33,662 nucleotides of DNA from Bdellovibrio sp. (GTDB lineage Bacteria > Myxococcota > SpSt-1050). The translations under genes and the position numbers were made by a program. The stretch lies in assembly GCA_020725805.1 (NCBI GenBank), contig DYEF01000012.1, forward strand, positions 1 through 33,662, read 5' to 3'. Below are positions 1 to 33,662 of the stretch, piece after piece (position 1 is the stretch's first letter; each line of letters starts with the position of its first letter). The notes below the pieces were generated by a model. The model saw only the letters and a list, made by a program, of their open reading frames with translations, was not told the origin of the DNA and did not search any database.

Positions 1-415
1 CTCCCCATTTTGCCTTTTCTAATTAACCAAAACTTGCTTATAGCGACCTGTATTTTTCTTCTCTTTTCTGAGAAGATTTTGCGTCCTTTCCCAAAACTTC
101 AGCCCGTCTCTTTATCCGGATACTCCTTTGAGTCTTTGGGCTCTTCAGCCCTTCAGTGCTTTAGCACTACTTTTGCCTTCAGCACTGTCCTTTCTGTGGA
201 CTATGGACTGTCGACTTTGGACTATCTCAATCCCTCTCATATTCAGTTGTCAAAGAGCGATTTGTACCTGACACTTTTAAGTAATACAAAAAAATGTTAG
301 TTGTGTCAAATAGAAAGTTGTAATTTGGTAAGCCTTACTACTATCGCCTTCAGCCTTCAGCACTAAAAACTGTGGTCTGTGGACTGTCGACTGTGGACTT
401 CTTCTATGGACTTCC
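1..415. repeat. Gene-free region with two copies of a heptamer-type repeat
   Basis: No convincing coding sequence is visible. Two similar blocks occupy about 141-225 and 341-415. Each has a TTCAGC-rich part (CCTTCAGCCTTCAGCACT-like) followed by a run built on 7-base units such as CTGTGGA, CTATGGA and CTGTCGA. The second block ends directly at the stop codon of glgA (416-418). An inverted relative of the same composite lies at 12741-12827. The open frame at 10-300 runs through the repeat and looks fortuitous. Confidence 0.75.
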
Positions 416-1897
416 TCAGAATAACTGGGAAATACGGTTGTCCCTGCCGAGCAGTTTCTCATAGAGTGCAGCATATTTTTTGGCAGAGACTGTCCAGCTG
501 AAATCGAACTCCATTATCCTTCTGATAAACTTTTCAATTGCCTTCTCTTCCCTGTAGAATCTGAGTGCCCGCTCGATTGTTCTGAGCAGTTCTTCGGATT
601 TGTAGTCATAAAACTTGAATCCGTTACCCTTTTCCCTGTCGGTATCTATATCAATGATTGTATCATCAAGACCACCGACACCTCTTACAATCGGAAAAGT
701 CCCGTACCTTAGGGAGTACATCTGGTTGAGCCCGCAGGGTTCATAACGGGAAGGCATAAGGAAGAAGTCGCTTCCTGCCTCAATGAGATGGGCAAGTGTA
801 TTATCAAATCCAAGGAGAAGTCCTATTTTGTCAGGATACCTCTCTTTCAGTTCGGTAAAATGGTCGTGATATTTCTTGTCTCCGGTTCCAAGTATTACGA
901 ATTTTGCCCCGATGTTCAGTATCCTCTCCTTAAGTTCGAAGAGCAGGTCAAATCCCTTCTGGTCTGCGAGTCTGCTTATGATTCCGATTACAGGTGTGTT
1001 CTCTTCGTAAGTCAGTCCCATCTTTTTTAAAAGGAGTTTCTTGCACTCCTTCTTGCCAGAGAGGTCTTTTACGGAATATTTCTGCGGGAGCAGTGAATCG
1101 ACGGACGGGTCCCAGACCGAATAATCTACTCCGTTCAGTATTCCGTAGAGATTATTCTTCCGCTCTTCGAGCACACCCTCGAGCCCGCAACCATACTCGG
1201 GAGTTCGTATCTCTTCGGCATATTTTTTGCTCACTGTCGTAATTGCATCGGAAAAAATGAGTCCGGCCTTCAAAAAGTTGAGCTTGCCGTAATATTCGAG
1301 CTCCCTGTAGTTGAAGAGTGACCACGGAAGCATCAGAATATCCATCGTATATGAGTCGAAGAGTCCCTGATATGCCATATTGTGAATTGTAATCAGACTT
1401 CTGGTGCCCGAATAGAATGAATCCTGTGAGTATATGCACTTCAGATAGACGGGTACTATTCCCGTCTGCCAGTCATTGCAATGGATTATGTCGGGAGTAA
1501 AACCCAGCGATTTTAAGACCTCGAATATGGAACGGGAGAAGAGTCCGAATCTCTCGTGGTTGTCGGGGTAATCCTTGTTTCCTTCTCCGTAAAGGTTTTC
1601 TCTCTTGAAGTATTTTTCACACGACAGAAAGAGAAATCTGATGTGCGGATTCGGACGGTAGTCGAGGCTCTCGTAGATATCGACACTCTCCATTCTGCCG
1701 GATATCGGTACGAATATGCTCCTTTTTACCGGAACAATGTTGTATTTTCTCGTATCGACAGATTTGTAAAGCGGAGAGTAGACGATGACGTCATTGCCGG
1801 CATTTGCAAGTTCCACAGGAAGTGCTCCGGAGACATCGGCAAGTCCTCCGGTCTTCGAAAACGGAACAACTTCTGGTGTGATAAAAACTATCTTCAT
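416..1897 (-). CDS. glgA: Glycogen (starch) synthase, ADP-glucose type
   Basis: GlgA is a GT5 enzyme that transfers glucose from ADP-glucose to the non-reducing end of a growing alpha-1,4-glucan in the cytoplasm. The 493-residue length is normal for bacterial GlgA. The N-terminus has the family KTGGL nucleotide-sugar motif (K15-L19) followed by ADVSGALP. The middle has the conserved HNMAYQG and ITTVS motifs, and the C-terminal Rossmann domain has SRLADQKG and SRYEPCGLNQ. An SD-like GGAGGT lies 5 bases before the ATG. It is the last gene of the ftsH-hypCDE-glgA run, 84 bases after hypE with a possible weak terminator between, so it may be transcribed separately. A repeat block abuts its stop codon. 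Confidence 0.96.
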   Translation of the reverse strand: MKIVFITPEVVPFSKTGGLADVSGALPVELANAGNDVIVYSPLYKSVDTRKYNIVPVKRSIFVPISGRMESVDIYESLDYRPNPHIRFLFLSCEKYFKRENLYGEGNKDYPDNHERFGLFSRSIFEVLKSLGFTPDIIHCNDWQTGIVPVYLKCIYSQDSFYSGTRSLITIHNMAYQGLFDSYTMDILMLPWSLFNYRELEYYGKLNFLKAGLIFSDAITTVSKKYAEEIRTPEYGCGLEGVLEERKNNLYGILNGVDYSVWDPSVDSLLPQKYSVKDLSGKKECKKLLLKKMGLTYEENTPVIGIISRLADQKGFDLLFELKERILNIGAKFVILGTGDKKYHDHFTELKERYPDKIGLLLGFDNTLAHLIEAGSDFFLMPSRYEPCGLNQMYSLRYGTFPIVRGVGGLDDTIIDIDTDREKGNGFKFYDYKSEELLRTIERALRFYREEKAIEKFIRRIMEFDFSWTVSAKKYAALYEKLLGRDNRISQLF

Positions 1898-1950
1898 AAT
1901 ATACCTCCGAAGGCGGCGGCAATATTAGATGGGTTTGGTTCAATATTCAA

Positions 1951-1980
1951 GCAAAAAAAAGACTGAGGTCCAACTTTTTG
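1951..1980 (-). terminator. Weak possible terminator after hypE
   Basis: Read on the minus strand just past the hypE stop, a short GAC/GTC hairpin with loop CTCA is followed by eight T. The GC stem is only 3 bp, extended by imperfect A/T pairing, so this is suggestive only. Confidence 0.3.
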
Positions 1981-1981
1981 T

Positions 1982-2992
1982 TCAGCAGATACGCGGGAGC
2001 TGGTCGCCCGGGAGCATATCAACAAATCTGTGTCCTCCGATTTCGGTCCTCAGAATCAGGTCTGTCCCGTCCTGATTCAGGACTGTACCGATGATTGCTG
2101 CGTCTCTTCCGTCTATGTGATTCCTCATCGCGTTAAGTAATTTTTCTGCATCCGAATCCCTTACGAATACAACGACTCTTCCCTCGCAGGCGACATACAG
2201 AGGGTCGAGCCCGAGAATTCCCAATGCCGAACTGACATTCTTTCTGAGCGGGATGAATTTCTCGTCGATAAGGATATTCTTCCTGACGGCGAGTGCAAAC
2301 TCCTTGAGTGTCGTGGCAATGCCGCCCCTTGTTGGGTCTCTCATAGCGTGAATCTCGGCTCCCGATTCTATCATATGCTCAATCAGTGAATTGAGTGAAT
2401 TTGTGTCACTCTTTATGTCCGAAAAGAACGGAAAATCCCCTCTCGAGAGCATAACGTCGGTCCCGTGGTCTGCGATAGTCCCTGATACGATTATTCTGTC
2501 ATTTGGTCTGATTCTGTGGGAACCGAAATCCCTTCCGTCCGGGATAATACCGATTCCGGATGTGTTGATAAATATCCTGTCGGCTTTCCCCTTCTCCACG
2601 ACCTTGGTATCTCCGGTTACGATTCTTACATTTGCCTTTGCTGCGGCTTTATGGATGCTGCTGAGTATTCTTTCGAAGTCGCTGAGCGAAAATCCCTCTT
2701 CAATAATGAATCCGCAGCTCAGATAGAGAGGTACTGCGCCTCCGACTGCAAGGTCGTTTACAGTCCCGTTTACCGCGAGGTCACCTATATCTCCGCCCTT
2801 GAAGAAGATGGGATTTACAACGTGTGAATCTGTCGTAAATGCAATCTTCCCGCATTTTATATCGAGTTTTGCCTGATCCTCGAGGACGTCGAGTTCAGGG
2901 CAGCTCAGATATTTGAGAATTACTTCCTCGATGAGTGATTTCGTGAGTTTGCCGCCCGAACCGTGTCCGAGCAGTATTGAATCCTTCTTCAT
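1982..2992 (-). CDS. hypE: Hydrogenase maturation factor HypE
   Basis: HypE dehydrates a thiocarboxamide on its own C-terminal cysteine to thiocyanate, supplying the CN ligands of the [NiFe]-hydrogenase active site. The 336-residue protein ends in the hallmark PRIC, leaving Cys336 as the modified residue. It opens with GHGSGGKLT, as expected of the AIR-synthase-like ATP-binding fold, and has the internal MRDPTRGG motif. The ATG overlaps the hypD stop codon by 4 bases (ATGA), indicating translational coupling. No hydrogenase structural genes or hypA, hypB or hypF are in the window, so those must lie elsewhere. Confidence 0.97.
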   Translation of the reverse strand: MKKDSILLGHGSGGKLTKSLIEEVILKYLSCPELDVLEDQAKLDIKCGKIAFTTDSHVVNPIFFKGGDIGDLAVNGTVNDLAVGGAVPLYLSCGFIIEEGFSLSDFERILSSIHKAAAKANVRIVTGDTKVVEKGKADRIFINTSGIGIIPDGRDFGSHRIRPNDRIIVSGTIADHGTDVMLSRGDFPFFSDIKSDTNSLNSLIEHMIESGAEIHAMRDPTRGGIATTLKEFALAVRKNILIDEKFIPLRKNVSSALGILGLDPLYVACEGRVVVFVRDSDAEKLLNAMRNHIDGRDAAIIGTVLNQDGTDLILRTEIGGHRFVDMLPGDQLPRIC

Positions 2993-4056
2993 AACTTCTT
3001 CCTGTATCTGTAATATGCCGCACAGCTCCCCTCTGATGAGACCATACAGGCTCCCACAGGGTTTTCATAGGTACAGACTTTACCGAAGAGAGGGCATTCT
3101 GACGGCTCGATTATACCTTTCAGGACATCTCCGCATCTGCAGCCTTTTGGTTCTCTGCTCTGAATATCAGGAAAACTGATTCTGGTTCCGATATCGAAAT
3201 AACTGAATTCTTCCCTCAGGGCAAGACCGCTTGAAGGGATATTTCCGATACCTCTCCATACTGAATCTGAGGGAATGAAGAATCTGGATATCGATTTCTG
3301 AGCCTTTGTATTACCCTCATAATCAACAGTACTGTTGTACGGATTGGCAATCCTGAACTGATTCCCTGATATCTGTCTGAGTATCAGAAAGATTGCCTCG
3401 AGTATCTGATATGGTTCGAATCCCGAGATTGCACAGGCTTTCCGGTGTATTCGGGATAAAAACTCATAGGGTCTTATACCGATTACGGCAGATACGTGTC
3501 CGGGGAGAATAAATCCGTCTATCATAAGGTCTTCGCTTGATGCCAGAACCTCGAGTGCCGGCGGAACGATTTTGTGGGCGCATAAGATGAAGAGATTTTT
3601 TATCTTTTCCCTGATTGCGATTTCGAGTGTGCCGGTAATGGTCGGTATCGTTGTCTCGAATCCGACTGCGAGGAATACCACAGTCTTTGACGGGTTCTCC
3701 CTTGCGATTTCCACGGCGCCGGCAGGAGAGTATAGGACCCTTATATCTGCGCCTTCTGCCTTTGCCGATGACAGAGATTCCTCTGTCCCGGGGACGCGCA
3801 TAAGGTCACCGAATGTGGTAATGATGATATCCTTCTGCTTGGAGAGCCATATCGCCCTGTCGATATACTCCTGCGGTGTTACGCAGACGGGACAACCCGG
3901 ACCCGAAACGAGTTTTATCTCTTCGGGCAGTATATCCTTTATTCCGCTCTTTGCAATCGCGACTGTATGTGTGCCGCAGACCTCCATAATTCTGACTCTC
4001 TTTTTTGGCGTGAGTCTCTTTATTCCTTCGATTATTCCTGAGATATCCGGTTTCAT
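2989..4056 (-). CDS. hypD: Hydrogenase maturation factor HypD
   Basis: HypD is an iron-sulfur scaffold protein that, with HypC, assembles the Fe(CN)2CO unit of [NiFe]-hydrogenases. The 355-residue sequence shows the family motifs MEVCGTHT (Cys27) and SGPGCPVC (Cys55, Cys58). A C-terminal Cys cluster (GCRCGDVLKG, then further Cys before and after NPVGAC) fits the [4Fe-4S] binding region. It is coupled to both neighbours by 4-base overlaps: its ATG with the hypC stop and its TGA with the hypE start. Nothing looks degraded. Confidence 0.97.
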   Translation of the reverse strand: MKPDISGIIEGIKRLTPKKRVRIMEVCGTHTVAIAKSGIKDILPEEIKLVSGPGCPVCVTPQEYIDRAIWLSKQKDIIITTFGDLMRVPGTEESLSSAKAEGADIRVLYSPAGAVEIARENPSKTVVFLAVGFETTIPTITGTLEIAIREKIKNLFILCAHKIVPPALEVLASSEDLMIDGFILPGHVSAVIGIRPYEFLSRIHRKACAISGFEPYQILEAIFLILRQISGNQFRIANPYNSTVDYEGNTKAQKSISRFFIPSDSVWRGIGNIPSSGLALREEFSYFDIGTRISFPDIQSREPKGCRCGDVLKGIIEPSECPLFGKVCTYENPVGACMVSSEGSCAAYYRYRKKL

Positions 4057-4277
4057 CTGGTATCCTGAGAGAGGACTTCGCTTAGGAGTCTGATCGTCTC
4101 CGTGGCATCTTCTTCGGAGAGTTTCTTTATTGCAAACCCGGCGTGTATAAGGACGTAATCTCCTATTCTGACATCGTCGAGCATATCAATGTATGCTTCT
4201 ACCCTCGTGCCGCTCTGTTCGCATATCGCCTTGTTCTCATTTATCTCGGTTACTCTCATCGGAATTCCAAGACACAT
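4053..4277 (-). CDS. hypC: Hydrogenase maturation chaperone HypC
   Basis: HypC is a small chaperone that carries the Fe(CN)2CO group with HypD and binds the hydrogenase large-subunit precursor. At 74 residues with the N-terminus MCLGIPMRV it is textbook HypC; Cys2 is the essential iron-binding cysteine once Met is removed. The middle VRIGDYVLIHAGFAI matches the family OB-fold signature. A GAGGAGA ribosome-binding site sits just before the ATG. It lies 55 bases downstream of ftsH on the same strand with no visible terminator, so read-through from ftsH is possible. Confidence 0.96.
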   Translation of the reverse strand: MCLGIPMRVTEINENKAICEQSGTRVEAYIDMLDDVRIGDYVLIHAGFAIKKLSEEDATETIRLLSEVLSQDTR

Positions 4278-4332
4278 AATATCTCCTCAGGTCTTTTGTT
4301 TATGTAATAAATATCTGAAAATGTCAATACTC

Positions 4333-6261
4333 TTATGCCGTGGAAGGTTCCTTCGGATTTTCGCCGCCGAGCGGGGGAGATACAAGGTCGTTGAGCCTCT
4401 CCTTTATATCCTTCTTCTTCTCTGCTGTGCCCGAGCTGATTACTCTCTTTTCGGGTTTTGCACGGGTAATAGGTTTACCCTCCATAAGAAGGTCAACTTC
4501 AGAGCCGTCTATGGATTCATAATCGAGCAATGCCTTTGCTATCCTTTCGAGCTTTTCGAGATTCTTGCTTATTATTTCTCTGGCCCTTTCGTAATTGGTG
4601 TGGATAATCTCCCTTATTTCATTGTCGATCTGCTGTGCCGTTGATTCCGAGTATGCCCTTGTCTTTACAAAATCCCTTCCCAGAAAGACCTCTTCGTCGT
4701 CTTTTGAAAAGGAGACGGGTCCCAGTTTATCACTCATTCCCCAGTCGCATACCATCTTTGAGGCGAGTCTGGTTGCCTGCTGAATATCATTACCTGCGCC
4801 GGTTGTCTGCTGCTTGAATACTATCTCCTCGGCTATCCTGCCGCCGAGCAGAATCGCTATCCTGTTATTGGCGTATTCCTTGTTTATGTTGTATTTGTCC
4901 TCCTGCGGAAGCTGCTGCGTGACACCAAGAGCCATTCCGCGCGGTATTATCGAGACCTTGTGGACCGGGTCGGCGTTGGGAAGGAGTTTGGCGACCAGTG
5001 TATGCCCTGCCTCGTGATATGCGGTGGTCAGTTTCTCCTGCTCGGAGATAATCAGACTTTTGCGTGCCGTCCCCATCAGTACCTTATCCTTTGCCTCGTC
5101 GAAGTCCTCTGCCTCGACCCTGCTCTTGTTCTTCCTTGCGGCAAGAAGGGCGGCTTCATTGACAAGATTTTCTATATCTGCACCCACAAATCCGGGAGTG
5201 CCTCTGGCTATGATTTCTATGTCCACATCTGGGCCAAGCGGGACTTTCTTTGTATGAACCTTGAGAATCTCCACCCTTCCCTTGAGGTCCGGTCTCGGAA
5301 CGACAACCCTTCTGTCGAATCTGCCGGGTCTCAAAAGTGCCGGGTCGAGTACATCCGGTCTGTTTGTGGCGGCGACCAGAATTATTCCCTCGTTCGATTC
5401 AAAACCGTCCATCTCTACCAGAAGCTGGTTCAGTGTCTGCTCTCTCTCATCATGTCCGCCTCCGAGTCCTGCGCCTCTGTGTCTCCCTACTGCGTCGATC
5501 TCATCGATAAAAATTATACAGGGGGCATTTTTTTTGCCCTGTTCGAAGAGGTCCCTGACTCTGCTTGCACCTACTCCTACAAACATTTCGACGAAGTCCG
5601 AACCGGATATGGAGAAGAACGGGACACCTGCCTCGCCGGCGATCGCCTTTGCAAGGAGGGTCTTGCCGGTCCCGGGAGGTCCTACCAGAAGGACTCCTTT
5701 CGGTATTCTGCCGCCGAGCTTAGTAAACTTCTTCGGGTCTTTTAAAAATTCGATAATCTCCTCCAGTTCCTCCTTTGCCTCATCTACACCGGCTACATCC
5801 GCAAAAGTTATCTTCTTCTGGTTTGGGGAAATCATCCTTGCACGGCTCTTGCCGAAACTCAGGGCTTTCCCCTGACCCGCTGTCATCTGTCTCATAAAAA
5901 GGATGAAAATCACTACGAGGAATATCATCGGGAGCCACGATGTCAGAATCTGTACCCAGATGGAACTCTGCTCCTCCTTTTCGAACGTAACTATAACATT
6001 GTTTGCAATCAGCTTATCGGTGATATTCTCGCCTATAATACCGGTGGTTGCAAATTTCGTGCCGTTGGTCAGTTCACCGGTATAGGAGAGACCTTTGATC
6101 TTTACGTTCTTTACTTCCTGTTTCTCGACGTGTTTTATGAATGTGGAGAAATCCATTTCCTGCGGTTCGAGAGAAAACTTGGAATAGAAATTGTAAATTG
6201 TTACAAATAGCAGGATAAGTATTACCCATAACAGAAATGTGGTCTTGTATGATTGTTTCAC
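4333..6261 (-). CDS. ftsH: ATP-dependent zinc metalloprotease FtsH
   Basis: FtsH is the membrane-anchored AAA+ protease that degrades misassembled membrane proteins and some regulators. The 642-residue protein has two N-terminal membrane segments (about residues 8-25 and 103-124) flanking a periplasmic domain. The AAA domain has Walker A GPPGTGKT (K200) and Walker [10 protein letters not shown] with the second region of homology after it. The zinc site HEAGH is at 416-420. It starts with GTG, preceded by AAGGAAGGAG. The tail after about residue 610 is charged and family-variable. It appears to be the first gene of a minus-strand run leading into hypCDE. Confidence 0.98.
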
Positions 6262-6303
6262 GGCTCCTTCCTTTCTATATAAAAAACCCCCTCACTTATT
6301 TGT

Positions 6304-6331
6304 AATATATACACAAAAACCAAAAAGTAAA
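6304..6331 (-). promoter_or_regulatory. Possible sigma70-type promoter for ftsH
   Basis: Read on the minus strand, TTTACT (6326-6331) and TATATT (6304-6309) are separated by 16 bases, about 45 bases upstream of the ftsH GTG. The -35 match is only 4 of 6 and the region is AT-rich, so this is tentative. Confidence 0.3.
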
Positions 6332-6397
6332 GTATATTAGAAAAACTACTGATGGGAAAGGCAGAAAAATAAGTTTCGGCAGTGCAGATGATACCCC

Positions 6398-6426
6398 TTG
6401 AAAAAACATATCCGGACATGTATTAT
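6398..6426 (+). promoter_or_regulatory. Sigma70-like promoter for the Cys-rich lipoprotein gene
   Basis: TTGAAA (6398-6403) and TATTAT (6421-6426) are separated by exactly 17 bases, each hexamer 5 of 6 to consensus. The predicted start lies near 6433, about 50 bases before the ATG at 6482. A 12-base direct repeat ATAAGTTTCGGC brackets it at 6369-6380 and 6442-6453. Confidence 0.55.
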
Positions 6427-6481
6427 GGTTATATCAGGGTTATAAGTTTCGGCCTGAATGAATTTTTGTGCGGAGTTTCTA

Positions 6482-7966
6482 ATGACTTGTTTCAAAAAAA
6501 TAATTAATATTGCTCAGGTACTTATTATTACAATAGTTTTTCCGTTCTGTTCCGTGGATTATTCGGTACTTGAAGACAGGTATTGTACCTCATCCGGAGA
6601 ATGTGCCGCTGGATATGTGTGTGACCCAAATACCGGAAAATGTGTAAAGGAGGGAGAACTTAAGGATTACGGGGAGAGCAAGGATATACTGCTGCCGGAT
6701 ATCTTGGGTGATGGTGCGACAGGAAGCGACGTAAGGGATGTAATACAGGATTATGAGGAGCTGAAGGATTTCGGGAGTACGGATTCGGAATATAACGATA
6801 TTCCGGATGATATTTCAGGCGGTGACTTCGGGGATACCCATTTTGGTGACGGCGGATGCATTAGTGAATGTACTGAGGAGAACAGGATGGTCTGCGTATC
6901 TCCTGACGAGTACAGGATATGTATTAAAAACGGTAACTGTCTGGTATGGGTTGCGGGCAGAAGCTGTGAAGCGGACCAGTTTTGTGATATGTCGGATAAT
7001 AAGTGTAAGGAGCAGGTGTGTAAGCCATTCGAAAAAGGCTGTGATAATCAGGTTGCCTACAAATGCAACAGGTATGGCTCTGATTTCGAATATGCGGTTG
7101 ATTGTCTGTCAGATAAGAAGATATGTCAGAACGGGGAGTGCATAAGTTGTCAGGCAGATTGTTCGGATAAGTGTAAAGATGAGGATGACGGCTGTTTCGG
7201 GAAGTGCCCTGACCCCTGCAACGGGAACGGGAGCTGTTCGAAGGGGGTTTGTACCTGCAATACAGGTTTCGAACCGCCTTACTGTGATAAGTGTTCGGAC
7301 GGATATACAGGTTATCCGGATTGTGTAAAATGCGGGGGAGATAAAGAGATATGCTGCGAAAACCAGAAATGCAACGTTCTGAATCAGGTATGTACTTACG
7401 GAGTATGCCGTACAAGATGCCCTGACCAGATGGTCAGAATAGATAATTCGGATGTCTGTATAGATACCTATGAGGCGAGCAAGGACGGTAATAAGGCAGC
7501 CTCTGTCAAGGGCGCAAATCCGTGGGTGAATCTGACGAAAAACGAGGCACAGAGTGCATGTAATGCAGCCGGTAAAAGACTTTGTTCGATATCCGAATGG
7601 TCCTATGCCTGCAAAGGTCCGAATAACTATATCTATCCTTACGGAAATACATACGAGTCCCAGAGATGTGTTGACCTGAACGCCGGGGATAAGTGTAATA
7701 ACGGTGACGGCTCGGGTGTTATGCCGGCGGGTTCGCGAATATTCTGTGAGGGCGGATTTGCGGGGATATTCGATATGAGCGGAAATGTCTGGGAGTGGGT
7801 ACAGGATACTGATGCAAGCGGTTGTAAACTGATGGGTGGTTCGGTCGACTGCTGTAACAGGGGAAATGACAAGCCCGTCTGTCTGAGCTGTAATTCCCTC
7901 GGGACTCAGAGGTGTGACCTCAAATGGTCGGCTCTCGGATTCAGGTGCTGCAAGGATGTCCCGTAA
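6482..7966 (+). CDS. Cys-rich exported lipoprotein with C-terminal FGE/SUMF1-like domain
   Basis: Using the ATG at 6482 (GGAG six bases upstream; an in-frame ATG at 6458 is the alternative) gives 494 residues. The order is a signal peptide, a probable lipid Cys23 in FPFCSVDYS (not a canonical lipobox), and a Cys-containing module ending GYVCDPNTGKCVKEG. An Asp-rich linker (about 65-125), a Cys-rich stretch and an EGF-like segment (CNGNGSCSKGVCTC) follow. The last 180 residues resemble the formylglycine-generating-enzyme/sulfatase-modifying-factor fold, with RIDNSDVCIDTYEASK, GNVWEWVQD and the terminal GFRCC. In this fold such proteins are often non-enzymatic; the classic FGE active site is not evident here. 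The protein is probably anchored in the outer membrane. Its N-terminal module recurs in the protein encoded at 15970-17679. The actual role is unknown. Confidence 0.8.
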   Translation: MTCFKKIINIAQVLIITIVFPFCSVDYSVLEDRYCTSSGECAAGYVCDPNTGKCVKEGELKDYGESKDILLPDILGDGATGSDVRDVIQDYEELKDFGSTDSEYNDIPDDISGGDFGDTHFGDGGCISECTEENRMVCVSPDEYRICIKNGNCLVWVAGRSCEADQFCDMSDNKCKEQVCKPFEKGCDNQVAYKCNRYGSDFEYAVDCLSDKKICQNGECISCQADCSDKCKDEDDGCFGKCPDPCNGNGSCSKGVCTCNTGFEPPYCDKCSDGYTGYPDCVKCGGDKEICCENQKCNVLNQVCTYGVCRTRCPDQMVRIDNSDVCIDTYEASKDGNKAASVKGANPWVNLTKNEAQSACNAAGKRLCSISEWSYACKGPNNYIYPYGNTYESQRCVDLNAGDKCNNGDGSGVMPAGSRIFCEGGFAGIFDMSGNVWEWVQDTDASGCKLMGGSVDCCNRGNDKPVCLSCNSLGTQRCDLKWSALGFRCCKDVP

Positions 7967-7989
7967 TTTGCCATCGGCATAATATTATT

Positions 7990-8033
7990 AAGATTCTTTA
8001 ATACATATTTTTTCCTAAAATTCTTTGAATCTT
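7990..8033. repeat. AT-rich inverted repeat between the lipoprotein and GH2 genes
   Basis: AAGATTC (7990-7996) and GAATCTT (8027-8033) form 7-bp arms separated by 30 bases of T-rich sequence. It could contribute to termination after the upstream gene, but the stem is AT-rich and the loop long. The right arm overlaps the candidate -35 of the GH2 gene. Confidence 0.3.
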
Positions 8034-8052
8034 TTCTCAAATCCTGTATAAA
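8025..8052 (+). promoter_or_regulatory. Possible promoter for the GH2 lipoprotein gene
   Basis: TTGAAT (8025-8030), a 16-base spacer and TATAAA (8047-8052) precede an AGGGAG ribosome-binding site (8065-8070), which lies 10 bases before the ATG at 8081. The -35 matches 4 of 6 and the -10 matches 5 of 6. Confidence 0.4.
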
Positions 8053-8080
8053 GGGTGAGTCTTTAGGGAGATAATCTTTT

Positions 8081-10735
8081 ATGAAGAAAGAGATATTCAG
8101 AGTATTTATTGTTCTTTGCTTTATTGCATCCTGCCAGAACAGGGATTTTTTGTATCAGACTGATACAGGTGAAAAGAATGAAAAAGCGGATTTTTTACCG
8201 CTGAGGAAGGCATTAAAGGAGGGGTGGAGGATGGCGAGCAGCAATTTGGTCTCTGATTCGGCTGAGAGAATCTGCTCTGCTGATTATGACGCCTCAGAAT
8301 GGTACAGAATCAGTATGCCTTCTTCGGTTGTGGCAGGACTTGTGAAAAACGGGGTTTACAAAGATATTTTCAGGGATAAGAACCTTAGAAGTCTGCCCGG
8401 TATGGGTTACCCGATCGGTTCGAGTTTTACCGATTTCGATATGCCCGATGACTCTCCGTTTAAGGTCCCGTGGCTTTATCGGGGCGAATTTGACCTCCCG
8501 TCTCTCTATAAGGGGAAGAGGATTCTCTTGAGGTTCGAAGGAATCAATTACAGTGCAAAAATCTATGTCAACGGGAAACAGATTGCAGATAATAAGGATG
8601 TGAAAGGAGTATTCAGAACATTTGAATTTGATATATCCGGTTATGTAAAGTTCGGTGAGAAGAATTTTATACTTGCAAAGATTGTGGCGCCCGACCCAAA
8701 ATCGCTCTCAATTACTTGGGTTGACTGGAACCCGTATCCGCCCGATAAGAATATGGGGATTCTCAACGATGTGTATCTGGTTGTTAACGGAGATGCCGGA
8801 CTGAGGGATACACAGGTTATATCTGAATTTGATACGGATAATCCGAAAGAGGCATATCTTACGGTGTATACAACGCTCAGAAATTATTCCGATACGGATG
8901 CCGAGTGTGAATTGAGAGGCGAGATTGAAGGGATTACCTTTGGCAAAAAAGTAAAGATTGGCAAAAACGAAAGGCGGGAAGTGGCTCTCTCCTATAAGGA
9001 GATTAGTGAGCTTATTATCAAAAATCCAAGGTTGTGGTGGATTCATACATTGGGGAAGCCCGAACTCTATACCTTAAAACTCTCACTCTATACGAATGAC
9101 GAACTATCTGACAAAGAAGAGATAAGATTCGGCATAAGAAAGGTGGAGTCGGAGTTGATAAACGGTGATACGATGTTATTCAAGCTCAACGGCAGAAGAG
9201 TATCTGTGCTGGGTGGAGGCTATACCCCCGATATGCTTTACCGTATCGATGAGAAGAGAGAGCGGTATGAGATGGAATATGTAAAGGATATGGGGCTCAA
9301 TGTAATTAGGCTCGAGGGGAAACTGGGACTAGATAATCTTATGAATCTTGCAGATGAGTATGGGGTTTTTGTGCTTGCCTCTTTCTGCTGCTGCGATATC
9401 TGGGAGCGATGGAGCGTATGGAATAAGGAGCATTACAATATAGCATACGGTTCGCTGAGGGACCAGATAAGGAGACTGAGAAATCATCCGTCACTGCTCT
9501 TGTGGCTCAACGGGGCGGATTTTCATCCACCTCTAGATGTAGAGAGCGAATATCTGAAGATTCTTAAGGAAGAGAGAATCAATGTACCGGTTACCTCTTC
9601 TGCTACAGAGGATGACTCTGAGGTGAGCGGAAAATCCGGGGTTAAGATGAACGGTCCCTATGACTGGGTGCCTCCAAATTACTGGTACGAAGACGATAAG
9701 TACGGAGGTGCGTTCAGTTTCAATACAGAGGTTGGAACAGGTCCGGCAGTGCCGGAGTATGAGAGCCTTGCAAAATTTATCTCGCAGGAGTATCTCTGGC
9801 CAATCAATGAGATCTGGAATTATCATGCAGGTGGTGGTGCCTTCAAGAATATCGATTATTATGTAAATTCGGTGGAAAACCGCTTTAAGGGAATAAGAGA
9901 TTTGAGCGAATTCATCTATCTCTCGCAGATTATGGCTTATGAGGGAGAGAGGGCGATGTTCGAGGCACATATCCGTAACAGGTACAGAGCCTCAGGTGTA
10001 ATCAAGTGGATGCTGAATAATGCGTGGCCATCTGTTATCTGGCACCTCTATGATTACTATCTGAAGCCGTCGGGCGGATACTTTGGGGCAAAGAAAGCAC
10101 TCAGACCGCTTCACATCTTCTATGCTTACGACAATGACGGAATATATCTCTCAAACAGGACGTTGAAGAAATATACCGGATTGGGATATGAGATAAGACT
10201 CTACAATAAAGATAGCAGCCTGCTTTATCAGAAGAAAGGTGAGGCGGATATAGATTCGGATGGTATACTGCTCCTTGATGATATCTCAAAGAAGATGACC
10301 GGAGATGACCTTTATTTCCTCTATCTGAGACTTGCTGACAGCAGAAATAATCAGTTGGACCGCAATTTTTACTGGCTGAATCCCGAAAAGGATGTTCTCA
10401 ATTGGGATAAGACCGAGTGGTATTATACTCCTACAAAAGAATATGCTGATTACTCGGCGATAAAGTCGCTTCCGGAGCCGGATATCAAATATGAATTTAA
10501 GAGGATAAATGATTATGAATATGAGGTTACGCTTGAAAATAAGGGAGAGAGGATTGCGTTTTTCAGAAGAATAACCCTTGCGGATTCAAATACGGATGAA
10601 GAAATAAAACCAGTCCTGTATGAGGATAATTTTATCTCGCTTGTGCCTAAGGAGGGAGTGAAGATAAATATCAGGGTCTTTGAAAAAGTTAAAGATCCTC
10701 TGGTCAGAACAGGTAGTCTAAATTCAGGTAAGTAA
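8081..10735 (+). CDS. GH2 glycoside hydrolase lipoprotein, exo-beta-D-glucosaminidase-like
   Basis: The 884-residue protein begins with a lipoprotein signal (FIASC, lipid Cys18), so it is likely anchored in the envelope. A GH2 sugar-binding beta-sandwich (about 90-205, with FEGINYSAKIYVNGK) is followed by an Ig-like domain, a TIM barrel (about 350-650) and C-terminal beta domains. The acid/base position is Asp480 in WLNGAD and the nucleophile is Glu550 in FNTEVGTGPAVP. An Asp/Glu pair about 70 residues apart, plus the later WMLNNAWPSVIWHLYDYY, is the pattern of exo-beta-D-glucosaminidases such as CsxA (Asp469/Glu541) rather than beta-mannosidases or galactosidases, which use Glu/Glu. The likely substrate is chitosan-type glucosamine oligomers, but specificity is inferred. 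It is followed by a GT39-type gene with a promoter-like gap between. Confidence 0.88.
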   Translation: MKKEIFRVFIVLCFIASCQNRDFLYQTDTGEKNEKADFLPLRKALKEGWRMASSNLVSDSAERICSADYDASEWYRISMPSSVVAGLVKNGVYKDIFRDKNLRSLPGMGYPIGSSFTDFDMPDDSPFKVPWLYRGEFDLPSLYKGKRILLRFEGINYSAKIYVNGKQIADNKDVKGVFRTFEFDISGYVKFGEKNFILAKIVAPDPKSLSITWVDWNPYPPDKNMGILNDVYLVVNGDAGLRDTQVISEFDTDNPKEAYLTVYTTLRNYSDTDAECELRGEIEGITFGKKVKIGKNERREVALSYKEISELIIKNPRLWWIHTLGKPELYTLKLSLYTNDELSDKEEIRFGIRKVESELINGDTMLFKLNGRRVSVLGGGYTPDMLYRIDEKRERYEMEYVKDMGLNVIRLEGKLGLDNLMNLADEYGVFVLASFCCCDIWERWSVWNKEHYNIAYGSLRDQIRRLRNHPSLLLWLNGADFHPPLDVESEYLKILKEERINVPVTSSATEDDSEVSGKSGVKMNGPYDWVPPNYWYEDDKYGGAFSFNTEVGTGPAVPEYESLAKFISQEYLWPINEIWNYHAGGGAFKNIDYYVNSVENRFKGIRDLSEFIYLSQIMAYEGERAMFEAHIRNRYRASGVIKWMLNNAWPSVIWHLYDYYLKPSGGYFGAKKALRPLHIFYAYDNDGIYLSNRTLKKYTGLGYEIRLYNKDSSLLYQKKGEADIDSDGILLLDDISKKMTGDDLYFLYLRLADSRNNQLDRNFYWLNPEKDVLNWDKTEWYYTPTKEYADYSAIKSLPEPDIKYEFKRINDYEYEVTLENKGERIAFFRRITLADSNTDEEIKPVLYEDNFISLVPKEGVKINIRVFEKVKDPLVRTGSLNSGK

Positions 10736-10747
10736 TCCCAAATTGTC

Positions 10748-10776
10748 TTGACACAAAGTAATTATTAAAATAACTT
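10748..10776 (+). promoter_or_regulatory. Possible promoter for the GT39 gene
   Basis: A perfect TTGACA (10748-10753) lies just past the GH2 stop; 17 bases on is TAACTT (10771-10776), a poor -10. The ATG at 10811 follows, preceded by GAGGAGG at 10792-10798. Confidence 0.35.
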
Positions 10777-10810
10777 GTTAGCCTTAAATTTGAGGAGGTA
10801 TATTATACCT

Positions 10811-12730
10811 ATGGATTTCAATATGCTCTGGCAGAATACAAAAGACGGTAAATATAATCTTTATCTCGTTATCGGACTTGGTGTGATTCTCTTCATTCCG
10901 TTTCTTGGGAGTGTCGGTCTTCACGACCCGTGGGAGACTCATTACGGCGAAGTAGCCCGCTCTATGCTCACGCGCAATGATTACATATTTCCCTACTGGG
11001 AGTCGGGGTATTTCTTCTCCAAACCGGTATTACTTATGTGGATGATGGCAGCAGGGATGAATATCTTCGGTGTAAATGAGTGGGGAGTAAGGTTTTTTAT
11101 AGCGGTTCTCTCCATACTCTGTATGGCGATTACCTACTGGGGTGTATCAAGACTTATAAACAAGAGGGTAGGGTTACTTACGACTTTCGTAATGACTACA
11201 AGCCCGTTTTATCTCTTTCTGTCAAAACAGGCAATTACAGATATGCCTTATGTCGGCAATATGACTATCGGAATGATATTTCTGGCCTTAGGACTCATAG
11301 AGAGGGATGAATCAGTGCCTTCCCTTAAGGGGAGAATTATTCTTACCGTAGTTACACTTCTGTCGACAATAAGCCAGTACGCCCTTATGATAAACAGCGG
11401 GCATATGATGAAGGGGCTTACACAATCGGCAATTGTGCTGATTTTCGCCGGACTGCTTGCCGGTTACTTCGCCTTTACACGGAAGAAGCAGTATGAAATC
11501 TTTCTCTTTTACGGGTATATCTTTATCGGTTTTGCCACACTTGCCAAAGGTGTAGGCGGATTTGCTATCCCGGGTGCAATATGGCTTTTGTATATTCTTG
11601 TCACAGGTGACTGGGGGATTCTCAGGAGGGCTATGCTTCCGATAGGGGTATTCGTATTTGGTATTATTGCTCTCCCGTGGTATGTGACACTGCTTTCCTT
11701 TAACGGACGGGATACGGAAGGTTTTACATTTTACGGAAGATTCTTTGTCCACGACCATTTCAACAGGCTGGCATCAGGGGTGCACGGAGACAGAGGTTCA
11801 TTTGAATATTTTATACAGCAGCTCGGTTTCGGGATGTTCCCGTGGAGTGCAATTATTCCGTTCGCCTTTGTCGGGATTCTGAAAGAGAGGATTCTGGAAG
11901 GGGCAAAGGAGTACAGAACGATGTTGCTCTATACTATATGGGGCGTCTTTGCATATATCTTCTTCCATCTGATGATTACAAAATTCCACCATTACATATT
12001 TCCTGCAGTCCCCGGCATCGCACTTGTTGTCGCAATCTATATTGATAAACTTCTCGATGACCCCGAGAGGGAGAACTGGGTGACGAAGGCTTTGATTTTT
12101 ATCTTCTTTATCATTCTTGCAAGAGATATAATTCTTGACCAGCGGCTTCTGGTCAATCTTTTTACTTATAAATATGACAGACCTTTCCCGAGTGGTGTTA
12201 TAGAACTCTGGAAATATATCGCAATTTTTACCGCCGGCGGCGCGCTTGTAATCTATTTTTATGTCTTCAAAAAGCAGAAGTTTGCAATATATTCATATAT
12301 GCTGACGGCATTTGCCTTTGCACTCTTTATCGTGCACGTTTATTTCAATCTGATTACACCTCACTACTCACAGAAATATCTCTTCGACACATACTACAAA
12401 ATGAGGAGAGGTAATGAACCTGTTGCGGCATATCTTATGAACTGGAGAGGTGAGACGTTCTACTCGAAAAATACTGTGAGACAGCTCAAGAGTAACTCCG
12501 AAACCCGTAGTTATGCAGACGGACCGGGCAGAAAGTTTATACTCGTAGAGGCGAGCAGATATAATTCACTCAAGAACTCACTGTCTGAGCAGATGAGGGA
12601 TAAGCTCAGAATTGTCGACAGGTCCTCGAACAAATTCTATCTGACAATCGTTGACCCTGATGCACCTTCGCAGAAAGAGAAAAAACCACCTGAACCGACA
12701 GAACACGAAAAAGAGAAAGAGATAGAGTGA
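10811..12730 (+). CDS. Membrane glycosyltransferase, GT39/ArnT-PMT family
   Basis: This is a polytopic GT-C enzyme of about 639 residues. Such proteins transfer a sugar from a polyprenyl-phosphate donor to lipid A, a protein or a glycan on the periplasmic side. The first loop holds the family catalytic-acid motif as LHDPWETHYGE (Asp39, Glu42), and FSKPVLLMWM follows as in ArnT/PMT proteins. About ten to twelve hydrophobic segments follow, then a hydrophilic Lys/Glu-rich C-terminus (PSQKEKKPPEPTEHEKEKE). The ATG at 10811 is chosen because GAGGAGG precedes it, though the 12-base spacing is long; a TTG at 10775 would add 12 residues. The acceptor cannot be read from sequence. Confidence 0.88.
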   Translation: MDFNMLWQNTKDGKYNLYLVIGLGVILFIPFLGSVGLHDPWETHYGEVARSMLTRNDYIFPYWESGYFFSKPVLLMWMMAAGMNIFGVNEWGVRFFIAVLSILCMAITYWGVSRLINKRVGLLTTFVMTTSPFYLFLSKQAITDMPYVGNMTIGMIFLALGLIERDESVPSLKGRIILTVVTLLSTISQYALMINSGHMMKGLTQSAIVLIFAGLLAGYFAFTRKKQYEIFLFYGYIFIGFATLAKGVGGFAIPGAIWLLYILVTGDWGILRRAMLPIGVFVFGIIALPWYVTLLSFNGRDTEGFTFYGRFFVHDHFNRLASGVHGDRGSFEYFIQQLGFGMFPWSAIIPFAFVGILKERILEGAKEYRTMLLYTIWGVFAYIFFHLMITKFHHYIFPAVPGIALVVAIYIDKLLDDPERENWVTKALIFIFFIILARDIILDQRLLVNLFTYKYDRPFPSGVIELWKYIAIFTAGGALVIYFYVFKKQKFAIYSYMLTAFAFALFIVHVYFNLITPHYSQKYLFDTYYKMRRGNEPVAAYLMNWRGETFYSKNTVRQLKSNSETRSYADGPGRKFILVEASRYNSLKNSLSEQMRDKLRIVDRSSNKFYLTIVDPDAPSQKEKKPPEPTEHEKEKEIE

Positions 12731-12740
12731 GAGTTTTATA

Positions 12741-12827
12741 GTCCACAGACCACGGAAGAAGTCCACAGTCGACAGTCAATAGTCCACAGGTTTTTAGAGC
12801 TGAAGGCTGAAGTGCTGAAGGTGATAG
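12741..12827 (-). repeat. Composite heptamer repeat, inverted relative to the copies at the window start
   Basis: Seven-base units TCCACAG, ACCACGG, TCCACAG, TCGACAG, TCAATAG and TCCACAG run from 12742. TTTTTAG follows, then GCTGAAG at 12799, 12806 and 12814, then GTGATAG to 12827. The reverse complement reads like the block at 341-415 in the same order, so the two copies face each other across the 12.3 kb between glgA and the GT39 gene. Confidence 0.8.
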
Positions 12828-12837
12828 GACTATTAAG

Positions 12838-12961
12838 GTGGCTGAGTAGCGAAGCGTATCGAAGCCACGGTAATATCAGGCGTTTCGATATGCTCGCTTT
12901 GCTCACTACTCAACGCCCTTGTGCTTGAAAGGTCGCTGAGTAACAAAATGTATCGAAGCGA
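12838..12961. repeat. Three related hairpin units with covarying stems
   Basis: Unit A (12838-12868) has stem GTGGCT/AGCCAC. Unit B (12879-12917, opposite orientation) has stem GGCGTT/AACGCC. Unit C (12932-12962) has stem GTCGCT/AGCGAT with one G-T pair. All three share a loop that starts GAGTA and ends TATCGA when read in the same direction. Stem bases differ between units but stay paired. Confidence 0.75.
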
Positions 12962-12963
12962 TG

Positions 12964-12997
12964 TAGAGCTGAAGGCTGAAGAGCTGAAGGCGATAGT
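12964..12997 (-). repeat. Partial copy of the GCTGAAG heptamer repeat
   Basis: GCTGAAG units at about 12968, 12975 and 12983 end in GCGATAG, the same arrangement as the second half of the 12741-12827 block. The CCACAG half is missing. Strand is given relative to the copies at the window start. Confidence 0.7.
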
Positions 12998-13043
12998 GTA
13001 GAGGGATTGGGATTTAGGGATTAATTTTTTGATGATTTTTTGT

Positions 13044-13379
13044 ATGAGAAAAAACTTAATTTTGGTTACCTCAGTAGCAATTGCATTGATTATCGTTGTC
13101 TCGTTCTTTATTTTCAAGGGTAAATCCAGTCGTGATGAATTTGTGATTGAAAAAGAGAATGGTGAGAAGGTCAAGATAGAAGGAACATCGGATCTGGATG
13201 AGAGATTTGTGGATAAAGTAACGGGGAATATCAAAAGTGAAGAGATGGCAAGATACATTGAGAGTGAGATAGAGATAACCAAAAGAGCGATTGAAAATTA
13301 CAAAAACGAACCAGAGAAAATAAAGAAGTATCAAAACAGATTACTTAGGTTCAAAGAATTAAAAAATAAGATAAGGTGA
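13044..13379 (+). CDS. Small membrane-anchored hypothetical protein
   Basis: The protein has about 111 residues, or 115 from an alternative ATG at 13032. One N-terminal hydrophobic segment (LILVTSVAIALIIVVSFFIF) is followed by a hydrophilic, Lys/Glu-rich region predicted to be helical and possibly coiled coil (about 70-110). No family motif is recognised. Neither start has a clear ribosome-binding site, which lowers confidence. It follows the repeat island directly. Orientation and composition (Lys/Glu-rich tail, single anchor) suggest a periplasmic or cytoplasmic membrane-tethered protein, but a function cannot be assigned. Confidence 0.55.
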   Translation: MRKNLILVTSVAIALIIVVSFFIFKGKSSRDEFVIEKENGEKVKIEGTSDLDERFVDKVTGNIKSEEMARYIESEIEITKRAIENYKNEPEKIKKYQNRLLRFKELKNKIR

Positions 13380-13435
13380 TTTCAGGGCTTTTTTTATTAG
13401 ATAAAGATAAAATATGAATAATTAATTTTTAAGTC

Positions 13436-14017
13436 TCATTGACAGTATCCGTTGACACACTTCTGATTTGTGGTCGTGCAGTCCGTGCACAATGTCCCTT
13501 TGTTGCCGCACGCTGAATCACTGAATCCCGAGTGGCATTTCTGGTCTGTACCGCAGCAGCCTGTGCAGTTCGTCATAGAGCATATCTCTGTCTTATCTGT
13601 GCAGTAACCATCAGAACAGATCTTGTTTGAGGCAGTACAATCAGTACAGGGAGAACTATTCTTCCCGCAGGCAGTATCTAGATTCCCGGGTTCAATACAG
13701 TAACCTGATGAATTGCAACACCCTTTGCAGGTATAATCCTTGCAGTTACCCGGAGTGTTGCCTCCGGTATCTTGCGTTCCGGAATCCGGTGTATTGTTCC
13801 CTCCGGAGAAAGAGCCTCCCCACGTACCGCTGCTGTCGGTTACAATCCTGCAGAAACCTTTTATGCACTGAAGACCGTTGTTGCAGGTTCCGTCCTCTTT
13901 GCACTTCCCGTATAATTCACCTACATCATATAAAGCGGAGTTGTCCGACTCATCGTCCTGCGTGCAGTAAGAGAGAGATATTGCAGCAACGGACAAAAGA
14001 ATTATTACTATTTTCAT
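13436..14017 (-). CDS. Cys-rich exported protein with two tandem Cys repeats
   Basis: The ATG at 14017 is chosen over a longer frame because AAGGAG lies seven bases upstream and a signal peptide starts there (KIVIILLSVAAISLSYC). Cys18 may be lipidated, although Tyr at -1 is not a standard lipobox. The mature part has a short module (CKEDGTCNNGLQCIKGFC), a Gly/Thr/Asn-rich linker, and two repeats of about 45 residues. The repeats share the pattern CxGCC, then C, ACG, CTDCT and CxxGYC. Similar Cys patterns occur in secreted proteins of myxobacteria. It lies 61 bases after the radical SAM gene and has its own promoter-like hexamers. Disulfide-rich surface protein is the safest description. Confidence 0.75.
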   Translation of the reverse strand: MKIVIILLSVAAISLSYCTQDDESDNSALYDVGELYGKCKEDGTCNNGLQCIKGFCRIVTDSSGTWGGSFSGGNNTPDSGTQDTGGNTPGNCKDYTCKGCCNSSGYCIEPGNLDTACGKNSSPCTDCTASNKICSDGYCTDKTEICSMTNCTGCCGTDQKCHSGFSDSACGNKGTLCTDCTTTNQKCVNGYCQ

Positions 14018-14042
14018 AATATTCTCCTTTACTGAGGCCTGT

Positions 14043-14071
14043 ATTTTAGCATAGCAGAATGCAGAAGTAAA
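14043..14071 (-). promoter_or_regulatory. Possible promoter for the Cys-repeat protein gene
   Basis: On the minus strand TTTACT (14066-14071) and TAAAAT (14043-14048) are 17 bases apart, in the gap between the radical SAM gene and the Cys-repeat gene. If real, the last gene of the cassette can also be expressed on its own. Confidence 0.4.
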
Positions 14072-14078
14072 ATAATCG

Positions 14079-15140
14079 TTATTTATACGAACGATATGTA
14101 ATGTACCTGTTGAGTTCCTCATCCGACCTGAATGATTTCCCTAGTACGGAGTTGTTCAGAATGTCTGATTCCATGCAGAGGTATAATCTAATGTTGTTGC
14201 TGTAATACGATCTAAAGATATCTGATATCGTTTTATAGATGTTATGTCTTAATTTTAGGGGATACCTCATCTTCTTCTCGGCATCGGTTATATACTCACC
14301 GAACAGAATATCGGAACCGAATATGTCCAGCATAACAGGATTGAACCGGATGGTCCCGAGCGATATCCAGCTGATTGCATCTTCCGGAATGAGCAGGGAT
14401 AATTCTCTGATTATTTTCTCATAGTCAGATTCGTAGTCTGTATAATGTATTATGGGGTCGAAGTGAAATCCTACTCTGTATGAATGGTCGGTACATTTTT
14501 TCGCCGCGAGCATCCGTTCTTTGGGAGCTGGTGTGCCGTGTTCAAGTCTTTTATGAAGATAATCGGTAGTCATTGAGAAGGAGACGGTTGTCATCGGATG
14601 GTGAGGAATACCTAGTATTTCATCCACATTTGCGCTTTTTGTCTTGAATTCCAGAATTGTTTTGTCCCTGTTTTTCATTTCTTCGATTAGTATCGGGGCA
14701 AACGGGGCTATATGTTCGAGTGCAAGGGAATCACTCAGTTCGCCGGTACCTATTCTGATGATTAAATCCTTCTCTTTGAGGTGTTCGGTAAATTCTCTCA
14801 GTTCCAACAGCAGATTACCGGTATCGGCCTTGATTGATATCTTTGAGTTATCTATGAATCCTTTCAGTATGCAGTATTCGCAGTCATAAATACAGCCTTC
14901 TATTGTATCGATTGTGAAGTAATTGCAGCATCTGTATTTTCTCGAGCAGGGACAGGGTCTGATAAAACCCTTTTGTGAAGAGATGTATAATATCTTCGAG
15001 CCTTGCATATCTGACAAACCGGAAAGATTGTCGTATATTTCGATATCATTTCTCTTCGCCCTTCTTATGATTTCCTCTGTAAAGTCATTTTGGGGTGATT
15101 TGGCGTCTATGACTATTTTAAGATCGGGTTGTTTTTCCAT
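14079..15140 (-). CDS. SPL-family (spore photoproduct lyase-like) radical SAM protein
   Basis: The 353-residue protein has the radical SAM [4Fe-4S] motif CIYDCEYC (Cys83, Cys87, Cys90). Ahead of it is a Cys-rich segment CPCSRKYRCCNY (Cys63, 65, 71, 72), corresponding to the CPGT..Y.CC.Y segment typical of the SPL-like radical SAM family. The N-terminal part (about 1-60) fits the Rossmann-like start of that family. SPL repairs the spore photoproduct in DNA; whether this relative acts on DNA is unknown, and no sporulation genes are nearby. Its ATG lies inside the end of the ParB-like gene (28-base overlap), with AAAGGAAGA just upstream, so the two are very likely co-translated. Confidence 0.82.
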   Translation of the reverse strand: MEKQPDLKIVIDAKSPQNDFTEEIIRRAKRNDIEIYDNLSGLSDMQGSKILYISSQKGFIRPCPCSRKYRCCNYFTIDTIEGCIYDCEYCILKGFIDNSKISIKADTGNLLLELREFTEHLKEKDLIIRIGTGELSDSLALEHIAPFAPILIEEMKNRDKTILEFKTKSANVDEILGIPHHPMTTVSFSMTTDYLHKRLEHGTPAPKERMLAAKKCTDHSYRVGFHFDPIIHYTDYESDYEKIIRELSLLIPEDAISWISLGTIRFNPVMLDIFGSDILFGEYITDAEKKMRYPLKLRHNIYKTISDIFRSYYSNNIRLYLCMESDILNNSVLGKSFRSDEELNRYITYRSYK

Positions 15141-15979
15141 TCTTCCTTTAAATTTTTGATGTCATCTATTATTCTGTCCAAATCATTTTCTGATGCAAAT
15201 ATTGCGTTGATACTATATCTGTCTCCCTCGAAGTTTTGGGGAGGAGATAATGAGATGTTTTTGAACCGGCCTGAAAAATCTTTGATTGATTCTTCCATTT
15301 TTGTAAGAACAGGATTTGTGATTTTTCTGAGCTTCTGTCTGATATCTTCATATGTCTGTTCTGAGAGCCCTTTAATAATTTTCTGAATATCCTCTCCCCG
15401 CATTGCAAGAATATACAGGTCGGATATAATCTCCCGCGACTGCTGGTGGGTAAAATTTTTATCTCGAATGAGTTTTAATATAAGGTGTATGTCTGAAGAA
15501 GAGGAAATCTTAAATAATCTCTCAATTGATATAATACTGAATTGCTTGTCTATAATTAAATCTTTTTCTGCCTCATTGAGCCTTTCTACAAAATCGTAGA
15601 GGTTACTATTCAGATTTATATTTCCTATCTCTGATCTGGAGATAAGCTCTTTTTTGATTGATATTTTATTTGATTTGATAAATTTGCTTATTCTTATCTT
15701 CTCAATAATGTTAAATTTGCGATGAAAAGAGTTTATTTCAAGATATATATTTAGGGCATTATGAATGTCTGTCGGAGGGAGGGTAGAGGAGTTTATTTTA
15801 ATGTTATGCATTCTTAAAATATAATATCTTTTATATCCGTCAATGATACAATTGTTTGTATTAATTCTGGAAGTAATAATAGGACAAAGCTGGCCTGTAT
15901 TCAGAATTGAGTTTTCAAGTCCTCTGTCTAAGGGGGGATAGGAAAAGTCGATTAATGGTATTAAATCTCTTACTTGCAT
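15113..15979 (-). CDS. ParB/Srx-fold domain protein, partner of the SPL-like gene
   Basis: The 288-residue protein has an N-terminal ParB-like (sulfiredoxin-fold) signature. LENSILNTGQLCPIITSR corresponds to the ParB opening region, and CIIDGYKRYYILRMHNI matches the nucleotide-binding DGxxRxxA box (Asp47-Arg51). The rest is Ile/Lys-rich and helical, plausibly a DNA-binding or dimerisation part, without a motif I can name. There is no ParA next to it, so a chromosome-partition role is not supported. It overlaps the upstream lipoprotein gene by 10 bases and the downstream radical SAM gene by 28, which ties it to them functionally. Its composition is noticeably more AT-rich than its neighbours, hinting at a different history. 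Confidence 0.72.
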   Translation of the reverse strand: MQVRDLIPLIDFSYPPLDRGLENSILNTGQLCPIITSRINTNNCIIDGYKRYYILRMHNIKINSSTLPPTDIHNALNIYLEINSFHRKFNIIEKIRISKFIKSNKISIKKELISRSEIGNINLNSNLYDFVERLNEAEKDLIIDKQFSIISIERLFKISSSSDIHLILKLIRDKNFTHQQSREIISDLYILAMRGEDIQKIIKGLSEQTYEDIRQKLRKITNPVLTKMEESIKDFSGRFKNISLSPPQNFEGDRYSINAIFASENDLDRIIDDIKNLKEEWKNNPILK

Positions 15980-17679
15980 TCAGCATTTATGCAATGAGTA
16001 TCTGGAGGGCATTTATTGCTGCAGTTTTTGCAATTATTATCGTCGGTATTGACATTGACTTCACAACCAGTATCGTATTTGCCGTCGCAGTCTGCAAAAC
16101 CGAGATTGCAGGAAGAGATAGCACATTTTGAATTCTCGCATTTGGTAACTGCATTATCAGCTAGGCAGGGATCTGAACAATTACCGCAGTTGAGTATGTC
16201 ATTTGTGATATTAATTTCGCATCCGTTTTCGGGCTTTAGGTCGCAGTCTTTATAATTCGTTTTGCAGCTTTTAATAATACATTTACCGTCCACACATTGA
16301 GGGTCGGCATTGGGGAGAGTACAGACCTGTTTGCATACACCACAGTTGCTGAGGTCGGTTTTCAGGTTCTTTTCACAACCGTCATCGAAGTTTGTGTTAC
16401 AATCACCGTACCCATCATTGCATTCGCAGTTAAAATTCTGTGAGCAGTGCATATTGGCTTTGCAGTGTTTTGTCTCGAGGCAGCAGGTGGGTCCCGGTTT
16501 GCAGCAGCTGTAGTTTACACATATCTTGTCCGTGAGAGGACAGGCGTATGAACCGAGGTCAGGGTGACAGTCGCCTTTGATACATTTCTTGTTTTCACAG
16601 ATATAGCCGAGACCGCAGGCAAGGTCTTCTATCCCGTCTATGCATTGAGTACATTTTCCCTGCTTGCATATCAGTTCTGTTGGACAATCTTCCTTTTTGG
16701 TGCAGCAGTCGGCACAGCATTTGTTTGATACACATATACCCGATGAGCAGTCGGAATTCTGATGGCAGTCACCATCAATACAGGCGCCGTTTACACATAT
16801 CTTTCCGCTTCCGCAGAGACTGTCATCTGTAATATCCGTGCAGGATGTACATTTGGAGTTTTTACATATCTTGCCCGGGGGACATTCTTCGTTTTTGGTA
16901 CAGGATTTCTCTACACATTTGCCGCCGATACATACCTCAAATGTCTTACAGATATCTCCCTCGTCTATCTGCCCGTTACAGTTATTGTCCTTGCTGTCAC
17001 AGGATTCATTGCTTATAATGAATGAATCCGAGTATTTGTTTCCATCGCAGAAGAAGCATCTGTTTTCACACCTTACAACGTATCCTTGCCGGCTGGAGTT
17101 GCATCCGATTTCGGATTCTTTCTTCCAGCCGAATTCTCCGCCGTTGTCGGATACACATACATATTTCTCTCCGCCTACGATAAAGCAGGTATTGCACTTG
17201 GTGTTTTCATCGCATTGTTCCGTAATTGAGCCGGTCAGCGTGCAGCTGCCGCAGACGTAATCTTCATCCGTTCTTCCGTCACAGTTGTTGTCGATACCGT
17301 CGCAGATTTCAGTTCCGTTGTTCGTCGGTATGCACTGGATATCTTCTGCTATATCTGTTGTCTCAATGTCCGGCAGAGTGTGTGTGTCAACTGATATATC
17401 TTCTGCAATGCCCGAATCTTTAACCGTAAGTGAGCCTTCCTTTACACAGGTCATTGTACTCCGGTCACAGACATACCCTGCAAGGCATTTTCCCTCGTTG
17501 TCACACTGTCTGTTGCTCAGCAGAGAGAAATCAACAGAGCAGGAAATAATGAACAGGGGTACAACAAATAGGCATTTTTTTAAGGTAGTAAACATAGACC
17601 CAATAATATTACAAATTTTGCAACAAGTAAAATGGAAAATTACAAATAATCCCGCAAAATCCCGCCTGAATCTGTTCAT
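15970..17679 (-). CDS. Large Cys-rich lipoprotein with MopE-type motifs
   Basis: This is a 569-residue exported protein. Numbering uses the ATG at 17679, which has a strong AAGGAGGG ribosome-binding site; an internal ATG at 17595 would give a conventional signal peptide but lacks one. The lipobox is FIISC (Cys47). A module ending GYVCDRSTMTCVKEG matches the lipoprotein at 6482. An Asp-rich linker (about 88-114) leads to two MopE-like Cys/Asp motifs: CDGIDNNCDGRTDE (126-139) and CDSKDNNCNGQIDE (227-240). These are followed by many CxxGxC units. Residues 420-569 hold three repeats of about 50 residues with the pattern DC..GCE......NCGxC. MopE motifs are associated with copper binding in methanotroph MopE, but the function here is unknown. 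It heads the cassette with ParB-like and radical SAM genes. Confidence 0.82.
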   Translation of the reverse strand: MNRFRRDFAGLFVIFHFTCCKICNIIGSMFTTLKKCLFVVPLFIISCSVDFSLLSNRQCDNEGKCLAGYVCDRSTMTCVKEGSLTVKDSGIAEDISVDTHTLPDIETTDIAEDIQCIPTNNGTEICDGIDNNCDGRTDEDYVCGSCTLTGSITEQCDENTKCNTCFIVGGEKYVCVSDNGGEFGWKKESEIGCNSSRQGYVVRCENRCFFCDGNKYSDSFIISNESCDSKDNNCNGQIDEGDICKTFEVCIGGKCVEKSCTKNEECPPGKICKNSKCTSCTDITDDSLCGSGKICVNGACIDGDCHQNSDCSSGICVSNKCCADCCTKKEDCPTELICKQGKCTQCIDGIEDLACGLGYICENKKCIKGDCHPDLGSYACPLTDKICVNYSCCKPGPTCCLETKHCKANMHCSQNFNCECNDGYGDCNTNFDDGCEKNLKTDLSNCGVCKQVCTLPNADPQCVDGKCIIKSCKTNYKDCDLKPENGCEINITNDILNCGNCSDPCLADNAVTKCENSKCAISSCNLGFADCDGKYDTGCEVNVNTDDNNCKNCSNKCPPDTHCINAECK

Positions 17680-17709
17680 CTGCCCTCCTTAACAGGCCTG
17701 ATTTATATG

Positions 17710-17738
17710 TTCAAAAAGGATAAGATTTCTGATATGAT
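17710..17738 (+). promoter_or_regulatory. Promoter-like hexamers for the lipase gene
   Basis: TTCAAA (17710-17715), a 17-base spacer and TATGAT (17733-17738) lie in the 87-base divergent gap. A GGGAGG ribosome-binding site follows at 17756-17761. Confidence 0.45.
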
Positions 17739-17766
17739 ATATTTTCAGATTTGAAGGGAGGCCTTA

Positions 17767-19236
17767 TTGCCGGATACTTATGTGACAAGAGTGATTTCAG
17801 TACTCTTTTTGTCTGCTCTTCTGATAGTTTCAGGTTGCTCTGATAATTATTACGCTACAGATGATATTTCGGGCAGATTGCCTTCATTTGATATATCGGT
17901 TAACTATACATATGATACCGAGGCTTTAGAGCAGGGAGATGTCGGGATTTTTTCGGATTCTCCCGGATCTGACAGTCTTTACTCCGATTCTGATATCGCT
18001 GATGATTTGAATCCGGATATTTCTGATTTTTCTGATTTATCCCCGGATGCGGGTTCAGATACAGATGAGCTGATATGTCCGTCTGATATCGTTGCATCTT
18101 CCAGATACCTCGGAGACCTGTATCCTGCGCTGACGGTCAGCTCATATCTTAAGGGAGATTGTGATTCTGTAAGATATTCGGTGATAATGTCGAAAGGGCA
18201 GGAGTTTTCTTTTTATGTAAAGGGGACATATCTCAAACCATCGGTTATTATCACAGGTCCGGGTCTTTTAAGGTCGGATGTGTCATTTGTCAACGATGTC
18301 CGCGGATTGCCCCTGATATTTTCATTTAAGGCAGCAAGAACAGGCGAGTATTCTTTTGTACTTTCACAGAGCGACCTTAAAAAGGGAAGTCCATATTCGG
18401 TTACCGTCTCCTGTACTGATAACTGTGAGAAGGTTGCAACGAGGTATCCTGTTGTAATGGTGCATGGATTCTCAGGTTTTAAGAATATCGGTCCAGTGGA
18501 ATATTTCTATAAAGTTCCGCCTACTCTTGAATCCCTTGGATATGATGTCCATATTGCAAAACTGGACCCGTATAATTCGACGGAGGTGCGTGCCCCTCAA
18601 CTCAGGGATTTTATTGAAAAGGTGCTCGCCGATACGAACGCAAAGAAGGTCAATATAATTGCTCACAGTCAGGGAGGACTCGATTCGAGGTATGTTATTT
18701 CGGGTCTGATGATGGCAGATAAGGTGGGGGCACTCATTACTGTGGCAACACCTCATTACGGTACACCGCTTGCAGACTTTATTCTCGCAGACCCTACAGG
18801 TGCCGGAAAGGCGGCACTGGATGCCGTTCTGCTGATTATGGGTGCTGCGCTCGATTCCCAGTCAAGGGCCAATGCTATGGCCTCCCTTTATTCACTTTCG
18901 GTAGAATATGTAACCGGTACTTTTAACAACAGATATCCCGATGACAGAAGGGTCAGTTATTACAGCTATGCCGGAAAGACCTGCCGTGCGTGGGAGGACT
19001 GCGGTGATACAGTTGATGTGGAGATTGCCCTGACATATGAATTACTGCGGTCCGAGGTCGGAGATAATGACGGAATCGTGCCGACCAATAGCGCAGTCTG
19101 GGGGAAATTTATGGGAGTTCTGAAGGCAGACCATTTTGACGAAGTTGGTCAGGTCGCGGGGGTTACGAATCCGAACTTTAATCATATAGAATTTTACAAG
19201 AGCCTTACAGATATGCTGAGAGCAGAAGGTTTTTGA
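17767..19236 (+). CDS. Lipoprotein alpha/beta-hydrolase, triacylglycerol lipase-like
   Basis: The TTG start is supported by GGGAGG five bases upstream and an immediate lipoprotein signal peptide (LLIVSGC). An Asp/Ser-rich linker (about 50-100) and a beta-rich domain (about 105-220) precede the lipase domain. That domain has the oxyanion-hole motif VHGFSG (His233), nucleophile Ser301 in AHSQGG, Asp435 in DNDGIVP and His456 in KADHFDEVG. Cys406 and Cys412 sit in the position of the structural disulfide of group I.2 lipases. This layout matches Burkholderia/Pseudomonas-type triacylglycerol lipases with the chain tethered to the membrane. No lipase chaperone gene is adjacent. The catalytic residues look complete, so an active esterase or lipase is expected. 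Confidence 0.88.
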   Translation: MPDTYVTRVISVLFLSALLIVSGCSDNYYATDDISGRLPSFDISVNYTYDTEALEQGDVGIFSDSPGSDSLYSDSDIADDLNPDISDFSDLSPDAGSDTDELICPSDIVASSRYLGDLYPALTVSSYLKGDCDSVRYSVIMSKGQEFSFYVKGTYLKPSVIITGPGLLRSDVSFVNDVRGLPLIFSFKAARTGEYSFVLSQSDLKKGSPYSVTVSCTDNCEKVATRYPVVMVHGFSGFKNIGPVEYFYKVPPTLESLGYDVHIAKLDPYNSTEVRAPQLRDFIEKVLADTNAKKVNIIAHSQGGLDSRYVISGLMMADKVGALITVATPHYGTPLADFILADPTGAGKAALDAVLLIMGAALDSQSRANAMASLYSLSVEYVTGTFNNRYPDDRRVSYYSYAGKTCRAWEDCGDTVDVEIALTYELLRSEVGDNDGIVPTNSAVWGKFMGVLKADHFDEVGQVAGVTNPNFNHIEFYKSLTDMLRAEGF

Positions 19237-19271
19237 TATTGACCGTATTATCTGTTTGGTGCATTTATCTC

Positions 19272-19300
19272 TTGTCTGGAATAAAAAGCTGATATATTAT
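19272..19300 (+). promoter_or_regulatory. Promoter abutting the ftsB-like start codon
   Basis: TTGTCT (19272-19277), a 17-base spacer and TATTAT (19295-19300) place the transcription start within a base or two of the ATG at 19308. No ribosome-binding site is seen, consistent with a leaderless transcript. Confidence 0.45.
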
Positions 19301-19307
19301 CCGTGCT

Positions 19308-19583
19308 ATGAGGTTATGGATTATTCTAATATGTTTATCTCTTATCGCAGGTGGTATCTTTTTGTATAATTCCCTTTATATGTCTGAAAACGGACTATAC
19401 CGTCTCAATCGTCTTCAGGCAGAATACGAGGCCCTGCTGACCGAAAACAAGAAGCTCAGAGAGGAAAATCAGCGGTTCAGACTCCAGATAGAACTACTGA
19501 CGAACGACGACAGATATATCGAAAAGATTGCAAGGGAAAGAAATATGATAAAGGAAGGGGATATAGTCTTTCAGGTCAAATAA
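19308..19583 (+). CDS. ftsB: FtsB/DivIC-family septum formation protein
   Basis: The 91-residue single-pass protein has a short cytoplasmic start, a membrane segment (about 3-24) and a heptad-rich coiled coil (about 35-66, LLTENKKLREENQRFRLQIE). The C-terminal IEKIARERNMIKEGDIVF is characteristic of the FtsB/DivIC family. FtsB forms the FtsQLB complex that activates septal peptidoglycan synthesis. It begins a tightly packed plus-strand run and is followed six bases later by a diguanylate cyclase gene. DivIC and FtsB cannot be separated by sequence at this level; the symbol reflects the Gram-negative setting. Confidence 0.85.
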   Translation: MRLWIILICLSLIAGGIFLYNSLYMSENGLYRLNRLQAEYEALLTENKKLREENQRFRLQIELLTNDDRYIEKIARERNMIKEGDIVFQVK

Positions 19584-19589
19584 CAAATT

Positions 19590-21737
19590 ATGCCTGGATT
19601 CGCAAAACTTTTCAGACTGATAAAAAAGATATTCCTGACGGTGTATATATTTGCCGCGTCTGCTGTATTCATTTTTCTGACCGCCACTGATTTTTTTGTT
19701 CGGCACAAGGGTGATGGTTATTTCGGTATAGCCCTCTTTTTTCTGATAGTCCTGTTTATAATTGTATTTTTCAGACGAATTATCCCTGTATTGTATCCTT
19801 CATTCAGTCCTCCGAGCTTAAAAAATGATTATGAGTTTATCCTCGTTCTCATAAATGTCCTCTATTTTGTAATTAATGTCACCGACCAGTCTGTGTTTAA
19901 TCTCGAACCTCTTCTGTATCTGTTCGTTACCTTTGCCCTCTTCTTTATGCCCTCCAGAACCGGTATATTTGCAGTTCTGGTAATATTTGTGCAGGAATTA
20001 CTCATTTGCTTTTTTTCGACGAGATATTCCCTCACGGTCTTTCTGGGGCATACCATCTTCATAGCGCTGTTCGGACTTCTGTACTATCTGCTCAGCTATT
20101 TCGAAAGGGTAAGAAACAGGGCAATTCTGAAGAGTCAGATTAACAGGGAGGTTTATGAATACAGGGAGAAGATCAAGGATTACAGACTTGTGACTTCACA
20201 GAATGCCGAAGAGATCGACAGGGATGCCTTCCTGCAGGCAACAGTTATGTCTATCGAGGAATCATTCAAACTCGAATTCAGTATTATTAAGAATCTTCTG
20301 GGCCTTAACACACTGGCACTCTTCCTCTATGATGAGTCCAAGAAGCGCCTGAAGCCCGTTTATCATCTTTCCGATTACAGCGAGAATTTAATTGATGAGA
20401 AGATAGACGCTGATTCAGGGCTTTTCTCCGCGGTGATTAACAGTAAGGAACCTATTGTGGTTAATTCGGAAGACAGGAGTATTCGCGGGCAGGTTTATTA
20501 TAAGAAAGCGATGAAGATCAAGTCTTTTATAGGGGCAAATGTCTGTGAAAGGATAAGGGATATTGTACTCTTGCGCGGAATAATTATTGCAGACAGGACC
20601 GAACAACCTTTTACAGACGAACACAGAAGAATCTTTTCGATGCTCTCGGATTTCATCGGCTCATATGTGCAGACTCAGAGGCTCCTGCATAATATTACGG
20701 TTGAAAGAGAGCAGAAGGCAAAATTCTTCGAGGCGAGCAGAAGATTCAATGACGCACTTACTCTCGAACAGGTGATGGAGGCCTCTGTTGAATCAGCAAA
20801 AGTGATTTCGGGAGCGATCAGCGATATTATCATTACATTGCCCGACGGGGAGAATTCACTCAGGCAGAAATTTGTATTTATTCATTCAGAAAACGAGAAC
20901 ATAAAAAAGTATGAGGGAAAAACCATAAAGGATAATTCACCTGTGATAAAGCTTGTTGCCGAGCACAGAATAAAATTTCCGACAAAGGATTTCAAGGGTG
21001 ATATTACATCTATATACGGAGAACAGTACAGGATTGAAGGGATATCGTCAATCAAGGTTTTACCTCTTATTACGAGAGGCGATGCACTTATAGGAACTTT
21101 TGCAGTATGTACGAGAAACGGCCTCTTCCTTAACGAAGAAGAGACATATATGCTCGAGACTATGTCGAATATACTTGCTATAAGTATTGAGAACGGCATC
21201 GTGGTAAAGAAGATTAATGACCTCGCGACTACAGACGGTCTTACCGGTCTTTTCAATCACAGGGTATTTCAGGAAAAAATGGATGAAGTAATAGCGCGTG
21301 CAAACAGAAGTCAGGGCCGTTTTTCACTTGCCCTTACCGATATTGATTTTTTCAAGAAGATTAACGACACCTACGGACATCCGGTCGGGGATAAGGTACT
21401 TAAGGGGCTTTCCGCCCTGTTGAAAAAGATGGCAAGGGAGACGGATATCGTTGCAAGATACGGCGGAGAGGAGTTTGCAATAATAATGGAAGGGACGGAT
21501 GAGCAGGGGGCCTATACTTTTGGCGAGAGGATAAGGAAAGAGGTTGAGAAACTCGTTTTTGATGGCGGCGAGAAGACATTCGGAATCACTATCTCAATGG
21601 GGATTGCCACATTCTTTCTGGATGCAAATCAGAAGAAGGAACTTATAGGCTGCGCCGACCAGGCACTCTATTATTCAAAGAAGAACGGCAGAAATCAGGT
21701 ATGGAATTATCACCGGATAAAAGAGAAAAGTACGTAA
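19590..21737 (+). CDS. Membrane diguanylate cyclase with GAF-like sensors
   Basis: The 715-residue protein has about six N-terminal membrane segments (residues 12-175). A helical linker, two GAF-like regions (about 225-375 and 385-545) and a C-terminal GGDEF domain follow. The active-site loop is GGEEF (625-629), with an inhibitory I-site RETD at 616-619 placed five residues before it, so synthesis of c-di-GMP under product feedback is expected. The opening LATTDGLTGLFNHRVF and DIDFFKKINDTYGHPVGD are standard GGDEF motifs. The start lies six bases after the ftsB-like stop with no good ribosome-binding site, so it may depend on translational coupling. Its 3' end overlaps the next gene by 37 bases. 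Confidence 0.93.
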   Translation: MPGFAKLFRLIKKIFLTVYIFAASAVFIFLTATDFFVRHKGDGYFGIALFFLIVLFIIVFFRRIIPVLYPSFSPPSLKNDYEFILVLINVLYFVINVTDQSVFNLEPLLYLFVTFALFFMPSRTGIFAVLVIFVQELLICFFSTRYSLTVFLGHTIFIALFGLLYYLLSYFERVRNRAILKSQINREVYEYREKIKDYRLVTSQNAEEIDRDAFLQATVMSIEESFKLEFSIIKNLLGLNTLALFLYDESKKRLKPVYHLSDYSENLIDEKIDADSGLFSAVINSKEPIVVNSEDRSIRGQVYYKKAMKIKSFIGANVCERIRDIVLLRGIIIADRTEQPFTDEHRRIFSMLSDFIGSYVQTQRLLHNITVEREQKAKFFEASRRFNDALTLEQVMEASVESAKVISGAISDIIITLPDGENSLRQKFVFIHSENENIKKYEGKTIKDNSPVIKLVAEHRIKFPTKDFKGDITSIYGEQYRIEGISSIKVLPLITRGDALIGTFAVCTRNGLFLNEEETYMLETMSNILAISIENGIVVKKINDLATTDGLTGLFNHRVFQEKMDEVIARANRSQGRFSLALTDIDFFKKINDTYGHPVGDKVLKGLSALLKKMARETDIVARYGGEEFAIIMEGTDEQGAYTFGERIRKEVEKLVFDGGEKTFGITISMGIATFFLDANQKKELIGCADQALYYSKKNGRNQVWNYHRIKEKST

Positions 21738-22681
21738 TACCCGTTCTTGAGGGTGTAAATATTGCAGTAGCACTGATTCTGCTCACTTTTTATCCGTTTA
21801 TTACCGGGAAAGCCTTATTGGTTTTGCTCTCTGTACTGCTGTTTGTAATAGTTCTTCCTCAAAGATTCAGGTTGAACAATTTTTTCAGGTCTATGGTAAA
21901 ATATGCCGGTATACTCGTCTTTTTCCTGCCTGCGGCCTTTTCGCTCAATCAGGGCAATTTGTTGTTCGGACACCTTGTTGTGTTGATTCTCCTTTTTTAC
22001 CCGCTTTTTCTCTCTCTCAGGTTTATGAGGGATAATCCTGTAATAAGCAGGGAAGATATCCTGTTTGCAATATTTGTTTTTGCATTCCTTGTGCTGATGA
22101 TTCTATTTGTATACTATTCACCGATAAGGGAGGAGTTCCGGATAAAGACAGAGACAAATACGGTTCTGTACAAATCTATGTATCTGCTGTTTTTCCTCTT
22201 TCTTCTGATTGCAGATTTCAGGGTTCTTGAGTCTGTAAGTCATTCATCGTTTTATGTTTTGAAGGGAACCGAGAGAATCATTTCGGTCTTTCTGATACTG
22301 ATGATTAGTCTTTCGCTGTATGATAACATTAAACTCAGAACAGTTGCCGCTGATTGTATGCAGAGAAGATATTCAGGGTGCAGAATGGAGACGGATATAA
22401 TTTCCGGTCTGATGTATATGAAGGGGTTTGACAGTCAGAATATTTCCTTTCTTCAGGAATATATTGATAACGGATTGGAGAATTCGGATGCCGGTATTAT
22501 GAGGGTAATCGAGTCGGCAGAGAGAATGTATCCGTATGAGTGCGGGTTTTACCGGTCGAGAATACTTTATTATTCAAGATTCGGAATGCAGGACAGACTG
22601 AAGGAGTTCCTCGAAAATCTGCCTGCCCCGGCAAAAAAGGTGTGCAGAAATCTTAAAGAGGTAAAATCCGGTGAGAGATGA
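21701..22681 (+). CDS. Polytopic membrane protein of unknown function
   Basis: The 326-residue protein has about seven hydrophobic segments in the first 215 residues. A soluble C-terminal region of about 110 residues contains Cys-bearing motifs (DCMQRRYSGCRMETD) and looks helical. No known family was recognised. The start is embedded in the diguanylate cyclase gene (37-base overlap) and the end overlaps tadA by 11 bases, so it belongs to the same transcript. The overlap with a GGDEF gene may mean a linked envelope or signalling role, but this is inference. Confidence 0.75.
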   Translation: MELSPDKREKYVIPVLEGVNIAVALILLTFYPFITGKALLVLLSVLLFVIVLPQRFRLNNFFRSMVKYAGILVFFLPAAFSLNQGNLLFGHLVVLILLFYPLFLSLRFMRDNPVISREDILFAIFVFAFLVLMILFVYYSPIREEFRIKTETNTVLYKSMYLLFFLFLLIADFRVLESVSHSSFYVLKGTERIISVFLILMISLSLYDNIKLRTVAADCMQRRYSGCRMETDIISGLMYMKGFDSQNISFLQEYIDNGLENSDAGIMRVIESAERMYPYECGFYRSRILYYSRFGMQDRLKEFLENLPAPAKKVCRNLKEVKSGER

Positions 22682-23135
22682 TCTCTTTTTTATGGGCGAG
22701 GCCCTCAATGAGGCACGAAAGGCTTTTGAGTCCGGAGAAATTCCCGTAGGTGCAGTAATAGTCAGTAATGAGGGCGAGATTCTGTCGAGGGGATTTAATC
22801 TCAAGGAGACAACGAAGATTCCTCTGATGCACGCCGAAATCGTTGCGATTCTTGATCTGCACAGGAACCATAATATGATGTATCTTTATGGTTGTACGCT
22901 TTATACGACTCTCGAACCCTGTCCTATGTGTGCCGGTGCCCTTGTCAATGAGAGAATATCGGAGATAGTCTTTGCAGCCGAGGATAAAAAATACGGTGCC
23001 TGCGGTTCGGTATTTAATCTGACATCAGACAGAAATCTCAATCACAGCATCAGGGTAAGAAGCGGAATACTCAGAGAGGATGCGATCTCGCTTATTGATA
23101 AATTCTTCAGCCATTTGCGGGAGAAAGATGCCTAA
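22671..23135 (+). CDS. tadA: tRNA-specific adenosine deaminase TadA
   Basis: TadA deaminates A34 to inosine in the wobble position of tRNA-Arg(ACG). The 154-residue protein has the zinc-deaminase signature HAE (His54, Glu56 as proton shuttle) and PCPMC (Cys84, Cys87). The family EIPVGAVIV and ACGSVFNL segments are also present. It starts at GTG, inside the last codons of the upstream membrane-protein gene, and its end overlaps the next gene by 8 bases. A free-base cytosine or guanine deaminase is less likely given the ACGS motif and length. Confidence 0.92.
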   Translation: MRDDLFFMGEALNEARKAFESGEIPVGAVIVSNEGEILSRGFNLKETTKIPLMHAEIVAILDLHRNHNMMYLYGCTLYTTLEPCPMCAGALVNERISEIVFAAEDKKYGACGSVFNLTSDRNLNHSIRVRSGILREDAISLIDKFFSHLREKDA

Positions 23136-25116
23136 GAAAATAATTCTTCTCATTTTGCTGATGCTCGTATCGTTTAATCTTTATGCAGAAAAGGTGATAC
23201 CTTACGGCAAGGAGAATTATTTTATCTCCCTGATAAAGCCGTACGACCAGAGTTTTAATAATTACGCTCTGAAAAATATCTACATAAGCCGCGATAACGT
23301 CAGATATGAATTCTGTAAAAAAGAGTGTTTTTATGTTGTATTAAAAAGCAGGGCAGATAGCGATAAACCCGCGGCAGTTTCAAAGAATTTTGTTCTCTAT
23401 GTCGACGGGGACGTTTTATCACTGGATCTGAAACCTCTGCTGGATGTAATCGTTCGGAATGACACAGGTAAGGTATATGAACTTGCCGACAATGTCAGGC
23501 CTGCAATGACTGAGCCGGATTATAATATAAGGACAATCTATTTTCTGATTATGGCTCTAATCCTGATTTTTATGCTGACTTTGTATAAGAGTACATCAGA
23601 TATAATTACGGCAGGTCTGGACAGGATTGAAAAATATGTTACCAGATTATATCCCGTCCTCTTTTTTCTGATTCTTCTGTTTGCGTCGTATATGAGATTC
23701 AGGAATATTTATCTTCCTCTTGTGGAGGGGGGAAGTGCCCTGAGACTTCTCTTTTCATATGACAGTATTCTTTATAATCTGTTTATTTCCAATGACCCAC
23801 GGCATCCCGGTCTTTACTTTGCCCTCCTGAAACCACTGATTCTCTTTTCTGATTCCCCCGAACATACAGCCAGAATACTGAGTGCTTCTCTATCCGTTCT
23901 GTCGGTGGCTGTTATAGGTTTAATTGTCAGGGATGCAGGTTCTGTAAATTCACTTTTTGCGATGCTTATTCTTTCTGTCCACCCCGAGTATATATATCGT
24001 TCCCGTGAGATAACCGATATAAGTCTCTTTGTCCTGACTTCCCTGATGGCAATAGGTTTTCTGATGAAGTCAGAGGTAACGGACAAGAGATTATATAAGA
24101 TACTGTTCGTGCTTTTTGTCGTTCTCTCCTGTCTCTCATCATATGCGGCGTATGTTAATTTGATGGCATTTCTGTTTTATCTCTTGCTTACCGGCAGAAT
24201 GAAGGTTTACTGGAAATACCTTTTAACAGGTCTTCTTTTTGTTCTGCCTTATGTTTTTAAGATATTGTTTTCCCTGAGAGAGGAATTTTCTACGAGAGCC
24301 GTGGCTGACAGATTTCCGCATATTGTGTGGGGGAGTAACTCACTTCTGGAATTTTCACAGAGGTCTCTTGCCCTTCTTTTTGCCGGAGAGCAGACCCAGA
24401 TTCTTCTCCTCTTGCTGGTTATCGGTCTCGTGTTGTGGTATAAAAATCCGGAATTTAATCTTTTGTTTCTCTCTCTCTTCCTGGCTAATCTGGGGTTTGT
24501 GCTCTTGTCGGTCTTCTTCAGAATGATGCCTTATTATTTCATCTTTCTGCCCGTATCATATATCCTTGTTGTCTCGTATCAGAAGGGGAGTAATCTTTCT
24601 TTGTTCGGCAGATTGTTTAGTTTGATTATGCTGATATTTGCATTTTTATCGTTCTATAACAATCTGAAGGAGAGATTCGAGACTACTTTTATTCAGGGTT
24701 ATCATCTCAGGACGAATCCGGCGCTTATTGTAAAGACAATAAAATCCCTTAATGTAAAAGATGTAGTAATAGATATAGAAAACAATAAGCATACTATAGG
24801 CTATTACTTCTTTGAAAATCCGTATGATGTCCTCATCAAAAGCGGCTGTGATTCGACCCCCGATGAAGTAATGATATGCAGGGAGGATAAGAGCGGCAGG
24901 AGCATAACGGCACTTACAAAGACTCTGAGTCTCTCAGAAGGATGGGAGAAGGAGTCTGTAAACAGATTCAGGCAGCTTCCCTATGAAGATTTCTGTTTTG
25001 TATATGATGTCAAATATCCGAATACAATACTGCTCGGTTACGTCAGCAACATCTGTACCCCTGTATCACTGGGAGAAAAATATCTTGTATACAGGTGCAG
25101 TTCTCAGGTCAGGTAA
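23128..25116 (+). CDS. GT-C-like membrane protein with N-terminal periplasmic domain
   Basis: The ATG at 23128 gives about 662 residues starting with a clean signal peptide (LLILLMLVSFNLYA). An extracytoplasmic domain of about 115 residues (about 20-135) follows. From about residue 137 there are around ten or eleven hydrophobic segments. DPRHPGLYF (Asp223-Phe231) resembles the H-P-P-L-Y motif of GT39/PMT-type mannosyltransferases, and SREITDISLF follows. A large C-terminal periplasmic domain completes the protein. A lipid-linked-sugar glycosyltransferase is the best guess; the N-terminal domain is not typical. Its start overlaps tadA by 8 bases (ATGCCTAA). It runs convergently into the HD-GYP-like gene with an 8-base overlap. 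Confidence 0.7.
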   Translation: MPKKIILLILLMLVSFNLYAEKVIPYGKENYFISLIKPYDQSFNNYALKNIYISRDNVRYEFCKKECFYVVLKSRADSDKPAAVSKNFVLYVDGDVLSLDLKPLLDVIVRNDTGKVYELADNVRPAMTEPDYNIRTIYFLIMALILIFMLTLYKSTSDIITAGLDRIEKYVTRLYPVLFFLILLFASYMRFRNIYLPLVEGGSALRLLFSYDSILYNLFISNDPRHPGLYFALLKPLILFSDSPEHTARILSASLSVLSVAVIGLIVRDAGSVNSLFAMLILSVHPEYIYRSREITDISLFVLTSLMAIGFLMKSEVTDKRLYKILFVLFVVLSCLSSYAAYVNLMAFLFYLLLTGRMKVYWKYLLTGLLFVLPYVFKILFSLREEFSTRAVADRFPHIVWGSNSLLEFSQRSLALLFAGEQTQILLLLLVIGLVLWYKNPEFNLLFLSLFLANLGFVLLSVFFRMMPYYFIFLPVSYILVVSYQKGSNLSLFGRLFSLIMLIFAFLSFYNNLKERFETTFIQGYHLRTNPALIVKTIKSLNVKDVVIDIENNKHTIGYYFFENPYDVLIKSGCDSTPDEVMICREDKSGRSITALTKTLSLSEGWEKESVNRFRQLPYEDFCFVYDVKYPNTILLGYVSNICTPVSLGEKYLVYRCSSQVR

Positions 25117-26425
25117 TTGAGATATTTACGTTGTCCAGATTTGTTGCGGCATAATACCGCATAAGCCTTATGAACAGGTTCAGTATAAACGGGTCGAATT
25201 TATAGGTCATCTCACGTGCCATAATCCTGACGGCATCATTTACAGTAAATGCCTTTCTCCACGGTCTGTTGCTTGTGAGAGCGTCATATACATGGGAAAC
25301 CGAGAGTATACGGCTGTATATCCCTATCGGTGATTTTGCAATACTTCCGGGATTTTTGTATGCCTCATCAGGGTTTTTGAGGCTCCTTGCAAAATCAATG
25401 TTGTATTCTGAAATTGCAATTATCCTCTCCATCAGATTCTTGTCGAGTGTCCTCGAACGAAGGAGGAGTTTAATAGTGTATAACGGAATCTTGGCGACTT
25501 CCTGCTTTTCTACCGGTGTGAGTGTCCCTTTCTTGTTGAGAATACTTTCACTGATATTGATCTTGCCTATATCGTGGATGAATCCCAGCATTGCACAGTC
25601 GGTCAGTTGTTCCTTGCTGAGGCCGAGTTCTATACCGATAATAATGTTCATCATTGCCGTATTTACCGAATGATAATAAAGATAATCCTCTTCGCTTCTG
25701 ACAGTCGAAACGCCGATAAAGTTCTGGGAATCGCTTTTACAGAGTTCGACAAGGTCCCTTATCATTCTGATACCGCGGTTGAGCTGGACCGGTTCTCCTC
25801 TGCCTTTCAGAAATTCTGTATAACTCTTTATAAACTGGACCGACCTTGCATATACTACCATACTGTATTTTTTGCGGTCTATCTTGACATTGTCTTCTGC
25901 TCCCTGTTCCATGCCGGCCAGCAGTTCTTTTATCTTTTTATATTTGGACATTTTTATTGATACGAGCTTTCTTGATTCCGAACCGTCCTCTTTTATCTCT
26001 TCTTTGAGATTTTTCGAAAAAATGAAGAGAAAATTCTTGAGTTCGTCGACCGTAACGGGCTTGTCAACCACGAATCCTCCGAGGTCTCTAGCCTTCATTT
26101 CTTCGGATATATATTTCAGATTCTCTATAGTTGATATGTCGAGTTTTATGAAGCCGTTGTTTAGATAGACGACGTTTTCGCTCAGAATAAGATTGAGTGC
26201 ACCGTCCTTGTTGATGATGAAATTGATTATATCCCTCATCTGTGCCAGAGGCTTTTCGAAGATGGCATTATCTGGGTCGTGAATCTTGACTGTTCTGATA
26301 AGCATATACAGTAATGTCAGCAGCTGTTTCCCGTGTTGCTGTACCTTGGCATCGGCCTCTCTGGACTTCTGTCCCTGTGGTTTCTCTGCTGATGAAAACT
26401 GTTTCGGGTCGATATAATCTGACAT
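25109..26425 (-). CDS. Degenerate HD-GYP-type protein
   Basis: The 438-residue protein has an N-terminal module (about 30-160) and a C-terminal HD-GYP-like domain (about 240-430). HD-GYP enzymes hydrolyse c-di-GMP. Here the first His (His252) and HDIGK (His284, Asp285) are present. The later metal ligands are missing: the HP.. position reads PLYTIKL, and the HHE..DGSGYP signature is replaced around IAISEYNIDFARSLKNPD. Catalysis is therefore doubtful and a sensor or effector role is more likely. The late RILSVSHVYDALTSNRPWRKA matches the HD-GYP helix. It lies three bases after the HEAT-like gene, whose N-terminal module it shares. Confidence 0.82.
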   Translation of the reverse strand: MSDYIDPKQFSSAEKPQGQKSREADAKVQQHGKQLLTLLYMLIRTVKIHDPDNAIFEKPLAQMRDIINFIINKDGALNLILSENVVYLNNGFIKLDISTIENLKYISEEMKARDLGGFVVDKPVTVDELKNFLFIFSKNLKEEIKEDGSESRKLVSIKMSKYKKIKELLAGMEQGAEDNVKIDRKKYSMVVYARSVQFIKSYTEFLKGRGEPVQLNRGIRMIRDLVELCKSDSQNFIGVSTVRSEEDYLYYHSVNTAMMNIIIGIELGLSKEQLTDCAMLGFIHDIGKINISESILNKKGTLTPVEKQEVAKIPLYTIKLLLRSRTLDKNLMERIIAISEYNIDFARSLKNPDEAYKNPGSIAKSPIGIYSRILSVSHVYDALTSNRPWRKAFTVNDAVRIMAREMTYKFDPFILNLFIRLMRYYAATNLDNVNISIT

Positions 26426-26428
26426 TGC

Positions 26429-28219
26429 TTATTTCCCCTGTAATCTCTTTTTTATTAAATCTGCTGCAAGGAGAATCTCCTTTTTTATGGCGTCACTGCA
26501 GTTTTCGTTCTTTGAATGTTTTATCAGGTACTGGTAGGTGATAAGCGAGGGGGAGGAGGTGAGAGCCTTTATAAGCAGCCTTTTCTTTTCATCTGATTTT
26601 CCCTTCGAAAAGAGCGAGCCCTTTTCGTTGAATACGGAATCGAGGTAGGTCTCTATCTGCGGAAGTTCGATCAGGTCTGCCATTCTGGTATAGAGCAATA
26701 GCCTGTGGGAGTCTTCCAGTCTGAAATTTTCGTCGAGAAGCATTTTGAGGATTATGTTTGCCTGTCTTTCCTCATTCATCTGGTTGAGTGCTTTAATTAT
26801 GTTGTCTCTGCCGGAAATCTTGTTCTGCTCGAGGTATTTTATTATCTCCTTCTCGGCTTTCTCGGAATTATCCGCTGCAATTATTTCGAGTGCCTTTAGA
26901 ACTATCTGCGGAACCTGTGAGGCAAGCAGGGGGAGGACGGCATCTGTTTTGCCTTCAAACTCCACATCTTTTATCGTCTCAAGTGCGGACAGGACTAGAT
27001 TCATCTTTTTTGAACTGAGAAGATTTATCCAGATTGTTTCGTAGTTGGTACGCGGCTTTTTTAATATTTCCAGTACGGCATTCAGGTTTTCCTGAATTTC
27101 TATCTGTTCTATAAAATGCGGTATCTTTGTATAGGATGTCTCATTGAGCTGGTCCATAATTGTTTTTATGGATTCGGTATTTTCTATCTTCTTGTTTCTG
27201 AGTAGCTGGAATATTCTCTCGAGCCTCAGGTCTGTATTTATCTCCTGCTGTATTCTGAGTCTGAGCTGCATCAGCCTTTCCCTGCTGCTCTGGGTAAGTG
27301 AGGTGTTTACTGATTCCTTCTCGATTTCTGTCAGGAATTCAGCGACTTTTGCAGGGTCGTCGAGCAGGAGAATGTAGTCCATAATAAGGACATAATTTTC
27401 AAGAACATCCTGCAGTTCTACATCATTGATGTCGGATTTCAGTATTGCGAGCAGGATTCTCTTTATGCGGTTAATGCGGGTTTGCTCGTTTTCTGTCAGA
27501 AAGAATTCCTGAATTGTCTGCCTTATTTCAGGCTTGATCAGTTCGGGTTTTTTCTGGAGACCTTTTATCTGCTCAACAGAGTCAAGCTGCATTCCGATAT
27601 CTGATGCCGATAACCTTGCAAAACCTATTGCTTCATTCGATTGTGATGCGAGTTTCTGCTCCAGAAAACTCATTATCGTATCCATTTCGATTTTTTCATT
27701 CTCGTTTTCGCCGCCTTCTGCATCTGAAAAAGAGACACCGCCTTCGATTACTGTCAGTTCTATATTTTCGAGATTTGCGAGCCATAGCTGAGAGACTGTA
27801 TCCTCTGCCTGATTTGACACCTGTGACTGTCCGGATACAATCAGGACAAACTGTAGAAATTCGTTGAGCGAGAGCCCCTGTTTGAAGGTAATGCGTCTTA
27901 CACCATCTCTGAAGAATCTGTATGATATGTTGCTGTACTGGTCTGTGTTCTTATAGACCTCGGCATTCATATATCTGAAGGAATATGGTTCGACACGGAT
28001 TACAAGTGATTCGTTCTGTTTCAGGAATTTTTCGAGTAGTCTGTATGCCGGTTCGACAAATTCCGGAAATCTGTCCTTGTTGTGTTTGTATATGGCTATG
28101 GTTTTTATCGATTTGACAATGTTGTGAAAGATTTCTTCGACGAGAGGGATTCGTCTGTCATCCTCTCTGCTCTTATCTGTTATGTTACCGGCGATGCCTT
28201 TCTGAATATCATCTGGCAT
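26429..28219 (-). CDS. HEAT-repeat-like protein, partner of the HD-GYP-like gene
   Basis: The 596-residue cytoplasmic protein has no signal peptide. Residues about 25-135 form a module like that of the HD-GYP-like protein, with IAIYKHNKDRFPEF, VEPYSFRYMNAEVY and FFRDGVRRITFKQGLSLNEF at equivalent points. The centre is an acidic, helical stretch. The C-terminal half is a run of helical pairs resembling HEAT repeats (such as VLPLLASQVPQIVLKALEII). Such proteins usually scaffold other proteins. It is co-directional and almost adjacent (3 bases) to the HD-GYP-like gene, which suggests a joint role. A divergent promoter region separates it from the TPR-PEGA gene. Confidence 0.78.
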   Translation of the reverse strand: MPDDIQKGIAGNITDKSREDDRRIPLVEEIFHNIVKSIKTIAIYKHNKDRFPEFVEPAYRLLEKFLKQNESLVIRVEPYSFRYMNAEVYKNTDQYSNISYRFFRDGVRRITFKQGLSLNEFLQFVLIVSGQSQVSNQAEDTVSQLWLANLENIELTVIEGGVSFSDAEGGENENEKIEMDTIMSFLEQKLASQSNEAIGFARLSASDIGMQLDSVEQIKGLQKKPELIKPEIRQTIQEFFLTENEQTRINRIKRILLAILKSDINDVELQDVLENYVLIMDYILLLDDPAKVAEFLTEIEKESVNTSLTQSSRERLMQLRLRIQQEINTDLRLERIFQLLRNKKIENTESIKTIMDQLNETSYTKIPHFIEQIEIQENLNAVLEILKKPRTNYETIWINLLSSKKMNLVLSALETIKDVEFEGKTDAVLPLLASQVPQIVLKALEIIAADNSEKAEKEIIKYLEQNKISGRDNIIKALNQMNEERQANIILKMLLDENFRLEDSHRLLLYTRMADLIELPQIETYLDSVFNEKGSLFSKGKSDEKKRLLIKALTSSPSLITYQYLIKHSKNENCSDAIKKEILLAADLIKKRLQGK

Positions 28220-28235
28220 AATAAAACCTTTTCAG

Positions 28236-28266
28236 ACTATATATCACAGAGTAAGTACATTTTCAA
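28236..28266 (-). promoter_or_regulatory. Promoter for the HEAT-like / HD-GYP-like pair
   Basis: On the minus strand TTGAAA (28261-28266) is followed 19 bases later by TATAGT (28236-28241). TATATA at a 17-base spacing (28238-28243) is an alternative -10. It faces away from the promoter at 28297. Confidence 0.45.
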
Positions 28267-28296
28267 TTATTCTGTTGCTTCCTGTATATATAATCC

Positions 28297-28327
28297 TTGA
28301 CATTACAGGCGCTTTTGCTAATATAAT
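28297..28327 (+). promoter_or_regulatory. Promoter for the TPR-PEGA gene, both hexamers perfect
   Basis: Perfect TTGACA (28297-28302) and perfect TATAAT (28322-28327) are separated by 19 bases. A TAATAT at a 16-base spacing is also present. Transcription should start near 28334, just ahead of the GAGGAG at 28345. Confidence 0.6.
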
Positions 28328-28360
28328 TCACTAATTGCATTATTGAGGAGCATAAATATA

Positions 28361-29395
28361 ATGTCAAGATTGTCAAAGCTGGTTTTAATATTGGTTGTAG
28401 CAATGGTACTGGGTATGACGGTATTTGCACAGGATGACGGCAAGAAGGAAGAGGCGAAGAAACATTTTGAACTGGGTAAGGCATACTACAAGCAGTCCGA
28501 ATACAACAAGGCGATTGAGGAATTCCAGAAAGCCTATGCGCTCTATGCACACAGCGTCATTCTATACAACATTGCACAGGCATATGAGAAAGAAGGGAAT
28601 ATCCCGATGGCTCTCAGGTTTTTCAGGGAATACCTGAGGGCATCTCCGAATGCGGAAGACAAGAACATTATTCTGATATCGATACAGAATCTTGAGAAGA
28701 AACTTCAGGAAAAGGGCATACAGCAGGTCGGGATTTATTCAACCCCGCCCGAGGCGGAGGTTGCCATAAACGGCAAGGTCATAGGTAAGACACCTTTTGC
28801 AGTTGAGCTGAAACCCGGCAAGTACACACTCTCACTGACGAAAAAAGGATTTATACCGATCGACAAGGAGTTTGTAGTTACGCCGGACAAATCACTCGAA
28901 CTGGATTTTTCGCTCAATGAAATGAATGTTGAAGTTCCCAAACCTGTTCAGGAGGCAAAGAAGAAACCAGAGCCGGTTCCGGAACCAAAGAAAGAAGAGG
29001 CCAAGCCCGTCAAGACTGCCGAGCCTTCACCTGCAGCAGTCAGTAAGAGCGATAAATCCGGGACCAGATTATGGACATATATCATCGGAGGGACGGGGGT
29101 TGTGCTGACCGGGACCGGAGTAGTTTTCGGTATTATGGCAAATTCTGCCGAATCTGACCTCAAGAGCAGCAAGAATGTAACAAGGAGTCAGGATGAGGTT
29201 CAGAATCTCGCAGATAATGCCCAGAACTACGCAATGCTAGCAAATGTCTTTTATGGTGCAGGAGCGGCATGTCTGGTATCGGCTACAGTCCTCTTTTTTA
29301 TTGAGGGGAAAGGTGACAAGAAGGAATCTGCCCAGAATTTCGGCATTATGCCTTATAAGGAAGGTGTTTTCTTTTCCTATGGTGGCAGTTTTTAG
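28361..29395 (+). CDS. Exported TPR-PEGA domain protein
   Basis: The ATG at 28361 (GAGGAG about ten bases before) gives 344 residues. The order is a signal peptide (cleavage likely after VFA, residue 23), two TPR-like helical pairs (about 30-95), and a PEGA domain (about 123-185) with YSTPPEAEVAINGKVIGKTP. A Lys/Pro/Glu-rich linker (about 192-225) and two hydrophobic segments (about 238-260 and 292-315) follow. PEGA domains are beta-sandwich modules common in surface proteins of deltaproteobacterial lineages. The two C-terminal hydrophobic segments suggest it is embedded in a membrane. It is the first of three co-directional envelope genes. Its exact role is not known. Confidence 0.85.
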   Translation: MSRLSKLVLILVVAMVLGMTVFAQDDGKKEEAKKHFELGKAYYKQSEYNKAIEEFQKAYALYAHSVILYNIAQAYEKEGNIPMALRFFREYLRASPNAEDKNIILISIQNLEKKLQEKGIQQVGIYSTPPEAEVAINGKVIGKTPFAVELKPGKYTLSLTKKGFIPIDKEFVVTPDKSLELDFSLNEMNVEVPKPVQEAKKKPEPVPEPKKEEAKPVKTAEPSPAAVSKSDKSGTRLWTYIIGGTGVVLTGTGVVFGIMANSAESDLKSSKNVTRSQDEVQNLADNAQNYAMLANVFYGAGAACLVSATVLFFIEGKGDKKESAQNFGIMPYKEGVFFSYGGSF

Positions 29396-29423
29396 CTGTT
29401 TTGAACTGTAAGGAGTATTTTAT

Positions 29424-29813
29424 ATGAAGAAGAGAAGATGTATCTTCATATCGGTTTTTATGGTGTTTATTTTTGCTTCTGTCAGTCTTCAGGGATGTGT
29501 GGGGCCTATATGGTCTGCAGCTCTGATTGTGGATGCCACGAGTAATTTTAAGGCTGCAAAGACAGTCGATGCAGAGAAGTATGCACCGTATGAATATTAT
29601 ATGGCCGAGGAGTATCTGCATAAGGCAAGACAAAAAGAGGCCTATGGCCAGTTTGAAAGAGCAGTGGATTATGCAAAGGTAGCGAGAGATATGGCAATAG
29701 CTGCCCAGAAGAAATCTCACGATGCCAAGGCTCAGGAATCAGGTCCTTCCGTAATTAATCCCTCCGGCTCTGAAGGTCCGGCCGATAAGGTTAACCAGAT
29801 CAATACTCAGTAA
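29424..29813 (+). CDS. DUF4398-like lipoprotein
   Basis: The 129-residue protein has a lipoprotein signal ending SLQGC (Cys25). The body is a helical pair rich in Ala, Glu and Lys (about 48-105), with APYEYYMAEEYLHKARQKEA typical of the DUF4398 family, and a short Gly/Ser/Pro-rich tail follows. Family members are small envelope lipoproteins often found next to OmpA-like genes, as here. The same helical pattern appears in the next gene's N-terminal part, suggesting duplication. It is 28 bases downstream of the TPR-PEGA gene and 13 bases upstream of the OmpA lipoprotein. Confidence 0.8.
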   Translation: MKKRRCIFISVFMVFIFASVSLQGCVGPIWSAALIVDATSNFKAAKTVDAEKYAPYEYYMAEEYLHKARQKEAYGQFERAVDYAKVARDMAIAAQKKSHDAKAQESGPSVINPSGSEGPADKVNQINTQ

Positions 29814-29826
29814 AAGGGGTTCGTAT

Positions 29827-30936
29827 ATGATGAATAAAATAAGTATTCTTTCTGCTGTTTGTATCCTGTTTCTCTTTTGTATCAGTTGCAGCACAAGCAG
29901 TGTAATAAATGCACAGGTTTCGGCGCTCAGGAAAGACCTGAATACCGCGATAGAAAAAGGTTCGAAGAAGTGTGCTCCTATGGAGACCGCAATTGCAGAG
30001 TCGGAGCTAAGATTTGCAGAGGATGAGTCTTCCGAGGGAAATTCTGTTCTTGCCGACAGGCACATTGCGGAAGCCAAAATTTATACAGCCAAGGCGCTCG
30101 AAATTGTCAATAAGAATCCCGAACTCTGTATGCCGGTAAAGGTACTTGTAAAAGAGCCTCCGAAACCGGTTATCATTGCCAAGAAAGAGGTAGACCTCTG
30201 CAAGATTGATTCCGACAATGACGGACTTATGGACTGCGAGGATAAGTGTCCGAATGATTACGGAACCGTCGAGTTCAACGGATGTCCGCCACCTGACAGG
30301 GACGGAGACGGGATTACGGACGATAAGGATAAATGTCCGGATGTGCCGGGCCTTCCCCAGTTCGAAGGCTGTCCCGATACGGACGGTGACGGAATTCCGG
30401 ACGAACAGGATAAATGTCCTACAGTGCCGGGTATTCCGGCCTGTCAGGGTTGTCCCGATACGGACGGTGATGGTATCTGTGATCCTGATGATAAGTGTCC
30501 CAAGGAGGCAGGCGTACCGGAAGAGCAGGGCTGCCCCAAAAAGTATACCCTTGTGGTTGTGAACAAGGAGTCCAAACAGATTGAGATAAAAGAACAGGTT
30601 CACTTTGCAACCGGAAAGGCGAAGATACTGAAAGACTCATTTGAACTTCTTCATCAGGTTGCTCTTGTCCTCAAGGACAATCCGGGGTTCAAGGTCGAGG
30701 TTCAGGGACATACGGATAATGTCGGAGGAAAGGCTTACAACAAGAAACTTTCTCAGGCGAGGGCAAATGCAGTCAGAGACCATCTGATAAAGGTTGAGGG
30801 GATTGAACCGGACAGACTCATTGCAAAGGGTTATGCCTTTGATGTCCCGATAGCCTCCAACAAGACCGAGAAGGGTAGAGCCCTTAACAGAAGGGTCGAG
30901 TTCCACGTCATCTCGGGTATGGATGAGCAGAAATAG
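29827..30936 (+). CDS. OmpA-family lipoprotein with thrombospondin type 3 repeats
   Basis: The 369-residue outer-membrane lipoprotein has a lipobox ending CISC (Cys21). Residues about 28-100 form a DUF4398-like helical region. Residues about 127-236 hold four Ca-binding TSP3-type repeats with D.D.DG....DKCP motifs. The C-terminal OmpA peptidoglycan-binding domain (about 255-363) contains GHTDNVG (Asp297) and SQARANAVRDHL (Arg312), the residues that bind diaminopimelate in OmpA-like proteins. The likely job is to tie the outer membrane to the cell wall, in a Pal-like arrangement with a calcium-rigidified spacer. It closes a three-gene envelope run with the TPR-PEGA and DUF4398-like genes. Confidence 0.92.
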   Translation: MMNKISILSAVCILFLFCISCSTSSVINAQVSALRKDLNTAIEKGSKKCAPMETAIAESELRFAEDESSEGNSVLADRHIAEAKIYTAKALEIVNKNPELCMPVKVLVKEPPKPVIIAKKEVDLCKIDSDNDGLMDCEDKCPNDYGTVEFNGCPPPDRDGDGITDDKDKCPDVPGLPQFEGCPDTDGDGIPDEQDKCPTVPGIPACQGCPDTDGDGICDPDDKCPKEAGVPEEQGCPKKYTLVVVNKESKQIEIKEQVHFATGKAKILKDSFELLHQVALVLKDNPGFKVEVQGHTDNVGGKAYNKKLSQARANAVRDHLIKVEGIEPDRLIAKGYAFDVPIASNKTEKGRALNRRVEFHVISGMDEQK

Positions 30937-30937
30937 C

Positions 30938-31019
30938 TGATATCCGGCTATTACAGATAAATTTTGAAACATTTCCCAACTAATCAGGACAGATTCGGCT
31001 CGTCGGATATCAAATTTTT
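30938..31019 (+). terminator. Inverted repeat after the OmpA lipoprotein gene
   Basis: Perfect 9-base arms TGATATCCG (30938-30946) and CGGATATCA (31004-31012) are separated by 57 bases and followed by five T (31015-31019). This may be a long-loop terminator. The loop is larger than normal for an intrinsic terminator. Confidence 0.4.
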
Positions 31020-31021
31020 CC

Positions 31022-31050
31022 TTGACAATTATCAAGCATCCTTAGAGTAT
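31022..31050 (+). promoter_or_regulatory. Possible promoter for the CCA/poly(A) polymerase gene
   Basis: A perfect TTGACA (31022-31027) lies directly after the inverted repeat. At 17 bases spacing the -10 reads GAGTAT; TAGAGT at a shorter 15-base spacing is the alternative. The ATG at 31060 follows within ten bases of the -10, so the transcript leader would be very short. Confidence 0.3.
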
Positions 31051-31059
31051 TGAAGGGCT

Positions 31060-32406
31060 ATGTCTGAGAGGAATATAAAACGAAGAATACCGGAAGAAGT
31101 GCTGTCACTGGTAACGGAGGTCAGGAAGCACAGACATCAGGCATATCTGGTCGGAGGGTCGGTGAGGGATATTATTCTGAACCGGGAGATTCTCGACTGG
31201 GATATTGCCACCTCTGCCCCTCCTGCACTTATTATGAGGATTTTCAGAAAGAGTTATCCGACAGGGATAAAACACGGCACTGTTACTGTTATTTACAAAG
31301 GTGTAAGATTCGAGATTACTACATTCAGGAGTGAATCGGATTACAAAGACGGAAGACACCCCGAGAACGTAAGATTCGGTGTAAGCATTGAAGAGGACCT
31401 CTCAAGAAGGGATTTTACAATAAATGCAATGGCCTATGACCCTGTTGAAGATAGATTTATTGACCCGTATCACGGACGTGATGACCTGAAATGCAGACTA
31501 ATCAGATGTGTCGGGAATGCCTATGACCGTTTTTCCGAAGACGGGCTCAGAAGTCTCAGGGCGATAAGATTTGCCACACTTTTCGGGTACAGACTTCATA
31601 AAGATATTATTCCTGCAATAAGACAGACTATCTCTGTCTTTCTCAAGGTTTCCGCCGAACGTGTGAGGGAAGAGATACTTAAGATTATGAAATCAGAAAA
31701 GCCCTCCCGGGGTATACTCCTTATGCATAAGGCAAATCTTCTCGAACATATATTTCCGGAATTATTGCAGACGATAGGTTTAAGGCAGAACAGGTGGCAC
31801 AAATATGACCTTTTTACTCATTCCCTGAAGGTAATGGACTATCTGCCGGTTTCTGACCCGGAGCTGAGGCTTGTCGGGCTTTTACACGATATCGCAAAGC
31901 CAATATGTAAGTCAGGGGATACCGAAGACGCTACTTATTATGGCCACGACCTTAAGGGGGCGGAAATCGTTTCGGAAATTTTCAGGCGGCTGAAATTTTC
32001 CAATAAATCGGTTGGCAGGGCAAGACTCATTGTTGAAAACCATATGAAGGGATATAAAAGCGACTGGACCGATGCTGCTGTAAGGCGTCTTATGAGAAAA
32101 CTTGGCAGCGAGATATATACTTTACTGCTGTTTCAGAAATGTGATGTAAGGGCCAGAGGTTCTGAGGTCAGAAGCTCAATCAGACTTATCGAGGAACTTG
32201 AGGGAAGGGTTAGGATGCTCGAGAGGGAGGCCTCTGCCCTGAATCTGAATCAGCTCAAGGTAAACGGAAATGACGTAATGACGATAAAAAAGATACCGCC
32301 GTCTCCCGAGGTGGGCAAAATTCTTAAAAGACTTATGGAGATGGTCATCGAAAGACCCGAATTGAACAGGCGGGATAAACTTATACAACTTATAAAAACC
32401 CTCTGA
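31060..32406 (+). CDS. CCA tRNA nucleotidyltransferase / poly(A) polymerase family with HD domain
   Basis: This class II nucleotidyltransferase has 448 residues. The N-terminal head has GGSVRD (32-37), the metal-binding DWDIAT (Asp46, Asp48) and RRDFTINAMA (116-125), followed by YDRFSEDGLRSLRAIRF. An HD domain (HDIAK, His276 and Asp277) resembles that of bacterial CCA enzymes with phosphohydrolase activity. Function is addition of CCA, or part of it, to tRNA 3' ends, or polyadenylation; these cannot be separated by eye, so no symbol is given. The next gene starts inside its stop codon (TGATG), showing coupling to the metallopeptidase. Confidence 0.9.
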   Translation: MSERNIKRRIPEEVLSLVTEVRKHRHQAYLVGGSVRDIILNREILDWDIATSAPPALIMRIFRKSYPTGIKHGTVTVIYKGVRFEITTFRSESDYKDGRHPENVRFGVSIEEDLSRRDFTINAMAYDPVEDRFIDPYHGRDDLKCRLIRCVGNAYDRFSEDGLRSLRAIRFATLFGYRLHKDIIPAIRQTISVFLKVSAERVREEILKIMKSEKPSRGILLMHKANLLEHIFPELLQTIGLRQNRWHKYDLFTHSLKVMDYLPVSDPELRLVGLLHDIAKPICKSGDTEDATYYGHDLKGAEIVSEIFRRLKFSNKSVGRARLIVENHMKGYKSDWTDAAVRRLMRKLGSEIYTLLLFQKCDVRARGSEVRSSIRLIEELEGRVRMLEREASALNLNQLKVNGNDVMTIKKIPPSPEVGKILKRLMEMVIERPELNRRDKLIQLIKTL

Positions 32407-33329
32407 TGAAATCAATTTGTATATTTTTGCTGCTTTTGTGTGGTTACAGGACCGAATCGGCAAATTTTGTAATCGAATCCGATGATTCCCTGAAGAGACT
32501 CGCCGAATCCGTAAAAGAGAATGCCGAAACGCAGTACAGCGAAATTCAGAAGATGATGCCTTTTGAACAGAAGAGCAAAATTACAGTAAGGATTGCGGGT
32601 TCTATGAAGGAGTATGAGGCACTTCAGCCGGAAGGTTACAGGGCGCCGACCTGGTCTGTGGGAATAGCATATCCGTCAAAAAGACTGGTGGTTTTGCGCG
32701 GGGATGCAACTCACGGACCCGATGAGATTCTGAGGACATTCAGACACGAACTTGCACACGTCTTTCTGCACAATTATTCGGGGATGAAGATTCCGAAATG
32801 GTTTTCCGAGGGATTTTCAATGTATTTCGAGGACAGGGGTGGATTGGGCCGAAGCTTCAGACTGATGAAACAGGCCTTTTCGAACAGTTATATTGATATT
32901 GACACACTGGAGGATACTTTTCCGGATAATCCGGTAGATATTCAGAACGCATATCTGACTTCTGCGGAGTTTTTCTCTTTTATGCTTTCCAAGATAGGTG
33001 AGGAGGGGCTATACAGGGTTTTTGAGAATGTCGGAAGAGGGCTTGACTTCAGATATTCTATTTATAAGGTTGCAGGAAAGACCGTCTCTGATATGGAAAA
33101 GGAATATAAGAAGAGCTCGAGATTCAGATATGCCTGGCTGCCGGTAATTACAAGTTCCACGACTCTCTGGTTACTTCTGACATTCCTCTTTATATATGTT
33201 TTTGTTGTCAAGAAGAGAAGAACCGGAAAGAAGCTCGAAATTATGAAGATGGAGGAGGAGCTGATTCTTCTCGACAGATTTGAAAAGGAGAGCAAAAATG
33301 AGGATGATTCCGACAGAACTGTTAACTGA
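32406..33329 (+). CDS. Membrane-anchored zinc metallopeptidase, peptidase MA-like
   Basis: The 307-residue protein starts with a signal peptide (IFLLLLCGYRTESA). The catalytic domain has HELAH (His114, Glu115, His118) and the third ligand region WFSEGFSMYFED (Glu135), the gluzincin pattern of the peptidase-MA family. A C-terminal membrane segment (about 245-268) and a charged cytoplasmic tail follow, so the catalytic domain should face the periplasm. The start overlaps the previous stop by one base. Substrates are not predictable from sequence. The catalytic residues look complete. Confidence 0.85.
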   Translation: MKSICIFLLLLCGYRTESANFVIESDDSLKRLAESVKENAETQYSEIQKMMPFEQKSKITVRIAGSMKEYEALQPEGYRAPTWSVGIAYPSKRLVVLRGDATHGPDEILRTFRHELAHVFLHNYSGMKIPKWFSEGFSMYFEDRGGLGRSFRLMKQAFSNSYIDIDTLEDTFPDNPVDIQNAYLTSAEFFSFMLSKIGEEGLYRVFENVGRGLDFRYSIYKVAGKTVSDMEKEYKKSSRFRYAWLPVITSSTTLWLLLTFLFIYVFVVKKRRTGKKLEIMKMEEELILLDRFEKESKNEDDSDRTVN

Positions 33330-33335
33330 CCGGAT

Positions 33336-33347
33336 ACAGACGTCTGT
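33336..33347. promoter_or_regulatory. 12-base perfect palindrome
   Basis: ACAGACGTCTGT lies seven bases after the metallopeptidase stop codon. It has no T run after it, so a DNA-binding-protein site is more likely than a terminator. No regulator is known. Confidence 0.4.
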
Positions 33348-33420
33348 TAATGCAATATATTGTTTGATGAACAAATATCATTGTTAAATATGGGTAAATA
33401 TACCGGTTCATTTTTTCGGT

Positions 33421-33448
33421 TTGACTATTGGAAATTTAATGCTAAAAT
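33421..33448 (+). promoter_or_regulatory. Promoter for the partial gene at the window end
   Basis: TTGACT (33421-33426), a 16-base spacer and TAAAAT (33443-33448), each 5 of 6 to consensus, lie about 85 bases before the ATG at 33534. This leaves a leader of roughly 75-80 bases. Confidence 0.5.
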
Positions 33449-33533
33449 TCAGCTGTCTTTTTGTGGGACATAAAGGTTTGCTGATTTGCTTTTTGAAAGA
33501 CATTTTTAGAAAAATTTTATAGGAGGTATTATA

Positions 33534-33662
33534 ATGAAGCAAGGCAGGTTTAACGGGTTTTTTATCGGTATTTTCTATGTAGCCGTTATGCTGGTTTTCC
33601 TCAATCTGGGAGGTCTTCTGCACGGTTGCGGTGATGAGGAGAGTACTACATCTGATGCAGAG
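33534..33662 (+). CDS. Start of an exported (probable lipoprotein) gene, cut by the window end
   Basis: Only 43 codons are inside the window. AGGAGG lies eight bases before the ATG. The translation begins MKQGRFNGFFIGIFYVAVML, continues as a hydrophobic core, and reaches LLHGCGDEES, where Cys32 may be lipidated (the His at -2 is unusual). An acidic Ser/Thr-rich stretch follows the Cys, as in the other lipoproteins of this window. The function lies beyond the edge. Confidence 0.65.
   Translation, partial: MKQGRFNGFFIGIFYVAVMLVFLNLGGLLHGCGDEESTTSDAE

Follow-up and report, generated by a model that had tools for sequence, protein, structure and literature searches.

A ParB-fold protein and a spore photoproduct lyase-like radical SAM enzyme encoded as a recurrent gene pair in Bdellovibrio sp. 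and other bacteria

ParB clamps are known for their role in chromosome segregation, and spore photoproduct lyase (SPL) is the best-known DNA-repairing radical SAM enzyme. Here we describe a locus in which relatives of both are encoded by overlapping genes. In SPL, residue C141 of the Bacillus subtilis enzyme (Bs) quenches the radical and Y99(Bs) acts as a relay, so that SAM is regenerated (PMC3742179). The SPL-like enzyme of this locus resembles the SPLs of Geobacillus thermodenitrificans (Gt; 4FHC) and B. subtilis (SplB) in its overall fold, which matches along the entire chain (TM 0.77-0.80), in its CxxxCxxC motif, in Tyr89, which is the equivalent of Y97(Bs), and in Lys168, whose counterpart in the alignment is the Lys of FVTK, a segment of SPL. 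It differs from them in having a Glu in place of the hydrogen-donor Cys, an Ile in place of Y99(Bs), three extra invariant Cys residues, an invariant H226 and D228, and a ParB-like partner.

That partner shares with the ParB/Spo0J/Noc/KorB CTPase clamps the ParB_N fold, the GxxR and N..R boxes and the helix-turn-helix (HTH) bundle, and its last ~40 residues, a C-terminal b-b-a end, weakly match the C-terminal dimerisation domain of canonical ParB clamps (hhalign E 5e-4, probability 32%). Unlike these clamps, it lacks a ParA and a conserved HTH recognition helix, carries an extra helical segment that is also found in SPL proteins, and has a near-obligate SPL partner. Reuse of the ParB fold outside segregation is known from DndB-like and other orphan ParB-fold proteins, several of which bind CTP, ATP or GTP, with sequence being no reliable predictor of which (PMC12704722); the main text of that survey never mentions a radical SAM enzyme or photoproduct lyase. 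The enzyme gives weak to moderate profile matches to the SPL-like radical SAM families TIGR04070, TIGR03886 and Rv2578c, all of them far below the equivalog cut-offs. In a search of the literature other than subscription papers and preprints, we found no description of a pair linking the ParB and SPL families, and one genome paper naming both "spore photoproduct lyase" and "ParB" is unrelated by its title and abstract. As far as we found in the literature searched, the ParB/SPL pair is previously undescribed and matches general family models only.

The locus and its genes

The window, the whole stretch of 33,662 nucleotides that we analysed, comprises bases 1-33662 of one contig of the 3.29 Mb source assembly. 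Four minus-strand genes (Table 1) are transcribed in the order MopE-like, ParB-like, SPL-like and Cys-rich. All four had been proposed in the first-pass annotation, and the overlaps that it gave (10 bases for MopE-like/ParB-like, 28 bases for ParB-like/SPL-like) and the 61-base gap between the SPL-like and Cys-rich genes are exact. It had also pointed to a DGxxRxxx nucleotide-binding box and a missing ParA partner; the former is the ParB GxxR box, DGYKRYYI, and a ParA-type Walker box, KGGx[GA]K[ST], is indeed absent from every frame of the window. Its view of the four genes as one cassette holds for the ParB-like/SPL-like pair, which is conserved, but not for the fourth gene, which lies outside any conserved unit.

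The MopE-like gene has a lipoprotein start with the lipobox IISC at 17595, and its product scores 30.2 bits against Pfam Cu-binding_MopE (cut-off 27). This gene is probably co-transcribed with the pair. The fourth gene has its own ribosome-binding site, AAGGAG. Divergent from the MopE-like gene, positions 17767-19236 (plus strand) encode a secreted lipase-like lipoprotein (Abhydrolase_1, Lipase_2); a lipase-like protein is also encoded near the far side of SPL in the genus-mate G167 (L248:1001-1807, minus strand).

Table 1. Coordinates of features in the window and in compared loci (L numbers).
Feature	Position	Strand	Basis
MopE-like Cys-rich lipoprotein gene	15970-17679	minus	Pfam MopE 5e-7
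ParB-like partner gene, 288 aa	15113-15979	minus	family profile vs PDB, AF2, Foldseek, conservation
SPL-like radical SAM gene, 353 aa	14079-15140	minus	Pfam SPL 6e-25, AF2, Foldseek, conservation
Cys-rich exported protein gene	13436-14017	minus	ATG at 14017, AAGGAG upstream
ParB-like/SPL-like reading-frame overlap, 28 bases	15113-15140	minus	ORF coordinates
Helical segment of ParB-like gene, approx. residues 165-230	15290-15487	minus	fused to SPL N-terminus elsewhere
purC-ParB-like regions	L210, L212-L214, L218-L220, L222, L235, L238, L239, L241, L244		
Nucleoside phosphorylase-superfamily genes	L042:9153-9740; L006:9021-9605; L021:8808-9527; L019:8206-8919 (minus)		

Distribution of the pair across genomes

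Comparative genomics showed that the two genes co-occur almost without exception, with the ParB-like gene usually directly upstream. In G167, the single genus-mate (a sister species) compared, the MopE-like, ParB-like and SPL-like genes follow one another in the same order and the last two again overlap by 28 bases. A second SPL fragment on contig C72 of G167 was discarded as the same gene repeated at the contig end. At the sensitivity of a single-sequence search, this ParB-like protein was found in 2 of the 195 genomes of the phylum, namely the source and G167. In Aminicenantes, Acidobacteriota and KSB1, SPL relatives that are more distant (about 33-37% identity) are immediately preceded by a ParB-like gene. 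We searched all proteins of the SPL loci with a partner profile seeded with four ParB-like proteins; iteration let the profile drift into SPL through fused proteins, and the SPL part was cut off for the search used. This yielded 33 matches, some from duplicate loci, all adjoining or fused with SPL and none elsewhere in these loci. Among 34 genomes of one Aminicenantes family, SPL and a high-scoring ParB-like protein occur in an identical set of 17, at adjacent coordinates unless a contig break splits a gene.

The largest sample comprised 297 genomes of Desulfobacterota (the Desulfurivibrio phylum), scored at E<=1e-25 for the ParB-like protein and E<=1e-20 for SPL. The ParB-like protein was present in 147 genomes, SPL in 175 and both in 144, leaving 3 ParB-only genomes, 31 SPL-only genomes and 119 with neither (odds ratio 184; Fisher p=6e-49, a value that ignores species relatedness). 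All three ParB-only genomes have the gene at a contig end, where the SPL gene would lie. Coordinates were available for 124 pairs; in 76 of these the genes are neighbours on one strand, ParB being the upstream one, and 48 are non-adjacent (11 on the same contig but apart, 37 on different contigs), and therefore the co-occurrence reflects more than linkage. Pairwise distances among the ParB-like and among the SPL-like proteins are correlated (r=0.79, 36 pairs, 0 of 2000 permutations, with the species tree not controlled). We rejected a mobile-element origin of the pair, as matches in mobile-element records are few (2 phage and 6 plasmid) and are remote SPL-family matches only.

The first-pass annotation had proposed adjacency of the two genes in other genomes as its test, and the adjacency found in Aminicenantes, KSB1, Acidobacteriota and Desulfobacterota settles this point decisively. 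At least seven bacterial groups contain the two-gene set, which is present in about half of the sampled Desulfobacterota, a phylum of sulfate reducers, and we conclude that it is almost certainly a genuine and widespread two-part system.

Features of the enzyme and its partner

The SPL-like enzyme matches the Pfam SPL model at 6e-25 and an NCBIfam model at 1e-25, the latter far under the equivalog cut-off (TIGR04070 spore photoproduct lyase equivalog: 90.5 bits vs a curated cut-off of 400). Its radical SAM CxxxCxxC motif, C83/C87/C90, is kept in 69 of 69 relatives, and Foldseek searches with its AF2 model (pLDDT 91.8) returned 4fhc, 4fhf and 4rh0 as the best structures. The position of the hydrogen-donor Cys (C141 Bs / C140 Gt) is occupied by E134, within IGTGELSD, and across the relatives by Glu in 67 and Gln in 2; that of Y99(Bs)/Y98(Gt) is I91, with Tyr in 5 of 69. 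The extra Cys residues C63, C72 and C322 (LCME) are invariant in 69 sequences, C322 being absent from one truncated sequence alone, and the trio is absent from the clostridial SPL-family group, a pattern that suggests an auxiliary metal cluster. These residues probably form a putative binding site for an auxiliary Fe-S cluster. The sites at which clostridial SPL-family proteins carry Cys (LCISYD, RLCFDP) correspond to Gly131 and His226, both invariant in the SPL-like family, and the new invariant charged residues E134, K166 and H226 align with pocket-region positions of SPL. In a quick tree, used solely for the split of Cys-trio sequences from clostridial SPLs, the trio sequences, including that of the window, are separated from the clostridial SPLs by a fully supported branch; a small number of sequences that lack the trio, most of them on long branches, are interspersed among the trio sequences. 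From the profile, model and conservation data, the enzyme combines an SPL fold and radical SAM motif with an active site rebuilt without the hydrogen-donor Cys. Separately, three alphaproteobacterial SPL-like proteins (L041, L042, L043) lack the Cys trio, have a motif of their own, FFSGYDCDS, and lie in a nucleosidase and GT2 neighbourhood; they are possibly another unstudied SPL subfamily.

The ParB-like protein consists of an NTP-binding domain (GxxR 48-51, N83, R87, E93), an HTH bundle, the helical SPL-associated segment (about residues 165-235) and the C-terminal b-b-a end. Pfam ParB_N matches the window protein alone weakly (E=0.07) and is matched by 10 of 13 family members (best 1.5e-8). 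The family profile matches PDB structures of M. xanthus ParB, Spo0J and Noc across the ParB_N and HTH regions (M. xanthus ParB up to 3e-20, 7o0n; 7bnk at 6e-20), and matched no solved PDB structure in the C-terminal third. The best Foldseek matches of the AF2 model (pLDDT 90.5) are to ParB with a bound CTP analogue or CDP (E 4e-6), at an overall TM that is low (0.25-0.46), and the domains may sit differently. Within the family, G48 and R51 of the GxxR box are kept in 69 and 68 of 69 members, and N83 and R87 of the N..R box in 56 and 59 of 69; the Glu of ENxxR is Ile in the window protein. The HTH recognition-helix region has no conserved polar residues among the 69 members, and binding to a parS-like site is therefore doubtful. 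Weak matches of the partner to Pfam Herpes_BLRF2 and DUF3821, one member each, were taken as chance. Profile, model and conservation together identify a ParB-fold protein that keeps its nucleotide-binding boxes and is predicted to bind nucleotide.

The segment that follows the HTH in the ParB-like protein also occurs on the enzyme itself, as it is matched by a segment fused to the SPL N-terminus in Omnitrophota and WOR-1. When the 31 SPL-only Desulfobacterota genomes were searched with a better profile, a partner was found in 22 (12 with the ParB-like N-terminal and C-terminal regions, and 10 C-terminal-only, each directly upstream of SPL); 9 had no partner by this profile, and at least 2 of their SPL genes lie at a contig end. 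Among 20 SPL-negative genomes, the same profile gave no match extending past the canonical ParB region. As the shared segment is kept both in the fusions and in the C-terminal-only partners, it is the best candidate for a docking site, and as some lineages keep the C-terminal part or the fused segment only, the ParB NTPase is not always needed.

Possible functions of the pair

We consider it likely that the ParB-like and SPL-like proteins form a direct physical complex. We tentatively propose, with less than even confidence, that an NTP-switched, ParB-derived adaptor would dock the radical SAM enzyme and aim it at nucleic acid. The helical segment of the partner would dock on the enzyme, and the ParB part, which descends from nucleotide-switched DNA clamps, would position or gate it. 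The enzyme would make a 5'-deoxyadenosyl radical and may repair or modify a nucleic-acid base other than spore photoproduct; SAM would be consumed rather than regenerated, since the enzyme lacks the Cys/Tyr relay found in SPL. We hold just as tentatively that the target is a nucleic acid and that the ParB part serves as a switch or aiming device. A more specific form is doubtful: a DNA clamp of the ParB type, switched by nucleotide, would place the radical SAM enzyme on DNA for the repair or writing of a base modification, in a system widespread among anaerobic bacteria. Action of the pair on DNA was the first of two readings in the first-pass annotation and is still the best one, although the enzyme is no canonical spore photoproduct lyase.

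The genes that recur beside the pair bear on a rather unlikely alternative, in which the pair acts on a free nucleotide, a nucleoside, another small molecule or tRNA and the ParB-like domain, instead of being a DNA clamp, senses NTP or delivers the substrate. Of 40 Desulfobacterota regions, 13 have purC as the gene immediately upstream of the ParB-like gene, including regions whose SPL is located elsewhere. Genes of the PNP_UDP_1 type adjoin SPL at 9 loci and a related SPL at a further 4, and GT2 glycosyltransferase genes recur at 18 loci, preceding SPL or ParB in many. These recurrent neighbours keep a nucleotide-chemistry reading alive, and the alignment of E134, K166 and H226 with the SPL pocket region is consistent with it. 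However, the neighbours vary by lineage, none of the three kinds lies near the pair in this window, and both the SPL fold and the ParB ancestry are tied to DNA. A nucleosidase neighbour could clear 5'-deoxyadenosine. Uncharacterised nucleoside phosphorylase-superfamily genes were observed beside SPL-like genes in several phyla, some overlapping or abutting SPL (Table 1), and in Omnitrophota the SPL gene, fused in most cases, is overlapped or directly adjoined by a GT2 gene (L018:8845-9681; similarly in L022-L025, L030, L032, L034-L036 and L038).

Upstream autoregulators are common, and the ParB-like protein might be a mere transcription regulator of the SPL-like gene, like KorB or DndB, and no physical partner. 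A DndB-like ParB-fold protein is described as a repressor in work cited in PMC12704722. A regulator of this kind is nevertheless improbable, given a helical segment that occurs as a fusion to the enzyme or persists in the absence of an HTH or NTP domain, and given the 48 of 124 placed pairs that are non-adjacent yet co-occur.

If the enzyme were a genuine lyase of spore photoproduct or thymine dimers, targeted by a ParB-type subunit, this would agree with SPL being the best structural match over the whole chain and with the alignment of Lys168 to the Lys of FVTK. This reading too we find unlikely, because 67 of 69 relatives have Glu in place of the hydrogen-donor Cys and the family has three additional invariant Cys; moreover, Ile replaces Y99(Bs), and neither site where clostridial SPL-family proteins carry a Cys has one here. 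The hosts of the pair are not known to form spores.

The second reading of the first-pass annotation, radical modification of Cys-rich exported proteins by the SPL-like enzyme, is very improbable. Both species of the genus have a MopE-like gene that overlaps the pair, but this gene order is shared with G167 only, and among ~70 SPL loci no Cys-rich exported neighbour of this kind was found outside the genus (judged by the starts of their sequences, the other matches look unrelated). MopE motifs have 65 matches in the source genome, and no counterpart of the fourth gene was found in G167, in which SPL is followed by an RdgB-like gene on the opposite strand. These observations leave the reading unsupported, and we rejected the Cys-rich proteins as system members outside the genus; by gene content, the Cys-rich genes appear to be no part of the ParB/SPL system, the fourth being absent even in G167. 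Elsewhere in the source genome, many MopE-type motif repeats occur in a 3715-codon open frame on contig C29 (around 19167-23987, minus strand) and in a very long open frame on contig C27 (around 19272-20195, plus strand).

That unrelated genes lie together by chance is likely for the fourth gene. For the pair this explanation has nothing in its favour; the co-occurrence (p=6e-49) and the fusions refute it and leave it a negligible probability.

A near-obligate pairing of a ParB-fold with an SPL-fold protein is thus present in about half of 297 Desulfobacterota and in several candidate phyla, and we found no described function for it. With Glu134, the Cys63/72/322 trio and the candidate helical docking segment named as key elements, the pair is an experimentally accessible starting point for finding a new radical reaction, with nucleic acid or nucleotides as its probable target, and a novel way of using the nucleotide switch of ParB.
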